Assembly (NCBI GenBank): GCA_947258435.1 | Contig: CAMYID010000019.1 | Span: 1-64,000, forward strand | From: an uncultured Alphaproteobacteria bacterium | GTDB lineage: Bacteria; Pseudomonadota; Alphaproteobacteria; UBA11222 | Length of the DNA: 64,000 bases | Direction: 5' to 3' | Translations under genes and position numbers: made by a program | Notes under the pieces: model-generated | The model's input: only the letters and a program-made list of their open reading frames with translations | Databases searched by the model: none | Told to the model about the DNA's origin: nothing | In this document: piece by piece, positions 1 through 64,000 of the stretch | Layout of the letters: each line of letters starts with the position of its first letter | How positions within the stretch are numbered: position 1 is the stretch's first letter

Positions 1-37
1 GGAAAGCAATAAAGCCAAATCGGGCGAGGCAGAGCAG

Positions 38-835
38 ATGAGCGAGAAAATCCGGCAATATTGGGATGAGCGGGCAGGCCAGAATGCGGGAGAGCTGACC
101 GCGACGACCCAGGATGTCTGGATGCGATATCTTGAGGTTGCCACGCTCATCGGCATGATCGATGAACTGGCACCGGCTAAAGGTGCGCGCATCGCCGATA
201 TGGGGTGTGGTGACGGCAACACCCTGCTGGCGCTCGCGCCGCGTTTTCGCGACTATGACTTCCGCGGCTTTGATTACGCGCCGCAGATGATCGAAACGGC
301 GAATAGCAATCTTGCAGCCCTCGATGCGGATGGGGGGAATCTTGCGTTTTCGGTCGGTGATGTCACCAATCCGGTGGCAAGTGTCGGCGAAGCAGGCCTC
401 GATATCGCCATGACGGACCGGTGCCTGATCAATCTTGATGACAGCGCCGCGCAGTTCCGCGCGCTAGGGGAAATTGCACGCACCCTTAAACCGGGCGGCC
501 ATTATCTTGCCATCGAGAATTTTCATGAAGGCCAGGATGCGATGAATGCGGCCCGCGGGACGATGGAACTGCCTGAAATTCAGATCCGCTGGCATAACCA
601 TTTTTTCCATGAGGCCGAATTCCGCGCTCAGGCCGCACAGCATTTCGAGACAATCGAATTCCGCGAATTCGCAAGCGCCTATTATTATGCGACCCGGGTC
701 ATCTATTCCGCCATGTGCAGAATGCAGGGAACCGATCCGGACTATCAGCATGAAATTCATCAGCTTGCCGTGAAACTGCCCCCGATGGGTAATTACAGCC
801 CGATCCGGCTTGTCATCCTGCGCAAGAAAGTCTGA
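38..835 (+). CDS. Class I SAM-dependent methyltransferase
   Basis: A 265-residue protein with the Rossmann-type SAM-binding motif I (DMGCGDGN, about residues 54-61) and a post-motif III region (LKPGGHYL). It probably methylates a small molecule or sugar; the substrate cannot be read from the sequence. It begins 38 bases into the window behind a purine-rich GAGGCAGAG stretch, so it may be the last gene of an operon that starts upstream. It converges on the minus-strand sugar operon that ends at 879. Its last five codons and stop are duplicated directly after the stop (818-853). Confidence 0.8.
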   Translation: MSEKIRQYWDERAGQNAGELTATTQDVWMRYLEVATLIGMIDELAPAKGARIADMGCGDGNTLLALAPRFRDYDFRGFDYAPQMIETANSNLAALDADGGNLAFSVGDVTNPVASVGEAGLDIAMTDRCLINLDDSAAQFRALGEIARTLKPGGHYLAIENFHEGQDAMNAARGTMELPEIQIRWHNHFFHEAEFRAQAAQHFETIEFREFASAYYYATRVIYSAMCRMQGTDPDYQHEIHQLAVKLPPMGNYSPIRLVILRKKV

Positions 836-853
836 CTGCGCAAGAAAGTCTGA
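818..853 (+). repeat. 18-bp perfect tandem duplication spanning a stop codon
   Basis: The unit CTGCGCAAGAAAGTCTGA occurs twice back to back, at 818-835 and 836-853. The first copy is the end of the methyltransferase gene (LRKKV, stop). The second copy keeps the frame and repeats the same codons and stop. Confidence 0.95.
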
Positions 854-878
854 GCCGGGCGATCGGGCCCGCCGCGCC

Positions 879-2027
879 CTATTCAGGCCCGGCCTGCAGC
901 ACCTCTTCCACCATATCGCAGACATAGGTGATATCTTCTGTGCCCAGATTATAGCCGCTGGGCAGATTAAGCCCGCGCGGCGCAATGGCATAAGACACCG
1001 TGTTTCTGCCCCGCGCCACCTGTGCCTGGGGAGTTTGCGCGAAGGCGGGAATGTCGCTCAGCGGATCAAACATCGGGCGGGTCGCAATGCCGCGCTCGCG
1101 GAATGCGGCCATCAGGGCAGGCTTTCGCCCCGCAAAGCGTTCGGGGAAGATGACTGTGACCATCCAGTAGCTGTTCAGCACCCCATCGGGTTCCGCATTG
1201 AGCGTGATCCCGGGCAAACCGCCAAGCCGCGCGGCATAGGCGGCAAAGATGTCACGCTTGCGGGCGATCAGTTCCTCAAGCCGTTCGGTCTGGGCAAGCC
1301 CCATCGCGGCCTGCATCGCCGACATCTTGTATTTGAAGCCGACCTCGGTGCTGCGGAACGAGACATCACCAGGCACCCGGCCATGATCGCGCAGAAACTG
1401 GCAACGGGCAAAAAATTCGGCATCGTCACTGACCAGCATTCCCCCTTCCCCGGTCGTCAGGGTTTTCGAGCCATGAAAGCTGAAGGCGCTGGCAAGTCCG
1501 AAACTACCCGCCGGCTGATCACGATAGCGCGAACCCGCCGCTTCCGCCGCATCCTCGATCAGTGGCAGACCATGCCGCCCGGCAAGTGCCGCAATCTCAT
1601 CCATTGGCGGCATCGAACCATACAGATCGACGATAAGGATGGCGCGCGTCTTTTCCGTTATGCAGGGGGCGATGGTTGCCGCTGTGACGCACCAGCTTTC
1701 GGGGTCCATATCCGCAAAAACAGGGGTCGCCCCGACATAGGAAACCGGTGCTGCGGACGCAATCCAAGTCACATCGGGCAAGATCACCTCGTCGCCGGGG
1801 CCGATATCAAGTGCTGCAAGCGCCAGATGCAGCCCCGATGTGCAGGACGGCAGCGCCATCGCATGCCGCCGCCCCGTAGCGGCGGCGAAAGCGCGCTCGA
1901 ACCGCTCGTGGAACAGACCGGCATTTTCAAACCAGCCATTTTCCGCCGCATCCCGCACATAGTCGATCTCGCGATCTGTAATGCTTGGCCCCGCGACCGG
2001 GATCAGCGCAGGTGAGGGCGTGCTCAT
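879..2027 (-). CDS. DegT/DnrJ/EryC1/StrS-family PLP sugar aminotransferase
   Basis: A 382-residue fold-type I PLP enzyme. The lysine expected to form the Schiff base is about K188 in FSFHGSKTLTTGEGG, and the cofactor-ring aspartate is about D159 in LIEDAAEA. Because the lysine is present, it is more likely a transaminase than a RfbH-type dehydrase, which has histidine there. The expected role is amination of an NDP-keto-sugar made by the upstream genes. It is the last gene of the minus-strand operon and its ATG overlaps the stop of the preceding methyltransferase (ATGA). The sugar and the ring position are unknown. Confidence 0.88.
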   Translation of the reverse strand: MSTPSPALIPVAGPSITDREIDYVRDAAENGWFENAGLFHERFERAFAAATGRRHAMALPSCTSGLHLALAALDIGPGDEVILPDVTWIASAAPVSYVGATPVFADMDPESWCVTAATIAPCITEKTRAILIVDLYGSMPPMDEIAALAGRHGLPLIEDAAEAAGSRYRDQPAGSFGLASAFSFHGSKTLTTGEGGMLVSDDAEFFARCQFLRDHGRVPGDVSFRSTEVGFKYKMSAMQAAMGLAQTERLEELIARKRDIFAAYAARLGGLPGITLNAEPDGVLNSYWMVTVIFPERFAGRKPALMAAFRERGIATRPMFDPLSDIPAFAQTPQAQVARGRNTVSYAIAPRGLNLPSGYNLGTEDITYVCDMVEEVLQAGPE

Positions 2028-3238
2028 GGCCGCACCTCGGTTTCATCAATCAGGGTGATCTGCAGTCCGTCAGAATCAAGTGCGGCCGCGATTTCATCAT
2101 GGTAATTGGGGTTCATGACAATCGCGGTGCGCACACCATAATGCGCAACCGCGGTTTGCGCATCGACAACCGGATGCCCGGTGATCGGAACAAAGCGTCC
2201 CTGCTTGTTACGGTTGATATCGATAAGGCACGCAATATTTTCAGCCTGCGGATCGAGTAATGCGGCCATCGTGACACCCTTGCCGCCTGCCCCCCAAAGG
2301 GCAACGCCCCCTTCAGCCGACAGCGCGCGCAACCGCGCCCGCCAATGGCCAAGGGTCGCCGCCTCCGCCGCGCGATAGGCGGCAACAAGCGCCCCCTCCC
2401 CGCGCCCGTGCGGGCTTGCGGCGGCACGTCCTTCATCGGGTTCGGGAACGGCCTCAAGCCACAGATACTGCCCGCTGAAGACATGCCGCACACCTTCGAC
2501 CGCAAATCCCGCCCGCGCCGCCGCAAAGGACAGGCTGTCTGCGGTCCAGTAATTGCAATGCTCGTAAAAGAAGTCCTGCACCACCCGGTTGCGGAATATC
2601 CATTCCGCGCAGGGCGTCTCGACATAAAGCCGCACCTGTTGTGCGGGACGGATCGCGGCCCGGATACCGCGCAGGAAACCAACCGGGTCGGGCACATGCT
2701 CAATAACATGCCGCGTCACCATGATGACCGCGCCGTCGGGCACAAGATGCCCTGTATCGCCGTCGAAATAACGCCGGTAATAGCGGTGTCGGCCACTCTC
2801 GACCTCGGCACCGCGAAACGCCGCATCAAAGCCGAAACCACAGCCCCGCCTGCCAAGCCGCGATAACACCGCTTCGAGAAAACCGCCCTGCCCGCAGCCG
2901 ATATCGACGATCGAAAGGGTGTCAGCCTCACCCCGCGCCATAGCTTCCGCCGCCTCAGCGATCTGATCGATAAGACTTGCCATATGGTCACGGAAATGCG
3001 CGGAATTTCCCTGCTCATTCTCATATTCAGGCACATAATCGACCATCGCGGGATCGAAAGCGTAATTATGCATGAAACCGCAATCGGCGCAGCGTCGGAT
3101 ATCGAGCTGCCCCGCCCGCGCCGCACGCGCCTCCTCGGCGCTTGGGAAAACGCGGTTCTGGAGCACGGCCGAACGGGGCCGCTCGACCACCGGATGCAAT
3201 GTCTCTGCCGCGCACAAACGGCATCTTGGCGCTGCCAT
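2024..3238 (-). CDS. Zinc-ribbon class I SAM methyltransferase (sugar C-methyltransferase-like)
   Basis: A three-part protein of about 404 residues. An N-terminal zinc-ribbon-like pair is visible (CRLC near residues 6-9, CADC near 50-53), then a SAM fold with VDIGCGQGGF (about 111-120), then a C-terminal domain with LWGAGGKGV resembling the C-methyltransferase C-terminal domain. This is the NovU/TylCIII-like layout and is paralogous to the gene at 4731-5969. I chose the ATG at 3238 because GGGAG at 3248-3252 is well spaced from it; a GTG at 3244 that overlaps the previous stop is the alternative. Expected to methylate a keto-sugar nucleotide. Confidence 0.8.
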   Translation of the reverse strand: MAAPRCRLCAAETLHPVVERPRSAVLQNRVFPSAEEARAARAGQLDIRRCADCGFMHNYAFDPAMVDYVPEYENEQGNSAHFRDHMASLIDQIAEAAEAMARGEADTLSIVDIGCGQGGFLEAVLSRLGRRGCGFGFDAAFRGAEVESGRHRYYRRYFDGDTGHLVPDGAVIMVTRHVIEHVPDPVGFLRGIRAAIRPAQQVRLYVETPCAEWIFRNRVVQDFFYEHCNYWTADSLSFAAARAGFAVEGVRHVFSGQYLWLEAVPEPDEGRAAASPHGRGEGALVAAYRAAEAATLGHWRARLRALSAEGGVALWGAGGKGVTMAALLDPQAENIACLIDINRNKQGRFVPITGHPVVDAQTAVAHYGVRTAIVMNPNYHDEIAAALDSDGLQITLIDETEVRP

Positions 3239-3240
3239 TC

Positions 3241-4176
3241 TCACGCACTCCCGCCAGACGGCGCGCGCAACCGCGCAATCGTATCATTCAGGCCCGCCTC
3301 GAGCGTGACCCCCGGCGTAAACCCGACTTCCATATTCAGCCTGTCCGGATCGCCCACAAGATAGGGCGGGTCATTCGGCCTGTCAGGCAGCGCACCGAGC
3401 TGCAACAGATCCGGTCGCCCCATCGCCGATGCAAGCCGGGTGGCAAATTCAGCGACCGAGATCGCCTGACCCGAACAGATATTCACAGCTCCCTCCACAT
3501 CACTTGCCGCCAGTGCGGCAAATGCCGCCCCCGCATCCCGGGTATCCAGAAAATCACGGATCTGCAAACCGCGCGAGCATTTGGCCGGCTGCCCGGCAAG
3601 CACTGCCCCGACAACGGAAGGGGCAAGCCTCTCCGCCGGCTCATCCTCCCCGTAAAGCAGGAACAAACGCCCCCAGCCATAGCTGAGCCCGACCTGTGCC
3701 GCATAGGCCGCCAGCACCCGATGCAATGCATGCTTGGCCCAGCCATAGAGCGTTTGCGGATGGCAGGGGGCGGTTTCGGGCAAGGGGGCGCTCTGTTCGG
3801 CTGCCGGGTCGTACTCAGCGCAGGTCCCCGCGACCACAACCCTGCGCCCGCCCGCATCGACAAAGCCGCGAATGAGATAAATACTGCTTGCCAGCCAGTC
3901 GAGATTTTCCGGTGCATTCCAGAACCGTCCATGCCCGGTAATCCAGGCAAGATGGAGCAGGATATCGGGCCTGATGTCCCCGAGTAACGCCTGGGTCGCG
4001 GGCCGGTCCAGCAGATCGAGCTTGTGCGTTTGCGCGCCCTGCAACGGCACCTGGTCAAGACTGCCGCGCGCCACCGCATGCACCTCGCACCCCCGCGCCA
4101 CAAGATTTGCAACCGCATGGCGACCGATAATCCCGGTCGCACCCGTCACCAGAATGCGCTCCCCCGCCCTAACCAT
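3241..4176 (-). CDS. NAD(P)-dependent epimerase/dehydratase or 4-ketoreductase (extended SDR)
   Basis: About 311 residues of extended-SDR type. The nucleotide-binding glycine motif TGATGIIG is near residues 11-18 and the catalytic YxxxK is Y144-K148 (LYGWAK). In this operon it probably epimerizes or reduces the keto group of the nucleotide sugar, perhaps as the final 4-ketoreductase. An in-frame start at 4263 exists, but the ATG at 4176 is preferred because it sits at the Rossmann strand and overlaps the end of the 3,5-epimerase gene by only 8 bases, the usual spacing in this operon. Confidence 0.82.
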   Translation of the reverse strand: MVRAGERILVTGATGIIGRHAVANLVARGCEVHAVARGSLDQVPLQGAQTHKLDLLDRPATQALLGDIRPDILLHLAWITGHGRFWNAPENLDWLASSIYLIRGFVDAGGRRVVVAGTCAEYDPAAEQSAPLPETAPCHPQTLYGWAKHALHRVLAAYAAQVGLSYGWGRLFLLYGEDEPAERLAPSVVGAVLAGQPAKCSRGLQIRDFLDTRDAGAAFAALAASDVEGAVNICSGQAISVAEFATRLASAMGRPDLLQLGALPDRPNDPPYLVGDPDRLNMEVGFTPGVTLEAGLNDTIARLRAPSGGSA

Positions 4177-4726
4177 CGGCGAACCTTCCGGGGAAAAGCT
4201 CCGCCATCGAGGGGGCGGCCCCGTCGCGTTCGGAAATAACAGCGGGCACAGCGGGCCAGGCAATATTCAGATGCGGATCGTCCCAGCGTACCGCACGCGC
4301 CAGCTCCGCCACATAGAACCCGCCCATATGATAGAGGAGCTCTGTTTCATCGGTCAGGCTCAGAAAACCATGCGCAAGTCCGGGCGCGATATAAAGCGCG
4401 CGCCCGTTTTCCGCGCTCAATCTTTCGCCGTGCCACTGCCCGAAACTTGGCGATTGCGGGCGCAGATCGACCGCTACATCGAAAATTTCGCCGCGCAAGC
4501 AGCGGACGATCTTCGGTTCGGGGGCGGACAAATCCTGATAATGCATTCCGCGCAGGGTCAGCGCCCGGGTGTTACAGGACAGATTTGTCTGCACCGCGCG
4601 AAATTCGATCCCATGTTGAGCCAGTTCATTCTCGCAGAACAGCCGGGCAAAGTGACCGCGCGCATCGCCATGACGGTCGATATCGATAACCGTGACGCCG
4701 TCGAACTTGCCCGGGCTCAACCGCAT
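4169..4726 (-). CDS. rfbC: dTDP-4-dehydrorhamnose 3,5-epimerase-like protein (RmlC/RfbC cupin)
   Basis: A 185-residue RmlC-family cupin. Family landmarks are RGMHYQ (catalytic histidine near residue 62) and the VDLRPQSPSFGQW segment. It epimerizes a 4-keto-6-deoxy nucleotide sugar at C3 and/or C5. Because the operon carries a cytidylyltransferase and no rmlA/rmlB, the substrate is inferred to be CDP-linked rather than dTDP-linked. It lies 4 bases after the upstream C-methyltransferase and overlaps the SDR gene by 8 bases, indicating co-translation. Confidence 0.85.
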   Translation of the reverse strand: MRLSPGKFDGVTVIDIDRHGDARGHFARLFCENELAQHGIEFRAVQTNLSCNTRALTLRGMHYQDLSAPEPKIVRCLRGEIFDVAVDLRPQSPSFGQWHGERLSAENGRALYIAPGLAHGFLSLTDETELLYHMGGFYVAELARAVRWDDPHLNIAWPAVPAVISERDGAAPSMAELFPGRFADG

Positions 4727-4730
4727 CGGC

Positions 4731-5969
4731 TCAATCCAAGATCCGAAGTTCAGGGATCGGCACTACAAAACGGCCCCCCCATTCGGAAATTTGCGCCATT
4801 TCCTGACGAATTTCCTGTTCAAGATTCCATGGCAGGATCAGCAGATAATCCGGACGTGCCGCAACTATCGCCTCGGGCGCACGGATCGGAATATGACTGC
4901 CGGGCAGGAATTTGCCCTGTTTGTGCGGATTGCGGTCGGCAACAAAAAGAATATTGTCCGCCCCCACACCGCTGCTGTTGAGCAATGTGTTGCCCTTCGC
5001 CGCGGCACCATAGGCTGCGACCGTCTTGCCTTCTGCCTGTGCCGTGTCAAGGAATTCGCGCAATGCGCGCTGAATGGCGGCAACGCGCGGGCCGAACCCC
5101 GCATAGGTTTCCACCCGATCAAGCCCGGCTTCCGCTTCGCGCGCGCGCAGGCGCTCCAGCGCCGCCGTCGCCACATGCGCCGCCCCCTCATGACAGGCAT
5201 AGACGCGCAAGGACCCCCCATGGGTCGGCAGTTCCTCCACATCGAATACCCGCAGCCCGTGCGCGCCCAGAATACGCTCGACGACAAGCAGCGAGTAATA
5301 GGAATAATGCTCGTGATAGATCGTATCGAACTGCACCTGCTGCATCAGGCGCAGCAGATGCGGAAATTCGATGGTCCATACCCCTTCGGGCTTGAGCAGC
5401 ACCGCAAACCCCGCGACGAAATCATTGATGTCGGGCACATGTGCCAGCACATTGTTGGCAGCGATCAGATCCGCCGCATGACCCGCTTCGCGCAGCCTTT
5501 GCGCTGTCGCCACCCCGAAAAACGCCACATCTGTGGGCACACCGATTGCTTCGGCTGCCGCAGCGACATTGGCGGCAGGCTCAACCCCCAGAACGGGAAT
5601 GTCCGCGTCCACGAAATGCTGCAGCAGATAGCCGTCATTGCTCGCCACCTCAATGACCTGCGAACCTGCATCAAGACCAAAACGCCCGATCATCGCCGCC
5701 GCATAGGCCTTTGCATGGGCCACCCAGCTTGCCGCATAGGAGGAAAAATAGGCATAGTCACTGAAGATATCTTCTGCCGGCACGACATCTTCGACCTGCA
5801 CCAGCAGGCATCTGTCGCACACCCTTGCATGCAGCGGATAGCTCGGCTCGGCTTCGCCAAGCGCGGCTTCGGGCAGATAGGAATTGGCCAGCGGGGTCCG
5901 GCCCAGATCGACAAAGGTATGTGTCAGAGCCGCCTTGCAAAACCGGCAATGCAGATCAGATTGCGCCAT
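4731..5969 (-). CDS. NDP-hexose C-methyltransferase (NovU/TylCIII-like)
   Basis: About 412 residues with the full C-methyltransferase layout. The zinc-binding N-terminus has C8-x2-C11 and C51-x2-C54, the SAM domain has VIEVASNDGYLLQ (about 105-117), and the C-terminal domain carries the family signature YGAAAKGNTLL and a second nucleotide-like segment. Known relatives add a methyl to C3 of a 4-keto sugar after 3-epimerization, which fits the next gene being a 3,5-epimerase. The ATG at 5969 is chosen over the GTG at 5972. The operon contains a second enzyme of the same layout (2024-3238). Confidence 0.88.
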   Translation of the reverse strand: MAQSDLHCRFCKAALTHTFVDLGRTPLANSYLPEAALGEAEPSYPLHARVCDRCLLVQVEDVVPAEDIFSDYAYFSSYAASWVAHAKAYAAAMIGRFGLDAGSQVIEVASNDGYLLQHFVDADIPVLGVEPAANVAAAAEAIGVPTDVAFFGVATAQRLREAGHAADLIAANNVLAHVPDINDFVAGFAVLLKPEGVWTIEFPHLLRLMQQVQFDTIYHEHYSYYSLLVVERILGAHGLRVFDVEELPTHGGSLRVYACHEGAAHVATAALERLRAREAEAGLDRVETYAGFGPRVAAIQRALREFLDTAQAEGKTVAAYGAAAKGNTLLNSSGVGADNILFVADRNPHKQGKFLPGSHIPIRAPEAIVAARPDYLLILPWNLEQEIRQEMAQISEWGGRFVVPIPELRILD

Positions 5970-5978
5970 CACCGGCCC

Positions 5979-6752
5979 CTAGCTCCATAATTTCCAGGGC
6001 GCATCCCCCTTTGCCCACAAACGCTCAAGCAATTGCCGCTCGCGCAGCGTATCCATCGGCTGCCAGAAACCGCGATGTTCAAATGCCGCAAGCTGCCCGT
6101 CGCGTGCAAGCCCCTCCATCGGCGCGCGTTCCCAGATCGATTCGTCATCCGCGATCCGGTCGAGCACCGAAGGCTCAAGCACGAAAAAGCCACCATTGAT
6201 AAGCCCGCCATCACCCAGCGGCTTTTCGGTAAAGGCGCTGACCCGCCCCTCTTCCACATCGATCGAGCCGAACCGGCCCGGCGGCTGTACCGCTGTCACT
6301 GTCGCTTCAAGTCCCTTCTGCCTGTGGAAGGCAATCAGCGCACCGATATCGATGTCGGCCACCCCGTCTCCGTAAGTCATGCAGAACGGTTCGTCAGGAT
6401 TGAGATGCTGCGCCACACGCTTGATACGGCCACCCGTCTGGGTCTGCTCCCCGGTTTCGACGATGGTAACCTGCCAGGGTTCGGCATCGCCCTTGTGAAA
6501 CCTGATCTCGTTAAGCTCAAGATCGATCGTCACATCGGAGGCATGCAGCACGTAGTTTGCGAAAAACTCCTTGATCATATAGCTGCGATAGCCGGCACAG
6601 ATGACGAATTCGCTCATCCCGAAATGGCTGTAGAGCTTCATGATATGCCACAGAATCGGACGACCGCCGATTTCGATCATCGGCTTCGGACGCAAATGCG
6701 ATTCTTCGGAAATGCGGGTACCAAGCCCCCCGGCAAGAATAACGGTCTTCAC
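5979..6752 (-). CDS. rfbF: Glucose-1-phosphate cytidylyltransferase
   Basis: A 257-residue nucleotidyltransferase starting MKTVILAGGLGTR, with the RPKPMIEIGGRPI motif and the metal/nucleotide segment TYGDGVADIDI, matching RfbF/DdhA in length. It makes CDP-glucose, the entry point to CDP-6-deoxy sugars. The next enzyme of that path, CDP-glucose 4,6-dehydratase (rfbG), is usually adjacent but here lies at 36598-37716. The stop is 9 bases before the ATG of the C-methyltransferase gene. First or second gene of the minus-strand sugar operon. Confidence 0.93.
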   Translation of the reverse strand: MKTVILAGGLGTRISEESHLRPKPMIEIGGRPILWHIMKLYSHFGMSEFVICAGYRSYMIKEFFANYVLHASDVTIDLELNEIRFHKGDAEPWQVTIVETGEQTQTGGRIKRVAQHLNPDEPFCMTYGDGVADIDIGALIAFHRQKGLEATVTAVQPPGRFGSIDVEEGRVSAFTEKPLGDGGLINGGFFVLEPSVLDRIADDESIWERAPMEGLARDGQLAAFEHRGFWQPMDTLRERQLLERLWAKGDAPWKLWS

Positions 6753-6813
6753 CTGTTTTTCCCTTATGCGCGCAACTTTGCCGCCCGCTCCCGGCTATCG
6801 CCGTAATGTCTGA

Positions 6814-7656
6814 TCATACCGCCCGGCGCAGCCACGCCGAATTATAGTAAGTATGTACCACTGTCCCGGCGCTTTCATCAAATGGGCGCGGTGGCGGCTC
6901 AAGGGTGAAATCCGGTCGGGCCGCGGCAAAATCGCGCGCCGCGCGGGCGGGATTATCCCGCACCCAGTCCGCTTCCCCAAGCGGGGTGTCGGCAAGGTCT
7001 TCCATCACCCCATCGGTCGCCACCAGCAGCGAGCCGGGGCTGACAAGCGGGGCGTAGGCCTCAAGCTCGCGCATGACGTGATCATATGAATGATCGCTGT
7101 CGAGGATCACCATGACCCGCTCCCCCGGTTTGCACAGCTCACGCACCTGCGCCACCGTTTCAGCCGCAGCCGAATCCCCCTCGATCAGGGAAATCCGATG
7201 CGACAGCGGATCCGCCTCAATAGCCTGCCGGTTATGGGAACGAATCTTGATATCGATGCTGATAATGCGCCCCTTGCCCATCGCTTCACACAGGCTCGCC
7301 ATAAAGATGGCTGAACCGCCATGGGCAACACCGGTTTCGACAATTACATCGGGTTTGAGCGCGAAAATCGCTTCCTGCATCCGGATCACATCCTCGGGAA
7401 GCTGAATGAGCGGCCGGCCGAACCAGGTAAAGGCATAGGAATATTTCTGATTCCACCCGACCTTCAGCCACAAATCGGCAAGCGCCTGAAACCCGTCCTG
7501 GCTCCATAACTCAATGGTCCTGCTGCCAGCCGCATCTTCAATCGTTACCGTACCGGAATCTGTGTCCGCCGTCAGTTTCATATCGCTCCATAACCCCTGC
7601 TGATCACAGTCTTTCAATAAAGCAGATACCCTTATGGTGGCCAGGGTTTTCCGCAT
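6814..7656 (-). CDS. CmcI/cephalosporin-hydroxylase-family (rhamnosyl O-methyltransferase-like) protein
   Basis: A 280-residue protein with a SAM-fold core: VIVETGVAHGGSAIF (about 109-123), then IISIDIK and the acidic VILDSDHSYDHV segment typical of the CmcI/RhlO family. Members annotated as cephalosporin hydroxylase are mostly O-methyltransferases; here a sugar O-methyltransferase is the most economical reading, given the operon. It is separated by 61 bases from rfbF and is probably the first gene of the minus-strand unit. The start could also be an internal methionine about 25 codons in. Confidence 0.78.
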   Translation of the reverse strand: MRKTLATIRVSALLKDCDQQGLWSDMKLTADTDSGTVTIEDAAGSRTIELWSQDGFQALADLWLKVGWNQKYSYAFTWFGRPLIQLPEDVIRMQEAIFALKPDVIVETGVAHGGSAIFMASLCEAMGKGRIISIDIKIRSHNRQAIEADPLSHRISLIEGDSAAAETVAQVRELCKPGERVMVILDSDHSYDHVMRELEAYAPLVSPGSLLVATDGVMEDLADTPLGEADWVRDNPARAARDFAAARPDFTLEPPPRPFDESAGTVVHTYYNSAWLRRAV

Positions 7657-8011
7657 CTGTCGCCCCCCTGCCCCAACAGAAATGCGCGTTGCCTTAAAAT
7701 TGCCCCGATCCTGTCGCGGAGCTGCCCTGATTTTTCGCTAGCTATTGGTGCGACGGCATGCCTCAACCCGGCCCGAAGCGGATTTCAACGTCAGCCCCCC
7801 AACCCCGACGACAATCCGCAGGGCCGGGTTCTTCTTTTCTGGCGCCGGATTTTCTGTTTATGCACCGGTGCCTTGTTTCTATACACGATCGGGTCGGGGC
7901 CGCGCACATGCAAAAACAGACGCAGCGATACGAATGGTTGTCGGCCAACGCCGGATCGACTATCAATATAGCCAAGGCGCGCCGATAAGAACGCGCTGTT
8001 TTCTTGTCCGA

Positions 8012-8040
8012 TTGCAGGCCATATTCTTGTTCCATTACAT
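8012..8040 (+). promoter_or_regulatory. Candidate promoter of the ABC/GldG operon
   Basis: TTGCAG (8012-8017) and TTACAT (8035-8040) are separated by 17 bases. Transcription would begin only a few bases before the ATG at 8056, and no Shine-Dalgarno sequence is visible there, so the message may be nearly leaderless. Confidence 0.35.
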
Positions 8041-8049
8041 GATTGTAAT
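8034..8049. promoter_or_regulatory. Palindrome upstream of the ABC operon (possible operator)
   Basis: ATTACA-TGAT-TGTAAT is a perfect inverted repeat with 6-base arms, ending 6 bases before the start codon and overlapping the proposed -10 element. Its position would suit a repressor site; the regulator is unknown. Confidence 0.4.
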
Positions 8050-8055
8050 CGCTCT

Positions 8056-9009
8056 ATGATCGAAATTTTGAATCTGGTTAAACGGTTCGGACCAACGATC
8101 ACGGCTGTGGATGGCATCAGCTTTCATGTCGGCAAGGGAGAGGTGCTGGGCTTCCTTGGCCCCAATGGCGCGGGCAAATCGACAACGATGAAAATGATCA
8201 CCGGTTTTCTGGCCCCCACGGCCGGAACTGTCCGCGTTCTGGGTTGCGATATCCGCGAAGACCCGATTGGCACGAAGGAAAAGATCGGCTATCTGCCCGA
8301 AGGTGCGCCGGCCTATCCGGATATGACGCCGCGCGAGTTCCTGCAATTCATCGCCGATGTGCGGCGGATCCCGCACGGCAGCCAAACGGAACTGATTGCC
8401 CTGGCCGTTCGGCGCACAGAACTTGCCAGCGTGATGGAACAGCCGATCGACACCCTGTCGAAAGGCTTCAAGCGCCGGGTCGGGCTTGCCCAGGCCATTC
8501 TGCATGATCCGCCGGTCCTCATCATGGACGAGCCGACCGACGGGCTCGATCCGAACCAGAAGCATGCAGTGCGCAATCTGATTCGCCGCATGGCGCCGGA
8601 AAAAGCGATCATCATCTCCACCCATATTCTGGAGGAAGTGGACGCGATCTGCGACCGCGCGATTATCATCGATCACGGCAAAATCGTCGCCGACGGCACA
8701 CCGGACGCGCTGATGGCGCGATCCCACCACCATAATGCAGTGCAGATCACACTGGACAGCGAGATTGCAAAAATAGCCGAAGAAGCCTTTCTGGCCATGC
8801 CGCATGTGGCCGACGTCGCGCGTCATGACTTGCCGGACAGGACGGCCTCACTGACACGCTTTACTCTTTACCCGAAAGACGGACAACGGCTTGTCGACGA
8901 GATCGGTGCATTCACCCGCGCGCGTGGCTGGTCCACCCATGAACTTTATGCCGAACTCGGCCGGCTTGACGAAGTATTCCGTTCAGTCACGACGGGAGAC
9001 ACCCAATGA
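8056..9009 (+). CDS. ABC transporter ATP-binding protein (GldA/NosF-like)
   Basis: A 317-residue ABC ATPase. Walker A GPNGAGKST spans about residues 35-43, the signature is LSKGFKRRVGLAQ, Walker B is LIMDEPTDGLD, and the switch histidine lies in STHILEE. A roughly 90-residue C-terminal extension follows, as in GldA-type exporters. It would energize the permease encoded by the next gene, whose ATG overlaps this stop (ATGA). The first gene of a four-gene operon. There is no visible ribosome-binding site, but the N-terminus MIEILNLVKRFG matches family starts, so 8056 is kept. Confidence 0.92.
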   Translation: MIEILNLVKRFGPTITAVDGISFHVGKGEVLGFLGPNGAGKSTTMKMITGFLAPTAGTVRVLGCDIREDPIGTKEKIGYLPEGAPAYPDMTPREFLQFIADVRRIPHGSQTELIALAVRRTELASVMEQPIDTLSKGFKRRVGLAQAILHDPPVLIMDEPTDGLDPNQKHAVRNLIRRMAPEKAIIISTHILEEVDAICDRAIIIDHGKIVADGTPDALMARSHHHNAVQITLDSEIAKIAEEAFLAMPHVADVARHDLPDRTASLTRFTLYPKDGQRLVDEIGAFTRARGWSTHELYAELGRLDEVFRSVTTGDTQ

Positions 9010-9740
9010 ACCGGATGCTGGCGGTCTTCAGGCGCGAATTCATGGGGTATTTCTCAACCCCGCTCGCCTATATCTTCATTGTCATCTTTCTGTTTCTAAC
9101 CGGCGTGACGACCTTTTACGTCGGCGGATTTTTCGAAGCAGGCCAGGCCCATCTGCAGGTGTTTTTCCTGTTTCACCCCTGGCTTTATCTGTTTCTGATC
9201 CCCGCCATTGCCATGCGTCTGTGGGCGGATGAACGTAAATCGGGCACGATTGAACTGCTGCTGACATTGCCTGTGCCGCTCTGGGCCGCGGTGCTGGGCA
9301 AATATCTGGCCGCATGGGCTTTTACCGGCGTTGCGCTGCTGCTGACCTTTCCGGTCTGGCTTACCGTGAATTACCTTGGTGACCCTGACAATGGCGTCAT
9401 CCTGGCGGGTTACATCGGCAGCCTGCTGATGGCCGGGGCCTATCTTGCCATCGGCGCCTGCATTTCCGCCACAACCCGCAATCAGGTCATCGCCTTTGTG
9501 GTCACGGTGGTCGTCTGCTTCCTTTTCACCGTCTCGGGCCTGCCGATCGTGCTCGATTTCTTCAGCGCCTGGACACCGCAGACGGTGCTTGCGACCATCG
9601 CCTCCTTCAGCTTTCTCACCCATTTTGATGCGATTACCGACGGGGTGATCGATTTGCGCGATGTCGTCTTCTTCGCATCGCTGATTGCGGTTTGGCTGTT
9701 TGCCAACGGCATCGTGATCGAAATGAAAAAGGCGGGATGA
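9006..9740 (+). CDS. ABC-2 type transporter permease (GldF-like)
   Basis: A 244-residue integral membrane protein with about six hydrophobic segments and an N-terminus (MLAVFRREFMGYFSTPLAY) typical of ABC-2/GldF permeases. The ERKSGTIELLLTLP segment after the second hairpin is characteristic of this family. It pairs with the ATPase before it (4-base overlap) and with the GldG-like protein after it (4-base gap). The substrate is unknown; in Bacteroidetes the related GldAFG complex supports gliding, but outside them the role is unclear. Confidence 0.88.
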   Translation: MNRMLAVFRREFMGYFSTPLAYIFIVIFLFLTGVTTFYVGGFFEAGQAHLQVFFLFHPWLYLFLIPAIAMRLWADERKSGTIELLLTLPVPLWAAVLGKYLAAWAFTGVALLLTFPVWLTVNYLGDPDNGVILAGYIGSLLMAGAYLAIGACISATTRNQVIAFVVTVVVCFLFTVSGLPIVLDFFSAWTPQTVLATIASFSFLTHFDAITDGVIDLRDVVFFASLIAVWLFANGIVIEMKKAG

Positions 9741-9744
9741 GGCG

Positions 9745-11721
9745 ATGACACGCAATTTTTCCGCTATCGCCGCACTATTCCTGGCTGGCACCTTGTTTTT
9801 TGCGATCAATGTGCTGTCCAACGCCACGCTGCATTCAGCGCGCTTCGATCTGACCGAAGACGGGCTTTTCACGTTGAGCGAGGGAACGCTGAACACCCTT
9901 GCGAAACTCGACGAGCCCATTCGGCTGCGGTTTTTTTATTCCGAGAAACTTGCCAATGACATTCCGGGCGCGCAGGCCTACAGCCAACGCGTGCGCGACA
10001 TGCTGAAGGAGTTCGAAGCAAAGGCAGATGGCAAGCTGATCCTGGAAATTATCGATCCCGAACCGTTTAGCGAGGCGGAAGACAAAGCGGTTGCACTGGG
10101 CATTCAGGGGCTTGAAACCGGCGGCGGCGACAAGTTCTTCCTGGGACTTGCCGCAAGCAATATGGTCGACGGTCAGGAAACCATCCCCTTCTTTGCGCAG
10201 GATCGGGAACAATTCCTGGAATATGACCTGACCCGCCTGATCGCCAAACTATCGACGGGCGAGCAACCAAAAGTCGGCGTGCTCACCGGCCTGCCGCTTG
10301 ATATCGGCAAGGGCGGCGTTGAAGGCTTGATGCGCGGCAATATCGAACCCTTTGTTCTGTATGAGCAGATGGGCGAATTCTACGATGTGACTTTACTGCC
10401 CAAGCAATTTCTGCAGGTCGACGCGGATCTTGATGTGCTTGTTATCGTGCAGCCCGACAATCCGGATCTGCTGACCCGCTATGCGATCGATCAGTTCGTG
10501 ATGAGGGGGGGGCGGGTCATCGCCTTTACCGATCCGGTTTCCGAAGTCGCCAAGCCGCCTGCCAAGACAAAAAACCCGCTCGCCTCGCCCGATGCGACTT
10601 CCCCCTCGTCCGAGCTTGCCGATCTTTATCAGTCCTGGGGTATCGCCATGGACGAGAACATTATCGTCGGAGATCGCAAGAACGGGCTGCGGGTGGCTGT
10701 CGACTATCAGGGAGAGCGGCAGAATGTTGCCTATATCGCCTGGCTGGGGTTGGGCAAACCGGCATTTAATCAGGAAGATCCGGTCACGGCCGACCTGTCC
10801 TATATGACATTTGCCATGCCCGGTTTTCTGACCCCGCTTGAGGGGGCAACGACGCAATTCACGCCGCTGATCAGCAGCAGTACCGATTCCGGGCCGATCG
10901 AGGCCACGCTGATCCTGCGGCGCGCGCCCAATCCGATCGATCTGCTGCGTGACTTCGAACCAACAGCGCAAAGCTACACAATTGCCGCGCGGGTTTCCGG
11001 CCCGGCTGCTTCGGCTTTTCCCGCAGGTCCGCCGCCTCTGCCCGAAGATGCCGATGATGTGCTGCGCGAACGTTACGCCGCCTTGCCGGCCCATATCGCG
11101 CAGGCGCAGTCGCCCATCAACATCATCGCCGTTGCCGATACAGATATGTGGGACGATGGCTGGTGGGTGCAAAGCACCAGTTTCCGGGGTCAGCGGATTG
11201 CCGTGCCGACGGCCGACAACGGCAATTTCGTCCTTGGCGCCATTGAGAACATGACCGGATCGAATGAGTTGATTTCGTTGCGCAGTCGCGCCAGGTCAAA
11301 CCGGCCCTTTACGGTGGTAGCCGAAATTCTGGCAAGTGCCGAATCGCGCTATCTGGCTGAGGAACAGCGGCTTGAGCAGGAGCTGAAACAGACCGAAGCC
11401 AGGCTTGCGCAGATGGAGCGGCCCAGTTCAGCGGGAATGCCCCTGCCCGAAGGCGGGGCCGGTCAGTCCTTTATCAGCGCCGAACAGGAGCGCGAAATCG
11501 CCCGCGCCCGCGAACAGATCGCCCAGACGCGCGCCGCGCTGCGTGAGGTGCAGCGCTCGCTTCGCGAAGATGTCGACCGGTTGGCGGCCACCCTGCGCTT
11601 TATCAATATCGGCCTGATGCCCCTTATCGTCGCCCTGGCGGCACTACTGTTTGGATGGATCCGGCGTCAGCGGCGCAAGCAGCGCGCGCGCAACGCCTGG
11701 CTCACGGAGGCGAAACAATGA
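9745..11721 (+). CDS. GldG-family ABC transport auxiliary protein
   Basis: A 658-residue membrane-anchored protein. There is one N-terminal transmembrane segment (about 7-27), then a large extracytoplasmic region with the DLTEDGLFTLS motif that opens the GldG/ABC-transport-auxiliary domain. A glutamate/arginine-rich coiled coil spans about residues 530-620, and a second membrane helix (about 622-642) precedes a basic tail. It likely forms the periplasmic part of the exporter with the two genes upstream. Its TGA overlaps the ATG of the DUF4340 gene. Confidence 0.87.
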   Translation: MTRNFSAIAALFLAGTLFFAINVLSNATLHSARFDLTEDGLFTLSEGTLNTLAKLDEPIRLRFFYSEKLANDIPGAQAYSQRVRDMLKEFEAKADGKLILEIIDPEPFSEAEDKAVALGIQGLETGGGDKFFLGLAASNMVDGQETIPFFAQDREQFLEYDLTRLIAKLSTGEQPKVGVLTGLPLDIGKGGVEGLMRGNIEPFVLYEQMGEFYDVTLLPKQFLQVDADLDVLVIVQPDNPDLLTRYAIDQFVMRGGRVIAFTDPVSEVAKPPAKTKNPLASPDATSPSSELADLYQSWGIAMDENIIVGDRKNGLRVAVDYQGERQNVAYIAWLGLGKPAFNQEDPVTADLSYMTFAMPGFLTPLEGATTQFTPLISSSTDSGPIEATLILRRAPNPIDLLRDFEPTAQSYTIAARVSGPAASAFPAGPPPLPEDADDVLRERYAALPAHIAQAQSPINIIAVADTDMWDDGWWVQSTSFRGQRIAVPTADNGNFVLGAIENMTGSNELISLRSRARSNRPFTVVAEILASAESRYLAEEQRLEQELKQTEARLAQMERPSSAGMPLPEGGAGQSFISAEQEREIARAREQIAQTRAALREVQRSLREDVDRLAATLRFINIGLMPLIVALAALLFGWIRRQRRKQRARNAWLTEAKQ

Positions 11722-12848
11722 GCCCGCGTGCACTGTCCTGGCTGGCCGGCATCACCCTGATCGCTGTGATCGCCGCAGCGGCAGCCGTGATGCTGCGGCA
11801 ATCCGCAAACCAGATCGATTTTGAACCGCAATTGCTGTTTCCCGAGCTGAAAGGGCAAATCGACGCTGTCACTAAGCTGTCAATACAGCAGGGCGATGTC
11901 ACGATTACCGTAGCCCGCGACGCCGACGGTGGCTGGGGGCTGCCCGACCGGGGGGGCTGGCCCGCCAATTTCGATATGGTCCGTAAGGCCGTGCTGGGCA
12001 TGGCCAATCTGAAAGCCGTTGAACGGCGCACCGCCCGGGCCACAAACCACGCCACACTGCAACTCGCCGCGCCCGGGGCAGAAGAAGGTGCCGGGCTGCA
12101 GCTTGCATTATATGACGATGAAGACGAGCAAATGGCCGCAATCGTGATCGGCAAGGTCAAAAGCCCCGGATCGGGGACCCAGCCCGGCACTGCTTATGGC
12201 CGGCGTCTGGGTGAGGATCAGGTCTATCTGATCGCGGGCGAGGTAAGCCCCTCGCTTGAGGTCAGCACCTGGCTGGATCGCGCCCTGTTTGACATCAGGC
12301 CGGAACGGATTATGTCTCTCACCGTCACGCCGCCGGTCGGCCGCAGCTTCGATGTGCTGCGCGACAGCCCCGAGGACGATTTTCAACTCACCGAAATTCC
12401 CCAGGACAAGGAACCGGTACTACCCGATATCGCCCGCAACCTTGCGCATTCGGTGGTCCTGCTGACCCTTGAGGATGTGCGCCCGGCAGATGAAATCGCA
12501 ATGGAAAATCCCTTTGTTTCCGTCCACCGCATGTTTGATGGCATGGTATTAACCACCCGCGCGGTTCAGACCGACAGGGGCCGCTGGGCCCGTTTTAAAG
12601 CAAGCTTTGATCCCGCACAGGCTGAGCGTGCGCGCGAAGCCGGCCTGTTCGAGAAATATTCAGCCCTGCTTGATGCAGAGCAGGTCCGCGCCATGGTAAG
12701 CGCAATCAATGACCGGACCAACGGTTGGGCCTTCAAGGTGACCGGCATGAAAGCCGCCGATATGACCCGCGATTATTTCAGCCTGTTCAAGACCAGGTCG
12801 GAAGACGCCGCGCAACCGGAAAATCCGTTCGCCTCTCCTTCGCGCTGA
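11718..12848 (+). CDS. DUF4340 domain-containing protein
   Basis: About 376 residues: an N-terminal membrane anchor (about 5-24) followed by a beta-rich extracytoplasmic region typical of DUF4340, with motifs such as WGLPDRGGWPANFDMVRK. An earlier in-frame start exists at 11655, but the ATG at 11718 overlaps the preceding stop (ATGA) and has GGAGG at 11706-11710. DUF4340 genes recur beside GldA/F/G-like operons, so it is probably a further exporter subunit. Molecular function is unknown. Its stop codon lies inside the first unit of a five-copy degenerate repeat (12841-12916). Confidence 0.83.
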   Translation: MSPRALSWLAGITLIAVIAAAAAVMLRQSANQIDFEPQLLFPELKGQIDAVTKLSIQQGDVTITVARDADGGWGLPDRGGWPANFDMVRKAVLGMANLKAVERRTARATNHATLQLAAPGAEEGAGLQLALYDDEDEQMAAIVIGKVKSPGSGTQPGTAYGRRLGEDQVYLIAGEVSPSLEVSTWLDRALFDIRPERIMSLTVTPPVGRSFDVLRDSPEDDFQLTEIPQDKEPVLPDIARNLAHSVVLLTLEDVRPADEIAMENPFVSVHRMFDGMVLTTRAVQTDRGRWARFKASFDPAQAERAREAGLFEKYSALLDAEQVRAMVSAINDRTNGWAFKVTGMKAADMTRDYFSLFKTRSEDAAQPENPFASPSR

Positions 12849-12916
12849 TCTACGGCACGCCGATATTAAGACACGCTGATATAAGGCACGCTGGTTTACA
12901 GCGCGCTGACCTATCA
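12841..12916. repeat. Five degenerate tandem units of 15-16 bp at a gene end
   Basis: Units CGCGCTGATCTACGG (12841), CACGCCGATATTAAGA (12856), CACGCTGATATAAGG (12872), CACGCTGGTTTACAG (12887) and CGCGCTGACCTATCA (12902) follow one another. The TGA stop of the DUF4340 gene is inside the first unit. Confidence 0.8.
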
Positions 12917-12943
12917 CTCGCCCAAACACGGCATGCCGGCATT

Positions 12944-12990
12944 GCACGTGGCCCGGGAACGCATGGCCTGGGAACGCATGGCCTGGGAAC
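12944..12990. repeat. 15-bp tandem repeat (two perfect copies plus one degenerate)
   Basis: GCATGGCCTGGGAAC occurs at 12961-12975 and 12976-12990, preceded by the related GCACGTGGCCCGGGAAC at 12944-12960. The last copy forms the left arm of the hairpin at 12981-13007. Confidence 0.85.
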
Positions 12991-13007
12991 CGGCGCTCTT
13001 CCCAGGC
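12981..13007. terminator. Hairpin between convergent genes (terminator-like, no T tract)
   Basis: GCCTGGGAA (12981-12989) and TTCCCAGGC (12999-13007) form a perfect 9-bp stem with a 9-base loop, between the DUF4340 gene and the converging beta-propeller gene. No run of T follows on either strand, so its role as a terminator is uncertain. Confidence 0.4.
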
Positions 13008-13013
13008 ATTCAG

Positions 13014-14126
13014 CTAGGGCGCCCCCAGCGGGGAATAGGCCATGCCCCCCGGCGCACGGCTACCCTGAAATGAGCGGATCGGCACCCCGGCAAAAATATC
13101 GTACTGTACGATCTCGCCGGAAAAATTATTCATGACATAGACGCTGAGTCCGTCTTCGGCAGGTACCAGCCCGACCGGAATGGAGATATGGCCAAGCCGG
13201 GTTCCTGTAAACAGTTCCTCACCGGTCTTTGCCTCAAGCGCATCTTCCGCCGCCCCGGTCCGGGTTGAGATCAGCTTCGCCTGTTCATAGGAATCGGTAT
13301 TGAAAATCATGACATCGGCTGACAGGGCATTGGAAATCATCGCATAGCGACCATTGGGGGTCAGCGCGACACCCATCGGCATATTCCCGGCAACCAGACT
13401 GACAATTGTGCTGAGGTCATCGCTCTGCAGCACATGAACCAGATCCGCCCCCCGATCGGCAACCCATAATGACGCACCGTCCGGGGACAGGGAAAGGCTC
13501 TGCGCTTCGGCGGTTTCCTTGCTGACACCGGTTTCAACCCCGCTCGACAGGTCGATCTTGGTCAATGGGCCGCCCGCCGGATCCCCAATAAAGGCATAGC
13601 GGCCATCGCTGCTCAGTGCGAGCTGCCTCTCGCTATCCGCCCCGCTGCCAAGCGCGGGCAACAATTCACGCCGCGCAACATCAACGCGCGCCAGCATATG
13701 GCTGCCCTGCACCGTCACCACTGCCTGCTGCCCGCCCGGCAGCCAGCGGATCGCAAAGGGCCGACGATGCGGGGCCAGATCAATATTTCCCAGCCTCCTG
13801 CCCGCTGCCACGTCAAACAGGCTCAGGCTGCCGCCCTGCGCGTCGCGGCCGCCATAATTGGAAACCAGCGCAAGCGTGCCATCGGGGCTGATCGCGATAT
13901 CGCGCGGCCCCTTGCCTGTTGCCGCCCGGCTGCGGATCGTCCCTTGTTCGGTATCGATGAAGCTGACCTGTTCAGCGGCAGGATCGACAACCATCAAAGT
14001 GCCAGCCAGACCGGTTCTCAGCCCCCCCGGGGACCCGACAAGCAGCCCCAGCATCACCAACATGAACCACCCGGTTCCGGCAATGACTGCTGGCAGCCTG
14101 CGAATGACTTGATTTATTTGTCCCAT
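13014..14126 (-). CDS. YncE/YVTN-type beta-propeller protein, membrane-anchored or secreted
   Basis: A 370-residue protein with a hydrophobic N-terminal helix (about 17-33, a likely signal or anchor) followed by repeated propeller blades of the YVTN/YncE kind, visible as recurring PRDIAISPDGTLALVSN, LSLSPDGASLWVADR and GVALTPNGRYAMISN units. Such proteins usually act as periplasmic scaffolds; no catalytic residues can be named. It is divergent from htpG, and the candidate heat-shock promoter of htpG overlaps its first codons and upstream sequence. Confidence 0.82.
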   Translation of the reverse strand: MGQINQVIRRLPAVIAGTGWFMLVMLGLLVGSPGGLRTGLAGTLMVVDPAAEQVSFIDTEQGTIRSRAATGKGPRDIAISPDGTLALVSNYGGRDAQGGSLSLFDVAAGRRLGNIDLAPHRRPFAIRWLPGGQQAVVTVQGSHMLARVDVARRELLPALGSGADSERQLALSSDGRYAFIGDPAGGPLTKIDLSSGVETGVSKETAEAQSLSLSPDGASLWVADRGADLVHVLQSDDLSTIVSLVAGNMPMGVALTPNGRYAMISNALSADVMIFNTDSYEQAKLISTRTGAAEDALEAKTGEELFTGTRLGHISIPVGLVPAEDGLSVYVMNNFSGEIVQYDIFAGVPIRSFQGSRAPGGMAYSPLGAP

Positions 14127-14139
14127 CCTCTACCTATCT
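14108..14139 (+). promoter_or_regulatory. Candidate sigma-32 (RpoH) promoter of htpG
   Basis: CTTGAT (14108-14113) and CCTATCT (14133-14139) resemble the alphaproteobacterial heat-shock elements (CTTG and CYTATnT). The spacer is 19 bases from the end of CTTGAT, slightly long. htpG is a known RpoH-regulated gene in many proteobacteria. Confidence 0.45.
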
Positions 14140-14191
14140 TCTGGAAACCGGGTACGCCCCATCAGGAAACGCAGCAACTTCAGATCGGATT

Positions 14192-16108
14192 ATGAGCGAA
14201 TCAGCAAACGAAAAACATGCTTTTCAGGCAGAGGTTTCCCGTCTTTTACATATGATGATCAATTCGGTTTATTCCGAACGGGAAATTTTCCTGCGCGAGT
14301 TGATTTCAAACGCCTCGGACGCCTGCGACAAGCTGCGCTATCTGGCGATTACCGATCCGTCGCTGCAAAGCGGTGGCGACAGCTTCCGAATCGATATCAC
14401 CCTGGACAAGCAGGCAAGGCTGATCACAATCGCCGATAATGGCGTGGGGATGAGCCATGACGAGCTGATCGAAAACCTTGGCACCATCGCCCATTCGGGC
14501 ACCGGCAAATTCGTCGACCAGCTGACCGGCGACGCATCGGCCGATATCGACCTGATCGGCCAGTTTGGCGTCGGCTTTTATTCCGCCTTCATGGTGGCTG
14601 AACATGTCGATGTTCTGAGCCGTCGCGCGGGCAGCGCGGAAGCCTGGCTGTGGCAATCGGGCGGTACGGGCGAATTTGAGCTGTCACAGGCCGAAAAAAC
14701 CGCGCCGGGCACTGAAATCCGGCTGCATATTCGCGAAGATGATGATGAGTTTCTCGATGCCATGCGGCTGCGTCAGGTGATCAATGCCTATTCCGATCAC
14801 GTGGCGCACCCGATCTATCTGCATATTGCCGACGACACGGACGCAGACGCAGAAGCTGAGCAAAAGCCCGTCAATGCGGGATCTGCCCTGTGGACCCGGC
14901 CGAAAAACGAGATCACCGACGAGCAGTATAAAGAGTTCTATCACACCGTCGGACACATGTTCGACGATCCCTGGGCAACAATTCATTATCGCGCGGAAGG
15001 CAAGATCGAATTTACCGTTCTGCTGTTCATCCCCTCCATGCCGCCGATGGACCTGTTCGACCCGGCCCGGCAAAATCGCCTGCGGCTTTATGTCCGACGG
15101 GTCTTCATCACCGAGGAGGCGCAGCTTCTGCCGCCCTGGCTGCGCTTTGTACGCGGAGTTGTCGATTCTGCTGATATGCCGCTCAATATCAGCCGCGAAA
15201 TGCTGCAGAACAACCCGATGGTCGCGCGTATCCGCAAGGCGCTGACCAACCGCATTCTGACAGAGCTGAAAAAGAAGGCGGAGAAAGACCCTGAAGGGTT
15301 TGCGCAGTTCTGGCGCAATTTCGGCGCGGTCATCAAGGAGGGTCTGTACGAGGATACCGAACGTGGTGAGGAACTGCTGAAACTGTCCCGGTTCGCAACC
15401 AGCAAGTCGGAGGATACACTCCGCTCGCTCGATGACTATCTTGCCGATATGCCCGACACGCAAACCGCAATCTACTATATCGCCGGCGAATCGCAGGCCG
15501 CAATCAAGCGTAGCCCGCAACTGGAAGGCTTTGTTGCACGCGATATCGAGGTGCTGCTGCTGAGCGATCCGGTGGACGATTTCTGGCTGACGACGCACCG
15601 GACATATGAGGGCAAGCCTTTCAAATCGATCACCCAGGGCGATGCCGATCTGCAGGAGTTGCCCAAAAAGTCAGATAGCGATGACACAGAAAATGCCCAG
15701 GATGCGGCGGCCGAAGGCGATATGGCTGTGCTGATCGCGCTCTGCAAGCAGGCGCTGGGCGATGCGGTCAGCGATGTGCGTGGATCGAACCGGCTGACCG
15801 AAAGCGCGGTCTGTCTGGTAGCATCGGAATCGGGGATCGACATGAATCTGGAACGTATTCTCGCGCGCCAGAATCAGGATGCCGGCCTGCCCAAAACCGC
15901 ACGTATCCTCGAACTGAACCCTTCGCATCCCATGATCGGGGCGCTGGCTGAAAAAGCCAGAACAGGCGGCGCTGTCGATCAGCTTGAGGAAGCCGCGCAT
16001 CTGCTGCTCGATCAGGCAAGGATACTGGAAGGCGAACCCCTGGATGATCCGGCAGCGTTTGCCAAACGCATGGCGGCGATGGTTACGCGGGCTATCAGCC
16101 CGGCCTGA
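14192..16108 (+). CDS. htpG: Molecular chaperone HtpG (Hsp90)
   Basis: A 638-residue Hsp90 of normal length. The GHKL ATPase motifs are clear: the FLRELISNASDACDKLR helix (about 32-48), IADNGVGM (about 81-88), and HSGTGKF followed by QFGVGFYSAF in the lid region. The middle domain includes LNISREMLQ with its arginine, and the dimerization domain ends near residue 635. It assists folding of client proteins in the cytoplasm, using ATP. It stands alone, divergent from the beta-propeller gene and converging on the DUF2254 gene with 3 bases between the stops. Confidence 0.97.
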   Translation: MSESANEKHAFQAEVSRLLHMMINSVYSEREIFLRELISNASDACDKLRYLAITDPSLQSGGDSFRIDITLDKQARLITIADNGVGMSHDELIENLGTIAHSGTGKFVDQLTGDASADIDLIGQFGVGFYSAFMVAEHVDVLSRRAGSAEAWLWQSGGTGEFELSQAEKTAPGTEIRLHIREDDDEFLDAMRLRQVINAYSDHVAHPIYLHIADDTDADAEAEQKPVNAGSALWTRPKNEITDEQYKEFYHTVGHMFDDPWATIHYRAEGKIEFTVLLFIPSMPPMDLFDPARQNRLRLYVRRVFITEEAQLLPPWLRFVRGVVDSADMPLNISREMLQNNPMVARIRKALTNRILTELKKKAEKDPEGFAQFWRNFGAVIKEGLYEDTERGEELLKLSRFATSKSEDTLRSLDDYLADMPDTQTAIYYIAGESQAAIKRSPQLEGFVARDIEVLLLSDPVDDFWLTTHRTYEGKPFKSITQGDADLQELPKKSDSDDTENAQDAAAEGDMAVLIALCKQALGDAVSDVRGSNRLTESAVCLVASESGIDMNLERILARQNQDAGLPKTARILELNPSHPMIGALAEKARTGGAVDQLEEAAHLLLDQARILEGEPLDDPAAFAKRMAAMVTRAISPA

Positions 16109-16111
16109 CCC

Positions 16112-17437
16112 CTAGTCATCGAGCTTTTCCAGACACCGGCCAAGGGTGATTTCAAATTCCGCGATGACTTCATCAAGGTCCGCTGCATCGCAAGGCTGAA
16201 GCGCCTGTGAATGCGCGGCCTGCTTCAACGCTGTGACCTGCTTGGCAATAGCCGGACACTGCGCACGACGGGTAAGCGCGCGGGCAATTCGCGTCGCAGT
16301 TTTCACAAGTTGAATCTGCACCGAAAGCTGACCGGCCGCGGCCTGTCTGATCTCATCAAAAGCGCTGGCAACAAGGCCTGCAAAACTTGTGGGATTGACG
16401 ACAACACGCACCCTCTTTTCCTCGTCGCAATAGAAAGGAAGCGACGCATAGCGTCCGGCTGCGATTGTCAGTACACCACCAAGATAGTCGACCACAGAAT
16501 TTGCTGTATGCGGATCGTTTATCCCGGGCGATAATGCCCGCAGCCCGATATCGACAAGTGCATGAACGGAAAATTCAAGGTCCTGCGCCATGGTCCGCTT
16601 GTTGCCAATAACGATTTGGTCGGTAATCCTGGCCTCCAGATTTTTATCCAGCCGATGTTCCGGTGCCACATAGGCGAGTGGCTCCCCCGCAGCAATAAAA
16701 TGGCCCGCCCGCATCGGCACCACGATCGTCAGATCGCCGGCGGCGGCAAGTTTCACCAATGCGCCATAATCAATGGCCTGTATATATCCCATCAACGGAC
16801 TGCGGACCGGCACACCGTCTTTTTGCAACGCTTCAGGGTCGGGAAGAGTTGCGGGTTCTTGCGGTTCAATTTCGGAAAATTCTTGCTCGATCGCCTGGGT
16901 CAGACCAAGCGCCACCTGCGCAATCACCGAATCGGCCTGAATGCTGTCGGCGACATGGTGGATGAAGTAGATCAGAAAGCCGAAATTTGCCGCCGTAACG
17001 ACAAGCGCCAGCGCAATCGAGAGCTGCGGCACAAAATGCGGGTCGCTGCTCGTATCAACCGCCTGCAAAACAACGAGCGTGTAGCAAAATGCGCCGAGAA
17101 AGGCCCCCAGCACCGTCTGGGTCGGCTTGTCCTGCATGAAATTCATCAGCAGACGCGGCCCCAGTTGCGATGATGCAATCGTCAATGTCACCAAAGTCAG
17201 GGAGAAAACCAGGCTGGCAATCGTTATAGTTGAACCGGCAATGGTCGACAGCAATGCGCGCGCGCCCTCTGGCGACAGATGCAGGAGCCACGGGGCAGTG
17301 GATAAAAAAGACTGCCCAAACATATCCACCTGCACGACCAGAAAAGCGCCAAATACAGCGGAAAATATTATGATGCCGGGCAAAAACCAAAAACCGGACA
17401 ACAGACGAAACAACAGGTAAAAAAGTTTCATCCGCAT
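16112..17437 (-). CDS. DUF2254 domain-containing membrane protein
   Basis: A 441-residue protein with about four transmembrane segments in the first 160 residues, including the motif STIAGSTITIASLVFSLTLV, which marks DUF2254, and IHHVADSIQ just after the last segment. The remainder is soluble. The function of the family is unknown. GGAGGGG lies a few bases before the chosen ATG. The upstream spacer has a short repeated GCATTACGC (17461 and 17477). It converges on htpG. Confidence 0.87.
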   Translation of the reverse strand: MRMKLFYLLFRLLSGFWFLPGIIIFSAVFGAFLVVQVDMFGQSFLSTAPWLLHLSPEGARALLSTIAGSTITIASLVFSLTLVTLTIASSQLGPRLLMNFMQDKPTQTVLGAFLGAFCYTLVVLQAVDTSSDPHFVPQLSIALALVVTAANFGFLIYFIHHVADSIQADSVIAQVALGLTQAIEQEFSEIEPQEPATLPDPEALQKDGVPVRSPLMGYIQAIDYGALVKLAAAGDLTIVVPMRAGHFIAAGEPLAYVAPEHRLDKNLEARITDQIVIGNKRTMAQDLEFSVHALVDIGLRALSPGINDPHTANSVVDYLGGVLTIAAGRYASLPFYCDEEKRVRVVVNPTSFAGLVASAFDEIRQAAAGQLSVQIQLVKTATRIARALTRRAQCPAIAKQVTALKQAAHSQALQPCDAADLDEVIAEFEITLGRCLEKLDD

Positions 17438-17555
17438 ATAGTGCCCCTCCGGTTACGCACGCATTACGCGATTGCGGCATTACGCCACGGTGGCAGACGG
17501 CAAACCGCCTGCCGGAGAAAAAACCGATTACGGATAAAGCTACCCCGGCAGTCGC

Positions 17556-18335
17556 TTAATTCACAAGCGGGGAAAGCTGAAACCTGCCAGCCCCGATAAT
17601 CTCGCCCGTGCCATCGAGCTGCACCAGAACCGCGATGCCCTTATCCCCCTCAAGCCCGATATCCTGTTGCGGCAGTTCAATTTTCAGCCCGCCGCCATGC
17701 CACATGCCGATCGGTGAAAGCTCCTCGACAATATTGGTGTAGGTGATGCGCCTGCCGCTGTTTTCGCCGCCGCGCACCGCAACCTCACGGTTGGGGATAA
17801 ACCGGATCAGCCAGACCGTCGCATGCGTTACCCCCGCGGGCAACGCACCCTCCCCGATATCGATCGAGAAAGTGCCCTGCCGCTGCGTCAACAATACCGG
17901 CACCACCGGTTTCCTGCCTGCTTGCTGAATAGCAATCACCGCCTGGACGGCCTTGCGGTGACTGCCGATTTCCCGGTGCACCCCATCAATCACGATCTGC
18001 GGGGTATAGACACGCCCGCCCGCATAGCGTCGTGCATAGTCGCGTTGCCGCGTATCATGCTCAGGCTTTGCAAAGCTGTCCTGCCAGCCCAGATAGTCCC
18101 AATAGGTTACAGGCAGGCTGAGCGCCAGAATATCGGGTCTGGTCGCCAGTTTGGAAAGCAACGCATCGGCCGGCGGGCAGGAGCTGCACCCCTGGCTGGT
18201 GAAAAGCTCGACCACCGTCAACCGGTCTTCTGCAGCGTGAAGCGCAGAAAACGGGACTGTCAGTACCAGCAGGGCCGCAACGGCAAAAGCCCCGATTGCG
18301 CATCGGCTGCGCACAGATATGACACGCTTATCCAT
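17556..18335 (-). CDS. DUF1223 domain-containing protein (secreted thioredoxin-like)
   Basis: A 259-residue protein with a signal peptide (hydrophobic core about 15-30, ending ALHA) and then the DUF1223 opening VVELFTSQGCSSCPPADALL. That CSSC (about residues 51-54) resembles a thioredoxin-type redox site. A cell-envelope redox role is an inference; no substrate is known. It follows acnA on the same strand but is separated from it by a strong hairpin (18377-18409), so it probably has its own promoter in the 85-base gap or depends on readthrough. Confidence 0.85.
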   Translation of the reverse strand: MDKRVISVRSRCAIGAFAVAALLVLTVPFSALHAAEDRLTVVELFTSQGCSSCPPADALLSKLATRPDILALSLPVTYWDYLGWQDSFAKPEHDTRQRDYARRYAGGRVYTPQIVIDGVHREIGSHRKAVQAVIAIQQAGRKPVVPVLLTQRQGTFSIDIGEGALPAGVTHATVWLIRFIPNREVAVRGGENSGRRITYTNIVEELSPIGMWHGGGLKIELPQQDIGLEGDKGIAVLVQLDGTGEIIGAGRFQLSPLVN

Positions 18336-18376
18336 GCCGCCAACATAGGAACCGGAAGTTTGTTTGAAAAGTCAAT

Positions 18377-18409
18377 TTGCGGTGAAGGGGAAATGCCCCT
18401 TCACCGCAA
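18377..18409 (-). terminator. Terminator hairpin after acnA
   Basis: TTGCGGTGAAGGGG (18377-18390) pairs perfectly with CCCCTTCACCGCAA (18396-18409) around a 5-base loop. On the minus strand it lies 12 bases past the acnA stop and is followed by an AT-rich stretch ending in TTTT. Confidence 0.75.
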
Positions 18410-18420
18410 CAGACACTGTC

Positions 18421-21123
18421 CTATACGCCGGCAAGGTTGCGCAGCACATAATGCAGGATGCCGCCATGGCGGTAATATTCGACCTCATCCTGCGTGTCGA
18501 TGCGGCACAATAGCGGCACATTCCGCGACTTGCCGTCGGCATAGGTGATCCTGGCCTGCACTTTCATGCGCGGCTTGATACCTTTTTCAATGCCAGTGAT
18601 ATCGACGACTTCCGCACCGGTCAGCTTCAGCTTGCGGCGATCCGTCCCCTCTTCGAACTGTAGCGGCAGAACCCCCATACCGACGAGGTTCGAGCGGTGG
18701 ATACGCTCGAAAGATTCAGCGATAACAGCACGAATGCCCAGAAGCTTTGTGCCTTTCGCCGCCCAGTCGCGGGAGGAACCCGTGCCATATTCCTTGCCCG
18801 CAAACACAACAAGCGGCACATCATCCTGCTGATACTGCATTGCGGCGTCGTAAATCGACATCTGCTTGCCGCCGGGCATATGTCTGGTCACACCGCCTTC
18901 GGTGCCGGGCACCATTTCGTTCTTGATACGGATATTGGCAAATGTGCCGCGCATCATGACTTCGTGATTGCCCCGGCGCGAGCCATAGCTGTTGAAGTCG
19001 ATCGGGCGCACCTTGTGTTTGGTGAGATATTCACCCGCCGGCCCGTCCGCCTTGATCGACCCGGCCGGGCTGATGTGATCGGTGGTAATGGAATCCCCAA
19101 GCAGGGCCAGCACACGCGCGCCCTCGACATTGGAAAAACCGCCCGGTTCCTTGCTCATTCCGGTAAAATAGGGCGGGTTCTGCACATAGGTCGATTTGGA
19201 ATCCCAATTATAGGTCAATCCGCCCGACGATTTGATCTTGCGCCAGCCCACATCGCCCCGGAAAACATCCGAATAGCGTTCGCGGAACATCTTTGCCGTC
19301 ACACATTGCCGGACCGTTTCGGTAATTTCGGCATTGGACGGCCAGATATCGGCCAGATAGACATCATTGCCCTGCTTATCCTGCCCCAGCGGATCCTTGC
19401 TCAGATCGATGCCCAGATTGCCGGCCAGCGCGTAAGCCACCACAAGTGGCGGCGAGGCGAGATAATTTGCCTGCGTATCGGGGTTGATCCGGCCTTCGAA
19501 GTTCCGGTTACCCGAAGAGACCGATCCGGCGATGACGTCATGCTTGCGCACCGCATCCGATATCTGCGTGGCAAGCGGCCCGGAATTACCGATACAGGTT
19601 GTGCAGCCATAGCCGACAAGATTGAACCCCAGCTTGTTGAGATGCGTCTGCAGACCCGCCTGTTTGAGATATTCGGTGACAACCTGCGACCCCGGCGCGA
19701 GGGAGGTCTTCACCCAGGGCCTGGCTTTAAGCCCGCGGGCAATCGCATTGCGCGCCAGCAACCCCGCGGCGATCAACACATCCGGATTGGAGGTATTGGT
19801 GCAACTTGTAATCGCCGCGATCAGGACATCGCCATGACCGATTTCATAAGTCTCACCGGCGACCGCGACACGCTTGTCATCCTCGCCCTTCTTGCCGAAC
19901 CCCTTATGCAGCTCGTCGCGAAATTCTTTCGCCACATTCGACAGGGCCACCCGGTCCTGCGGTCGGCGCGGACCTGCAAGGCTTGGCTCGACAGAAGACA
20001 TGTCGAGTTCCAGCGTATCGGTGAAAATCGGATCGGGCGTGCGCGGACCGCGCCACATCCCCTGTGCCTTGGCATATGCTTCAACCAGCGCGACCTGCGC
20101 GGGCTTGCGAGCGGTTGCCTTGAGATAGGCGATGGTTTCCGCATCAATCGGGAAGAAACCGCAGGTCGCACCATATTCGGGCGCCATATTGGAGACTGTC
20201 GCCCGATCCGCCAGGCTGAGCTGATTAAGGCCCGGCCCGTAAAATTCGACGAATTTGCCAACAACACCCTTTTCGCGCAGCATCTGCGTAATCGTCAGCA
20301 CCAGATCGGTCGCGGTCATGCCTTCGCGCAGCTTACCGGTCAGTTTGAAGCCGATCACTTCGGGGATAAGCATCGAAACCGGCTGCCCCAGCATCGCGGC
20401 CTCCGCCTCGATCCCGCCGACGCCCCAGCCAAGCACGGCCAGCCCGTTCACCATTGTCGTATGGCTGTCAGTGCCCACCAGCGTATCGGGGAACGCAACC
20501 TGCACAGTGCCCTTGGCCGTCTTGTCCTTGCGTGTCCATACCGTCTGCGCCAGATATTCAAGATTGACCTGATGGCAGATACCGGTTCCCGGCGGTACAA
20601 CGCGGAAATTGTCAAACGCATCCTGCCCCCAGCGCAGAAACTCATAACGTTCGCCATTGCGTTCATATTCACGCGCGACATTCTGCCTGAACGCCTTCTG
20701 GTCGCCGAAATGATCGACCATGACCGAGTGATCGATCACAAGATCGACAGGAGCGAGCGGATTGATTTTCTTCGGATCGCCACCAAGATCGACCATCGCA
20801 TTACGCATCGCCGCAAGATCGACGACTGCGGGCACACCTGTAAAGTCCTGCATCAGAACCCGTGCCGGGCGATAGGAAATCTCCCGCGTGCTGCGACGGC
20901 GCCTGGTCCATTTCCCCAGCGCCTCGACATCCTTGACCGTGACGCTCCCGCCATCCTCGTAACGCAGCAGATTTTCAAGCAGCACTTTCAGCGAGAAGGG
21001 CAGGCGCGAGATGTCGCCGATCCCGGCCTTTTCAGCAGCCTTCAAACTATAATATTCGTAGGTTTTCGATCCGACCTTCAGTTTACGGCGTGTCTTCAGG
21101 CTGTCCTGGCCAAATTGTGTCAC
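18421..21123 (-). CDS. acnA: Aconitate hydratase A
   Basis: A 900-residue aconitase of AcnA/IRP type. The three 4Fe-4S cysteines are visible in [10 protein letters not shown] (about C444) and [10 protein letters not shown] (about C510 and C513), and the swivel domain carries [10 protein letters not shown]. It converts citrate to isocitrate in the TCA cycle, which also feeds the glyoxylate and ethylmalonyl-CoA routes. It is followed by DUF1223 and is divergent from ccmA, an arrangement often seen in alphaproteobacteria. Confidence 0.97.
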
Positions 21124-21351
21124 GGCAGAAACTCTCCTCGGGCAATGAATTATTCTCTCAGGTCAGGCCCGCCCCCGCCTTTAGGTGCCGACCGTGCCCA
21201 GTTCGCGCGCGCAATATAATCCGAAACGCTTACCAAATGCCAACTGACTTCCATTGCAAATGCAACAGTTTTTGCGAAAGAGCGTAGACGCTGCGCAAGC
21301 GTCTGGGTTAAGCCAGAAGCAAATGCATCCGAATTTGAGAAATACCCGGCA
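21124..21351. other. acnA/ccmA divergent control region
   Basis: A 228-bp spacer with two inverted repeats: TTGCA-AA-TGCAA (21254-21265) and AGACGCT-GCGCA-AGCGTCT (21286-21304). Either could bind a regulator or form a hairpin in one of the leaders. No family can be assigned. Confidence 0.4.
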
Positions 21352-22014
21352 ATGATATCGGCCGACCCGCGACATAGCGCAGGGCTTGCCGCGCAGGATC
21401 TGACTTGCCAGCGAAGCGGGATTACCGTCTTTTCGGGTTTGAGCTTTTCTCTGGCGCCGGGCGAATTATTGCGCCTGCAAGGGCCGAATGGCAGCGGCAA
21501 ATCAAGCTTGCTGCGCATGCTTGCCGGCCTACTGCCCCTGGCGGCCGGCACGCTGAACTATGCCGGCGCCATGGTCACCGAAGACTGGGCCGACTTTCAG
21601 GAAAAACTGCACTATACGGGCCATCTGGACCCGGTAAAGCCGGCGCTGACGGTTGCCGAAAATCTCGGTTTCTGGGTACGGCTGGCGGGCATGCCGGCAG
21701 AAAACATCCTGCCCGCCCTCGAAAAATTCGGCATTGCCGGCATTGCCGACATACCGGCGCGGTTTCTCTCGGCCGGGCAGCGCCGACGGCTAAGTCTTGC
21801 GCGACTTGCCGCGATCACGCGGCCTGTCTGGCTGCTCGACGAACCCACTGTCGCACTCGATCAGGCGGCGATCAGCCGCTTTGCCGAACTCACCGCCGAC
21901 CATCTTGCAAAGGGCGGTATCGCGATCGCAGCCACCCATACCGATCTCGGTCTTGCGCATACGCGTGTAGTGGAATTCACGAAAACGGGCAGCCCATGCG
22001 CAACTTCCTTCTGA
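21352..22014 (+). CDS. ccmA: Cytochrome c biogenesis heme exporter ATP-binding protein
   Basis: A 220-residue ABC ATPase of CcmA size. It has Walker A GPNGSGKSS (about 44-52), signature LSAGQRRRLSLARL, Walker B VWLLDEP, and the ATHTDLGL switch histidine. With CcmB it drives release of heme-loaded CcmE during c-type cytochrome maturation at the inner membrane. Its 3' end overlaps ccmB by 19 bases. ccmC and ccmD, usually next, are not in this stretch. Confidence 0.93.
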   Translation: MISADPRHSAGLAAQDLTCQRSGITVFSGLSFSLAPGELLRLQGPNGSGKSSLLRMLAGLLPLAAGTLNYAGAMVTEDWADFQEKLHYTGHLDPVKPALTVAENLGFWVRLAGMPAENILPALEKFGIAGIADIPARFLSAGQRRRLSLARLAAITRPVWLLDEPTVALDQAAISRFAELTADHLAKGGIAIAATHTDLGLAHTRVVEFTKTGSPCATSF

Positions 22015-22664
22015 TCATCAGCCGGGATTTGCAGCTTGCCACGCGAATCGGTGGCGGCGGCGCCATGACAGTCGGTTTTTTCGTGATTGCGGCAACCCTT
22101 TACCCGCTGGCGCTGGGCCCCGATCTCAACCTGCTTGGGCGGATCGCACCGGGCATTATCTGGGTGTCAGCCCTGCTTGCCTGTCTCTTGTCGCTCGATC
22201 GTTTGTTTCAGGCGGATCACGAAGATGGCACGCTTGACCTTCTGTTGCTCGACCCACTGCCGCTACCGCTTGTCATACTTGCCAAGACATTTGCCCATTG
22301 GCTCACCACGGGACTGCCGCTTATCGTGGCCGCGCCCGTATTGGCGCTTACACTTAATCTGGGCACAGATGGATTTGCGACATTACTGGGGACGATGCTG
22401 CTGGGCACACCAACGCTCAGCCTGCTTGGCGCGGTGGGGGCTGCACTTACGGTCGGGATACGCCGTGGCGGCATGCTGCTGACCCTGCTTGTGCTGCCGC
22501 TTTATATTCCGCTGCTGATATTTGCGGTATCGGCGATGGATGCGGCACTGTTCGGCCTTGGCGCCGCGGCGCAGCTGCTTGTACTGACCGCGCTGCTGCT
22601 TGCGGCAATAGCCCTGTGCCCGGTAGCGGCGGCGGCGGCATTGCGGCTTTACGTGCAGAACTGA
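21996..22664 (+). CDS. ccmB: Heme exporter protein B
   Basis: A 222-residue membrane protein with about six hydrophobic segments and the CcmB-type opening RNFLLIISRDLQLATR and the LLALDRLFQ-like LLSLDRLFQADHEDGTLDLL motif. A longer frame opens at 21405, but the real start is the ATG at 21996, inside the end of ccmA. It is the permease of the CcmAB complex. The gene is followed directly by the converging mcd instead of ccmC. Confidence 0.92.
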   Translation: MRNFLLIISRDLQLATRIGGGGAMTVGFFVIAATLYPLALGPDLNLLGRIAPGIIWVSALLACLLSLDRLFQADHEDGTLDLLLLDPLPLPLVILAKTFAHWLTTGLPLIVAAPVLALTLNLGTDGFATLLGTMLLGTPTLSLLGAVGAALTVGIRRGGMLLTLLVLPLYIPLLIFAVSAMDAALFGLGAAAQLLVLTALLLAAIALCPVAAAAALRLYVQN

Positions 22665-22676
22665 CACGCAGAACCA
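22651..22676. repeat. Weak 13-bp tandem duplication across the ccmB stop
   Basis: ACGTGCAGAACTG (22651-22663) is followed by ACACGCAGAACCA (22664-22676), 9 of 13 bases identical. It is listed because its position matches the stronger stop-spanning duplications in this window. Confidence 0.4.
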
Positions 22677-22701
22677 ACCGCCGCCACCGGCTGCACCGCT
22701 C

Positions 22702-24387
22702 TTACTCTTCAAGCAGACGCCGGGCAATGACCTGCGCCTGAATTTCCGCAGCACCTTCAAAAATATTCAGAATGCGGGCATCGCACAGCACCCGGCTCAC
22801 CGGATATTCGGTGGCAAAGCCATTTCCGCCATGCACCTGTAACGCGTTATCTGCACACATCCAGGCAATCCGCGCGCCCAGCAGCTTTGCCATCCCCGCT
22901 TCCAGATCGCAGCGTTGCCCCTCATCCTTGCGCCGCGCCGAATAATAGGTAAGCTGCCGCGCCAGCATGATCTCAACCGCCATCCAGGCGATCTTGCCCG
23001 ACACCCGCGGGAAGCTGTAGATCGGCTTGCCGAACTGCAATCGCTCCTGCGCATATTTCAGGCCCAGTTCCATCGCGCATTGCGCCACCCCGATTGCCCG
23101 CGCCGCGGTCTGGATCCGCGCGCTTTCAAATGTTTTCATCAGCGCCTTGAAGCCCTGCCCTTCTTCTTCGCCCAGCAGGTTCTTGGCCGGCACTTCAAAC
23201 TCGTCAAAGCCCAGCTCATATTCCTTCATGCCGCGATAGCCCAGCACCTCGATCTCGCCTCCGGTCATCCCTTCGGCGGGAAACGGATCGGCATCCGAGC
23301 CGCGCGGCTTTTCAGCCAGGAACATGGACAGCCCCTTATAGCCCGGCTCATCGGGATCGGTACGCGCCAGCAGCGTCATCATATCGGTACGCGCCGCATG
23401 GGTGATCCAGGTCTTGTTGCCCGTCACTTTATAGACATCCCCGTCACGGATCGCGCGGGTGCGCAGCGACGCAAGATCGGACCCCGTATTGGGTTCGGTA
23501 AAAACAGCGGTGGGAAGAATTTCGGCGGATGCGATTTTCGGCAGATAATGTTCCTTCTGCGCATCCGTACCGCCCCCCATGATAAGTTCAGCGGCGATTT
23601 CCGAACGCGTGCCAAGCGAACCGACACCGATATAACCCCGGCTCAACTCTTCAGAGACGACGCACATCGCCATCTTGCCCATGCCAAGTCCGCCAAGCTG
23701 TTCAGGGATCGTCAGCCCGAACACACCAAGTTCCCCCATCTGCGCGATCACCTCGATCGGGATGAGTTCATCCTGCAGGTGCCATTCATGGGCATAGGGG
23801 GCGACCTGCTCGTCGGCGAAGCGATGAAACTGTTCACGGATCATCGCATGGGTTTCGTCAAGCCCGGTATCCCCCTGGGTGATCGCACCGGGATTTTCGC
23901 CAATCAGATCGGCAATCCGCTGCCGCACCGCGGCGCTGTTGCCATCGGCAATCAAACGCGCAACCGCGCCGCTCTGAAATGCCGCGACCGCCTCACCGCC
24001 TACCCCCATATCGGCAGGGCGCAGAACCTCACCCTGGCTCATCGGGATACCGCCTGCCATCTGCGCCAGATATTCACCGAATCCGGCCTGCAGGATCAGC
24101 GTTTCAAACTCTCCCAACCGGCCTTCTTCCGCCAGACGGTCGGCCCATTCAACCATCTGCCGCAAGCATTCGACATAAGTCGCAAACCAGCCAAAGCCAT
24201 GCGCAGAAAACTGATTTTGCTCAAGCAGGGCAGGCGAAACCTTGCCATCGGCAACCAGAACGGCCCGCACCCCCTCACGCGCTGCCGCATATAACGCATC
24301 GACCTGCTGCATCGCCGCCCGGCAAGTGGCGACAAGATCTTCGATAAGCGGTGAACTATCTGACATGGCATGATTGGGCTGGTTCAT
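22702..24387 (-). CDS. mcd: (2S)-methylsuccinyl-CoA dehydrogenase (acyl-CoA dehydrogenase family)
   Basis: A 561-residue acyl-CoA dehydrogenase with an N-terminal extension of about 170 residues, the layout of Mcd from the ethylmalonyl-CoA pathway. Sequence blocks match what I recall for Mcd: FAHEW-like VAPYAHEWHLQDELIP, SRGYIGVGSLGTRSEIA, NKTWITHAARTD and LGYRGMKEYELGFD. It oxidizes (2S)-methylsuccinyl-CoA to mesaconyl-CoA using FAD. The other pathway genes (ccr, ecm, mcl) are not here, so the assignment rests on family resemblance. A generic acyl-CoA dehydrogenase is the alternative. Confidence 0.8.
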   Translation of the reverse strand: MNQPNHAMSDSSPLIEDLVATCRAAMQQVDALYAAAREGVRAVLVADGKVSPALLEQNQFSAHGFGWFATYVECLRQMVEWADRLAEEGRLGEFETLILQAGFGEYLAQMAGGIPMSQGEVLRPADMGVGGEAVAAFQSGAVARLIADGNSAAVRQRIADLIGENPGAITQGDTGLDETHAMIREQFHRFADEQVAPYAHEWHLQDELIPIEVIAQMGELGVFGLTIPEQLGGLGMGKMAMCVVSEELSRGYIGVGSLGTRSEIAAELIMGGGTDAQKEHYLPKIASAEILPTAVFTEPNTGSDLASLRTRAIRDGDVYKVTGNKTWITHAARTDMMTLLARTDPDEPGYKGLSMFLAEKPRGSDADPFPAEGMTGGEIEVLGYRGMKEYELGFDEFEVPAKNLLGEEEGQGFKALMKTFESARIQTAARAIGVAQCAMELGLKYAQERLQFGKPIYSFPRVSGKIAWMAVEIMLARQLTYYSARRKDEGQRCDLEAGMAKLLGARIAWMCADNALQVHGGNGFATEYPVSRVLCDARILNIFEGAAEIQAQVIARRLLEE

Positions 24388-24736
24388 CTAACTTGCTTCC
24401 TGAAACTGCAAATAAAATTTGGCGGCCATGGTCGGCATCAGAAGGCAATGCCGGACCGGTTAGGCCCTCCTATATATATGCCGCAATGCAATATCGCCAG
24501 CCGGCGCAGGTGAATTTCGGGGATTTTCAGCAGGCAATCCCGCGGCCCCTTTGTGGCAAAGCTTGATTTTACCGGCAAGAGGCGCGAGAAAGCCCTGCTT
24601 ACATACATGCAATTGCGCCATTTAGGGAACGCGAGCAAACGGGCGACAAGCGGCACAAACAGGTACATGAAGCCAGGGCGGCCAGGGCGGCCAGGGCGGC
24701 GATGACCGTCGCACAGGGAAAGGAGCAACGGTTCAG
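24388..24736. other. mcd/metX divergent spacer, about 350 bp
   Basis: The region holds a TATATATA stretch near 24470-24480 that could be a -10 element for either strand and a 9-bp triple repeat (24672-24698). AAAGGAG (24718-24724) precedes metX. I looked for a SAM-II riboswitch, common before metX/metA in alphaproteobacteria, and did not find a convincing one. Small open frames here look spurious. Confidence 0.5.
24672..24698. repeat. 9-bp unit repeated three times upstream of metX
   Basis: GCCAGGGCG occurs three times without gaps at 24672-24680, 24681-24689 and 24690-24698, about 40 bases before the metX start. Confidence 0.9.
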
Positions 24737-25930
24737 GTGATCAATCGCCAGGGTACGGAAATAACGGCGACAAGCGATGCTGAGCGGTTCGCGCCGGTGA
24801 TCCGCTTTGGCGCGGATGCCGCGCTGCCGCTTGACTGTGGCGCAAGCCTTGCGCCGTGGGACATTGCCTATCAGACTTATGGCACGCTGAACCGCGACAA
24901 ATCGAATGCTGTGCTCGTCTGTCACGCCTTGACCGGTGATCAGTATGTAGCGAACCGGCATCCTGTCACGGGCCGCGACGGGTGGTGGAAAACAATCGTG
25001 GGTCCTGGCCGCCCGGTGGACACCGAACGCTATTTCGTGATTTGCGCGAATGTACTGGGCGGCTGCATCGGCAGCAGCGGGCCGACCAGTATCGACCCTG
25101 CCACCGACGCGCCTTACGGGCTTGATTTCCCCGTCATCACCATCCGCGATATGGTGCGTGCGCAGGCAAGGCTGCTCGATCATCTGGGGATCGGGCAACT
25201 GTTCTGCGTGATCGGCGGATCGATGGGCGGGATGCAGGTGCTGCAATGGGCAGCCAGCTATCCCGAGCGGGTCTTTGCCGCCGTGCCGATCGCAACCGCA
25301 GCCCGCCATTCCGCCCAGAACATCGCATTTCACGAAGTCGGGCGTCAGGCGATCATGGCAGATCCGAACTGGCATGGGGGCGACTATTTCACCGCCGGGG
25401 CCGTACCCGAAAAGGGGTTGGCGGTTGCGCGGATGGCAGCGCATATCACCTATCTTTCCGAACCTGCATTGCACAGCAAATTCGGCCGCAATCTGCAGGA
25501 CAGGGACAGGCTTGGCTTCGGATTTGACGCAGATTTTCAGGTGGAAAGCTATTTGCGCCACCAGGGGTCGACATTTGTCGACCGGTTCGATGCCAACTCC
25601 TATCTCTATCTGACGCGCGCGATGGATTATTTCGACCTTGCCGCTGAATATGACGGCGTGCTGGCGGAAGCTTTCCGAGACACCCGGACCCGCTTCTGTG
25701 TGGTGTCATTCACAAGCGACTGGCTGTTCCCGACGGTGGAAAGCAGACAAGTCGTGCAGGCGCTCAATGCGGCGGCAGCCAATGTCAGCTTCGTCGAGAT
25801 CGCGTCCGACAAGGGCCATGACGCATTCCTGCTTGATGAACCGGAATTCTTTCAGACCCTGACAGGCTTTCTTCACGCGGCCGCTGAAAAGCGGGGCCTC
25901 GCCAGCGATACGGCACGCGAGGACATATGA
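24737..25930 (+). CDS. metX: Homoserine O-acetyltransferase (or O-succinyltransferase), MetX
   Basis: A 397-residue alpha/beta-hydrolase of MetX type. The nucleophile serine is in GGSMGGMQ (about residues 156-163); the Asp is likely in FTSDWLFP and the His in DKGHDAFL. It activates homoserine for methionine synthesis. Acyl-donor preference cannot be settled by eye. It starts with GTG behind AAAGGAG and its stop overlaps the metW ATG by 4 bases, the standard metXW operon. Confidence 0.93.
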
Positions 25931-26571
25931 CGCAAACCACCTTCCATCCGAACGGGCAAAAGACACGTATCGACCTGCAGATCATCGCCGGGATGATTTC
26001 GCCGGGCAGCCGCGTGCTTGATGTTGGTTGCGGCGATGGCGAGCTACTGCGTCTTTTGAGCAGCACCCGCGATGTCGATTGCCGCGGGATCGAGCTGAGC
26101 CAGCAGGGGGTAAATGCCTGCGTCGCCCAGGGGTTGTCCGTGGTGCAGGGCAATGCCGATACCGATCTGGTCAACTATCCGACGCGGGGCTTTGACTATG
26201 TCATCCTAAGTCAGACCCTGCAGGCAACCCGCGCGCCGAAAAAAGTGCTTGAGGAGATGGTGCGGATCGGCCGCTATGCCATCGTTTCCTTCCCCAATTT
26301 CGGCTATTGGCGGGTGCGCCTGCATGTCCTGCGCACCGGGCGGATGCCGGTCACGGGCCTTTTACCGCATGCCTGGCATGACACGCCGAACATCCATCTC
26401 TGCGCGATCGACGATTTCACCCGGCTTGCGCGGGAAATGAACCTTGTGGTCGAACGCTTCATCACGCTGGATGGCGACGGCAAGCTCAACCTGTTCAACC
26501 GCTTCCCGGCCTGTGTGAATTTGTTTGCGGCACAGGCATTGTTCCTGCTGCGCGACAAGAGCGCGCCGTAA
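25927..26571 (+). CDS. metW: Methionine biosynthesis protein MetW
   Basis: A 214-residue SAM-fold protein with [15 protein letters not shown] (about 31-45), the [12 protein letters not shown] block and the typical end [11 protein letters not shown]. MetW partners MetX in proteobacteria and is needed for its activity in several species. It overlaps metX by 4 bases. Its 3' end is overlapped for 77 bases by the converging methyltransferase gene. Confidence 0.93.
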
Positions 26572-27301
26572 CAAAACGGGCCGGTGCGGGACGCAGAACC
26601 GTACCGCGCTGCCGGCGGCGGATGGTGCCCTCAATTGCTGGGATCGGCGCATAAATCTGTTTGCGCGCCTCAACCAGATGCACCCCGGCAAGCCGCGGCA
26701 GCAACTTACCGCCAAATAATTCCCGCCCGCCCGCACGCGCCGACAGAAACGGCAGAAGCAGCGGCGGCAATTGCAGAGCACTACCCCAGTTTTCGGGCGT
26801 AAACATCGCATCGCGCAAAAGGTTTGTCAGCTGCAGCCGCGAGAATGGACGGCCATGGCCAAAAGGTGTCGCCTCGCGCCGGGCCCACAGGCTGTTGCGG
26901 TTAGGGGCGATCAGCAGCAGCTTGCCCCCCGGCGCGAGAATGCGCCAGATTTCACGCAGGGCGGGCCGGATATGCTCGCTGGTTTCAAGATAATGGGCCA
27001 CAAGCACCCGATCGAATGCCGCATCCGGCAATGGCAGTTCGGCCTCATCCACCAGCATCGTCAGTGCCGCACTGCCCGGCGGCCAGTAAATGACCCCCTG
27101 GCGCGCCGGCATCGCGCCGATCACCCGCGCCGCCTCCCCCAGGAACGGGGCCAGAAACGGCGTCGCATAACCCAGCCCCAACACCGAACAGCCCGACAGG
27201 TTGGGCCAGAAGCCGCGCACCTCCCGCCGTAGCGCGACTGCGGCAGTCTGACCGAGCCTGCTGGAATAGAAAGCATGCATATCTATGACATCGAGATGCA
27301 T
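26495..27301 (-). CDS. SAM-dependent methyltransferase, gloB-adjacent type
   Basis: A 268-residue protein with SAM-fold features: a glycine-rich motif I (VLGLGYATPF, about 38-47) and the ILAPGGKLLLIAPNR strand (about 128-142). The N-terminus HLDVIDMHAFYSSRLG is typical of the alphaproteobacterial methyltransferase found divergent to gloB. Substrate unknown. The last 25 or so residues look unlike the family core and arise from reading through into sequence antisense to metW, so the protein may be longer than its relatives. Confidence 0.8.
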   Translation of the reverse strand: MHLDVIDMHAFYSSRLGQTAAVALRREVRGFWPNLSGCSVLGLGYATPFLAPFLGEAARVIGAMPARQGVIYWPPGSAALTMLVDEAELPLPDAAFDRVLVAHYLETSEHIRPALREIWRILAPGGKLLLIAPNRNSLWARREATPFGHGRPFSRLQLTNLLRDAMFTPENWGSALQLPPLLLPFLSARAGGRELFGGKLLPRLAGVHLVEARKQIYAPIPAIEGTIRRRQRGTVLRPAPARFVTARSCRAAGTMPVPQTNSHRPGSG

Positions 27302-27417
27302 CTTCCTCTATACTCCTTCATCTACTGCCACCGCGCATGCCTGACACCGGCGGCCACCGGCAATAATCATATACAGGCAGCCGATTGACCGCGACCTATC
27401 AATTACAGGAGAGGATG

Positions 27418-28188
27418 ATGAGCGACCTACAAATTCACCAGTTCGAATGCCTGAGCGACAATTATTCCTGGCTCGTGCATGATCCTGAGGCAAATGTGAC
27501 AGCGGTCGTCGATACCCCTGAAGTCGGCCCCATCCTGCAGGCGCTTGAGGATACCGGCTGGCAACTGACACATATCCTCAATACGCACCACCATTTCGAT
27601 CATGCCGGCGGCAATGAGGAACTGAAAGCCAAGACCGGCTGTCAGATCATCGGCTCAAAGTCAGATGCCGCCCGCATTCCGGGCATCGATCTGCAGGTCG
27701 GTGACGGCGACAGCTTCACCTTCGGCACGCATAAGGTCGAGGTGTTCGACGTATCGGGCCACACAATCGGGCATATCGCCTTCTGGTTTCCCGATGACAA
27801 ACTCATCTTTGTCGGCGATGCATTATTTGCACTGGGCTGCGGGCGGCTGTTTGAAGGCTCACCCGCGCAGATGTGGCAATCACTGCAGAAACTGACCGCA
27901 CTGCCAGAAGATACGACCGTTTATTGCGCGCATGAATATACCCAGTCGAACGCGAAATTCGCACTGACGGTGGAACCCGATAACGCCGCGCTTGTTGACC
28001 GGGCCAGGCAGATCGACGCCATGCGGGCAAAGGGTGTTCCGACCGTTCCCACCACCATCGGGCTTGAGCTTGAAACCAATCCCTTCCTGCGTCCCGACAG
28101 CACGGATCTGCAACGCACCATCGGCATGGAAGGCGCGGGCATGGTGGAAGTGTTCGCCGAAACCCGGCGGCTGAAGGACAATTTCTAA
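27418..28188 (+). CDS. gloB: Hydroxyacylglutathione hydrolase (glyoxalase II)
   Basis: About 256 residues of metallo-beta-lactamase fold with the metal motif NTHHHFDHAGG (about 51-61), the second-site aspartate and histidines in FVGDALFALGCGR and CAHEYTQSN, and a C-terminal glutathione-binding region. It hydrolyses S-lactoylglutathione to lactate in methylglyoxal detoxification. The ATG at 27418 is chosen because AGGAG (27407-27411) lies 6 bases before it; ATG at 27415 and an upstream start are less well spaced. Confidence 0.94.
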   Translation: MSDLQIHQFECLSDNYSWLVHDPEANVTAVVDTPEVGPILQALEDTGWQLTHILNTHHHFDHAGGNEELKAKTGCQIIGSKSDAARIPGIDLQVGDGDSFTFGTHKVEVFDVSGHTIGHIAFWFPDDKLIFVGDALFALGCGRLFEGSPAQMWQSLQKLTALPEDTTVYCAHEYTQSNAKFALTVEPDNAALVDRARQIDAMRAKGVPTVPTTIGLELETNPFLRPDSTDLQRTIGMEGAGMVEVFAETRRLKDNF

Positions 28189-28208
28189 CCGCATGTTCTA
28201 ACCGCATG
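28183..28208 (+). repeat. 13-bp perfect tandem duplication across the gloB stop
   Basis: TTCTAACCGCATG occurs at 28183-28195 and 28196-28208. The first copy contains the TAA stop of gloB. A third partial copy (TTCTAACCGG) follows the terminator at 28251. Confidence 0.95.
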
Positions 28209-28213
28209 CGGAA

Positions 28214-28249
28214 AAAAGGCCGGACGGCATCACCACCGTCCGGCCTTTT
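28214..28249. terminator. Bidirectional rho-independent terminator between gloB and phaB
   Basis: AAAAGGCCGGACGG (28214-28227) pairs perfectly with CCGTCCGGCCTTTT (28236-28249), a 14-bp GC-rich stem with an 8-base loop and A/T ends on both sides. It serves gloB on the plus strand and phaB on the minus strand. Confidence 0.93.
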
Positions 28250-28316
28250 GTTCTAACCGGCCAATTCGCCACCTGGCCAACTGGCCCGGACGGCTCCGCG
28301 CCGGCGGAACCCGAAA

Positions 28317-29042
28317 TCAGCTGGCGATATATTGCGCGCCATTCACCGTCAGCGTCGCACCGGTGATAAAGGCGGACTTTTCGCCGGCGAGGTAAACAAC
28401 ACTATCTGCGATTTCTTCGGGTTCGCCCAACCGGCCCACCGGAATTGTGTCGATGATCCCCTGCAGCACATCTTCGCGCAGATCCTTCATCATGTCGGTA
28501 TTGATATAGCCCGGCGCAATCACATTGACAGTAACGCCCTTTGCCGCATTTTCCTGCGCCAGCGCACGGGTAAAGCCGATGATGCCTGCTTTGGCGGCGG
28601 AATAGTTCGTCTGGCCGACCTGCCCCTTCTGACCGTTGATCGAGGAAATATTGATGATCCGGCCATAGCTGCGCGAGCGCATCCCTTCGATCACATGCCG
28701 GCACATGTTGAACATGGAATCGAGATTGGTGGAAATAACCTCCTGCCACTTCTCCTTGCTCATCCGGTGCAGCGTCGTATCACGGGTGATCCCCGCATTG
28801 TTGACAAGCACATCGACCGGACCCAGCGCCGCCTCAACCGCCGCAATTCCATCAGCGCAAGCGTCGAAATCGCTGACATCCCACTTGAACACGGGAATGC
28901 CGGTTTGCTTGCTGAACGCCTCTGCAACTTCGTCATTGCCGCCATAATTCGCGGCAACCGTATAGCCGGCATCCTTCAGCGCCCGGCAAATCGCGGCGCC
29001 AATACCGCGCGTACCGCCGGTAACCAGTGCAACCCGTGTCAT
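28317..29042 (-). CDS. phaB: Acetoacetyl-CoA reductase (NADPH)
   Basis: A 241-residue classical SDR of PhaB type. It has GGTRGIG (about 9-15) for the cofactor, NNAGI, the catalytic serine in NISSINGQKG and the Tyr-Lys pair in NYSAAKAG (about Y148, K152). It reduces acetoacetyl-CoA to (R)-3-hydroxybutyryl-CoA for polyhydroxybutyrate synthesis. It follows phaA on the same strand after a 189-base spacer holding a 19-bp tandem repeat. Confidence 0.93.
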   Translation of the reverse strand: MTRVALVTGGTRGIGAAICRALKDAGYTVAANYGGNDEVAEAFSKQTGIPVFKWDVSDFDACADGIAAVEAALGPVDVLVNNAGITRDTTLHRMSKEKWQEVISTNLDSMFNMCRHVIEGMRSRSYGRIINISSINGQKGQVGQTNYSAAKAGIIGFTRALAQENAAKGVTVNVIAPGYINTDMMKDLREDVLQGIIDTIPVGRLGEPEEIADSVVYLAGEKSAFITGATLTVNGAQYIAS

Positions 29043-29058
29043 CCAAAACTCCCTTTAT

Positions 29059-29096
29059 TCTGTATACTACTGAAAAGTCTGTATACTGCTGAAAAT
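29059..29096. repeat. 19-bp near-perfect tandem repeat upstream of phaB
   Basis: TCTGTATACTACTGAAAAG (29059-29077) is followed by TCTGTATACTGCTGAAAAT (29078-29096), with two differences. It lies 17-54 bases before the phaB start codon and contains GTATAC palindromes, so it could be a control site. Confidence 0.85.
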
Positions 29097-29231
29097 GAAA
29101 ATCCCTTCCCCGTCCGGGCCAGCTCCGCCATGAAACCGGCCCGGCAGACAAAAGATCGCTCGTGAAACTACGCGAACGCCAGTGGCGCTTACTCTCTGTC
29201 GCCATGCCCGCGGCATGGCTTGCTGAACGGC

Positions 29232-30416
29232 CTAGTCCCGCTCAACGCACATGGCGATACCCATGCCACCGCCAATGCACAGCGTGGCCAGACCTTTCCT
29301 GACGCCGCGCCGCTGCATTTCATAAAGCAACGTCACAAGTACCCGGCCGCCGGACGCGCCAATCGGATGGCCGATGGCAATCGCGCCACCATTCACATTG
29401 ACCCGATCGGCATCCCAGCCAAGATCCTTGTTGACCGCGCAGGCCTGCGCCGCGAAAGCCTCATTCGCCTCCACAAGCTCGACCTCATCGATCGACCAGC
29501 CGGCCTTTTTCAAAGCGGTTTTGGTTGCCGGAATAGGTCCTGATCCCATGACAGCGGGATCAACACCCGCCTGCGCCCAGGAAACGATCCGCGCCAGCGG
29601 CTTCAGCCCCCGACGATCCGCTTCTTGCTTGCTCATCAGGGTCACGGCGGCGGCCCCGTCATTGATGCCGCTCGCATTGCCGGCGGTGACGGTCCCGTTC
29701 TCTTTCTGGAATGCCGGGCGCAGCCCGCTCAGATCCTCAAGCCGGACCCCGTGGCGAATAAACTCGTCATCCTCGACCACGGTTTCGCCTTTGCGGGTTT
29801 TGATAACGACCGGGGTAATCTCATCCTTGAACTTACCGGCTTTCTGCGCCGCTTCGGCCTTGTTTTGCGAGGCCACCGCGAATGCATCCTGCTGTTCGCG
29901 TGTGATCTGCCATTTTTCCGCGACATTCTCGGCCGTATTGCCCATATGGTAGCCGTGAAATGCATCCCACAGGCCATCCTTGAGCATGGAGTCAACAAGT
30001 TCGGTCGCGCCCATCTTGGTCCCATCGCGCAAATGCACCAGATGCGGCGCACGGCTCATGCTTTCCTGCCCGCCGGCTACGACGATATCGGCATCACCGT
30101 TCATGATCGCCTGAAAACCAAGCGCGACCGAACGCAGCCCCGAACCGCAAAGCTGATTGACACCCCATGCGGGCGCTTCCACCGGAATACCGGCGGCAAT
30201 CGATGCCTGACGCGCCGGATTTTGCCCCTCCCCCGCGCTGAGGATCTGGCCCATGATCACCTCGGTGACTTCATCCGCCTTTACACCGGCCCGTTCCAGC
30301 GACGCTGAAATCGCAACCTTGCCCAACTCATGCGCCGACAAGCTGCTCAATGCGCCGTTAAAGGATCCTACCGGGGTACGTGCCGCCCCAACGATTACGA
30401 CTTCGGTCATGCCCAT
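29232..30416 (-). CDS. phaA: Acetyl-CoA C-acetyltransferase (beta-ketothiolase)
   Basis: A 394-residue thiolase with all catalytic residues: the nucleophile in [10 protein letters not shown] (about C89), the histidine in [11 protein letters not shown] (about H350) and the second cysteine in TLCIGGGMG (about C380). It condenses two acetyl-CoA into acetoacetyl-CoA, the first step of polyhydroxybutyrate synthesis. It lies upstream of phaB on the same strand and is divergent from phaR. A second thiolase (56891-58099) belongs to the beta-oxidation operon. Confidence 0.94.
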
Positions 30417-30797
30417 TCCTTTCCTGATCGGTCCGTCTTGACTCTACATTGCCGACTCTGCGTTGGCATCGACCCGATGACAAGCAACCCGGCGCTACAA
30501 TTTTGTCAGCGCACAATTTCTGCGGCGCCGAACATGCTATAATTACGGCAAACGGTAAAGCACTAGCTGCGCAAAAAAGCGTGGGGTTTTGCCGCACCCC
30601 CGCCGCGAATGCGTCATCAGCCATGGCGCAGCGCAACGTAACACTTGCGCATTGCAGCATAGACGGGCGACAATATTGTGAAAACAGCTTTGTGAGGGGC
30701 CTTGTCGCTACCGCATGCGGTCCGGACAGGCGCGTATCGACCGGACATCATTGCCCCGGGGCAGGGGAACATGCCCGGGCAGGGGAGAATTGAGCAT
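30417..30797. other. phaA/phaR divergent control region, about 380 bp
   Basis: A spacer with a TATAAT element at 30538-30543 (no good -35 seen) and a TGC/GCA-rich stretch near 30648-30660 (CTTGCGCATTGCAG). The latter only loosely resembles reported PhaR sites of the CTGC-N-GCAG kind. Small open frames here are not supported. Confidence 0.4.
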
Positions 30798-31412
30798 ATG
30801 AGTAAGGGGGAACGTCGAGGGCGGAATGGTAACGAGCCGGTAATCATCAAGAAATATGCCAATCGCCGCCTCTACAACACTGCAAGCAGTAAATATGTGA
30901 CGCTTGAGCAATTGAGCGAGATGGTCAAATCAGGTGAGGAGTTTCACGTGCTTGATGCAAAAACCGATGAAGACATCACCCGCTCGGTGCTGACGCAGAT
31001 TATCTTCGAGGAAGAAAACAAGGGTCAGAATCTGCTGCCGGTCAATTTTCTGCGGCAACTCATCCAGATGTATGGCAATGCCCTGCAGCCTTTTGTGCCG
31101 AGCTATCTGGAAACCGCCATGGAAAGTTTTCTGCGCAATCAGGAAGCGATGCGCGAACAGATCACATCGGCCTTTGGTGCCGTGCCCCCGCTCAAACAGC
31201 TCGATGAGCTGACAAAGCAAAATCTCGCCCTGATGGAAAAGGCGGTACAGAGCTTTTCGCCCTTCAACTGGTCAACCGGGCAAAGCGAGCAGTCGCCACC
31301 CACTGCGACGAGCGCTGAGACCACCGCGAAAGACGATCAGATCTCAGCATTGATGGAACGGATCGATGCCATGCAAAAGCAGCTGGACACGCTGGCCAAG
31401 AAAACCGACTGA
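30798..31412 (+). CDS. phaR: Polyhydroxyalkanoate synthesis repressor PhaR
   Basis: About 204 residues. The N-terminal PHB/PHA accumulation regulator DNA-binding domain is clear (IKKYANRRLYNTASSKYVTLE, about 17-37), followed by the granule-binding PHB_acc region (LLPVNFLRQLIQMYG). A coiled tail ends the protein (MERIDAMQKQLDTLAK). PhaR binds PHB and represses phasin and synthesis genes when no polymer is present. An in-frame start at 30702 exists, but the ATG at 30798 has GGGGAGAA upstream and the family-like start MSKGE. Confidence 0.92.
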   Translation: MSKGERRGRNGNEPVIIKKYANRRLYNTASSKYVTLEQLSEMVKSGEEFHVLDAKTDEDITRSVLTQIIFEEENKGQNLLPVNFLRQLIQMYGNALQPFVPSYLETAMESFLRNQEAMREQITSAFGAVPPLKQLDELTKQNLALMEKAVQSFSPFNWSTGQSEQSPPTATSAETTAKDDQISALMERIDAMQKQLDTLAKKTD

Positions 31413-31413
31413 A

Positions 31414-31429
31414 CCGCTCGTCCGCTCGT
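31414..31429. repeat. 8-bp tandem repeat after the phaR stop
   Basis: CCGCTCGT occurs at 31414-31421 and 31422-31429, immediately after the phaR stop. Confidence 0.6.
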
Positions 31430-31566
31430 TTTCCACTGTCGCCCCGCGCGCACCAATATAATACGCGCTGTCATAACGGGCGGCGAGGCACCCAGGCGGG
31501 GCCGGAACCGGCCTTCACTCTGCTGCCCCGGCGCGGATTGCCGCCGGCGAGGCGAAACGGTTGCGA

Positions 31567-32256
31567 TCAGCCTTTCGCCCAGGCGCTCTCAAAACCGAAG
31601 AATTTCACATCCTCAAGGCCCGCGCGCGGTGCATGCAGGCTGTTAATCGTCGCTTCGGTATCTTCATAACCAAGCGCAACACCGCAAAAAACCATCTCCT
31701 CATCGGGAATGGACAGCATATCGGTCAGCGTTTTGTACCAGTTGGCCCAGGCTTCCTGCGGGCAGGTCGCAAGCCCGTGATCAAGCGCCAGCAGCATCAC
31801 ATTCTGGATATACATGCCAAGATCGGCCCATTGGCCAAGCCCCATCTGCCGGTCGATTGTGAAGATCAGACAAACCGGCGCATCAAACAACTCATAATTC
31901 CTGAACATCTGCGTGATTCGGCCCGCCTTGTCGTCCCGGCTCACTCCGGCCAGCTCGTACAGCATATAGCCCACTTCCCGGCGGCGGGAGGTATAGGGCT
32001 CCTTCAGTTCCCTGGGGTAGATGTCATATTCGGTCCCTTCGCCGAAATTGCCCGCCTCCCACTGCTCGCGCACCCGGCGCAGCAACTCATCACGCGCATC
32101 CCCGGCCATCACATAGGTCTTCCAGGGCTGCAGATTGCCCCCCGACGGCGCGCGCGCCGCATCTATCAGAATCTGCCGCACCGTTTCCTCGGGCACGGGT
32201 TTGGGCAGGAAGGCACGCACCGATTTGCGGGCATTGACGGCGTCGGTCACATTCAC
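31567..32256 (-). CDS. Nitroreductase-family FMN oxidoreductase
   Basis: A 229-residue nitroreductase. FMN-phosphate contacts are expected from RKSVRAF (about 10-16), with PSGGNLQPWK (about 37-46) as the second family motif and GVALGYEDTEATIN near the C-terminus. It probably reduces nitro or quinone compounds with NAD(P)H. The physiological substrate is unknown. Divergent from the ThDP enzyme gene with a 171-base spacer. Confidence 0.88.
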   Translation of the reverse strand: MNVTDAVNARKSVRAFLPKPVPEETVRQILIDAARAPSGGNLQPWKTYVMAGDARDELLRRVREQWEAGNFGEGTEYDIYPRELKEPYTSRRREVGYMLYELAGVSRDDKAGRITQMFRNYELFDAPVCLIFTIDRQMGLGQWADLGMYIQNVMLLALDHGLATCPQEAWANWYKTLTDMLSIPDEEMVFCGVALGYEDTEATINSLHAPRAGLEDVKFFGFESAWAKG

Positions 32257-32427
32257 GATCAGGTTCCTTCTGACGGGATCACTCAGGATGGTTATTCTGT
32301 TTCTGCGGCTCTTTTACCAAATGCGCGGTGCAATTGTCAGGAAGCCAATTCAAAACCGCTGTGCTAAAGTGATCCGCAATACGAATAACGAAAAATATGA
32401 GAACAGGGGAGCAGGAGCAATATTAAT

Positions 32428-33966
32428 GTGGCGGAAAACTTAATTCAGACATTTGTGGATTGCGGGGTCGATGTGTGTTTCACAAATCCCGGCACATCGG
32501 AAATGCATTGCGTCGCGGCAATCGACCGCATAGAGGGTGCGCGCGGCATTCTGGCCCTGTTCGAAGGGGCGGTGACCGGCATGGCCGACGGTTATGGCCG
32601 CATGGCAGGCAAACCGGCCTTTACCCTGCTGCATCTGGGGCCTGGCCTGTCGAACGCTTCGGCCAATCTGCACAATGCAAAGCGCGCCAATACGCCGATT
32701 ATCAATGTGGTCGGGGATCATGCGACCTATCACGCACAATATGACGCGCCGCTTGCCTCCGATATAGCGGGGCTCGCGCGGCCTGTTTCCCATTGGGTGC
32801 ACTCAAGCCCCAATGCGGCAAGCATGGCCGCCGATGGCGCGCGGGCCGTTGCCGCGGCGATGACCCATCCGGGCCAGATTGCAACCCTGATCGCGCCGGC
32901 CAATTGCGCCTGGGACGCGGCCAGCGGCCCCGCGCACGCCATCGTACCGCCGCCACTGGCCCAACCGGGCGAGTCCGCGATCGCCGATGCGGTGAGCGCC
33001 CTGCGCAGTGGCAGGAAAACGGCAATCCTGATGCGCGGTGCCTGCCTGATGGAAGACGGACTTGAACTTGCCGGACGCATTGCCGAAGCCAGCGAAGCGC
33101 GGCTGATGTGCGATACCTTCCATGCGCGGCTGCAACGCGGCGCAGGCCGGGTCGCGATCGAGAAGATGCCCTATTTCGCCGAAGACATCGTGGACTTCCT
33201 GGCAGGGACAGAGCGGCTTATCCTGATCGGCACGAAACCGCCGGTTTCCTTCTTTGCCTATCCGAACAAGCCCAGCTGGATGACGCCGGAGGGGTGTGAG
33301 ATCATCCACCTTGCCACACCCGAGCAGGACGGCATTGCCGCCTTGCGCGCGGTGGCTGACGGCCTTGGGACAAAGCCCGCGCAAAATCTGCAACCCCTGA
33401 CACGGCCCGAACTGCCGACAGGCGGCCCTTTCAACGCCTATACCATCGGCACGGCTGTCGGCGCGCTGATGCCTGAAAATGCCATCGTTTCGGATGAGGC
33501 GGCAACCTCGGGCAATGGCTGCTATGGCCCGACCGAAGGCTGCCCGCCACATGACTGGCTGTGTTTGACCGGCGGCTCCATCGGTCAGGGGCTGCCACTC
33601 GCGGCCGGCGCCGCAGTTGCATGCCCGGACCGCAAGGTCATCTGTCTGCATGGAGATGGCGGCGCGATGTACACGGTGCAGTCATTATGGACGATGGCGC
33701 GCGAGAAGCTTGATGTCACCGTGGTGATTTTCGCCAACCGTAAGTACAATATTCTGCAGGTCGAACTGATGCGGGTCGGCGCAGGCAATCCGGGCCCGGG
33801 CGCGCTGAACCTGCTTGATCTGTCCAACCCCGATCTCGATTGGGTGAAGATCGCCGAAGGCATGGGAGTGGCCGCCAGCCGGGCGGAAGATCAGGATGCC
33901 TTCAACATGCAATTCGCCGATGCGATGAAACAAAAAGGACCGCGACTGATCGAGGCGGTTATCTGA
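32428..33966 (+). CDS. Thiamine-diphosphate-dependent enzyme, acetolactate synthase large-subunit-like
   Basis: A 512-residue ThDP enzyme. The catalytic glutamate is in ALFEGAVTGMADGYGR (about E47), and the ThDP/Mg motif begins HGDGGAMYTVQS (about 410-421) and closes with FANRKYNI, so the usual NN is replaced by ANR. It lacks the FAD-loop features I would expect of true IlvB and there is no ilvN nearby, so a decarboxylase or lyase on a 2-keto acid (benzoylformate-decarboxylase-like) is more likely. It starts with GTG behind AGGAG (32413-32417). Confidence 0.8.
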   Translation: MAENLIQTFVDCGVDVCFTNPGTSEMHCVAAIDRIEGARGILALFEGAVTGMADGYGRMAGKPAFTLLHLGPGLSNASANLHNAKRANTPIINVVGDHATYHAQYDAPLASDIAGLARPVSHWVHSSPNAASMAADGARAVAAAMTHPGQIATLIAPANCAWDAASGPAHAIVPPPLAQPGESAIADAVSALRSGRKTAILMRGACLMEDGLELAGRIAEASEARLMCDTFHARLQRGAGRVAIEKMPYFAEDIVDFLAGTERLILIGTKPPVSFFAYPNKPSWMTPEGCEIIHLATPEQDGIAALRAVADGLGTKPAQNLQPLTRPELPTGGPFNAYTIGTAVGALMPENAIVSDEAATSGNGCYGPTEGCPPHDWLCLTGGSIGQGLPLAAGAAVACPDRKVICLHGDGGAMYTVQSLWTMAREKLDVTVVIFANRKYNILQVELMRVGAGNPGPGALNLLDLSNPDLDWVKIAEGMGVAASRAEDQDAFNMQFADAMKQKGPRLIEAVI

Positions 33967-34051
33967 TATCGAAATTTTAGCGACCTAGAAATTTCAGTTC
34001 CTGTCGCACGGCATGCATTCATGCGGGGGCGGAATGCTGCGGGAGGGGTAA

Positions 34052-36550
34052 GTGGAAAGCATTCTGATTGATGTATTGGGGCTGACCAGCCTGCTGACGC
34101 TGGCCGTCCTCATGTTGCCGGTCGCGCGGCGGCTTAATTTTCCCTATACGATCTTTCTCGCGCTTGTCGGGATCGGACTGGGGCTGATCGTCCGGGCCGG
34201 CGACCAGATCGCGACCGAAGGGGCGGCTGGCGAAATCCTGACCGCGCTGAGCGGAGCGAATGTCACATCCGAAATCATCTTTTTCGTATTTCTGCCGGCA
34301 TTGGTTTTCGAATCCTCACTGGCAATCGATGTGCGGCGGTTGCTGGAGGATGTGGGACCGATTCTGTTTCTGGCGATCATCGGATTGCTGATCTCGACCT
34401 TCGTGGTGGGCGGCGCGGTGCATTGGATATCAGGCGAAGCGCTGGTCGTCTGCCTGCTGCTGGGCGCTATCGTTTCCGCGACCGATCCGGTGGCGGTGGT
34501 CGCCATCTTCAAGGAGCTTGGGGCACCCAAGCGGCTTGCCATACTGGTTGAGGGCGAAAGCCTGTTCAACGATGCAACCGCCATCGTGATGTTCAATATT
34601 CTTGCGGCGATGATTATCGGGGCTGCCGCGGTGGATATTGGGGGCGGCGCCTTCGCTTTCGCCAAGGTCTTTGTCGGCGGAATCATAGTCGGCTACGGGA
34701 TGGCGCGGCTGTTTTGCGCGATCTTCGCCCGGCTGCATAATTCCGCGATGGTGGAAATCACGCTGACCGTGACACTTGCCTATTTCTCATTCGTCATCGC
34801 TGAGCATTTCCTGCATCTGTCCGGCGTGATGGCGGTGGTCACCGCCGCGCTTGTGCTGGGCGGGCGCGGACGGACGGCAATTTCGGAATCCACCTGGCAC
34901 AATCTGACCGAAACCTGGGAACTGATCGGATTCTGGGCCAATTCGCTGATCTTCCTGCTTGTCGGGATGGCCGTGCCATCGATCCTTGCCGACGCGACGG
35001 CGAGCGACTTTATTGTGCTGGGCGTGCTTACCCTTGCTGCCTTTGTCGCCCGGGGCGCATTGATCGCGGGTTTCGTGCCGATGCTCAGCCGGGCCGGGCT
35101 TGCCGCACAGGTATCTCGCAAATTCCAGGCGGTAATGATCTGGGGCGGGCTGCGCGGCGCTGTATCGCTGGCCCTCGCACTCGCGGTGGTCGAAAATCCG
35201 GCTTTCGATCCCGAGACCCGGCGTTTCATAATGCTGATGGTCACGGGCTTTGTACTGTTTACCCTGTTTGTGCAGGCCCCCACCATTCCCTGGCTGATGC
35301 GGTTGTTCGGACTGGACAAGCTCGCACCCATCGACCTTGCCGTGCGCAACCGGGCCATGCGGCGTGCGCTGAAAACGGTGGGTACCCGGATCGGTGAAAT
35401 TGCGGAAGAACAGCAGACAGACCGCAAGGCGACCGCGCAGTTGCTTCAGCATTACGCCGCGCGCCGCCAGCAGCTTGACAATGAAACACAGGCGCTCGCA
35501 ACCCTTAGCAAGGAAGCCTGGATCAAGGTGGGACTTGGGGCCCTGCTGGGGCAGGAGCGTCACATATATCTGCAACGGTACAGCGACGGGGTGCTGAGCT
35601 CTGAACTGGCGCGGCATATGGTGCGTGTCGTCGACGATCTGAAGGACGCGGCCAAAGAGAACGGAGTTGAAGGTTATCGCGCGACCTACCAGCTGCATCT
35701 GCAGTTTGACCGGCAGTTCAGGCTTGCGCTGCTGGCGCAGCGGCAGCTTGACTGGACCCGCCTGCTGTCAAAACAACTGGCTGACCGTTTTGAGACATTG
35801 CGGGTGATGCACACCGCATTGCTCGAACTGCGCAAGGGCACCGGCACAATCGCCGAATTTGTCGGGGAAGAAACCGCGCAAACGCTGAGCACCGTTGTGG
35901 AAGAACGGCTTTCAGCCGTGGACAGTGCGCTTGATGCCCTCAAGGCGCAATATCCCGATTACGCAACAGCACTTGAGGAACGCTATCTCGAACAGACGGC
36001 GCTGAGGCTCGAAGAGGCAAGCTATAATGAACTTTATCATCATGCGGTGATCAGCCCGGAAGTGTTTCACAATCTGACCGATACGTTGCGCTACCGTGCG
36101 CGCGAGCTGTCGCAACGCCCGCCGCTTGATCTTGGTCTGCACCCTGAACAACTGGTTGCCAAGGTGCCGATCTTTGCCTCGCAGCCGCCTGAACGGATCC
36201 GCCAGATTGCTGCAATGCTGAAACCCTATTTCGCGGTGCCGGGGGAATTGCTCGTACGCAAGGGTGCCGAAGGCCGGTCCATGTATTTCGTGTCATCGGG
36301 CTGTCTTGAGGTGCGCCTGCCGCAAGGCACGATCCAGCTTGCCAATGGCGATTTTTTTGGCGAGCTGTCGCTACTGCATAGCGCGCCCCGGACAGCCGAT
36401 GTGAAAGCGCAGGGTTTTTGCGATCTGTTGACGCTCGATGCGCGGGATTTCGATCGCCTGCTCGATGACACGCCGGGCATGCGCGAGGAAATTGAAAGGA
36501 TTGCCGCGCAAAGATCGCGCGACAATGCCGCCGCCGGCGCCCCGGCATAA
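34052..36550 (+). CDS. CPA1-type sodium/proton antiporter with C-terminal cyclic-nucleotide-binding-like domain
   Basis: An 832-residue protein. The first 420 residues form about 12 transmembrane segments with the antiporter motifs SATDPVAVVAIFKELG and EGESLFNDATAIV, whose aspartates carry ions in NhaP-type carriers. A long cytosolic helical part (about 440-680) follows, then a cNMP-binding-like beta-roll (about 690-815) with GELLVRKGAEGRSMYFVSSG and DFFGELSLL. This is the plant SOS1-like layout: Na+/H+ exchange gated by a soluble tail. GTG start with GGGAGGGG just upstream. Confidence 0.9.
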   Translation: MESILIDVLGLTSLLTLAVLMLPVARRLNFPYTIFLALVGIGLGLIVRAGDQIATEGAAGEILTALSGANVTSEIIFFVFLPALVFESSLAIDVRRLLEDVGPILFLAIIGLLISTFVVGGAVHWISGEALVVCLLLGAIVSATDPVAVVAIFKELGAPKRLAILVEGESLFNDATAIVMFNILAAMIIGAAAVDIGGGAFAFAKVFVGGIIVGYGMARLFCAIFARLHNSAMVEITLTVTLAYFSFVIAEHFLHLSGVMAVVTAALVLGGRGRTAISESTWHNLTETWELIGFWANSLIFLLVGMAVPSILADATASDFIVLGVLTLAAFVARGALIAGFVPMLSRAGLAAQVSRKFQAVMIWGGLRGAVSLALALAVVENPAFDPETRRFIMLMVTGFVLFTLFVQAPTIPWLMRLFGLDKLAPIDLAVRNRAMRRALKTVGTRIGEIAEEQQTDRKATAQLLQHYAARRQQLDNETQALATLSKEAWIKVGLGALLGQERHIYLQRYSDGVLSSELARHMVRVVDDLKDAAKENGVEGYRATYQLHLQFDRQFRLALLAQRQLDWTRLLSKQLADRFETLRVMHTALLELRKGTGTIAEFVGEETAQTLSTVVEERLSAVDSALDALKAQYPDYATALEERYLEQTALRLEEASYNELYHHAVISPEVFHNLTDTLRYRARELSQRPPLDLGLHPEQLVAKVPIFASQPPERIRQIAAMLKPYFAVPGELLVRKGAEGRSMYFVSSGCLEVRLPQGTIQLANGDFFGELSLLHSAPRTADVKAQGFCDLLTLDARDFDRLLDDTPGMREEIERIAAQRSRDNAAAGAPA

Positions 36551-36582
36551 GATTCAGGATAACGCCGGAAGATCAAGATAAG
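36545..36582 (+). repeat. Degenerate 19-bp duplication across the antiporter stop
   Basis: GCATAAGATTCAGGATAAC (36545-36563) is followed by GCCGGAAGATCAAGATAAG (36564-36582), similar if one gap is allowed. The TAA stop (36548-36550) is in the first copy. Confidence 0.5.
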
Positions 36583-36597
36583 GCCGAACAGCCCCGC

Positions 36598-37716
36598 TCA
36601 GCTATTGCTGCTGATCTGCGCGCGGGTCAGATCAAGCAGTGCAGCGCCTGCCTCCCCTGCCGCTGCCCGCCAATACCATTCGGTTGTCAGATCAAGCGCC
36701 TGATCGAGGCCGAGCTTTGGGGTCCAGCCAAGCCTTTCGGCCGCTTTCGCGCAATCAAGCTGCAACCGTTGCGCTTCATGCAGCGCCGATGGTTCATTTT
36801 CAGCGCGCCAGCCGCCCGCGCGCGTCTGCCCGCTCATATCTGCCGTCATTGCGCCCCAGCGGCCCGCCATCCCGTCGATGACGTGACGCACTGGCTGCAC
36901 CGCCGCAAGCTCCGGGCCGAAATTCCATGCCTCTGCCACATTCGGCTCCGCACGGCACAAGGCTTCGACCAGCATGAGATAGCCGCGCAACGGTTCGATC
37001 ACATGTTGCCAGGGGCGGGTTGCCTCGGGGGAACGGATCATCAGCGTGTCGCCGTTGCGCCAGGCGCGCACCGCATCGGGAATAAGGCGATCCTCACTCC
37101 AGTCGCCCCCGCCAATCACATTGCCCGCCCGCGCGGTGGCCACCCTCACCCCCTGCTCGGCAAGAAACGACCGGCGATAGGCCGCCCCGACGATTTCCGA
37201 GCCCGCCTTGCTGGCGCTATAAGGGTCATACCCGCCCAGATGGTCATCCTCTTTATAGGGCAGCGTATGTTCGCGGTTTTCATAGCATTTGTCGGTCGTC
37301 ACAAGCAGGATCGCCTGCACGCCGGGTAATTGACGGGCCGCCTCAAGCAGATGCGCGGTCCCCATGATATTGGTGGCAAATGTCGCAAGCGGTTCACGAT
37401 AGGAACGGCGGACAAGCGGCTGCGCCGCCATATGGATGATGATGTCGGGCTGTGCGGCCTGCAGTGCTGCCTGCAGGCCATCAAAATCGCCGATATCGCC
37501 GATCCGGTGCTCAAGGTTCGGCGCCAGCGCACGTTCAAGCTGAAGATGCGCAAACATATCTTCAGAACGTTCAGGCGCCAGCGCATACCCTGTTGTCTGC
37601 GCGCCAAGCATATCGAGCCAGACAGAAAGCCAGCTTCCCTTGAAGCCGGTATGCCCGGTCAGAAAGACGCGCTTGCCTGCCCAAAATGCCGGATTGATCC
37701 GGTTTCCTGCCATATT
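36598..37716 (-). CDS. rfbG: CDP-glucose 4,6-dehydratase
   Basis: About 372 residues of extended-SDR type with TGHTGFKGSWLSVWL (about 19-33), the RfbG-specific opening NPAFWAGKRVFLTG, and the YSASK pair (catalytic Tyr/Lys, about 154-158). It converts CDP-glucose to CDP-4-keto-6-deoxyglucose, the step after rfbF. Here it is 30 kb from rfbF and stands alone, divergent from asnB. ATG at 37716 is preferred; a GTG at 37758 would add 14 residues not typical of the family. Confidence 0.92.
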   Translation of the reverse strand, partial: NMAGNRINPAFWAGKRVFLTGHTGFKGSWLSVWLDMLGAQTTGYALAPERSEDMFAHLQLERALAPNLEHRIGDIGDFDGLQAALQAAQPDIIIHMAAQPLVRRSYREPLATFATNIMGTAHLLEAARQLPGVQAILLVTTDKCYENREHTLPYKEDDHLGGYDPYSASKAGSEIVGAAYRRSFLAEQGVRVATARAGNVIGGGDWSEDRLIPDAVRAWRNGDTLMIRSPEATRPWQHVIEPLRGYLMLVEALCRAEPNVAEAWNFGPELAAVQPVRHVIDGMAGRWGAMTADMSGQTRAGGWRAENEPSALHEAQRLQLDCAKAAERLGWTPKLGLDQALDLTTEWYWRAAAGEAGAALLDLTRAQISSNS

Positions 37717-37778
37717 CTCATCTGCCCGTTGCACCTGGAGACTCAGCCTTTGCCGCACCCCCGGGCGGCGGTTTGGTT

Positions 37779-37805
37779 AATTGGCCCTAGCCCAATTGCC
37801 CCTAG
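37779..37805. repeat. 12-bp near-perfect repeat (15-bp period) in the rfbG/asnB spacer
   Basis: AATTGGCCCTAG (37779-37790) and AATTGCCCCTAG (37794-37805) differ at one base and are separated by CCC. Confidence 0.75.
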
Positions 37806-37806
37806 C

Positions 37807-37836
37807 ATTATATGCAATGTTTTGAAACGGGTTTCA
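37807..37836 (-). promoter_or_regulatory. Candidate rfbG promoter with palindrome at the -35 region
   Basis: On the minus strand TATAAT lies at 37807-37812, about 90 bases before the rfbG ATG. The palindrome TGAAAC-GG-GTTTCA (37823-37836) covers the place of the -35 element, which itself is a poor match. This suggests a regulated promoter shared with divergent asnB. Confidence 0.45.
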
Positions 37837-37943
37837 TTCCGCCCTTCCCTTGCTTTCGGGGGCATTGATCAGATCGCCATGTATCACGCTGCTTACAATC
37901 AGCCTTTTCGGCGCGGCCCGCGCGCCTGTTGGCAGAGCCTGTC

Positions 37944-39884
37944 ATGTGCGGCATAGCCGGCCTTGTCGATCGCAGGGTCAGCATCGCTCAGCCTGCCGCG
38001 ACACTTGCCGAACAGGCGGCGCGGATGGCGGCAACGCTGACCCATCGCGGGCCGGACGCACAGGGCATCTGGTCCGATGAGCCGGCGCGTATCGCACTTG
38101 GCCATCGTCGGCTGTCGATCATCGATTTGTCCCCCGAGGGGCAGCAGCCGATGCAATCCCATAGTGGCCGCTATGTCATCGCCTATAATGGCGAAGTCTA
38201 TAATTTTCAGGATCTGCGCCGCGAACTGGAAGCGTGCGGCCATGGTTTCAGGGGCCATTCGGATACAGAGGTCATCGTTCAGGGGTTTGACGAATGGGGA
38301 ATCACGGCGACGACGAACCGCCTGATCGGCATGTTCGCGATCGCCGTCTGGGATCGTGCGGAACAAAGCCTTACCCTTATCCGCGACCGGCTGGGCATCA
38401 AACCGCTCTATTGGGGCTATCACGCGGGCCGAATGATTTTCGCATCTGAGCTGAAGGCCTTTCATGCCTTGAGCGACTGGCAGGGAGAAACCGACCCGCA
38501 GGCCGCGGGACAGATGCTGGCCTATTCCTATGTCCCGGCCCCGGCCACGATCTACCGCGATCACTATAAGCTGTTGCCCGGCCACAGCCTGCGGCTCGAC
38601 CGCGACGGCACGATCAGCCAGCATTGCTACTGGTCGCTTTCCGAAGTCGCACAACAGGGGTGGGACAAGGCACAACAGCCTTGCGAGACGGCCACCGCGA
38701 TCGACACACTTGAAGCATTGCTGAAAGATGCCGTGAAAAGGCGTATGGTCGCCGATGTGCCGCTGGGCGCATTCCTGTCGGGCGGCATCGATTCAACGCT
38801 TGTCACCGCACTGATGCAGGCGCAAAGCGACCGCCCCGTGCGCACCTTCACCATCGGTTTCTCCGAGGACCGGTTCAACGAAGCAAACCACGCCGAAACG
38901 GTGGCCCGCATTCTGGGCACCGATCATCTGTCGGAATATCTCTCCTCAGCCGATGCGCTTGCGCTTGTCCCGAAACTGCCCGAACTCTATGACGAGCCAT
39001 TCGGCGATTCCTCGCAATTGCCGACCCACCTTGTTTCGCTCATTACCCGACGGCATGTCACTGTCGCCTTGTCAGGCGATGGCGGGGACGAGTTGTTTGC
39101 AGGCTATAACCGCTATCTCTGGTTCAGCAAGATCTGGCGCTGCTTCGGCTGGCTGCCGTTATCTGTGCGACGTCTGCTTGGCGGCGCATTCGGTGCGCTT
39201 CCGGCCACAGGGTGGGATCTGCTGCAAAGCCCGCTGGCAGCAAACCGCAGGATACCGCAGCTCGGCGACAAGGTGCACAAGATGGCCGCAGCGATTGCAC
39301 AGCCTGGGCCGGCCGCGCTCTATGAACGGCTGCTGCGGCAGGGGGACAGCCCCGAACGCCTGCTCAGGGATATCGCAATCCCCTCGCTTCCGATGACAGG
39401 CGCGCCCGATACGGGCAAGGCATTCATCCCGCAAATGCAATATGGCGATATGAACGCCTATCTGCCCGATGACATTCTGACCAAAGTCGACCGTGCCAGC
39501 ATGGGTGTGGGGCTTGAGGCGCGGGTGCCACTGCTCGATCACCGGGTGGTGGAATTCGCCTGGTCATTGCCCATGGACTACAAGCTGCGCGGCGGACAGG
39601 GGAAGTGGATCCTGCGGCAGATCCTCTACAAATATGTACCGAAAGAGATCATGGAACGCCCGAAAGCAGGCTTTGGAATTCCGCTGCAAAGCTGGCTGTC
39701 GGGCCCCTTGCGCGACTGGGCGGAAGCGTTGCTTGCGCCTGAACTCCTTGCACGCGACGAGATCCTGAACCCGACCGCCGTGCGCGCCGCATGGGATGGC
39801 TTCATCAATCACAACAGCGAAAGTCCCTATCTCATCTGGAACCTGCTGATGTATCAGGCGTGGAAAGCGCACTGGCACGGCTAG
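37944..39884 (+). CDS. asnB: Asparagine synthase (glutamine-hydrolysing)
   Basis: A 646-residue protein with both domains. The N-terminal glutaminase starts MCGIAGLVD, so the nucleophile Cys2 is exposed after Met removal, which fixes the start at 37944 rather than an upstream TTG. The synthetase domain has the pyrophosphate motif FLSGGIDSTLV (about 274-284) and VALSGDGGDELFAGYNRY. It amidates aspartate or, when linked to polysaccharide loci as here beside rfbG, possibly a sugar acid. Twelve bases separate it from the prepilin peptidase frame. Confidence 0.92.
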   Translation: MCGIAGLVDRRVSIAQPAATLAEQAARMAATLTHRGPDAQGIWSDEPARIALGHRRLSIIDLSPEGQQPMQSHSGRYVIAYNGEVYNFQDLRRELEACGHGFRGHSDTEVIVQGFDEWGITATTNRLIGMFAIAVWDRAEQSLTLIRDRLGIKPLYWGYHAGRMIFASELKAFHALSDWQGETDPQAAGQMLAYSYVPAPATIYRDHYKLLPGHSLRLDRDGTISQHCYWSLSEVAQQGWDKAQQPCETATAIDTLEALLKDAVKRRMVADVPLGAFLSGGIDSTLVTALMQAQSDRPVRTFTIGFSEDRFNEANHAETVARILGTDHLSEYLSSADALALVPKLPELYDEPFGDSSQLPTHLVSLITRRHVTVALSGDGGDELFAGYNRYLWFSKIWRCFGWLPLSVRRLLGGAFGALPATGWDLLQSPLAANRRIPQLGDKVHKMAAAIAQPGPAALYERLLRQGDSPERLLRDIAIPSLPMTGAPDTGKAFIPQMQYGDMNAYLPDDILTKVDRASMGVGLEARVPLLDHRVVEFAWSLPMDYKLRGGQGKWILRQILYKYVPKEIMERPKAGFGIPLQSWLSGPLRDWAEALLAPELLARDEILNPTAVRAAWDGFINHNSESPYLIWNLLMYQAWKAHWHG

Positions 39885-39896
39885 GCGGATGACGGC

Positions 39897-40711
39897 ATGG
39901 ATGTGAACCTGTTTTCCGCCAGCCCGATATCGTTCCTGCCTTTTGCCCTGTGGCTGACGGCGGCGGGAATTGCGGGCCTGTTATGGGGGAGTTTTGCGGC
40001 GAGCTTTGCCTATCGCTGGCCGCGCGCGGTTCGGTGTGGCGCGGCCGGTCGCACTGCCCCGCATGCGGGCGGGATTTGCATCCCTTGATGCTGATACCGC
40101 TGATCTCCTTCATCGCCCTTAAAGGGCGGTGCGGCTATTGCAATAAGGCGATCGGCTATCGCTATCTGTTAAGTGAGCTGGCAAGCGCCGGGAGCTTTAT
40201 TCTTGTTGCCGCCCTGGCGGGGCCGGGAGCCCATGCGTTATGGCTGCTCGCGCTGGTCGCGCTTTTGCTGCCGCTTGCCATGATCGATCTTGAATTTCAA
40301 CTCTTGCCCGATCTGCTGCTGCTGCCGGCGCTGTTTTTGGGGGTTGGCCATCACCTGCATCTGGGGTTTCCGCAAGGCGGCTGGCCGATGGCCGTCACCG
40401 GGCTTCTGATCGGCGCGGGCACCGGGCTTTGCTTGCGGGTCGCGATCCGCCTGTGGAAGAAACAGGAAGGGCTGGGCCTTGGGGATGTGAAATTCTTCGG
40501 CCTGGCGGGCTGGTGGTGCGGCGCGCTGGCACTGGGTGATTTCATGCTGATTTCCGGACTTGCAGGGCTTGGTTTTGCAATCGGCTGGATGGCATGCGGC
40601 AAGGGGCGACTGTTCCCGTTCGGTCCCGCCCTTTGCATCGGACTGATTACGACATTACTTCTGTCGCAATATGGCTATGTTCCGCTTACAGACTTTTGGC
40701 GGTTTTACTGA
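39897..40711 (+). pseudogene. Prepilin peptidase (A24 family), apparent single-base frameshift near 40030-40040
   Basis: The N-terminal part (ATG 39897) reads LLWGSFAASFAYRWPRA, the usual prepilin-peptidase start, but then leaves the conserved frame. The continuation SVWRGRSHCPACG is in another frame and runs to 40711. Adding one base near 40032 would join them as PRxxSVWRGRSHCPACG. The rest is intact: zinc-type cysteines CPAC and CGYC, the two catalytic aspartate motifs (MIDLEFQLLPD and GLGDVKF) and about six to seven membrane segments. It cleaves and methylates type IV prepilin-like leaders. It may be a real lesion, a sequencing error, or start internally at 40088. Confidence 0.75.
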
Positions 40712-40736
40712 GGCGATCTGCACCTCAATTCCGATA

Positions 40737-40764
40737 TCTCAAGCCTCAAATCTCAAGCCTCAAC
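40737..40764 (-). repeat. 14-bp tandem duplication across the EVE-gene stop
   Basis: TCTCAAGCCTCAAA (40737-40750) and TCTCAAGCCTCAAC (40751-40764). On the minus strand this repeats the last codons and TGA of the EVE-domain gene (stop at 40753-40755). Confidence 0.9.
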
Positions 40765-41172
40765 CCCGCCCATCCGGCAGATCAGCGCCCAGCTTTCCGG
40801 ATCGACCGGCGTTACCGACAGGCGCGACTGTCGCACCAGCGCCATTTCCTGCAGCCGCGGTTCAGCCTTGATATCGGCCAGCGTCACCGGATGAGGCACC
40901 GGTTTTACCGCCTGCACATCAACCATCCCGAACCGCCCCCTGGGATCGGTATGGTCAGGATAATGTTCGCGGATCACCTTGACGATACCGACAATCCGCT
41001 TTTCATTGACCGAGTGATAAAAGAAGCCAAGGTCGCCCTTGCGCATGGCCTTCATATTGTTGTCGGCCTGATAATTGCGCACCCCGTCCCAATGTTCGCC
41101 CTTCTTGCCCGCCTTCACCTGATCCTCCCACGACCAGGTACCCGGTTCAGACTTGAACAACCAATAAGCCAT
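40753..41172 (-). CDS. EVE domain-containing protein
   Basis: A 139-residue EVE/PUA-like protein, starting AYWLFKSEPGTWSWEDQVKAG and carrying the WDGVRNYQADNNMKAM and DLGFFYHSV blocks that line the base-binding cage. EVE domains bind modified nucleotides in DNA or RNA; in this housekeeping setting (next to YciI, gpsA, tsaD) an RNA-modification-related role is plausible but unproven. It lies 8 bases after the YciI gene on the same strand. Confidence 0.92.
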   Translation of the reverse strand: MAYWLFKSEPGTWSWEDQVKAGKKGEHWDGVRNYQADNNMKAMRKGDLGFFYHSVNEKRIVGIVKVIREHYPDHTDPRGRFGMVDVQAVKPVPHPVTLADIKAEPRLQEMALVRQSRLSVTPVDPESWALICRMGGVEA

Positions 41173-41180
41173 CTGCGGCG

Positions 41181-41471
41181 CTATCCCTTCTGATCCGGGT
41201 TGCCGACGCTCCAGCGGAAGGGGTGGATTTCCACCGACTGGAAAAGCCCCGCCTTCGCATAAGGGTCATTGTCGGCCCAACGCCGCGCCTGATCGAGGCT
41301 CTCAAGCTCAAGCACCAGCACACTCCCCGCCATATCGTCTTTACCGTCGGTAATCGGTCCACCGATCCGCACGCAATCGGACCCGCGCACATAATCAAGA
41401 TGCGCCTGCCTGTTGGCCATGCGCAGTTCAAGACTGTCGGGCTTATCCTTGCAGTAAACGATGAAATGCAT
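41181..41471 (-). CDS. YciI family protein
   Basis: A 96-residue ferredoxin-like-fold protein with the family's MHFIVYCKDKPDS start, the RMANRQAHLDYV histidine helix and the SLDQARRWADNDPYAKAGLF end. The conserved His-Asp pair suggests an enzyme, but the reaction is unknown. The ATG at 41471 is chosen because AAGGGAAG stands about 7 bases before it. Confidence 0.88.
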   Translation of the reverse strand: MHFIVYCKDKPDSLELRMANRQAHLDYVRGSDCVRIGGPITDGKDDMAGSVLVLELESLDQARRWADNDPYAKAGLFQSVEIHPFRWSVGNPDQKG

Positions 41472-41589
41472 ATCCGCGCTTCCCTTCAAGATTATTCTTC
41501 ATTCAGTTGCCGGGCCAAAGGCCGCTGGGCAATTTCCAACCTGACGGGCGCGATTGCAACAGTTGCCCGCGATAACCGTCCGTCTTTGG

Positions 41590-42606
41590 CTATTCCTCCT
41601 CCCGCACGAACGGGCGCGACAAGAGTTCGGCAATCGCCGCCTCGACCCCCTCCTGCCCGTCAAGTATCGCGGAAACCGCAGCACAGATCGGCATTTCGAC
41701 CTGCTCCCGCGCAGCCAGCTGTGCGGCCGCATGCACCGTATGGGCTCCCTCAAAGACCGAGCGCGAGCCGGCAAAAATCGCCGCAAGTTTCTCGCCCTGC
41801 CCCAACCGGTAGCCCAGTGTAAAATTGCGCGATTGCCGGCTGTTACAGGTCAATGCCAGATCGCCGACGCCGGCCAGCCCCAGCATGGTTTGCGGCTGAC
41901 CGCCCATCGCGATGGCAAGCCGGGTGATTTCGGCAAGTCCGCGCGTCATCAGCGCAGCGCGGGCGCTATCGCCATAACCGCCCCCTTCCGCTATGCCGCA
42001 CGCAATCGCAATGACATTCTTCATGGCACCGCAAACCTCGACCCCGATCATATCGTCGGTCAGATAGGGACGAAAAGTGGCGGTACCAAGCGCCTGGACA
42101 AGCGCCATACCCAGATGCGCCTGCGCAGCCGCAAGCGTTACCGCAGTCGGCAGCCCGCGTGCCACCTCGGCCGCGAAACTCGGCCCGGACAAGGCGGCAA
42201 GCGGCGCATCGGGCAATATGGCCGCCACAACCTCATTCATCAGATTGAGTGTTGAATTCTCGATCCCTTTTGCACAGATAACAACCGGTGTCCCGGCCCG
42301 TGCCGCTGCAGGCAATTGCCCGGCAACCTGGCGCAGAAACTGCGCCGGTACCGCCAAGATCAATGCATCGCACGCCGCCGCCATTGCGATATCATCGGTG
42401 GCCCGCAGCGCGTCGGGCAAAGCAATGCCGGGCAGATAATGCGGGTTTTCATGATCTCCGTTGATCGCGGCAACGATGTCGCTGTCGCGCGCCCATAGCA
42501 GCACTTCGCGCCCGGCACGCACTGCGGCGCAGCCAAGCGCGGTGCCAAACGCACCGCCGCCGATGATGCCGATGGACTGAAACTGCCGTGACTGGGTCAA
42601 AACCAC
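41590..42606 (-). CDS. gpsA: Glycerol-3-phosphate dehydrogenase [NAD(P)+]
   Basis: A 338-residue GpsA. It has the Rossmann motif IGGGAFGTALG (about 15-25), the lysine in ICAKGIEN, LSGPSFAAEVARGLPTAV and the catalytic-region GAMKNVIAIACGI, in the expected order. It makes sn-glycerol 3-phosphate for phospholipids. The start codon is GTG. In relatives tsaD is directly upstream; here 1.6 kb of opposite-strand DNA (TetR and two microproteins) lies between. Confidence 0.95.
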   Translation of the reverse strand: MVLTQSRQFQSIGIIGGGAFGTALGCAAVRAGREVLLWARDSDIVAAINGDHENPHYLPGIALPDALRATDDIAMAAACDALILAVPAQFLRQVAGQLPAAARAGTPVVICAKGIENSTLNLMNEVVAAILPDAPLAALSGPSFAAEVARGLPTAVTLAAAQAHLGMALVQALGTATFRPYLTDDMIGVEVCGAMKNVIAIACGIAEGGGYGDSARAALMTRGLAEITRLAIAMGGQPQTMLGLAGVGDLALTCNSRQSRNFTLGYRLGQGEKLAAIFAGSRSVFEGAHTVHAAAQLAAREQVEMPICAAVSAILDGQEGVEAAIAELLSRPFVREEE

Positions 42607-42646
42607 TTCTCTTCGCCGATCAGGAACTTCTCTCTTAGCCGATCAG
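42605..42646. repeat. Degenerate 20-bp tandem repeat at the gpsA start
   Basis: ACTTCTCTTCGCCGATCAGG (42605-42624) is followed after one A by CTTCTCTCTTAGCCGATCAG (42626-42645); they align with a 1-2 base gap. It spans the gpsA start codon and its upstream sequence. Confidence 0.6.
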
Positions 42647-42734
42647 ACCCGCGGGACGAAGCGATAATCGCAAATCATACGCCTGTCGCTTGGCAATTGC
42701 GTGAATGGAGGATGACAAAAACCTAAATCTTTTA

Positions 42735-42765
42735 TTGAAGATTCATTATTTAGAACTATTATAAA
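42735..42765 (+). promoter_or_regulatory. Candidate promoter of the TetR gene
   Basis: TTGAAG (42735-42740) followed by TATTATAAA (42757-42765) with a 16-18 base spacer, in AT-rich DNA 28 bases before the start codon. AAAGG just upstream of the ATG can serve as the ribosome-binding site. Confidence 0.5.
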
Positions 42766-42792
42766 GACAATAAGGAAACGCAAAGGTCAATA

Positions 42793-43413
42793 ATGCCCAG
42801 GACAGACACAATTCGCACTAAAATCATCGAGGCTGCGCGCCGTCGCATTGGCCGCTATGGCTATTGCAAAACGACTATGGCCGAACTCGCCGCCGATTGC
42901 AGCATGTCGCCCGGCAACCTTTACCGCTATTTTCCGGGAAAACTCGATATTGCTGCGGAAATCGCCCGCAACGCCTTTGAGGAAACGATCGCTGCGCTGC
43001 GCGCTGTGGTGCGGCAACCGCAATGCTCGGCCACGCAACGCCTGCGCGACTTCCTATTCACCGAACTTCGCGTGACATATGAGCAGCTGCATCACGATGA
43101 AAAGATCCATGATGTGGCGGAGATTATCAAGCGCGAACGTCCCGAAGCCGCTAATGAGAATTTGGCGCAAAGTCGTTCACTGCTGGTGGAGATCCTGTCC
43201 ATGGGTAATGCCAATGGTGAACTGGACGTACCCAATGTGGTGGAAGCCGCCGAAATGATCCAATGCGCCACCATGAAATTCCGCTATCCCCAGCTTTTCT
43301 CCCAACTTTCACTGGATGAGCTGGAACGTGAGCTTGAGGGCGTAATTACATTGCTGTTGCGCGGAATTGCGAAAATGCAGCCCGCAGACACCTCCTCCCA
43401 CCAGGCCGCATAA
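42793..43413 (+). CDS. TetR/AcrR family transcriptional regulator
   Basis: A 206-residue regulator. The N-terminal helix-turn-helix is typical (KIIEAARRRIGRYGYCKTTM, then ELAADCSMSPGNLYRYFPGK, about 12-53). The C-terminal ligand domain cannot be placed in a subfamily by eye. It sits on the strand opposite the tsaD-gpsA block, followed by an AT-rich stretch and two microprotein genes on the same strand, its most likely targets. A palindrome 16 bases past its stop is a possible operator. Confidence 0.9.
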   Translation: MPRTDTIRTKIIEAARRRIGRYGYCKTTMAELAADCSMSPGNLYRYFPGKLDIAAEIARNAFEETIAALRAVVRQPQCSATQRLRDFLFTELRVTYEQLHHDEKIHDVAEIIKRERPEAANENLAQSRSLLVEILSMGNANGELDVPNVVEAAEMIQCATMKFRYPQLFSQLSLDELERELEGVITLLLRGIAKMQPADTSSHQAA

Positions 43414-43428
43414 AATTTTTGACAGCAG

Positions 43429-43446
43429 ATTCACATTTTTGTGAAT
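43429..43446. promoter_or_regulatory. Perfect palindrome ATTCAC-N6-GTGAAT (possible TetR operator)
   Basis: ATTCAC (43429-43434) and GTGAAT (43441-43446) flank ATTTTT. The same half-sites recur at 43601 (GTGAAT), 43633 (ATTCAC, inside the candidate promoter) and 42701 (GTGAAT, before tetR), as expected for an autoregulated TetR unit. It could equally act as a weak hairpin after tetR. Confidence 0.45.
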
Positions 43447-43623
43447 ATTCTTCGTAATATTTTTTACTAATCCTGGATTTCCGATTTTTGGACCCCGATC
43501 CTGGTTTTCCCATAAAATATTGATTTTTATTGTATAAATTGAATCAAGGTGGGAAATATTTTCCAGCGTTGCCCCTCTTCCATATTTTTTTCTGAATAAT
43601 GTGAATATTTTTCATTTTATTCA

Positions 43624-43651
43624 TTGTTTTCTATTCACACTCCCCTATATA
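43624..43651 (+). promoter_or_regulatory. Candidate promoter of the microprotein pair
   Basis: TTGTTT (43624-43629) and TATATA (43646-43651) separated by 16 bases, with an ATTCAC half-site in the spacer. It would give a leader of about 80 bases before the first microprotein. Confidence 0.5.
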
Positions 43652-43737
43652 GAAATTATCCGGCAGGCAGGACAATTCATTCCCGTGAATTCCCGCTTTG
43701 CCAACAAAATTTCGTGACCCTGTTGATGGAGAGAATG

Positions 43738-43860
43738 ATGAAAAACCTGATCCGCAATACGAACCTGCACAATATCGCAACTGCGCTGACCGGCTTTGGC
43801 CTGACAGCCTATGCCCTGACGATTGTCGCGAACGCGGCGCTCGCCTACGGCGTTCTCTGA
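43738..43860 (+). CDS. Small single-span membrane protein, first of a tandem pair (40 aa)
   Basis: A 40-residue peptide. A polar N-terminus (KNLIRNTNLHN) is followed by one hydrophobic helix and a short tail; the pattern IATALT, then YALTIVANAA recurs in the next gene. GGAGAG (43728-43733) precedes the start; two ATGs (43735, 43738) are adjacent and the second is better spaced. I do not recognise the family. The neighbouring homolog, the good ribosome-binding site and the TetR gene upstream argue that it is real. Confidence 0.75.
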   Translation: MKNLIRNTNLHNIATALTGFGLTAYALTIVANAALAYGVL

Positions 43861-43884
43861 CGATGATTTAGCGGAGTGAATACA

Positions 43885-44001
43885 ATGCGCAAATTTCCCA
43901 GCTCCGACCGGATCGCGGATGCGCTGACCTATATCAGCGGCACGGTCCTTGTCGTCTATGCGGCAACGCTGGTGGTCAACGCCGCGAGATGGGTTGTCTA
44001 G
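43885..44001 (+). CDS. Small single-span membrane protein, second of a tandem pair (38 aa)
   Basis: A 38-residue peptide starting MRKFPSSDRIADALT, with one transmembrane helix and the tail VNAARWVV. Against its neighbour, IA-x-ALT matches at 5 of 6 positions and LVVYAATLVVNAA matches LTAYALTIVANAA at 8 of 13, so the two are paralogs. GGAG (43873-43876) lies 8 bases before the ATG. It is 24 bases after the first gene, so both are likely on one message. Function is unknown; a membrane-protein modulator or stress peptide is only a guess. Confidence 0.72.
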   Translation: MRKFPSSDRIADALTYISGTVLVVYAATLVVNAARWVV

Positions 44002-44023
44002 GCGGACACACCGACAACCGGTT

Positions 44024-44066
44024 GGCAGATCCGATTGGCAGGCCGGATTGACGGGCCGGATTGACG
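44024..44066. repeat. 13-bp tandem repeat after the microprotein genes
   Basis: GGCCGGATTGACG occurs at 44041-44053 and 44054-44066, preceded by a related copy (GGCAGATCCGATTG) from 44024. Confidence 0.85.
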
Positions 44067-44087
44067 GGAATGTGAGCTTCCTCCCCT

Positions 44088-44111
44088 GGCGCGGCAGCGT
44101 TTAGCCGCGCC
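44088..44111. terminator. Hairpin downstream of the microprotein genes
   Basis: GGCGCGGC (44088-44095) and GCCGCGCC (44104-44111) form an 8-bp perfect stem with an 8-base loop. No T run follows, so it may stabilise a 3' end rather than terminate. Confidence 0.45.
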
Positions 44112-44152
44112 GAAAAACTGGCCGGATTGTCCACGCCGCGCAGATGTCCCGC

Positions 44153-44183
44153 GCCGGCTTCATGGCAGTCCGGCCTCTTTTTT
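44153..44183 (+). terminator. Candidate intrinsic terminator of the microprotein unit
   Basis: GCCGG (44153-44157) pairs with CCGGC (44170-44174) and is followed by CTCTTTTTT. A longer-range pairing of GGCCGGA (44120-44126) with TCCGGCC (44169-44175) is also possible. It faces the end of tsaD. Confidence 0.55.
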
Positions 44184-44230
44184 GCCTGCCGAATGCCCGC
44201 CCCGGTAACACGCCGCCAGACGCGCGGAGG

Positions 44231-45301
44231 TTAGCCCTGCAACTGCGTCAATGGCCAACGCGCACGTGGCGCCACATCAAGCGGATCGGACAGGCCAAGC
44301 GCGAAGCGTTCCACCCCGGCCCATGCGATCATCGCACCATTATCAGTGCACAGATGGAGCGGTGGGACCGTCTGGGCGAACCCCATTTCCGCGCACAGGC
44401 CCGACAAGGCGGCTGCAATCGCACGGTTTGCGGCCACCCCGCCGGCAATCACAAGCTGCGGCGGCTTCTCGGCATGCACCGCGTGGAACAGCCGCATGGC
44501 CCTTGCCGTACGGTCGACCAGCACATCGCACACCGCCAACTGAAAAGCAGCAGCGATATCAGCGGCATCGCGATCGGTTAGCTTGTCGAGCTTGCCAATC
44601 GTATGCAGCACGGCCGTTTTCAGGCCCGAGAATGAAAAATCGCAATTATCGCGCCCCACCATCGGTCGCGGCAGTGCGAAACGGGAGGCATCTCCCACAC
44701 GGGCGGCCGCTTCGACAGACGGGCCACCGGGATAGGGCAGATCAAGCATTTTCGCAGTTTTATCGAAGGCTTCCCCGATCGCATCGTCAAGCGTCGTGCC
44801 AAGCCGCTCATACCGCCCGACACCGCGCACAAGCAGCAGCTGACAATGCCCGCCCGAAACCAGCAGCAGCAGATAGGGAAAGGCCACATCCGCACTTAAC
44901 CGCGGGCTCAGCGCATGACCTTCCAGATGATTGACCGCAAGCAATGGCAGATTACGCGCAGCTGCTATCGCCTTACCGGTGACAAGCCCCACCATCACTC
45001 CCGCAATAAGGCCCGGCCCCGCCGTTGCCGCCACCGCATCAAGCGCGTTCCAGTCCAGATCCGCTTCCTCCATCGCGGTAGCGATAATGCCATCGAGCTG
45101 CTCGACATGCGCGCGGGCGGCGATTTCGGGCACCACACCGCCATAAGGGCGATGCGCATCGAGCTGGCTCAGAACCACATTGGAAAGGATCTCACGCGCG
45201 CCATCGGGGTGCCCGCGCACAATCGCGGCCGCGGTTTCATCGCAACTTGTTTCAATGCCAAGCAGGGTGTAACGCTGCTCTACTGAACCGGCGGACGTCA
45301 T
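44231..45301 (-). CDS. tsaD: tRNA N6-adenosine threonylcarbamoyltransferase TsaD
   Basis: A 356-residue ASKHA-fold protein. [15 protein letters not shown] (about 13-27) opens the nucleotide site; the iron-binding histidines are in [12 protein letters not shown] (about 121-132); and [11 protein letters not shown]-like [12 protein letters not shown] is near 290. It transfers threonylcarbamoyl to A37 of tRNAs reading ANN codons. A much longer open frame exists upstream, but the ATG at 45301 fits the family start and leaves hemC a promoter region. Divergent from hemC. Confidence 0.95.
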
Positions 45302-45430
45302 CTCTGTCACTCGCGTGCCACGAAGGGTTGAACATGCTATGCAACACCGCATGCGGCACCCGATTGCAGGTCCGCCCGAGCGGTATTGAACGAATAATGG
45401 CCAGATATAGCCCAGGAGCGATAGATTTCC

Positions 45431-46375
45431 ATGCGAATTCACCGGCAATTGCCGATCCGGATCGGAACCCGTGGCAGTGAACTGGCCCTGGCGCAGGCCC
45501 ATGAAACCCGGGACCGGCTGCTCAGGGCCCATCCGGAGCTGAACGCCGACGATATCGAAATCCATGTCATCCACACCACCGGCGACAAGGTCCAGAACCG
45601 CCCGCTGTCGGAAATCGGCGGCAAGGGACTGTTCACCAAGGAGATCGAGGAGGCACTGCTCGATGGCACGCTCGATCTCGCGGTGCATTCGATGAAGGAT
45701 ATGCCGACCGAATTTCCACCCGGGCTTGGCATTGTCTGCCTGCTTGAACGCGAACATCCCGGCGATGCGTTTATCAGCCCCAAAGCCACGACAATCAATG
45801 AATTGCCGCAGGGCGCGGTCGTTGGCTCTTCTTCGCTAAGGCGGCAGGCCATCCTGCTGCGTGAGCGGCCGGATCTGAAAGTGGTCATGTATCGCGGCAA
45901 TGTCGGCACCCGGCTTGCCAAGCTGGCCGCGGGCGAGGTCGATGCCACGCTGCTTGCCGCGGCGGGGCTTCACCGGCTCAGTCTCGCATCCCATATCACC
46001 AGCATTGTGCCCTACAGCCAGATGCTGCCCGCCGTCGCGCAAGGGGCAATCGGTATCGAGATTGCGCTGGCCGATACGGAAATGGCTGAACTGCTCGCAC
46101 CGCTCAACCATCGGGAGACAGAAATCCGTGTCAGTGCCGAACGCGCATTCCTGGCCGCGCTCGACGGGTCCTGCAAGACACCGATTGCAGCCCTGGCCGA
46201 ACTCGACAAGAACGGGCAGCTTTTATTCCGGGGGCAGATTATTCGCCCCGACGGGAGCGAGACACTGGAAGCGGAACGCAGAGGCACATCGGAAATGGCT
46301 GCAACCCTTGGCCGCGAAGCAGGAGAGGCGCTGCGCAATCAGGGCGGAAAAGCATTTTTCGAGGAAACCTTTTAA
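45431..46375 (+). CDS. hemC: Hydroxymethylbilane synthase (porphobilinogen deaminase)
   Basis: A 314-residue HemC with [15 protein letters not shown] (about 10-24), the [10 protein letters not shown] loop, GSSSLRRQA and the dipyrromethane-cofactor cysteine in [12 protein letters not shown] (about C248). It joins four porphobilinogen units into hydroxymethylbilane in heme synthesis. It leads the hemC-hemD-mitofilin-like-hemY set. Its end is copied in a three-unit tandem repeat leading to hemD. Confidence 0.96.
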
Positions 46376-46412
46376 GGGAGAGGAACCTTTAAGGGAGGAG
46401 AGCCTTTAAGGA
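46361..46412 (+). repeat. Three degenerate tandem units across the hemC stop
   Basis: GAGGAAACCTTTTAAGGGA (46361-46379), GAGGAACCTTTAAGGGA (46380-46396) and GGAGAGCCTTTAAGGA (46397-46412). The hemC TAA is in the first unit and the AAGGA that precedes hemD is in the third, so the duplications multiply a Shine-Dalgarno-like sequence. Confidence 0.88.
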
Positions 46413-46420
46413 ACGAACCG

Positions 46421-47122
46421 ATGCGCCTGCTGATCACCCGCCCCGAAACCGATGCGCTGCCACTTGCCGAAACGTTGCGTGCACGCGGTCATGAACCGGT
46501 TATCGAACCGCTTCTGACGATCGACTATCTCGATCTGGAGCTGAACCTTGAAGGCATTTGCGGCGTATTGATTACAAGCGCCGCGGGCATCCGCGCCCTG
46601 GCACGGCTGTCCGGTGACCGGCGCGTGCCGGTTTATGCGGTGGGCAATGCCAGCGCAGCCACCGCACACGAACTTGGCTATCGCACTGTCCATAGCGCGG
46701 AAGGGGATGTACATGCACTGGCAGATCTTGTCATCAGCAAGGCATCGCCCGATGCGGGCATCTTATTTCACGCCGCCGGCAGCACACTTGCAGGCGATCT
46801 GAAAAAGCTGCTGGAAGCGAATGGCTTCACCATATTCCGCACCGCCCTTTACCATGCGCGAACCACGAAAAGGCTAAGTCAGACAACAGTGCAGATGATT
46901 GCGGAGGGGGAGATTGAGGGCGTGCTGCTCTATTCCCCACGCACCGCAAAAACATTTGTGCAGCTCGTGCGCAACGCCGCAATTGAGGATCACTGCCATG
47001 GAAGCGATGCATATTGTCTCAGTCAGGCAGTCGCCGATGCGGTTGCCGGTCTGCCCTGGCGCACCGTACATGTTGCGCAACAACCGACACAGGCTGAACT
47101 CCTGTCTCTGCCCGGTCTGTAA
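46421..47122 (+). CDS. hemD: Uroporphyrinogen-III synthase
   Basis: A 233-residue HemD-fold protein: LLITRPETDALPLAETLRARGHEPV at the N-terminus, GVLITSAAGIRAL, YAVGNASAATAHELGY and VLLYSPRTAKTFV match the two-lobed family, whose sequences are otherwise poorly conserved. It cyclises hydroxymethylbilane with inversion of ring D. Positioned directly after hemC, with AAGGA as ribosome-binding site. Confidence 0.93.
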   Translation: MRLLITRPETDALPLAETLRARGHEPVIEPLLTIDYLDLELNLEGICGVLITSAAGIRALARLSGDRRVPVYAVGNASAATAHELGYRTVHSAEGDVHALADLVISKASPDAGILFHAAGSTLAGDLKKLLEANGFTIFRTALYHARTTKRLSQTTVQMIAEGEIEGVLLYSPRTAKTFVQLVRNAAIEDHCHGSDAYCLSQAVADAVAGLPWRTVHVAQQPTQAELLSLPGL

Positions 47123-47284
47123 TGACATATGCACCGGCCCCCACAGGCGGTTTTTGCCCTTCCACACGTTTTATATCCGGACGCAATATATTAGGTTAGA
47201 AGAGGCGGATCCGGCCTGTGCAAACTGACATGATCGAAAATTTCCGGGGCATCTGTAAACGTATCTCTTTCGTTAAGGACTTCC

Positions 47285-48610
47285 ATGACCGACCCCAAAC
47301 AACCAGAAGATAAAGATAGCGGCCCGGACAAAAAATCCGCTGCTCCGGCAAAATCCGGTGACGCACAGCCGGCGGGCGCACAAAAGGACGGAGCCGGGAC
47401 GGGCGACGATACGGGCAAGACCCCCGCCCGACCTTCACCGCCCCGCAAAAGCCGCCGGTTTGGCAGATGGCTGGTTCTGCTATTGCTGCTTCTGCTTGCG
47501 GGTGCGGCTGCAGCAGGTTACCTGCTTTACCGCCATGCCCCCGACCGGCTTGAAACCCGCTTGCAGCAGATCGGTCTGCCGCAAATTGCCGCGCTGGTTG
47601 CAGAACGCGCCCCAGGGGCAACCGGCCAGCCGCCCGGCCAGACTGCCGATCAGTCCCCCGGCGCAACCGAACCGGAAACACCGTCGCGCACCGCCCCCTC
47701 CGACAGCGCAGGAACAGACGCAATGGACGCCCCCCAAACCGGTAAAGGGGACAGCGGCCTACAGGCACCTTCCCCACCGGCCATGGCCGATACGGATGCG
47801 CCGGCACCGGAGATCGAAACAACACCCCCCGCAACCGATGTCACGCCTGAGCTTGCGCGTGTGACAGAAACGCTCGACCGGCTTACTCGCCGGATGGGCG
47901 CCATCGAATCCGGCCTGGAAAAGGCACTGATCGCGGCCGAACAGACGGGCACCGCCCCTGAGGCAGGATTACCAGCGAGCCTTGAAGGCACGCTTTTGAC
48001 CCTGACCGACGGCATGACCGACGTCAGTACCGGCCTTATCGCCCTTGCCGCGCGGGTCGATACCTTGGAAGCGCGGGAGAAAGTCGCACCGCTTGCACGC
48101 ACACGGCAGCTTTCCTATGCGCTGGGGCTGCGGGAGCTTGACCGCGCATTGCAGGGGTCAGGATCTTTTTCCAACGAACTTTCAGCCCTTGCGGAACTGA
48201 CAGGCGAAAACCCGGCATTTGGTCCCCTGCACGCACATGCGGAAGAAGGCATTCCCTCAGAGGCTGTGCTGCGGTTGCGCTTTCCGGCCACGGCCCGCGC
48301 CATTGTCAATGCCGGCCAGACCGGTGCGGAGGCCGGCTGGGCGGAGCGGATCCGGGCCGCACTGCGCGGGCTGATCATGCTGCGCCCCACAGGTGAGGTT
48401 GCAGGCGATGATGCGGCGGCGATTGTCGCGCGCGCCGAAACCCGGTTGCAGGCGGGTGATCTTCATGCCGCTGTGCAGCAACTGTCGCAACTTGAAGGTC
48501 CCGCCGCGGCGGCGGCGCAGGACTGGCTTGTGCCCGCCAGAAACCGGCTTGCCGCACAGCAGGCGATGGCCGAGCTGACCGCGCAACTGACCCGCGCGAT
48601 CGCGGAATAA
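47285..48610 (+). CDS. Mitofilin-like (COG4223) inner-membrane protein
   Basis: A 441-residue protein: a low-complexity Lys/Pro/Ala-rich N-terminus (about 1-55), one transmembrane helix (about 60-80), a Pro/Thr/Ala-rich linker (about 105-185), a coiled coil (about 190-265) and a helical C-terminal domain. This layout and its place between hemD and hemY identify the alphaproteobacterial mitofilin/Mic60 homolog, thought to shape intracytoplasmic membranes and linked to heme genes. Direct sequence motifs are weak. Confidence 0.85.
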   Translation: MTDPKQPEDKDSGPDKKSAAPAKSGDAQPAGAQKDGAGTGDDTGKTPARPSPPRKSRRFGRWLVLLLLLLLAGAAAAGYLLYRHAPDRLETRLQQIGLPQIAALVAERAPGATGQPPGQTADQSPGATEPETPSRTAPSDSAGTDAMDAPQTGKGDSGLQAPSPPAMADTDAPAPEIETTPPATDVTPELARVTETLDRLTRRMGAIESGLEKALIAAEQTGTAPEAGLPASLEGTLLTLTDGMTDVSTGLIALAARVDTLEAREKVAPLARTRQLSYALGLRELDRALQGSGSFSNELSALAELTGENPAFGPLHAHAEEGIPSEAVLRLRFPATARAIVNAGQTGAEAGWAERIRAALRGLIMLRPTGEVAGDDAAAIVARAETRLQAGDLHAAVQQLSQLEGPAAAAAQDWLVPARNRLAAQQAMAELTAQLTRAIAE

Positions 48611-48635
48611 TCGGCGCAAGGACAGGACGCACCGC

Positions 48636-50123
48636 ATGTTACGCTTGATCTGGACCTTTCTACTCATCGCTGCGATTGCCGCCGGGGCGGCCTGGCTCGC
48701 CGATCATCCCGGCGCTGTCGCGATCGACTGGCTGGGCTATCGGCTGGAGACCAGCCTAGCGGTCGCGGTGCTCGGCCTTTTGTTTGTCTGTGTTGTGCTG
48801 ACCGGTGCGCTGAGCCTGTTGCGCCGGCTGCGGGGCGGTATCGATTTGCTGATCCGCCGGCGCGCCGTACGACGCCAGAAACAGGGTCTGCGCGCCCTGA
48901 CCGAAGGGATGGCCGCACTTGCCGCGGGCGATACGAGACGCGCGGACCTGCTTGCCCGGCGCGCGGGCAATATGCTGCATGACAGCCCGGCCCTGCCGCA
49001 ACTGCTCGAAGCGCAGGCAGCCGAGGCGGCGGGCGATCACGACAAGGCGCAGGATCGTTACAAGGCGGTGAGCGAGGATGAGGCGGCAGCCCTGCTCGGG
49101 CTGCGCGGGCTGATTGCGCAGGCGATGCGGGCAGACAATATCGCCTATGCGCGGGATCTGATTGCCGATGCGGAACGGCTGCGCCCGAAATCTCCCTGGG
49201 TCGGCAAAACGAAGTTCGAGCTCGATTGCGCGGCCCATGACTGGCACAGCGCGCAGGATCATGTAACAGCGCTGCACAAGACCGGCGCATACAGCAAATC
49301 CGAACTGCAACGGGCGCAGGCGGTGCTGTCGCTGGCGCGCGCGCGCGATGCCCTGCGCAGGGGATGGCAGGCAGATGCGCTCGACCATGCCGGCAATGCG
49401 GCCAAACTGGCCCCTGATCTGGCCCCAGCAGCCGGGCTTGCGGCCCGGCTGCTGGGCGAGGCCGGTAAGCGGCGGCGGGCGGAAGTCATGCTTGAAAACG
49501 GTTGGGCGCAGGGCCCGCACCCCTTGCTTGCGACAGCCTTTTACGCGCTTGCGCCGGGCGAAGCCGCACCCGACAGGCTCAGGCGGTTCGCAAGGCTCGC
49601 GGCCAGAAACCCCGATCATCGCGATACCCGCCTGATGGGTGCTGAACTGGCGCTTGCGGCGGAAGACGTCGCCACAGCCGAAAGCTATCTGGCACCGCTC
49701 ACCAAAGCTACACCGGAATCGGTGCGCGCCTGCCTTCTCGCCGCCATGATCGCGGGCGAAAAGGGGGAAAGTGAAACCGCCCGCCACTGGCTGGCCGAGG
49801 CGGCCACCGCGCCGCGCGAACCGGGCTGGCACTGCCGCGATTGCGGCCGTCCGGCCACCGAATGGGCACCCGTCTGCGCCCATTGCGGCGCGTTTGACGG
49901 CTATGAATGGGGGCGGCAGGAAACCCCGCCCGCAGGCCCCCTGCTTGCCCTCCAGCACAAGACCGAAACCGAACTTGACGCCGCCGCCGCTGCGCAGCAA
50001 CACCCGCCTGGCAACGAGCGCGACAGCGGGCCTGTCACGCCGCTTACCGCAGATATCCGCGCCGACGATCCCGGCCCGCTATCCGATGACGCGCCGCCCG
50101 ATGGAAACCGCATTCTGCCGTAG
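48636..50123 (+). CDS. hemY: HemY-type TPR membrane protein
   Basis: A 495-residue HemY_N protein with two N-terminal transmembrane helices (about 3-22 and 42-62), then TPR-like helical repeats (about 80-370) and a small cysteine cluster CRDC and CAHC (about 398-421) that looks like a zinc ribbon, followed by a disordered acidic tail. It is found after hemD/mitofilin in alphaproteobacteria and is proposed to act in late heme synthesis. It is not the protoporphyrinogen oxidase called HemY in Gram-positives. Confidence 0.92.
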   Translation: MLRLIWTFLLIAAIAAGAAWLADHPGAVAIDWLGYRLETSLAVAVLGLLFVCVVLTGALSLLRRLRGGIDLLIRRRAVRRQKQGLRALTEGMAALAAGDTRRADLLARRAGNMLHDSPALPQLLEAQAAEAAGDHDKAQDRYKAVSEDEAAALLGLRGLIAQAMRADNIAYARDLIADAERLRPKSPWVGKTKFELDCAAHDWHSAQDHVTALHKTGAYSKSELQRAQAVLSLARARDALRRGWQADALDHAGNAAKLAPDLAPAAGLAARLLGEAGKRRRAEVMLENGWAQGPHPLLATAFYALAPGEAAPDRLRRFARLAARNPDHRDTRLMGAELALAAEDVATAESYLAPLTKATPESVRACLLAAMIAGEKGESETARHWLAEAATAPREPGWHCRDCGRPATEWAPVCAHCGAFDGYEWGRQETPPAGPLLALQHKTETELDAAAAAQQHPPGNERDSGPVTPLTADIRADDPGPLSDDAPPDGNRILP

Positions 50124-50307
50124 CGGGCGTCAAAACGCGGGCTTGCCCGAACGGCCATGCTTTGCTAGGAAGCACCGGTTACAAACGCGCGCCGCAAGAG
50201 GCCGCAAAGGAATGACCCCGAACCCCGGGGTGAGGGCAGAACCAGCATTCAGCAGGCTGGAACAACAAACGCAAACCAGGCGCACACCGCGCCCGGAAAC
50301 CTGGTAA
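50124..50307. other. hemY to tRNA-Thr spacer
   Basis: A 184-bp spacer. I see a short CGGGC-TT-GCCCG hairpin shortly after hemY and a CCCGAACCCCGGGG stretch, but no convincing terminator T run, promoter or gene. Confidence 0.4.
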
Positions 50308-50383
50308 GCCGCTTTAGCTCAGTTGGTAGAGCACATCATTCGTAATGATGGGGTCGCGTGTTCGAGTCACGCAAGCGGCACCA
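50308..50383 (+). tRNA. tRNA-Thr (anticodon CGT)
   Basis: A 76-base cloverleaf. Acceptor GCCGCTT (50308-50314) pairs with AAGCGGC (50373-50379); D arm GCTC/GAGC; anticodon arm CATCA/TGATG with CGT at 50341-50343; T arm with TTCGAGTC; and encoded A+CCA at 50380-50383. It reads ACG codons. Confidence 0.98.
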
Positions 50384-50412
50384 GCCAAGTTCCTGAGAAG
50401 AAGAAGTTTTTC

Positions 50413-50661
50413 TTATTTTTTCAGCGCCCAGATACCCCTTTCGGTAGCTTCTGGAGCTCTCAGTTTGCCCTCTTGCCTAAGCTTCATCGCTGCCCAGCGC
50501 ATGTCGTACTGCCATGTGAAAAACAGGTCGTCAGACGACCGTAAATCCTTCTCGTGATTGTCCCAGATATGTTTGGCGATTTTGACTATCTTCGCTTCAC
50601 CCCCAAGATCATCCAGTGCCTTCAATACCCAAGCCATCAAATCGTTGCGGGTCGCTGTCAT
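50413..50661 (-). CDS. Small winged-helix protein resembling the Mrr N-terminal domain
   Basis: An 82-residue protein: WVLKALDDLGGEAKIVKIAKHIW, then YDMRWAAMKLRQEGKL and RGIWALKK. The order (helix, helix, then RxxW-x-L-x-x-G and the beta-hairpin GIWAL) resembles the Mrr N-terminal winged helix found in restriction and other DNA-binding proteins, here without a nuclease domain. ATG 50661 is chosen with AAGGAG upstream; a TTG at 50670 is the alternative. It is 5 bases from the preceding DUF2188-like gene, so they are co-transcribed. Codon usage is less GC-biased than nearby genes. Confidence 0.7.
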   Translation of the reverse strand: MTATRNDLMAWVLKALDDLGGEAKIVKIAKHIWDNHEKDLRSSDDLFFTWQYDMRWAAMKLRQEGKLRAPEATERGIWALKK

Positions 50662-50666
50662 TCTTA

Positions 50667-50915
50667 TCAATGCTCCTTGTCGCGAGGCGGATTGGGGTCG
50701 TTACCCGGCGCGATGGTGTCCTTGCTGCGAATCTGTCCATCAATGCCCTTGGTGGTTAGTTCGCCGCCGCCTTGATTCTTGAGCATATCACGTGCGGCTT
50801 CTTCCGCTTCACGTTGCGTTCCGTGGACGCTAGACGCGCGGTCTGCGTCACTCCGTTTGTTTGCCCAGCTTCCGTCAGTGCGACGATACACCATGCGATC
50901 TCCATCTTTGCTCAT
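50667..50915 (-). CDS. DUF2188-like small protein
   Basis: An 82-residue polar protein with the DUF2188 pattern: DRMVYRRTDGSWANKRSDADRASSVHGTQREAEEAAR and then GGGELTTKGIDGQIRSKDTI. Function is unknown. ATG 50915 is chosen because GGAG stands 8-9 bases before it. It forms a two-gene unit with the winged-helix gene, on the strand opposite the flanking tRNA-Thr. Confidence 0.75.
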   Translation of the reverse strand: MSKDGDRMVYRRTDGSWANKRSDADRASSVHGTQREAEEAARDMLKNQGGGELTTKGIDGQIRSKDTIAPGNDPNPPRDKEH

Positions 50916-51106
50916 TGACTTGTCTCCACAGGATAAGAACAAACCATGAACATGGCACGATTCGCTGTGGATGTGGAGTCATGGTTGCTCGATGAACAGT
51001 GAAGGTTTTCAGGCGGATATCCTCAGCGCCTTTCCAGCCGTCGCCTGACCGCCTTCCGCAGCCAATACCAGAAGGCCTGATCCGCACTGCCGAAGCGGTC
51101 TGTCGC

Positions 51107-51850
51107 TCAGCCGATCTGGCCAAGCGCGGGGAAGGTTTCGAGCAGGAAATAACTCAATGACTGCAACTGCCCGCTGAAGATCGCGATCCCGGTCAGCACA
51201 AGCAGGCCACCGGTCACAATCTCCACCTTGTGCATATGCTGCCGGAAGCGGCGCATAAAGGCCATGAAACCGCGGAATCCGAAGGCGGCGATCAGAAACG
51301 GGATACCAAGGCCAAACGAATAGGCCGCCAGCAGCGACATGCCATAACCAAGCGTTTCCTCGCTTGCCGCAACCGCAAGCACCGCCCCCAGTATCGGGCC
51401 GATACAGGGGGTCCAGCCAAAGGCAAAGGCCAGCCCCACAATATAAGCGCCCACAAGGCCGCGCCCGCCGACATGCGGCGTGAAACGCACCTCCCGATCA
51501 AGCAGGCGGATGCGGAACAACCCGGTGTAATGCAGACCGAAGATCACGATCACAATGCCCGCAATCTGCGCCAGCAGGTCGATATGCGCCAAAAGCAGCC
51601 GGTTGACCGCAGATGCCGACGCCCCCAGCAGCACGAACACGGTGGTGAAGCCGGCGACAAACGCCATCGCCCCCCACATCACCCGGCGCAACAGCTCGGG
51701 GTTTGTGACATCCCCTTCGGTCAGCCTGTCAAGCGAGGTGCCCGCGACAAAACAGAGATAGGCCGGCACAAGCGGCAAAACACAAGGCGACAAAAAGCTC
51801 ACCAGCCCGCCAAGGGCCGCCGCAGGATATGAGATATCGATGCCTGTCAT
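51107..51850 (-). CDS. ccdA: Cytochrome c biogenesis protein CcdA
   Basis: A 247-residue, roughly six-helix membrane protein with the paired redox motifs LSPCVLPLVPAYL (about 20-32) and FGWTPCIGPILGAV (about 138-151), each with one cysteine. It moves electrons from cytoplasmic thioredoxin across the membrane for cytochrome c maturation and other periplasmic thiol reactions. It complements the ccmAB genes at 21.3 kb. Confidence 0.93.
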   Translation of the reverse strand: MTGIDISYPAAALGGLVSFLSPCVLPLVPAYLCFVAGTSLDRLTEGDVTNPELLRRVMWGAMAFVAGFTTVFVLLGASASAVNRLLLAHIDLLAQIAGIVIVIFGLHYTGLFRIRLLDREVRFTPHVGGRGLVGAYIVGLAFAFGWTPCIGPILGAVLAVAASEETLGYGMSLLAAYSFGLGIPFLIAAFGFRGFMAFMRRFRQHMHKVEIVTGGLLVLTGIAIFSGQLQSLSYFLLETFPALGQIG

Positions 51851-51963
51851 ACTGCCCTATCTACCTGAATGCGAGGCTGCTGCAAGCCCGCGCGCAACAA
51901 TTTTCCGCGAGCGGCCGGAACTGTCCATAGCCTGAACAGTTCCAGGCAACGACAAAACCCGCC

Positions 51964-52779
51964 CTAATCCTCGCGGAACACCGCATTGGCAAGCCAGCCC
52001 GCGCCCAATGCGATCAGCACCGCCGCAATCCCGTAGAAAAACGGCCAGTCATAGGCAAAGCCGTAGATCCGCCGTTCAAGCCCCGCCTTATAGACAAAAA
52101 GCGGCGAAAACTGTGCGGCAACCACCTGCCCGCCGCGCAGCAGGTAAACTTCCACCTTGTAATTGCCGACCGGCACGGTCGCAGGCAGGCTGACGGTCCA
52201 GCGGAACAGGCGATCGCCCAGAAAGCTGATCGCACCTTCTTCCTCCAGATAAAGCGCAGTTCGCTGCCGGTTGCGGATCAGCGCCGCCTGAAACGGCCCG
52301 GCCTGCAAGTCACGAGCCTCACGCCCGGGCGCATCCTGTTCGCCGTCATCGGCGCGCGCACGCGCCAGATCGAGATAGTCGAGCCCCAGCTGATGCCGCG
52401 ACAACAGGCTCTCACGCGCGATCTCGCGCAAGGGGGATGTGGTCGCCACCGCATAAAAACCGGGCACATTGCGGAAGGTCACCGACTTCTGATTGGCCCA
52501 GATGCCCGCGACACGCCCCTTCCGCCAGACCGTCACCGGCTCAACCGGGCCGCGCACCACAATCACCACATCATATTTCTCAAAGGGCGACATGCGCGGA
52601 TCGTCTATTTCCCCAACCGCGCCGAACACCAGAATATTGTCGCCGGTAAAGCTTGAGGTGATCGAGACGAGATGTTCGGACAGGCTGGTCACAAGCCCCT
52701 GCGCGCGCGCCGGCAGGCAGGCAAGGCAGAACAACAGCGCGGCGGCCAGCAACCCCGGGCCAGAACGATGCCGCCGCAT
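51964..52779 (-). CDS. TIGR02186 family membrane-anchored protein
   Basis: A 271-residue protein with a signal peptide (about 8-26, ending LPARAQG), a beta-rich exterior (SLSEHLVSITSSFTGDNILVFGA, VIVVRGP) and a C-terminal transmembrane helix (about 245-265). This is the TIGR02186 layout. Its start overlaps the stop of the TauE/SafE gene by one base, and the two families are often paired, so it may be an accessory of the carrier. Function is unproven. Confidence 0.85.
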   Translation of the reverse strand: MRRHRSGPGLLAAALLFCLACLPARAQGLVTSLSEHLVSITSSFTGDNILVFGAVGEIDDPRMSPFEKYDVVIVVRGPVEPVTVWRKGRVAGIWANQKSVTFRNVPGFYAVATTSPLREIARESLLSRHQLGLDYLDLARARADDGEQDAPGREARDLQAGPFQAALIRNRQRTALYLEEEGAISFLGDRLFRWTVSLPATVPVGNYKVEVYLLRGGQVVAAQFSPLFVYKAGLERRIYGFAYDWPFFYGIAAVLIALGAGWLANAVFRED

Positions 52780-53693
52780 CAGTCCCCCACCCCCGAAATC
52801 ACAAACAGATCGTCAGGCGTCGCCACAAGACCATAAGCCAGACGCGCGCAGACAAGCAGGACGAGCAGGGCCAGCAACCCGCGCAACTGCTCCCCCCGCA
52901 GACGTCCGCTGAGCCGCGCGCCAAACTGCGCCCCGATCACAGCGCTTGCCAGCAGAATGAGCGCCAGCACCACATCGACCGTCTGGTTCGTCACCGCATG
53001 CAGAACAGTGGTAAGCGCGGTCACGAAAGTGATCTGAAACAGCGAGGTGCCGATCACTACATTTGTCGGCATGCCCAGCAGATAAATCATCGCCGGCACC
53101 ATGATGAAGCCGCCCCCCACCCCCATGATCGCGGCCAGAAAACCGACGACCAGGCCGATCGCCAGCACCGGAATGGCACTGATATAGAGTCGCGATTTGC
53201 GGAACCGCATCCTGAACGGCAGCCCATGCATCCATAAATGCCGATGCAGCTTTCGGCGCCCCCCCTCCATTTGCGCCGATTGCCGCATCGCATTGACGCT
53301 TTCCACCAGCATCAACGCACCGACAGTGCCAAGAAACAGGACATAGGCAAGCGAGATCGCCAGGTCGATCTGTCCCAGACCGCGCAGAAAACTGAAAACG
53401 AATACGCCGACGGTTGAGCCGACCGCACCGCCCGCTAGCAGGACAAGTCCCATTTTGAAATCGACCGCCCGCTTCCAATGCGCCAGCACGCCCGAGAAGG
53501 AGGCGGCAACGATCTGATTGGCTTCGGTACCTACCGCAACCGCCGGCGGCACCCCGGCAAAGATCAACAGCGGTGTCATCAGGAAACCGCCCCCAACACC
53601 AAACAGCCCGGACAAAAAACCGACCGCCGCTCCCATCCCCAGCAGCAGAAAAATATTCACCGAAAGTTCGGCAACCGGCAGGTAAATTTGCAT
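52779..53693 (-). CDS. TauE/SafE family sulfite/anion exporter
   Basis: A 304-residue membrane protein with about eight helices and the family's two repeated glycine-rich motifs, GFLSGLFGVGGGFLMTPLL (about 25-43) and GFLAAIMGVGGGFIMVPAM (about 183-201). It probably exports sulfite or organosulfonates. It is followed by the TIGR02186 gene in the same unit and is divergent from the beta-oxidation operon. Confidence 0.9.
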   Translation of the reverse strand: MQIYLPVAELSVNIFLLLGMGAAVGFLSGLFGVGGGFLMTPLLIFAGVPPAVAVGTEANQIVAASFSGVLAHWKRAVDFKMGLVLLAGGAVGSTVGVFVFSFLRGLGQIDLAISLAYVLFLGTVGALMLVESVNAMRQSAQMEGGRRKLHRHLWMHGLPFRMRFRKSRLYISAIPVLAIGLVVGFLAAIMGVGGGFIMVPAMIYLLGMPTNVVIGTSLFQITFVTALTTVLHAVTNQTVDVVLALILLASAVIGAQFGARLSGRLRGEQLRGLLALLVLLVCARLAYGLVATPDDLFVISGVGD

Positions 53694-53829
53694 ATTGTGG
53701 CAGATCCGACCGCAACCGCACGCAGTGCGCCTAAGGGTAAGTCAATATCGCAGGGGCTTTATGGATTGCAAGTGCCGCACTAATCTGTGCAACCCGAACC
53801 CTTGCCCGCATGCATGAATGGAGATGGCA

Positions 53830-55632
53830 ATGACACGCTATACAGCACCGCTAACCGAATTCCGCTTCCTGTTCCGGGAGGTGCTGGGGCTTGAACGTTT
53901 CGGCAATCTCAAAAGCTTCGCCGATACGACGCCGGAACTGTTCGACGCGGTGTTGGGGGAGGCGGCGAAATTATGCGAGGAAGTGCTCCACCCGCTGAAT
54001 GAAGTCGGCGACCGGCAAGGCTGCAGCCTGAATGACGATGGCAGCGTCACAACGCCTGACGGTTTCAGGGATGCCTATCGCGCCTATGTCGAGGGTGGCT
54101 GGCCCGCCCTTGCCTGCGATCCCGAATATGGCGGGCAAGGCATGCCGGTTACCCTGTCGCTCGCGCTCAATGAAATCGTCTCGTCTGCCAATATGGCATT
54201 CGGCATGTATCCCGGCCTGACCCACGGCGCCTATGAAGCACTGCATCAGCACGGCACCGACGCGCAGAAGCAGGCCTATCTGCCCAAGCTGACTTCGGGG
54301 GAATGGACGGGCACCATGAACCTGACCGAGCCCCATTGCGGCACCGATCTTGGTCTGATGCGCGCACGCGCCACCGAACAGCCCGATGGCAGCTATAAAA
54401 TCAGTGGACAGAAGATCTTTATTTCCGCGGGCGAACATGATCTGGCGGAAAACATCATTCATCTGGTTCTGGCTCGGATCGACGGTGCCCCCGAAGGGAT
54501 CAAGGGCATTTCGCTGTTCATCGTGCCTAAATTCCTGATCGGCGAGGATGGCAGCCCGGGTGCGCGCAACGGGGTAAGCTGCGGCGCACTTGAGGAAAAG
54601 ATGGGTATTCACGGCAATGCGACCTGCGTGCTGAACTATGACGAGGCGACCGGCTATTTGATCGGAGAGCCGCATAAAGGCATGCGCGCCATGTTCACCA
54701 TGATGAATGAAGCCCGGCTGGGCGTCGGGCTGCAGGGGCTTGCCCAGTCTCAGGCTGCCTATGAAAATGCCGCTGACTATGCGCGCGAACGGCAGCAGGG
54801 CCGCGCGCTTTCAGCCCCCGCCGCCCCCGATGCGCCGGCCGATCCCATTATCGTGCATCCCGATGTGCGGCGTATGCTGATGGATCAGCGCGCATTTAAC
54901 GAAGCCGCACGGGCCTTCTATCTGTGGGTCGGGTTGCAGGCCGATATCCTGCGCGGGCATGCGGATGCTGACGCACGGCAGAAGGCGGATGATTTTCTGG
55001 CGCTGCTGACACCGGTCGTCAAAGCCTATCTCACCGACCGCGGTTTCCGCCATTGCGTCGAAGCGCAGCAGGTCTATGGCGGGCACGGTTATATCGCCGA
55101 ACACGGTATGGAACAGTTCGTTCGCGATGCGCGGATTGCGATGATCTATGAGGGCGCAAACGGTATTCAGGCGCTTGATCTTGTCGGACGAAAACTGCCA
55201 GCCGATGGCGGGCGCGCCATATTCGCATTTTTCGCAGAGCTTGACGCGCTGATCGCGGACCATGCCGGCAATGATGCAATGCAGGAATTCTGCACCGCGC
55301 TCAAACAATCGCGCGACCGGCTTGAGCAGGCGACCATGTGGTTTCTGGAAAATGGCGCAAAAGACCCCGACCACCTGGCGGCAGGTTCGACCGACTATCT
55401 GCACCTGTTCGGGCTGACCGCACTGGCCTGGATGTGGACACAGATGGCCGCCGCCGCGCAGCAGGCCCTCGCCCAGGCCGATGCCGCTACCGCGGGAGCA
55501 CCATTTTACGAGGCAAAGCTCATCACCGCGCGCTACTTCATGCAGCGTGTCCTGCCAGACAGCGCCGCCCATCTTGCCAAACTCACAAGCGGCGCGGATT
55601 CGATGATGGCATTGCCTGCCGAAGCATTCTAA
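53830..55632 (+). CDS. Acyl-CoA dehydrogenase with C-terminal extension (FadE type)
   Basis: A 600-residue acyl-CoA dehydrogenase with an N-terminal cap (YTAPLTEFRFLF), FAD motifs MNLTEPHCGTDLG and ISAGEHDL, the catalytic glutamate in IYEGANGIQALDL (about 444-456) and a C-terminal extra domain of about 140 residues. It introduces the alpha-beta double bond in fatty acyl-CoA. ATG 53830 follows GGAG at 53820-53823. First gene of the beta-oxidation operon. Confidence 0.92.
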   Translation: MTRYTAPLTEFRFLFREVLGLERFGNLKSFADTTPELFDAVLGEAAKLCEEVLHPLNEVGDRQGCSLNDDGSVTTPDGFRDAYRAYVEGGWPALACDPEYGGQGMPVTLSLALNEIVSSANMAFGMYPGLTHGAYEALHQHGTDAQKQAYLPKLTSGEWTGTMNLTEPHCGTDLGLMRARATEQPDGSYKISGQKIFISAGEHDLAENIIHLVLARIDGAPEGIKGISLFIVPKFLIGEDGSPGARNGVSCGALEEKMGIHGNATCVLNYDEATGYLIGEPHKGMRAMFTMMNEARLGVGLQGLAQSQAAYENAADYARERQQGRALSAPAAPDAPADPIIVHPDVRRMLMDQRAFNEAARAFYLWVGLQADILRGHADADARQKADDFLALLTPVVKAYLTDRGFRHCVEAQQVYGGHGYIAEHGMEQFVRDARIAMIYEGANGIQALDLVGRKLPADGGRAIFAFFAELDALIADHAGNDAMQEFCTALKQSRDRLEQATMWFLENGAKDPDHLAAGSTDYLHLFGLTALAWMWTQMAAAAQQALAQADAATAGAPFYEAKLITARYFMQRVLPDSAAHLAKLTSGADSMMALPAEAF

Positions 55633-55703
55633 AAGAAATGTCAATAATGCGCCCAAGGCGCTGATGTCAGATAAGCCGGACAAGGCGGAAAAAGGGAAAA
55701 CAG

Positions 55704-56855
55704 ATGCAAGCCGTAAAACGCCCCTGGATGGATGAAGAGCTTGAAATATTTCAGGATTCAGTCGGTAAATTCTTCGAAAAGGAAGCCGTGCCCCATACCG
55801 AACGCTGGATCGAACAGGGGCAGATCGACCGTGATTTCTGGAACAAGGCCGGCGAGGCCGGTCTGCTCTGTATCACCATACCCACCGAATATGGCGGAGT
55901 CGGCGGCGATTTCCGGCATGAGGCAATCCTTGTCGAACAGCAGAATTTCAACCGGGTCGCGGGCTGGGGCAATGGCGTCCACAGCGGCATCTGCGCCCCG
56001 TATATTCTGGCCTACGGCACAGAAGAGCAGAAAAAGAACTGGCTGCCCAAACTCGCCACTGGCGAAATGGTCGCCGCCATCGCCATGACAGAGCCTGGCA
56101 CCGGATCGGATCTGCAATCGGTGCGCACCACTGCAAAGCGCGATGGCGACAGCTATGTCATCAATGGCCAGAAGACCTTCATCACAAACGGTCAGCAGGC
56201 CGATCTGATTATCGTGATCTGCAAGACAGGCGATGTGTCGGGCGGCGCGAAAAGCGTCTCGCTTGTCGTCGTGGAAGCCGACAAGGTGGATGGCTTCCGC
56301 CGGGGCCGTAATCTCGACAAGATCGGCCAGCATGCGCAGGACACCTCGGAACTGTTTTTCGACGATGTGCGGGTGCCGGCGGAGAATTTGCTCGGCGGGG
56401 AAGAGGGGCGCGGTTTCTTTCAACTGATGCAGCAATTGCCGCGCGAACGGCTGATCATCGCGGTGGGCGCGGTTGCGGCGATGGAATCCGCACTCGCCGT
56501 CACCGCCGATTATGTCAAGGAACGCAAGGCATTCGGCAACCGGCTGCTCGATTTCCAGAACACCCAGTTCGTGCTCGCCGAATGCAAGGCGGAAGCGGTG
56601 GTCGCGCGCACTTTCGTCGATGCCTATGTCGAAAAGCTGATGCGCGGGGAACTGACCGCCGATGAAGGCGCGGTGGCAAAGCTCTGGACGACGGAAACCC
56701 AGTGCCGCATCGTCGATAAATGCCTGCAATTTTTCGGCGGTTATGGTTACATGACCGAGTATCCGATCGCCCGCATGTATGCGGATGCGCGGGTGCAGCG
56801 GATTTATGGCGGCACCAGCGAAATCATGAAGCTGATTATCTCGCGCACGCTTTAG
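55704..56855 (+). CDS. Acyl-CoA dehydrogenase (long-chain type)
   Basis: A 383-residue enzyme of standard size: AIAMTEPGTGSDLQSVRT (about 126-143), NGQKTFITNGQQADLI for FAD and substrate, and the end RIYGGTSEIMKLIISRTL with the usual C-terminal pattern. The glutamate usually near residue 245 of LCAD-like enzymes is suggested by QQLPRERLI. It is the second dehydrogenase of the operon and probably covers a different chain length from the first. Confidence 0.93.
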   Translation: MQAVKRPWMDEELEIFQDSVGKFFEKEAVPHTERWIEQGQIDRDFWNKAGEAGLLCITIPTEYGGVGGDFRHEAILVEQQNFNRVAGWGNGVHSGICAPYILAYGTEEQKKNWLPKLATGEMVAAIAMTEPGTGSDLQSVRTTAKRDGDSYVINGQKTFITNGQQADLIIVICKTGDVSGGAKSVSLVVVEADKVDGFRRGRNLDKIGQHAQDTSELFFDDVRVPAENLLGGEEGRGFFQLMQQLPRERLIIAVGAVAAMESALAVTADYVKERKAFGNRLLDFQNTQFVLAECKAEAVVARTFVDAYVEKLMRGELTADEGAVAKLWTTETQCRIVDKCLQFFGGYGYMTEYPIARMYADARVQRIYGGTSEIMKLIISRTL

Positions 56856-56890
56856 ACGGCGCGTCAGAGACAGCGTAAGGGAGCAAACCA

Positions 56891-58099
56891 ATGACTGATT
56901 GCTATATTTACGACGCGGTACGGACGCCACGCGGCAAGGGCAAGGCGAGCGGCAGCCTGCATGAGGTGACAGCCCTCGAACTCGCCACGCAGGTACTTGA
57001 AAATCTGCGCGACCGCAATGAGCTGGACACCTCGGTCATCGACGATGTGGTGCTGGGCTGCGTCGACCCGGTCAAGGAGCAGGGCTCCGACATTGCCCGG
57101 CTTGCCGTATTGAACGCCGATTATGCGGAAAGCGTTGCCGGTGTGCAGGTCAACCGCTTCTGCGCCTCCGGGCTTGAGGCGGTGAATATGGCCGCGGGTC
57201 AGGTCATGTCGGGTCAGGCGGATATGACGATTGGCGGCGGCGTGGAATCGATGGGCCGCGTGGGCATGGGCGCAAGCGGCGGTTCCTGGTCGACCGATCC
57301 GTCCATCGCGCTCAAATCCTATTTCGCACCGCAGGGGATCGGCGCCGATCTGATCGCCACCCGCGACGGGTTCAGCCGCACCGATGTGGATGCCTATGCG
57401 CTTGAAAGCCAAAAGCGCGCGAAGCAATCCTGGGATAACGGTTATTTCAAGAATTCGGTCATCCCCGTGAAGGATATTAACGGCCTGACAATCCTCGATC
57501 ATGACGAGCATATGCGCCCCGACGCCACCATGCAGTCGATGGCCGCGCTCGATCCCTCCTTCGCCATGATGGGGGAGATGGCGGGCTTTGACGCGGTCGC
57601 AATGCAACGCTATCCCGATGTCGAGGAAATGAACCATGTCCACCATGCGGGCAATAGCAGCGGCATCGTCGATGGCGCGGCGGGCGTTCTGCTTGGCACA
57701 GGCGAAGCGGGGGACGCCATGGGGCTTAAGCCGCGTGCGCGCATCAAGGCCTTTGGCTCCATCGGGACCGAGCCTTGCATCATGCTGACCGGTCCGGCCG
57801 TGGTCACCGAGAAGGTACTCAAACGCGCGGGTATGAGCGTCGCCGACATCGACCTGTTCGAGCTGAACGAAGCCTTCGCCTCCGTCGTGCTGCGAATGAT
57901 GGACCAGCTCAACATCGATCATTCCAGGATGAATGTGAATGGCGGGGCCATCGCCATGGGCCATCCGCTGGGCGCGACGGGTGCCATGATCCTTGGCACC
58001 GTGCTCGACGAACTTGAGCGGCGCGATCTCAATACCGCGCTGATCACCCTGTGCGTCGGCGCGGGCATGGGAACGGCAACGATCATCGAACGGGTCTGA
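56891..58099 (+). CDS. fadA: Acetyl-CoA C-acyltransferase (thiolase II)
   Basis: A 402-residue thiolase with [12 protein letters not shown] (about C91), [11 protein letters not shown] (His about 354) and [12 protein letters not shown] (Cys about 390). It cleaves 3-ketoacyl-CoA at the end of each beta-oxidation cycle. It sits in the operon 35 bases after the second dehydrogenase and is followed by the cupin gene and fadB; the symbol is by role and context. Confidence 0.92.
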
Positions 58100-58102
58100 G
58101 CT

Positions 58103-58567
58103 TTGCCCCGGATCGACATCGACCGGATTCCGGTGGATACGGGTACGAACTACCCAGCCGAATTTCGGCATGTCACGCAAGGCCGCGCGCGTAAGGCGCT
58201 CGGCGATGCGGCGGGACTGACGCAGTTCGGGGTGCGGCTGACACGGCTTGCACCCGGGGCGGCGTCGGCCCTGCGCCACTGGCATATTTCGGAAGATGAA
58301 TTCATCTACATTCTGGAAGGCACCCCGACATTGATCACCGATGCGGGGGAAGAACAGCTCAATCCGGGCGACGCGGCGGGTTTTCCCGCCGGTGATGAAG
58401 ACGGCCATCAGCTTATCAACAACAGCGATGCCGAGGTCGTCTATCTCGAAATCGGTACCCGCGCCGCGCAGGATTATGTCAACTATAGCGATGTCGACAT
58501 GCAGGTTCTGCGCGCGCCGGGACGCAGCTTCTTTCTCACCAAAACCGGCGTTCCGTACCGGAAATAA
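58103..58567 (+). CDS. Cupin domain-containing protein
   Basis: A 154-residue single-domain cupin with [19 protein letters not shown] (metal-binding His-x-His-x4-Glu) and [15 protein letters not shown] (second histidine). Function is unknown; such proteins are often sugar or amino-acid-linked regulators or dioxygenase-like. It begins with TTG, with no better start in frame, only 3 bases after the thiolase stop, so it is translated with the operon. Embedded between two core beta-oxidation genes. Confidence 0.85.
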
Positions 58568-58607
58568 CATGACGCGGCGCAAGGCCGCGAATTGCGGGGA
58601 CTGACAC

Positions 58608-60800
58608 ATGCAACAAATGACATTTGAAATAGACGGGGACGGGATCGCCACGGTGAGCTGGGATATGCCCGGCCGGTCGATGAACGTGCTCTCATCAGAC
58701 TCGCTTGCCGAGTTCAAGCAGGCAATCGAGCGCATCGCGAGCGATGATGCGGTCAAGGGCGCGGTTATTACCAGCGGCAAGGACAGCTTCCTTGCCGGTG
58801 CGGATCTGATGATGGTCGAACAGACCGCCAAGGGGCCAAAGGCAGGACAAACGCGCGAAGAGCGGGCACAGGAACTGCTCGATGGGGAGCTGATCGGCTT
58901 TAACAAGATGCTGCGTGTGCTTGAGACCTGCGGCAAGCCGGTGGCTGCCGCAATCAACGGCACGGCACTTGGCGGCGGGCTCGAGATCTGCCTTGCCTGC
59001 CATTACCGGGTTGCGGCGGATAATCCCAAGGTGCAGATCGGCCTGCCCGAGGCGAATGTCGGTCTGCTGCCCGGCGGAGGTGGCACCCAGCGACTGCCAC
59101 GGCTGATCGGTATCCCGCAGGCCCTGCCCCTGCTGTTACAAGGCACAAGCCTGTCGCCCGAAAAGGCGGCAAAGATGGGCATTATTCACAAGCTCGTACC
59201 TGCGGGCGAACTGCTTGCGGAGGCGCGGCGCTGGATCAGGGAAGAGGCCGATCCGGTACAGCCATGGGACAAGAAGGGCTATAAAATCCCCGGCGGCGGC
59301 CCCTATGATGGCGGCCCGGCGGCGGAAATGTTCACCCCTGCCATCTCAACATTGCGCAAGACGACTTACGGCAATTATCCCGCGCAGGAGGCGATCATGT
59401 CCTGCCTTTATGAAGGCAGTCAGGTGCCGATCGATGCGGGCCTGCGGATTGAAATCCGCTATCTCATCCAACTGCTGATGAACCCCGCATCGGGGAACAT
59501 GGTCCGCTCGCTGTTTATTTCAAGCGGCGAACTGGCAAAAGGCGCGCGCCGCCCGGCCGGTGAACCGGCGGCGGATGTCCGCAAGCTCGGCGTGCTCGGC
59601 GCGGGCATGATGGGATCGGGCATTGCCTATGTGTCCGCCCAGGCAGGAATGGAAGTTGTGCTGATCGACACCGATCAGGCGAATGCCGAAAAGGGTAAGG
59701 CCTATTCCGACAAGCTGCTGTCGAAGGCGGTCGAAAAGGGGCGGATGGACGCGGCGGCAAAAGACGCATTTCTGTCCCGGATCACTCCGACCACGGATTT
59801 TTCGGCGCTTGAGGGGGTCGATCTTGTGATCGAGGCGGTATTCGAAGATCGCGAAATAAAGGCCGATGTCACCGCGAAGGCGGAGGCGGTCATGCCCGCC
59901 GCATCGATTTTCGGCTCCAACACCTCCACCTTGCCGATTACCGGGCTTGCCGAACGCGCGTCACGGCCGGAAAACTTCATCGGCATTCACTTCTTCTCGC
60001 CCGTCGACCGGATGGAGCTTGTCGAGATCATCATGGGCGGCAAGACATCCCAAAAGGCGCTGGCGGTGGCCATCGACTATGTACGCAAGATCAAAAAGAC
60101 GCCCATCGTCGTCAATGACAGCCGCGGCTTTTATACAAGCCGGGTATTCGGCACCTATGTCGCCGAAGGCATCGCCATGTTGAGCGAAGGGGTGAAGCCC
60201 GCGCTCATTGAGAATGCCGGGCGGATGAGCGGCATGCCCGTCGCGCCGCTGGCCCTGAATGATGAGGTCAGTCTCGAGCTTGGCTATCACATTCGTGAGC
60301 AGACGAAAAAAGATCTGGGGGATGCCTACAAGCCCTCCCCCGCCGACGATCTGATGGAAGAGATGGTCAAAAAGCAGGGGCGGCTTGGCAAGAAAAACCG
60401 CAAGGGCTTTTACGATTATCCCGAAGACGGGAAGAAAAAGCTGTGGCCGGGGCTTGCCGATATCGTCCCGCAGGCCGCGTCACAGCCCGATGTGGAAGAG
60501 CTGAAGAAACGTTTCCTCTATATTCAGGCGCTCGAAACCGCGCGTTGTTTCGAGGAAAATGTCCTGACTGATGTGCGCGATGCCGATGTCGGGGCAATCA
60601 AGGGGTGGGGGTTCGCACCCTTTACCGGCGGCCCGCTATCGTTGATCGACACGGTCGGGGCGGCGGAATTCGTCGCTGAATGCGACCGGCTGGCGCAGGC
60701 CTATGGCGAACGCTTCACCCCCAATCAGCTGCTGCGCGACATGGCAGCGAAAGGCGACAGCTTCTATACCCGCTTCGCGCCTGAGAAACAGGCGGCATAG
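58608..60800 (+). CDS. fadB: Fatty acid oxidation enoyl-CoA hydratase/3-hydroxyacyl-CoA dehydrogenase
   Basis: A 730-residue bifunctional protein. The N-terminal crotonase domain has AAINGTALGGGLEICLACHYR and GLPEANVGLLPGGGGTQRLPRL (about 103-162). The C-terminal dehydrogenase has the GVLGAGMMGSGIAYVSAQAG NAD motif (about 328-347), the histidine in IGIHFFSPVDRM and two helical terminal domains. It hydrates enoyl-CoA and oxidises the product with NAD+. Last gene of the operon, followed by a terminator. Confidence 0.94.
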   Translation: MQQMTFEIDGDGIATVSWDMPGRSMNVLSSDSLAEFKQAIERIASDDAVKGAVITSGKDSFLAGADLMMVEQTAKGPKAGQTREERAQELLDGELIGFNKMLRVLETCGKPVAAAINGTALGGGLEICLACHYRVAADNPKVQIGLPEANVGLLPGGGGTQRLPRLIGIPQALPLLLQGTSLSPEKAAKMGIIHKLVPAGELLAEARRWIREEADPVQPWDKKGYKIPGGGPYDGGPAAEMFTPAISTLRKTTYGNYPAQEAIMSCLYEGSQVPIDAGLRIEIRYLIQLLMNPASGNMVRSLFISSGELAKGARRPAGEPAADVRKLGVLGAGMMGSGIAYVSAQAGMEVVLIDTDQANAEKGKAYSDKLLSKAVEKGRMDAAAKDAFLSRITPTTDFSALEGVDLVIEAVFEDREIKADVTAKAEAVMPAASIFGSNTSTLPITGLAERASRPENFIGIHFFSPVDRMELVEIIMGGKTSQKALAVAIDYVRKIKKTPIVVNDSRGFYTSRVFGTYVAEGIAMLSEGVKPALIENAGRMSGMPVAPLALNDEVSLELGYHIREQTKKDLGDAYKPSPADDLMEEMVKKQGRLGKKNRKGFYDYPEDGKKKLWPGLADIVPQAASQPDVEELKKRFLYIQALETARCFEENVLTDVRDADVGAIKGWGFAPFTGGPLSLIDTVGAAEFVAECDRLAQAYGERFTPNQLLRDMAAKGDSFYTRFAPEKQAA

Positions 60801-60849
60801 CAGGCATGCCTTTCACGTCGCGCTGAATCGGATTTTACGGCAAGAGACC

Positions 60850-60882
60850 GGGGCCGCCTTTTTACCAAGCGCGGCCCCTTTT
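60850..60882 (+). terminator. Intrinsic terminator after fadB
   Basis: GGGGCCGC (60850-60857) pairs with GCGGCCCC (60871-60878) and is followed by TTTT. It lies between fadB and the converging enoyl-CoA hydratase gene. Confidence 0.8.
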
Positions 60883-60914
60883 CGTTCAGGATACCGAATG
60901 TGCCGCCATGCCGT

Positions 60915-61724
60915 TCAGCGGCCGCGCCACTGATATTCCTCCCCCTTAAGCCAGGCCCGCATGGCCGCAACCGCATCTTCGGACTGCATGGTGCGGTTAA
61001 AGGCGCGCTGCTCGAAGCTCAGCCCCTCCTCAAGCGGCAGATAAGCGCCATGATTGATGGCCTGCTTGGCCGCGGAGATGGCAATCGGCGCCCGGCTGGC
61101 GAGGTTTTCGGCGAATTCGGCGACATGCCGTCCGAATTCAGCTTCGGGATAAAGCCGGTGAACAAGGCCAAGCTCCAGCGCTTCCTGCGGGGTCAGCATC
61201 GTGCCATGCAGAATAAGGTCGAGCGCCTTGGCCGTGCCCAGCATATGTGCGAACCGCTGCGTTCCACCTGCGCCGGGGATAATCCCCACCGTCGTTTCGG
61301 GCAGCCCGTAAGTATAAGGCCCGTCCACCATCAGACGGAAATCGCACGCCAGCGACACCTCGCACCCGCCACCCGCAGCATTACCGTTCAGCGCGGCGAT
61401 CGTAATCGCAGGCATATGTTCAAGCCGCAGGCACAGCCTATGCACCGCATGCAGCTCCCCCTGCCCACGGGTCATATGTTCGGGCAAGCCGTGATGGGTT
61501 TCGGCTGTATCAGCCAGTTCGGCCACATCGTAATGGGCGATGAAAATACCGTCCGCCGCCCCGGTCAGCACAAACACGCGAATATTGGGGTCCGCCTCCA
61601 CCACATTCAACAATCTGTGCAGTTCCTGCACCTCCACCGCATTCAATGTGTGCGACGGCGGATTGGCCATGGCGCAGGTCAGCACATGACCTGTGCGTTC
61701 GACTGTCAGATGCTGATAACTCAT
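60915..61724 (-). CDS. Enoyl-CoA hydratase/isomerase family protein
   Basis: A 269-residue single-domain crotonase with IAALNGNAAGGGCEVSLACDFR (oxyanion-hole region, about 96-117) and the catalytic-acid segment GLPETTVGIIPGAGGTQRF (about 126-144). The substrate is unknown; its position opposite the beta-oxidation operon suggests acyl-CoA metabolism. ATG 61724 is preferred to the GTG at 61730. Confidence 0.9.
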   Translation of the reverse strand: MSYQHLTVERTGHVLTCAMANPPSHTLNAVEVQELHRLLNVVEADPNIRVFVLTGAADGIFIAHYDVAELADTAETHHGLPEHMTRGQGELHAVHRLCLRLEHMPAITIAALNGNAAGGGCEVSLACDFRLMVDGPYTYGLPETTVGIIPGAGGTQRFAHMLGTAKALDLILHGTMLTPQEALELGLVHRLYPEAEFGRHVAEFAENLASRAPIAISAAKQAINHGAYLPLEEGLSFEQRAFNRTMQSEDAVAAMRAWLKGEEYQWRGR

Positions 61725-61883
61725 ATGCACTTGCCTTGTTCTTTTCTGTTATCGGGATCAGAGATTATGCGCGACAAGCCAACCGCTGGGCAATCACGCA
61801 GAAATTGCAACGCAGCGACAAGAGATGAAGGAGCGGCAGACAGGAATTATCCCCTGCCCGTCCGCATGCCTGCCTCAGCCAGA

Positions 61884-63239
61884 TCAATGCGCATGTGACG
61901 CCAGCTCTTTTTCGGGCAGCCGGTACATTAGAAACAGCAACGCCCCCACCCCATAGCAAAACAGCGGATAAAGCCCGTACAAACTGCGAAGGGCGAATTT
62001 GACATTGTCCGTCTGCGGCTGATTGGGAATGAAATCCACCCCTTGCAGCGCAAGCCCCGTCAGCAGAAAAGTCACCCCGAAGGCAAGCTTGATCATGAAG
62101 GTCATGGCGGCGAAATAGGTGCCTTCCTTCCGCTCCCCCGTCCGGGCGGCATCGAAGTCGATTGTATCGCTTAACAGCGACGGTCCGATAGCGCCGCCAT
62201 TTCCATTCGCCGCCCCCGCCACCGCGGCAAGCATGATCAGCAGCAACACACGCCCCTCATCGGCGAAAAACATGCCGCCAAAGCTCAACCCCGCAAGAAC
62301 CATGGAGAGAAGCCACACAGGTTTCTTGCCAAACCGCCCGGCAAGCCGTACCCAAAGCGGCACGCTCAGAACTGCGGGAATCATAAAGCTCAGGATAAAG
62401 AGCGGCGCCAGATCGGCGCGCCCAACGACATATTCAGACACATAAAGCGTCAGAACACTGATGATAGCAAGCCCCATATTGTCGATAAATATGATGATCA
62501 GAAGCAGCCTTGCATGACTGTTGCGCCACACATCGCGATAGGCGGCAAGCGCCTGACTGCCGCCTTTGCTGACCTGCATGACAGGGTATCGCCGCACAGA
62601 CCAGCTCGAAATCCAGATAAGCGCGGCAACGGCAGTGCCACTCAGCAAGGCGATAAGAGCCGCCCCGCGCCGCATCGCGCCATCGCCTTCGCCGGGCGCA
62701 AGAAGCACCCATGCCATCGCCGCAAGCGCCAGGATCGACCCGGTATTCCAGGCCAGATGCCGCGCCCCGTAAATCCGGCTGCGCGGATGCCCGGGCAATG
62801 TCAGATCAGCGCCGAGCGAGAGATGCGGGACAACGAATATCGTCATCGCCGTAAAGAAGCCGAAAATGGCCACACTCATCCATACGGGCATCTGCGCGGT
62901 TGTCAGCCCCTCAGGGGGCGCAAAAACCATCAGGAATGACAGGCCAATCAGAGGCGCCGATACATAAAGCCAGGGGCGCCTGCGGCCTGCCCGGCTTGTT
63001 GTCCGGTCGGAGAGGTAGCCGACAATCGGATCCGACACCGCATCCCAGACCCGCGATGCCCCCAATATCGCCCCCATCACTGCCGGGGCGATCAGCAGAA
63101 TATCTGTCGCAAATTTCATCAGAAACAACGACATGAACAGGAACATATAGCCCACCCCGACAGCGGGCAGCCCATAAAAAAACAAAAGCCCGCGCGGTGC
63201 CAACCGGTCCGTCGCGGGCTTTACTTTATCTGCCACCAC
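61884..63239 (-). CDS. MFS / glycoside-pentoside-hexuronide (GPH) cation symporter family transporter
   Basis: A 451-residue membrane protein with about 12 hydrophobic segments. The GPH signature ASRVWDAVSDPIVGYLSDRTTSRAGRRRPWL (about 62-92) and the second-half NGNGGAIGPSLLSDTIDFDAARTGERKEGTYFA segment are typical of Na+- or H+-coupled sugar carriers, though members with other cargo are common. The start is uncertain: GTG at 63239 is the only in-frame option that keeps all of helix 1 with a reasonable N-terminus. A terminator-like hairpin lies within codons 6-18 (63185-63222). Confidence 0.85.
   Translation of the reverse strand: MVADKVKPATDRLAPRGLLFFYGLPAVGVGYMFLFMSLFLMKFATDILLIAPAVMGAILGASRVWDAVSDPIVGYLSDRTTSRAGRRRPWLYVSAPLIGLSFLMVFAPPEGLTTAQMPVWMSVAIFGFFTAMTIFVVPHLSLGADLTLPGHPRSRIYGARHLAWNTGSILALAAMAWVLLAPGEGDGAMRRGAALIALLSGTAVAALIWISSWSVRRYPVMQVSKGGSQALAAYRDVWRNSHARLLLIIIFIDNMGLAIISVLTLYVSEYVVGRADLAPLFILSFMIPAVLSVPLWVRLAGRFGKKPVWLLSMVLAGLSFGGMFFADEGRVLLLIMLAAVAGAANGNGGAIGPSLLSDTIDFDAARTGERKEGTYFAAMTFMIKLAFGVTFLLTGLALQGVDFIPNQPQTDNVKFALRSLYGLYPLFCYGVGALLFLMYRLPEKELASHAH
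63176..63222 (-). terminator. Terminator-like hairpin inside the 5' end of the transporter gene
   Basis: AAAGCCCGCG (63185-63194) pairs with CGCGGGCTTT (63213-63222) over an 18-base loop. On the minus strand the stem is followed by TGTTTTTTTA (63175-63184). It lies after the alcohol dehydrogenase gene and overlaps the codons of the first transmembrane segment of the transporter. Confidence 0.6.
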
Positions 63240-63271
63240 CGAGCCGGCCTAACGGTTGCCGAACCGGCTCG
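63240..63271. repeat. Inverted repeat in the ADH/transporter spacer
   Basis: CGAGCCGG (63240-63247) and CCGGCTCG (63264-63271) are perfect 8-base arms around a 16-base loop that itself contains CGG/CCG. It is the only structure in the 52-base gap and could be a second 3'-end hairpin for the dehydrogenase message. Confidence 0.5.
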
Positions 63272-63291
63272 CATGCACCGGCTACCGTAAG

Positions 63292-64000
63292 TTATCCAAT
63301 CCCGGGAATGACCGAGACATGCATGGAATGCTCGCCATTTTCACGATTGGCGGCTTCCAAAGCACGGCCTGTATCCTGCACGTCGAATTTATGGGTGCAC
63401 AGCTTCTCAAGCGGCAATTTCCCCGATTCGATAAGCCGCAAGGCAATCGGCACCGATTCAGTGCTACGGCCCCACACGCCTTTGAAGGTCAGCTCCTTCA
63501 TGAACATCTTGTCGGACAGAAAATTATTAAGCGGTTTAAAATGCTTGAAACCGGCTTGCACGATCGTGCCGCGCACTTTCGCAAGATCAAGCGCCATGGC
63601 AAGCGGCTCAGACGCGCCGGGCGTCACATCGATCACACAATCGGCCATCTGGCCACCTGTAAGCTCACGCACCGCGTCGACAACATTTTCCTTGTCCGAC
63701 TCCAGTGCATGGGTGGCCCCGAATTGCAGCCCCAGATCGAGCCGCTCACGGTCATTGCTGAGCCCCACAAGGATGATGTTCGCTGCACCGGCTTCACGCG
63801 CCGCGATGCAACAGCCGATGCCGTGCTGGCCCGGCCCGATAATCACGACCGTGCTGCCGATGCCCGCGCCGGCCACCTGCTGCACCCAGTAAATCCCGTT
63901 GGAGATCGGGATGAACAGGGTCACAAGTTCAGCCGGCACCTTGGGATCGGCTTTATAGATCACCGCATTCGGGTCGAGATAGATGGCATCCGCATAACCG
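63292..64000 (-). CDS. Zinc-binding alcohol dehydrogenase family protein (partial, N-terminus beyond window)
   Basis: The C-terminal 235 or so residues of a medium-chain dehydrogenase. The cofactor fold is intact: GAGIGSTVVIIGPGQHGIGCCIAAREAGAA (GxGxxG-type), then the VDAVRELTGGQMADCVIDV segment. The catalytic zinc cysteine/histidine residues would be upstream, outside this window. The frame is open to the edge (position 64000). Substrate unknown; related enzymes act on short alcohols, quinones or polyols. Confidence 0.85.
   Translation of the reverse strand, partial: GYADAIYLDPNAVIYKADPKVPAELVTLFIPISNGIYWVQQVAGAGIGSTVVIIGPGQHGIGCCIAAREAGAANIILVGLSNDRERLDLGLQFGATHALESDKENVVDAVRELTGGQMADCVIDVTPGASEPLAMALDLAKVRGTIVQAGFKHFKPLNNFLSDKMFMKELTFKGVWGRSTESVPIALRLIESGKLPLEKLCTHKFDVQDTGRALEAANRENGEHSMHVSVIPGIG

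Follow-up and report, generated by a model that had tools for sequence, protein, structure and literature searches.

The end of a predicted methyltransferase gene in a stretch of alphaproteobacterial DNA is written twice, stop codon included and in the same reading frame. This raises the question of whether the second stop is a selected safeguard against readthrough or the by-product of a duplication that did no harm. The locus lies near one edge of the stretch that we analysed, which is 64,000 nt long and is called the window below. The window is part of genome G000, and for comparison we utilized G001, the nearest relative and a sister in the same genus, four further genomes of the same family (G002-G005) and an unrelated alphaproteobacterial genome, G021. 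We find that the duplicated gene end is real and ordinary, a lineage-specific and probably neutral tandem duplication of 18 bp in which a stop happens to be included.

The duplicated gene end and its surroundings

The open reading frame at positions 38-835 of the forward strand begins with ATG at 38, encodes 265 amino acids with the C-terminus ...LVILRKKV and ends with TGA at 833-835. Its identification in the earlier note as a methyltransferase gene is supported by a match of the product to Pfam Methyltransf_31 (E 2.2e-14); Methyltransf_25 and Methyltransf_11 also match, as for a SAM-dependent methyltransferase, and orthologues are present in five of five same-family genomes. The unit CTGCGCAAGAAAGTCTGA, 18 bp in length, is present twice in the assembled contig in a head-to-tail arrangement, at 818-835 and 836-853, and the two copies are 100% identical. 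Copy 1 comprises the last five codons together with the stop in use, and copy 2, which appears to be inserted, continues in the same frame, ends in TGA and would be translated only if the first stop were read through. The earlier description of a perfect in-frame copy of the five final codons and TGA is therefore accurate, as is its proposal of a readthrough tail, which would consist of one residue at the position of the first TGA followed by LRKKV. Downstream lies a convergent DegT/DnrJ/EryC1-type aminotransferase gene (879-2027, reverse strand; Pfam E 4.9e-111), so the duplication sits in the convergent 3' spacer of the two genes. An RNA element or terminator at 818-853 was considered and rejected, as there is no Rfam match in window positions 1-3000, no terminator-like or promoter-like site in positions 700-1100, and a predicted fold at 818-853 that is not better than that of shuffled sequences (z -0.65).

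A search with the methyltransferase protein against 60 related genomes and G000, from which matches of at most 46% identity were left out of the comparison, gave orthologues with 90% amino acid identity in G001 and 64-68% in G002-G005. The earlier note had allowed that relatives might all carry a second copy that had diverged from the gene end. Instead, all five relatives have a single copy of the gene end with no repeat behind it. When one copy is removed from the window, its alignment with G001 runs without a gap over 138 bp (104/138 identical), the distance from the stop to a conserved CTATTCAGG is 25 bp in both genomes, and a downstream sequence pattern at the aminotransferase side is common to both. 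The gapless alignment without one copy argues for a lineage-specific insertion of 18 bp, and the simplest reading of these sequences is that 818-853 represents such an insertion in the G000 lineage.

The most probable account, one that we hold with considerable confidence, is that this is a neutral, recent and lineage-specific tandem duplication, one of many short de novo duplications in G000. Eighteen base pairs at the 3' terminus of this gene would recently have been duplicated head to tail, and the copy would have been retained since the protein is unaffected, the ribosome reaching the first stop first. The sole effect of copy 2 would be a 3' spacer that is longer by 18 bp. Bacterial minisatellites, or VNTR loci, are likewise built from short tandem units in spacers, and the units at 818-853 could later vary in copy number; unlike VNTR loci, there are only two copies here, as judged from one genome per species.

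The earlier note regarded this locus as one of several stop-spanning duplications, and the window does contain three exact ones with units of at least 10 bp (18, 13 and 14 bp), at 818-853, 28183-28208 and 40736-40763, all three at genes with good Pfam matches. The duplication at 28183-28208 (forward strand, 13-bp unit) spans the stop of a metallo-beta-lactamase/HAGH_C gene (27415-28188), and G001 has no repeat that matches it. Behind a terminator-like hairpin, at 28251-28260, TTCTAACCGG forms a third, out-of-register repeat of the start of the same unit. The duplication at 40736-40763 (reverse strand, 14-bp unit) spans the stop of an EVE-domain gene (40753-41172). At the equivalent position in G001, just past the end of the orthologous gene (L066), the near-repeat that surrounds the stop is a different one, CCTTAGGGAGGG / CCTTAGGGGGTGGG / TCTTAGGAGTGGG, and suggests that this gene end was duplicated independently. 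With units of 18, 13 and 14 bp, reading frame is not kept among the three. The same class also includes perfect intergenic duplications at 12955-12990 (15-bp unit, 2.4 copies) and 44041-44068 (13-bp unit). Two imperfect arrays at or near gene ends, at 12843-12893 (15-bp unit, 3.3 copies) and 46361-46411 (17-bp unit, 2.9 copies), are perhaps older members of it.

Short tandem duplications across the sampled genomes

To place the locus in its genomic setting we consider 1.256 Mb of G000 (window included) and 0.446 Mb of G001, together with G021 and seven control sets (G014, G017, G008, G032, G023, the family genomes and E. coli K-12). The sampled stretches are a non-random set of contig starts and a coarse grid, and for G021 and the family members they are the contigs that carried search hits. 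Genes were called with a simple codon-usage script in place of a standard gene finder. One 6.1-kb stretch of G000 (L032) was excluded from all counts, and L007, which overlaps and lies within L057, was omitted from the family set in the density count of 13-23-bp units.

There are 31 exact arrays with units of 10-200 bp in the G000 sample, comprising 16 intergenic, six stop-spanning, one start-spanning and eight within genes; the 14 in G001 are divided into six intergenic, three stop-spanning and five within genes. The start-spanning case, a 20-bp tandem duplication across a start codon at L081 1329-1369, has no counterpart elsewhere in the sampled part of G000. Units inside genes measure 10, 12, 12, 12, 15, 18, 18 and 33 bp in G000 and 12, 12, 14, 15 and 15 bp in G001. 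Divisibility by three in 11 of these 13 is expected if frameshifting duplications are removed. An alignment spanning the array could be made between G000 and G001 for 7 of the 31 G000 arrays and 5 of the 14 G001 arrays, and among these one coding array is common to both genomes while the others are missing from the partner genome or cannot be recognised there.

When the G000 sample is shuffled with a first-order Markov model, exact tandem repeats with units of at least 13 bp do not occur, and thus the repeat at 818-853 is not a product of chance. Units of 13-23 bp, a size class fixed post hoc once the shuffles had yielded none from 13 bp up, form 20 perfect arrays outside gene interiors in 142.9 kb of noncoding G000 sequence, 4 in 48.7 kb of G001 and 11 in 17.8 kb of G021, versus none in 119.0 kb from the seven control sets. 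The median unit over these 35 arrays is 16 bp. Four stretches of G021 (L187-L190, 62 kb) contain 19 exact tandem duplications whose units are at least 10 bp long, by far the highest density among the sampled genomes. The E. coli K-12 sample has a single array with a unit of at least 10 bp, and its unit is 98 bp long. Arrays with units of 10-12 bp, some of which may be due to chance, are present between genes in G008 (one) and G023 (two) and inside genes in G017 (two) and G023 (one). Within these non-random samples and this post hoc size class, the density of short duplications is raised in G000, at the level of its genus, and in G021.

Origin of the copies

Replication slippage is a textbook source of tandem duplications, and slippage between pre-existing short repeats is the alternative that survives best, although we consider it unlikely for 818-853. 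In its favor, 5 of the 29 arrays with fewer than 2.5 copies have at least four extra matching bases, versus 2.4% of duplications placed at random in silico. However, the two copies at 818-853 are flanked by 0 extra matching bases on either side and so bear no trace of slippage. Likewise, 13 of the 29 arrays have no extra matching base at all (54% in the random in-silico duplications), and unit lengths centre on 16 bp; shuffled sequence has no units of 13 bp or longer. On these microhomology counts most arrays look repeat-independent, while a minority may involve microhomology. We infer neutrality, a recent date and a de novo, repeat-independent process for the 818-853 copy; such a process might be, for example, break fill-in or a topoisomerase-linked duplication, as opposed to slippage between existing repeats. 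The short duplications of this genome, mostly of 13-23 bp, are located mainly where they do little harm, namely in spacers, at the edges of stops or, with the frame preserved, within genes.

An artefact of metagenome assembly is a much less probable source. The contig that holds the window opens with 100 bases that recur, without a mismatch, as the final 100 bases of G000 contigs C1 and C6, and window positions 1-100 are an unresolved assembly branch, caused by a repeat or by strain variation. That the window begins at such a branch would favor an artefact. However, at 36 bp the array falls short of the 100-base overlap suggested by the contig ends, so that ordinary graph ambiguity should not create it. 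Furthermore, one coding 12-bp duplication is identical in the separately assembled G001, and samples from the comparably fragmented genomes G008, G032 and G023 have no arrays with 13-23-bp units.

A third alternative returns to the question posed at the outset, in that copy 2 may be a selected fail-safe tandem stop whose in-frame TGA limits the damage from a leaky first TGA. Copy 2 is indeed in frame with TGA at its end, and among exact stop-spanning units of at least 10 bp in the three genomes 6 of 11 are divisible by three, where chance would give about 3.7. However, only one of the three stop-spanning units in the window is in frame, 4 of 9 stop-spanning units of 13-23 bp are divisible by three, and the 818-853 copy is neither kept nor gained in any of five relatives. 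Since divisibility by three is not consistent among the units, we regard a selected fail-safe stop, with the remaining evidence, as highly improbable. Ho and Hurst (PMC6764699) point the same way, reporting no selection for additional stops in eubacteria, where downstream in-frame stops are scarce rather than enriched. The locus resembles the fail-safe stops of that literature in having a second in-frame stop close behind the first. It differs from them since those evolved by point changes, whereas the stop at 853 would have come with a duplicated gene end; most sibling stop duplications in the window are, moreover, out of frame. A readthrough or backup-stop function thus finds no support in the frame of the three window units or in the stop share outside the window.

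That stop share depends on the null against which it is measured. With all intergenic placements as the null, 6 of 22 G000 arrays span a stop when about 8.5% is expected (P 0.009), as do 3 of 9 in G001 (P 0.036), while G000 without the window gives 3 of 17 (P 0.17). All three stop-spanning cases in the first 456 kb sampled are in the window. When placements are confined to the 60 bp of 3' flank next to a stop, constrained 5' regions drop out of the comparison, and under this null G000 (window removed), G001 and G021 together give 8 of 22 with 5.3 expected (P 0.13). On this result a stop-specific mechanism was set aside as unproven. Whenever a duplication takes in the stop, the encoded protein stays the same and the copy is thus tolerated, and in our view plain tolerance suffices to account for the stop-spanning copies; the excess under the coarser all-intergenic null leaves room for a mild stop preference. 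A search of the open-licence literature brought up no account of short duplications that span stops in bacterial genomes.

Joining of staggered breaks by Ku/LigD after fill-in of their overhangs, a route that can give repeat-independent tandem duplications (a plant case is cited in PMC6954433), is as improbable as the fail-safe stop and was rejected. Neither G000 (95% complete) nor G001 (100% complete) has a match to Ku (PF02735), a result that speaks against a Ku-dependent process of this kind, and 0.2 Mb of the Ku-bearing G017 contained none of these duplications outside genes.

A possible natural duplication mutator

The closest known parallel to the short duplications described above is an E. 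coli mutator. As reported by Bachar et al. (PMC6954433), tandem duplications of 2-19 bp arise de novo in the topA R168C mutant, independently of existing repeats, and R168 is conserved across all 1750 homologues aligned there; the same source treats the way in which non-repeated DNA gives rise to tandem repeats as an open question. Both that mutant and G000 have perfect, short head-to-tail duplications, many of which are repeat-independent. The excess of repeat-independent short duplications that such a mutator would leave is present here, with 20 arrays of 13-23 bp in 143 kb of noncoding DNA versus 0 in 119 kb of controls. Lengths of 2-19 bp reported for galK in that study compare with a median of 16 bp (13-23 bp) here, a comparison limited by the fact that units below about 10 bp are not separable from chance in our samples. 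The published case concerns a laboratory strain that carries a point mutation and shows hotspots, whereas here a natural lineage is concerned and topA is present, in G000 as one open frame of 943 codons. Two degenerate patterns for the R168 neighbourhood matched topA in none of 11 genomes, a result that carries no information on this residue. The signature in G000 resembles topA R168C duplications in kind and size, and any causal link is hypothetical.

We raise as a tentative possibility, one that we think somewhat doubtful, that the genus of G000 and, independently, the lineage of G021 are natural duplication mutators. In that case DNA topology or break repair would be lastingly altered, so that perfect, mostly microhomology-free duplications of 13-23 bp would keep being added throughout the genome, and the stop-spanning copies would be those that are invisible to protein selection. 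If this is true, such genomes would be a natural record of tandem repeats starting from non-repeated DNA. The single duplication at 818-853 carries little weight by itself, but it shows why gene ends gather copies, as a duplication that contains the stop spares the protein. The excess of 13-23-bp units in the genus and in G021, with none in the controls, bears on the origin of tandem repeats from non-repeated sequence. Consequently, the genus of G000 and G021 are lineages in which topoisomerase and repair genes may be compared.

Follow-up and report, generated by a model that had tools for sequence, protein, structure and literature searches.

The window, the 64,000-nt stretch of DNA analysed here, belongs to a 2.88 Mb draft genome of an alphaproteobacterium (G000, contig C19), whose closest relatives in the named collection are MAGs of uncultured organisms. 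The genes of the locus are arranged in the order EVE, YCII, and gpsA (all on the minus strand), tetR, p1, and p2 (all on the plus strand), tsaD (minus strand), and then hemC and hemD. The conserved neighbour gpsA (glycerol-3-phosphate dehydrogenase; 41590..42606, minus strand) is divergent from tetR, and occupies this upstream, divergent position in 73 of 80 TetR loci. The convergent downstream neighbour tsaD (44231..45301, minus strand) is likewise convergent in 40 of the 48 operator-bearing loci with enough flanking sequence.

The two short genes encode microproteins with one transmembrane helix each. The p1 gene (43738..43860, plus strand) starts with the ATG at 43738, with a second in-frame ATG at 43735, and its stop codon ends at 43860; the product has 40 residues (MKNLIRNTNLHNIATALTGFGLTAYALTIVANAALAYGVL). 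After a gap of 24 bases, p2 (43885..44001, plus strand) runs from the ATG at 43885 to a stop codon ending at 44001, and encodes 38 residues (MRKFPSSDRIADALTYISGTVLVVYAATLVVNAARWVV). The motifs IAxALT and YAxT[IL]VxNAA are common to both products. The tandem paralogous single-span microproteins of the initial annotation were thus borne out to the residue in coordinates, lengths, and motifs, and the good Shine-Dalgarno (SD) sequence that it ascribed to each gene was located as GGAGAG at 43728 (p1) and GGAG at 43873 (p2). The promoter and terminator that it proposed to be common to both genes also held up. A single predicted promoter (43624..43651, plus strand) lies ahead of both, with TTGTTT (43624-43629) and TATATA (43646-43651) separated by 16 nt, a -35/-10 layout that recurs in the aligned sites. 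The probable terminator (44120..44183, plus strand; GGCCGGATTG...CAGTCCGGCC TCTTTTTT) consists of a stem (44120-44129 paired with 44166-44175), followed by the T run TCTTTTTT. The 102 nt around it (44085-44186) have a folding z of -4.7, and a comparable hairpin and T run follow the microprotein genes of a congener (G001).

Both genes are kept in place in this congener, and the p1 product is 71% identical to its counterpart. The dN/dS values of 0.29 (p1) and 0.16 (p2) indicated purifying selection, and the two genes jointly gave a pN/pS of 0.30 (bootstrap 95% 0.19-0.47), with third codon positions carrying 15 of the 26 differences in p1 and 18 of the 28 in p2. Two further microprotein clusters had pN/pS values of 0.40 and 0.25, and values of about 1 or more in shifted frames; the second microprotein of Parvibaculum had a pN/pS of 0.9, with little synonymous bias. 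A match in another genome (G013) was rejected as a chance match with internal stops. The synonymous bias in relatives named in the initial annotation was therefore found, and so were the homologs: a family profile, which p1 and p2 fit, detects related proteins next to TetR orthologs in dozens of genomes. Because they are kept in the congener, have a joint pN/pS of 0.30, and have these relatives, p1 and p2 are more than chance reading frames, and are predicted to be genuine paralogous single-span microprotein genes under selection.

The tetR gene (42793..43413, plus strand) encodes a regulator of 206 residues, which belongs to the TetR family by its Pfam domains, orthologs, and AlphaFold model. 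The product matched PF00440 (TetR_N, 6e-12) and PF17935 (TetR_C_27, 9e-11), and its model (pLDDT 87.7) matches TetR structures, resembling many generic TetR proteins about equally (TM about 0.7). The helix-turn-helix and the helical ligand domain of the family were both recognised by Pfam and fold matches, and comparison of loci revealed a putative palindromic operator at its own promoter, TGAAY-N12-RTTCA, with a spacer of 12 only. Orthologs (E<1e-30) were found in 51 of 385 sampled genomes, and span much of the class; a search for the protein on plasmids gave no match.

Using the TetR alignment, 80 related loci were fetched, in which tetR is closely followed by short ORFs (about 30-50 codons), each with an SD and a single hydrophobic helix. 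Proteins of 28-51 residues, in one to four copies per operon, lie beside the TetR orthologs in 53 of the 79 assessable loci. The family profile recovers 76 proteins (median 37 residues), of which 64 have a recognisable SD. One column of the alignment, the helix Tyr, is nearly invariant, and conserved positions recur about every 3.5 residues (L at -3, Y at 0, L/F at +4, and Q/N/E/H at +7), on one face of the helix. The helix core is nearly free of charged residues, and the N-terminal part is net positive in 30 of 58 proteins and net negative in 8. In two-gene operons, an aromatic residue 10-13 positions after the Tyr is present in 23 of 34 first proteins vs 4 of 34 second proteins (kinship ignored). 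Because of this difference, the two genes appear to be distinct paralogs of long standing, and p1 and p2 fit the first- and second-gene types, respectively, by eye. The leaders of the microprotein mRNAs (about 50 loci) have a hairpin at the predicted 5′ end, with a sequence that differs between species and a mean z of -1.1; it was found in 49 of 51 leaders compared with 37.7 expected, and is possibly a stabiliser.

Recognisable microproteins (E<1e-3) were present in 16 of 385 genomes of the class, all of which also have the TetR; most genomes compared are MAGs. The lack of profile matches outside TetR-bearing genomes is informative, but its sensitivity is limited, as the profile misses remote subfamilies. 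Sequence divergence among the subfamilies is extreme, and their common descent would be indicated partly by position and operator. The module is predicted to be ancestral to a large part of the Alphaproteobacteria. Scans of the microproteins against Pfam, NCBIfam, and PHROGs gave nothing above chance, a profile search of the PDB with the family returned chance matches only, and neither this TetR nor the peptide family turned up in literature searches. The view of the initial annotation that no described family fits was thereby upheld, and the literature searched appears to contain no account of the family, its operator, or its breadth.

The proposed link between the regulator and the microproteins is a shared palindrome. 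The candidate operator of the microprotein operon, TGAAT-N12-ATTCA (43602..43623, plus strand), abuts the -35 box, and alignment of 38 promoter regions gave the consensus TGAAnAnTGAATATTTTTnATTTTATTCATTGTTTTTCATTCA, followed by a CTATAT-like -10. The 22-bp core is TGAAY-N12-RTTCA, and the adjoining TTG begins the -35 box. A second predicted operator, TAAAT-N12-ATTCA (42724..42745, no strand assigned), lies at the tetR promoter, the place and spacing at which TGAAY-N12-RTTCA occurs in nearly all of the 80 loci. Perfect matches with a spacer of 12 were found upstream of tetR in 37 of 79 loci, compared with 0 to 4 loci for the other spacers from 4 to 20 and 0 or 1 for shuffles. One palindrome with one spacing at both promoters is as expected for a TetR protein acting on both.

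In the genomes scanned, near-exact copies of the operator are largely restricted to the tetR and microprotein promoters. The microprotein operator TGAAT-N12-ATTCA is the sole perfect match in the genome of the window. The long form of the operator was found in 23 of 30 genomes, nearly always at a microprotein promoter, and the remaining matches comprised the palindrome read in antisense and a few isolated sites with one mismatch. The tetR form occurred in 14 of 16 genomes, at one site each, and the placed sites compared adjoin tetR. Backward controls of these scans were zero, save for one site each in two scans, one of them for the tetR form. A qualifying micro-ORF followed 61 of 90 operator sites (unique, with at most one mismatch), compared with 0.9% of random and 10% of AT-rich positions, in a biased sample of loci chosen by TetR or operator, in which neighbouring species are non-independent. 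The sites lacking such an ORF include antisense readings, sites whose micro-ORF fell short of the thresholds, and a few that occur by chance.

Eight other near-operator matches in the genome of the window were inspected; the majority overlap or border long ORFs, and several are one repeated coding motif. This motif, TGAATCnGTrTGCGG...TCATTG, resembles the operator and recurs in several coding regions (L029, L031, L035, and L036), with at least some copies within one repeated gene family (SADSHxTEPP proteins). One of the eight, with two mismatches, is intergenic (L033). The initial annotation had proposed control by the adjacent TetR through an ATTCAC/GTGAAT pair. The pair exists as ATTCAC-N6-GTGAAT (43429-43446; ATTCACATTTTTGTGAAT), at one place in the genome, but is not common to both promoters and was rejected as the operator in favour of TGAAY-N12-RTTCA; the proposed control itself gained strong comparative evidence. 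The repeat lies just past the tetR stop codon, a similar inverted repeat is found at the same place in the congener, and it may mark the end of the tetR transcript or be an extra site.

The best comparative evidence that the TetR controls the microproteins is that the operator travels with them. On the TetR tree, loss of adjacency needs only three changes, which correspond to a clade of 20 (including Rhizomicrobium), Zavarzinia, and a pair of Parvibaculaceae-like genomes; the non-adjacent cases are mostly relocations. In Zavarzinia (G047, G269, and G409), two to four microproteins are encoded away from tetR, and N12 sites precede each operon. A Parvibaculaceae genome (G400) has a perfect operator at a microprotein operon on another stretch. 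Among 14 Rhizomicrobium-like genomes with the tsaD locus, nine have the operator followed, at about 130-150 nt, by a single-span ORF of about 41 residues with an SD beside tsaD, tetR and gpsA being elsewhere; a tenth genome has the ORF but no clear operator, and neither was found beside tsaD in the other four. One genome (G003:C96, L208/L258) has a second operon of three microproteins with the operator and without tetR, a duplicate of the tetR-linked one. Operator searches alone uncovered unrecognised microproteins (L240 and L252), and further families whose TetR is about 45% identical again have both operators and a 37-residue ORF. Taken together, these comparisons strongly support a dedicated TetR autorepressor, which would control the microprotein operon through TGAAY-N12-RTTCA.

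Some variants of the arrangement were also seen. Four tandem microproteins with two N12 sites, the last two near-identical, occur in a genome of the Zavarzinia group (G269:C3, L236/L257). A further microprotein relative, about 60 codons long and lacking a clear operator, was found elsewhere (G104:C304, L206/L225). In another family (L277-L280), the operator pair is kept, and the downstream 37-residue ORF (MSVSSTETRQGIF..., MTLSKTESRQS...) looks very unlike the profile members.

A dedicated TetR regulon of membrane microproteins is, on balance, the probable overall explanation. In the proposed mechanism, a TetR dimer would bind TGAAY-N12-RTTCA at two promoters, its own and that of the microproteins, covering or abutting the -35 box, and would repress both, until repression is relieved by a ligand, which is probably hydrophobic, like those of many TetR proteins. 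The operon of one to four genes, each presumably translated from its own SD, would then yield single-span inner-membrane microproteins, with the N terminus predicted to be inside by the positive-inside charge bias. The existence of the module and its regulation can be held with high confidence. The microproteins might pack through the heptad-spaced face L(-3)-Y(0)-L/F(+4)-Q/N/E(+7), mutually or with a membrane partner, and such oligomer or partner binding is evenly balanced as a proposition. Their most likely purpose would be to adjust the inner membrane or a membrane enzyme upon a lipid-related or stress signal.

A role in membrane-lipid homeostasis is suggested by gpsA, a supplier of the phospholipid backbone. 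In most of the 80 related loci, the tetR operator lies upstream of the likely gpsA start (median 37-44 bp), and because of this position gpsA may be co-regulated by the same TetR. A FadR-like ligand would likewise fit this purpose, which can be put forward tentatively. The fuller proposal is of an undescribed ancestral alphaproteobacterial module for membrane homeostasis, in which the TetR would respond to a lipid intermediate and govern both gpsA and a microprotein hetero-oligomer, the latter modifying the inner membrane or a lipid enzyme; this proposal is speculative and rather unlikely in all its parts.

Other readings of the peptides and their control were weighed. It is possible, if doubtful, that the microproteins are accessory subunits clamped on one large membrane enzyme or transporter, as AcrZ is on AcrB or CydX on cytochrome bd, with the TetR tuning the partner. 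Their size, single helix, and conserved polar helix face are consistent with such a role, and accessory subunits tolerate much sequence change, as CydX does (PMC4325964). However, the original and relocated sites that were inspected have no linked partner gene, and the neighbours of the relocated operons revealed no consistent partner by eye. The microproteins have no Pfam match to known small subunits (35 family members searched against Pfam-A at E<=0.1 gave neither AcrZ nor another named small-protein family as a consistent match), and one to four paralogs per operon would be unusual for a fixed subunit.

Bilayer-acting stress peptides (YohP- or TisB-like), which would lower membrane potential or fluidity, slow metabolism, and be tightly repressed as harmful in excess, are a less likely identity. 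Dedicated repression and sequence freedom with conserved hydrophobicity are in keeping with it, as is the precedent of YohP (PMC12719787), whereas the helix core carries hardly any charge, unlike an amphipathic pore peptide, the genes have long been retained vertically, and the conserved Tyr and Gln point to a specific packing. Pumps are the targets of many TetR proteins. That the microproteins modulate an efflux pump, as raised by the initial annotation, with a drug-sensing TetR in control, has the AcrZ precedent (PMC7267776) in its favour but is improbable, as the inspected neighbourhoods contain no pump gene, none lies under a convincing operator copy, and near-exact operators elsewhere are rare and chance-like. 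The other role that the initial annotation raised, a signal of membrane stress, is a possible one. That another regulator uses the operator, and the TetR just happens to lie nearby, is very improbable, given that identical half-sites and spacing mark tetR's own promoter and that every genome with recognisable microproteins has the TetR. An untranslated RNA as the conserved element, with the peptides incidental, would suit the common 5′-end hairpin, and is next to negligible in view of the synonymous bias of p1, p2, and the two other clusters, the frequent SDs, and the conserved residues.

Small membrane proteins are hard to recognise, as they contain little sequence information. The 22-bp operator marks microproteins across families with dissimilar peptides, so that the site of the regulator becomes a detector of the family. 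A TetR with itself and the microprotein operon as its only well-supported targets also offers a clean genetic handle: loss of tetR should raise the microproteins almost by themselves, so that what they do could be tested directly in Zavarzinia, Parvibaculum, or Tepidicaulis, which can be cultured.

Several known systems resemble parts of this module. Sequence or fold searches with the regulator matched, among others, TetR-type FadR repressors (Bacillus 3whb and Sulfolobus SaFadR 6en8). However, identity is 20-21% in the fold alignments, the protein scored 35 bits for the FadR equivalog NF053878 (cut-off 200), and the only well-supported operator sites are at tetR and the microprotein operon, rather than at fatty-acid genes. 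AcrZ, the AcrB-associated small protein of E. coli (PMC7267776), is also a small single-helix inner-membrane protein, but has another sequence and acts on a known pump, whereas the present paralogs lie in tandem beside their own TetR, with no linked pump. CydX, a cytochrome bd subunit, is a single-helix protein of 37 residues with few conserved positions (PMC4325964); it belongs to cydAB operons, whereas the neighbours of the module are gpsA, tetR, tsaD, and hemC, with no cyd gene and no Pfam match. The 27-residue E. coli stress microprotein YohP (PMC12719787) is likewise a tiny single-span protein without catalytic activity. Its sequence is different from those of the family. YohP is not known to have a dedicated TetR or tandem paralogs. 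TisB and other type I toxin peptides are controlled by antisense RNA or the SOS response, and arrest growth on expression, whereas the microproteins described here are predicted to be controlled through a TetR operator.
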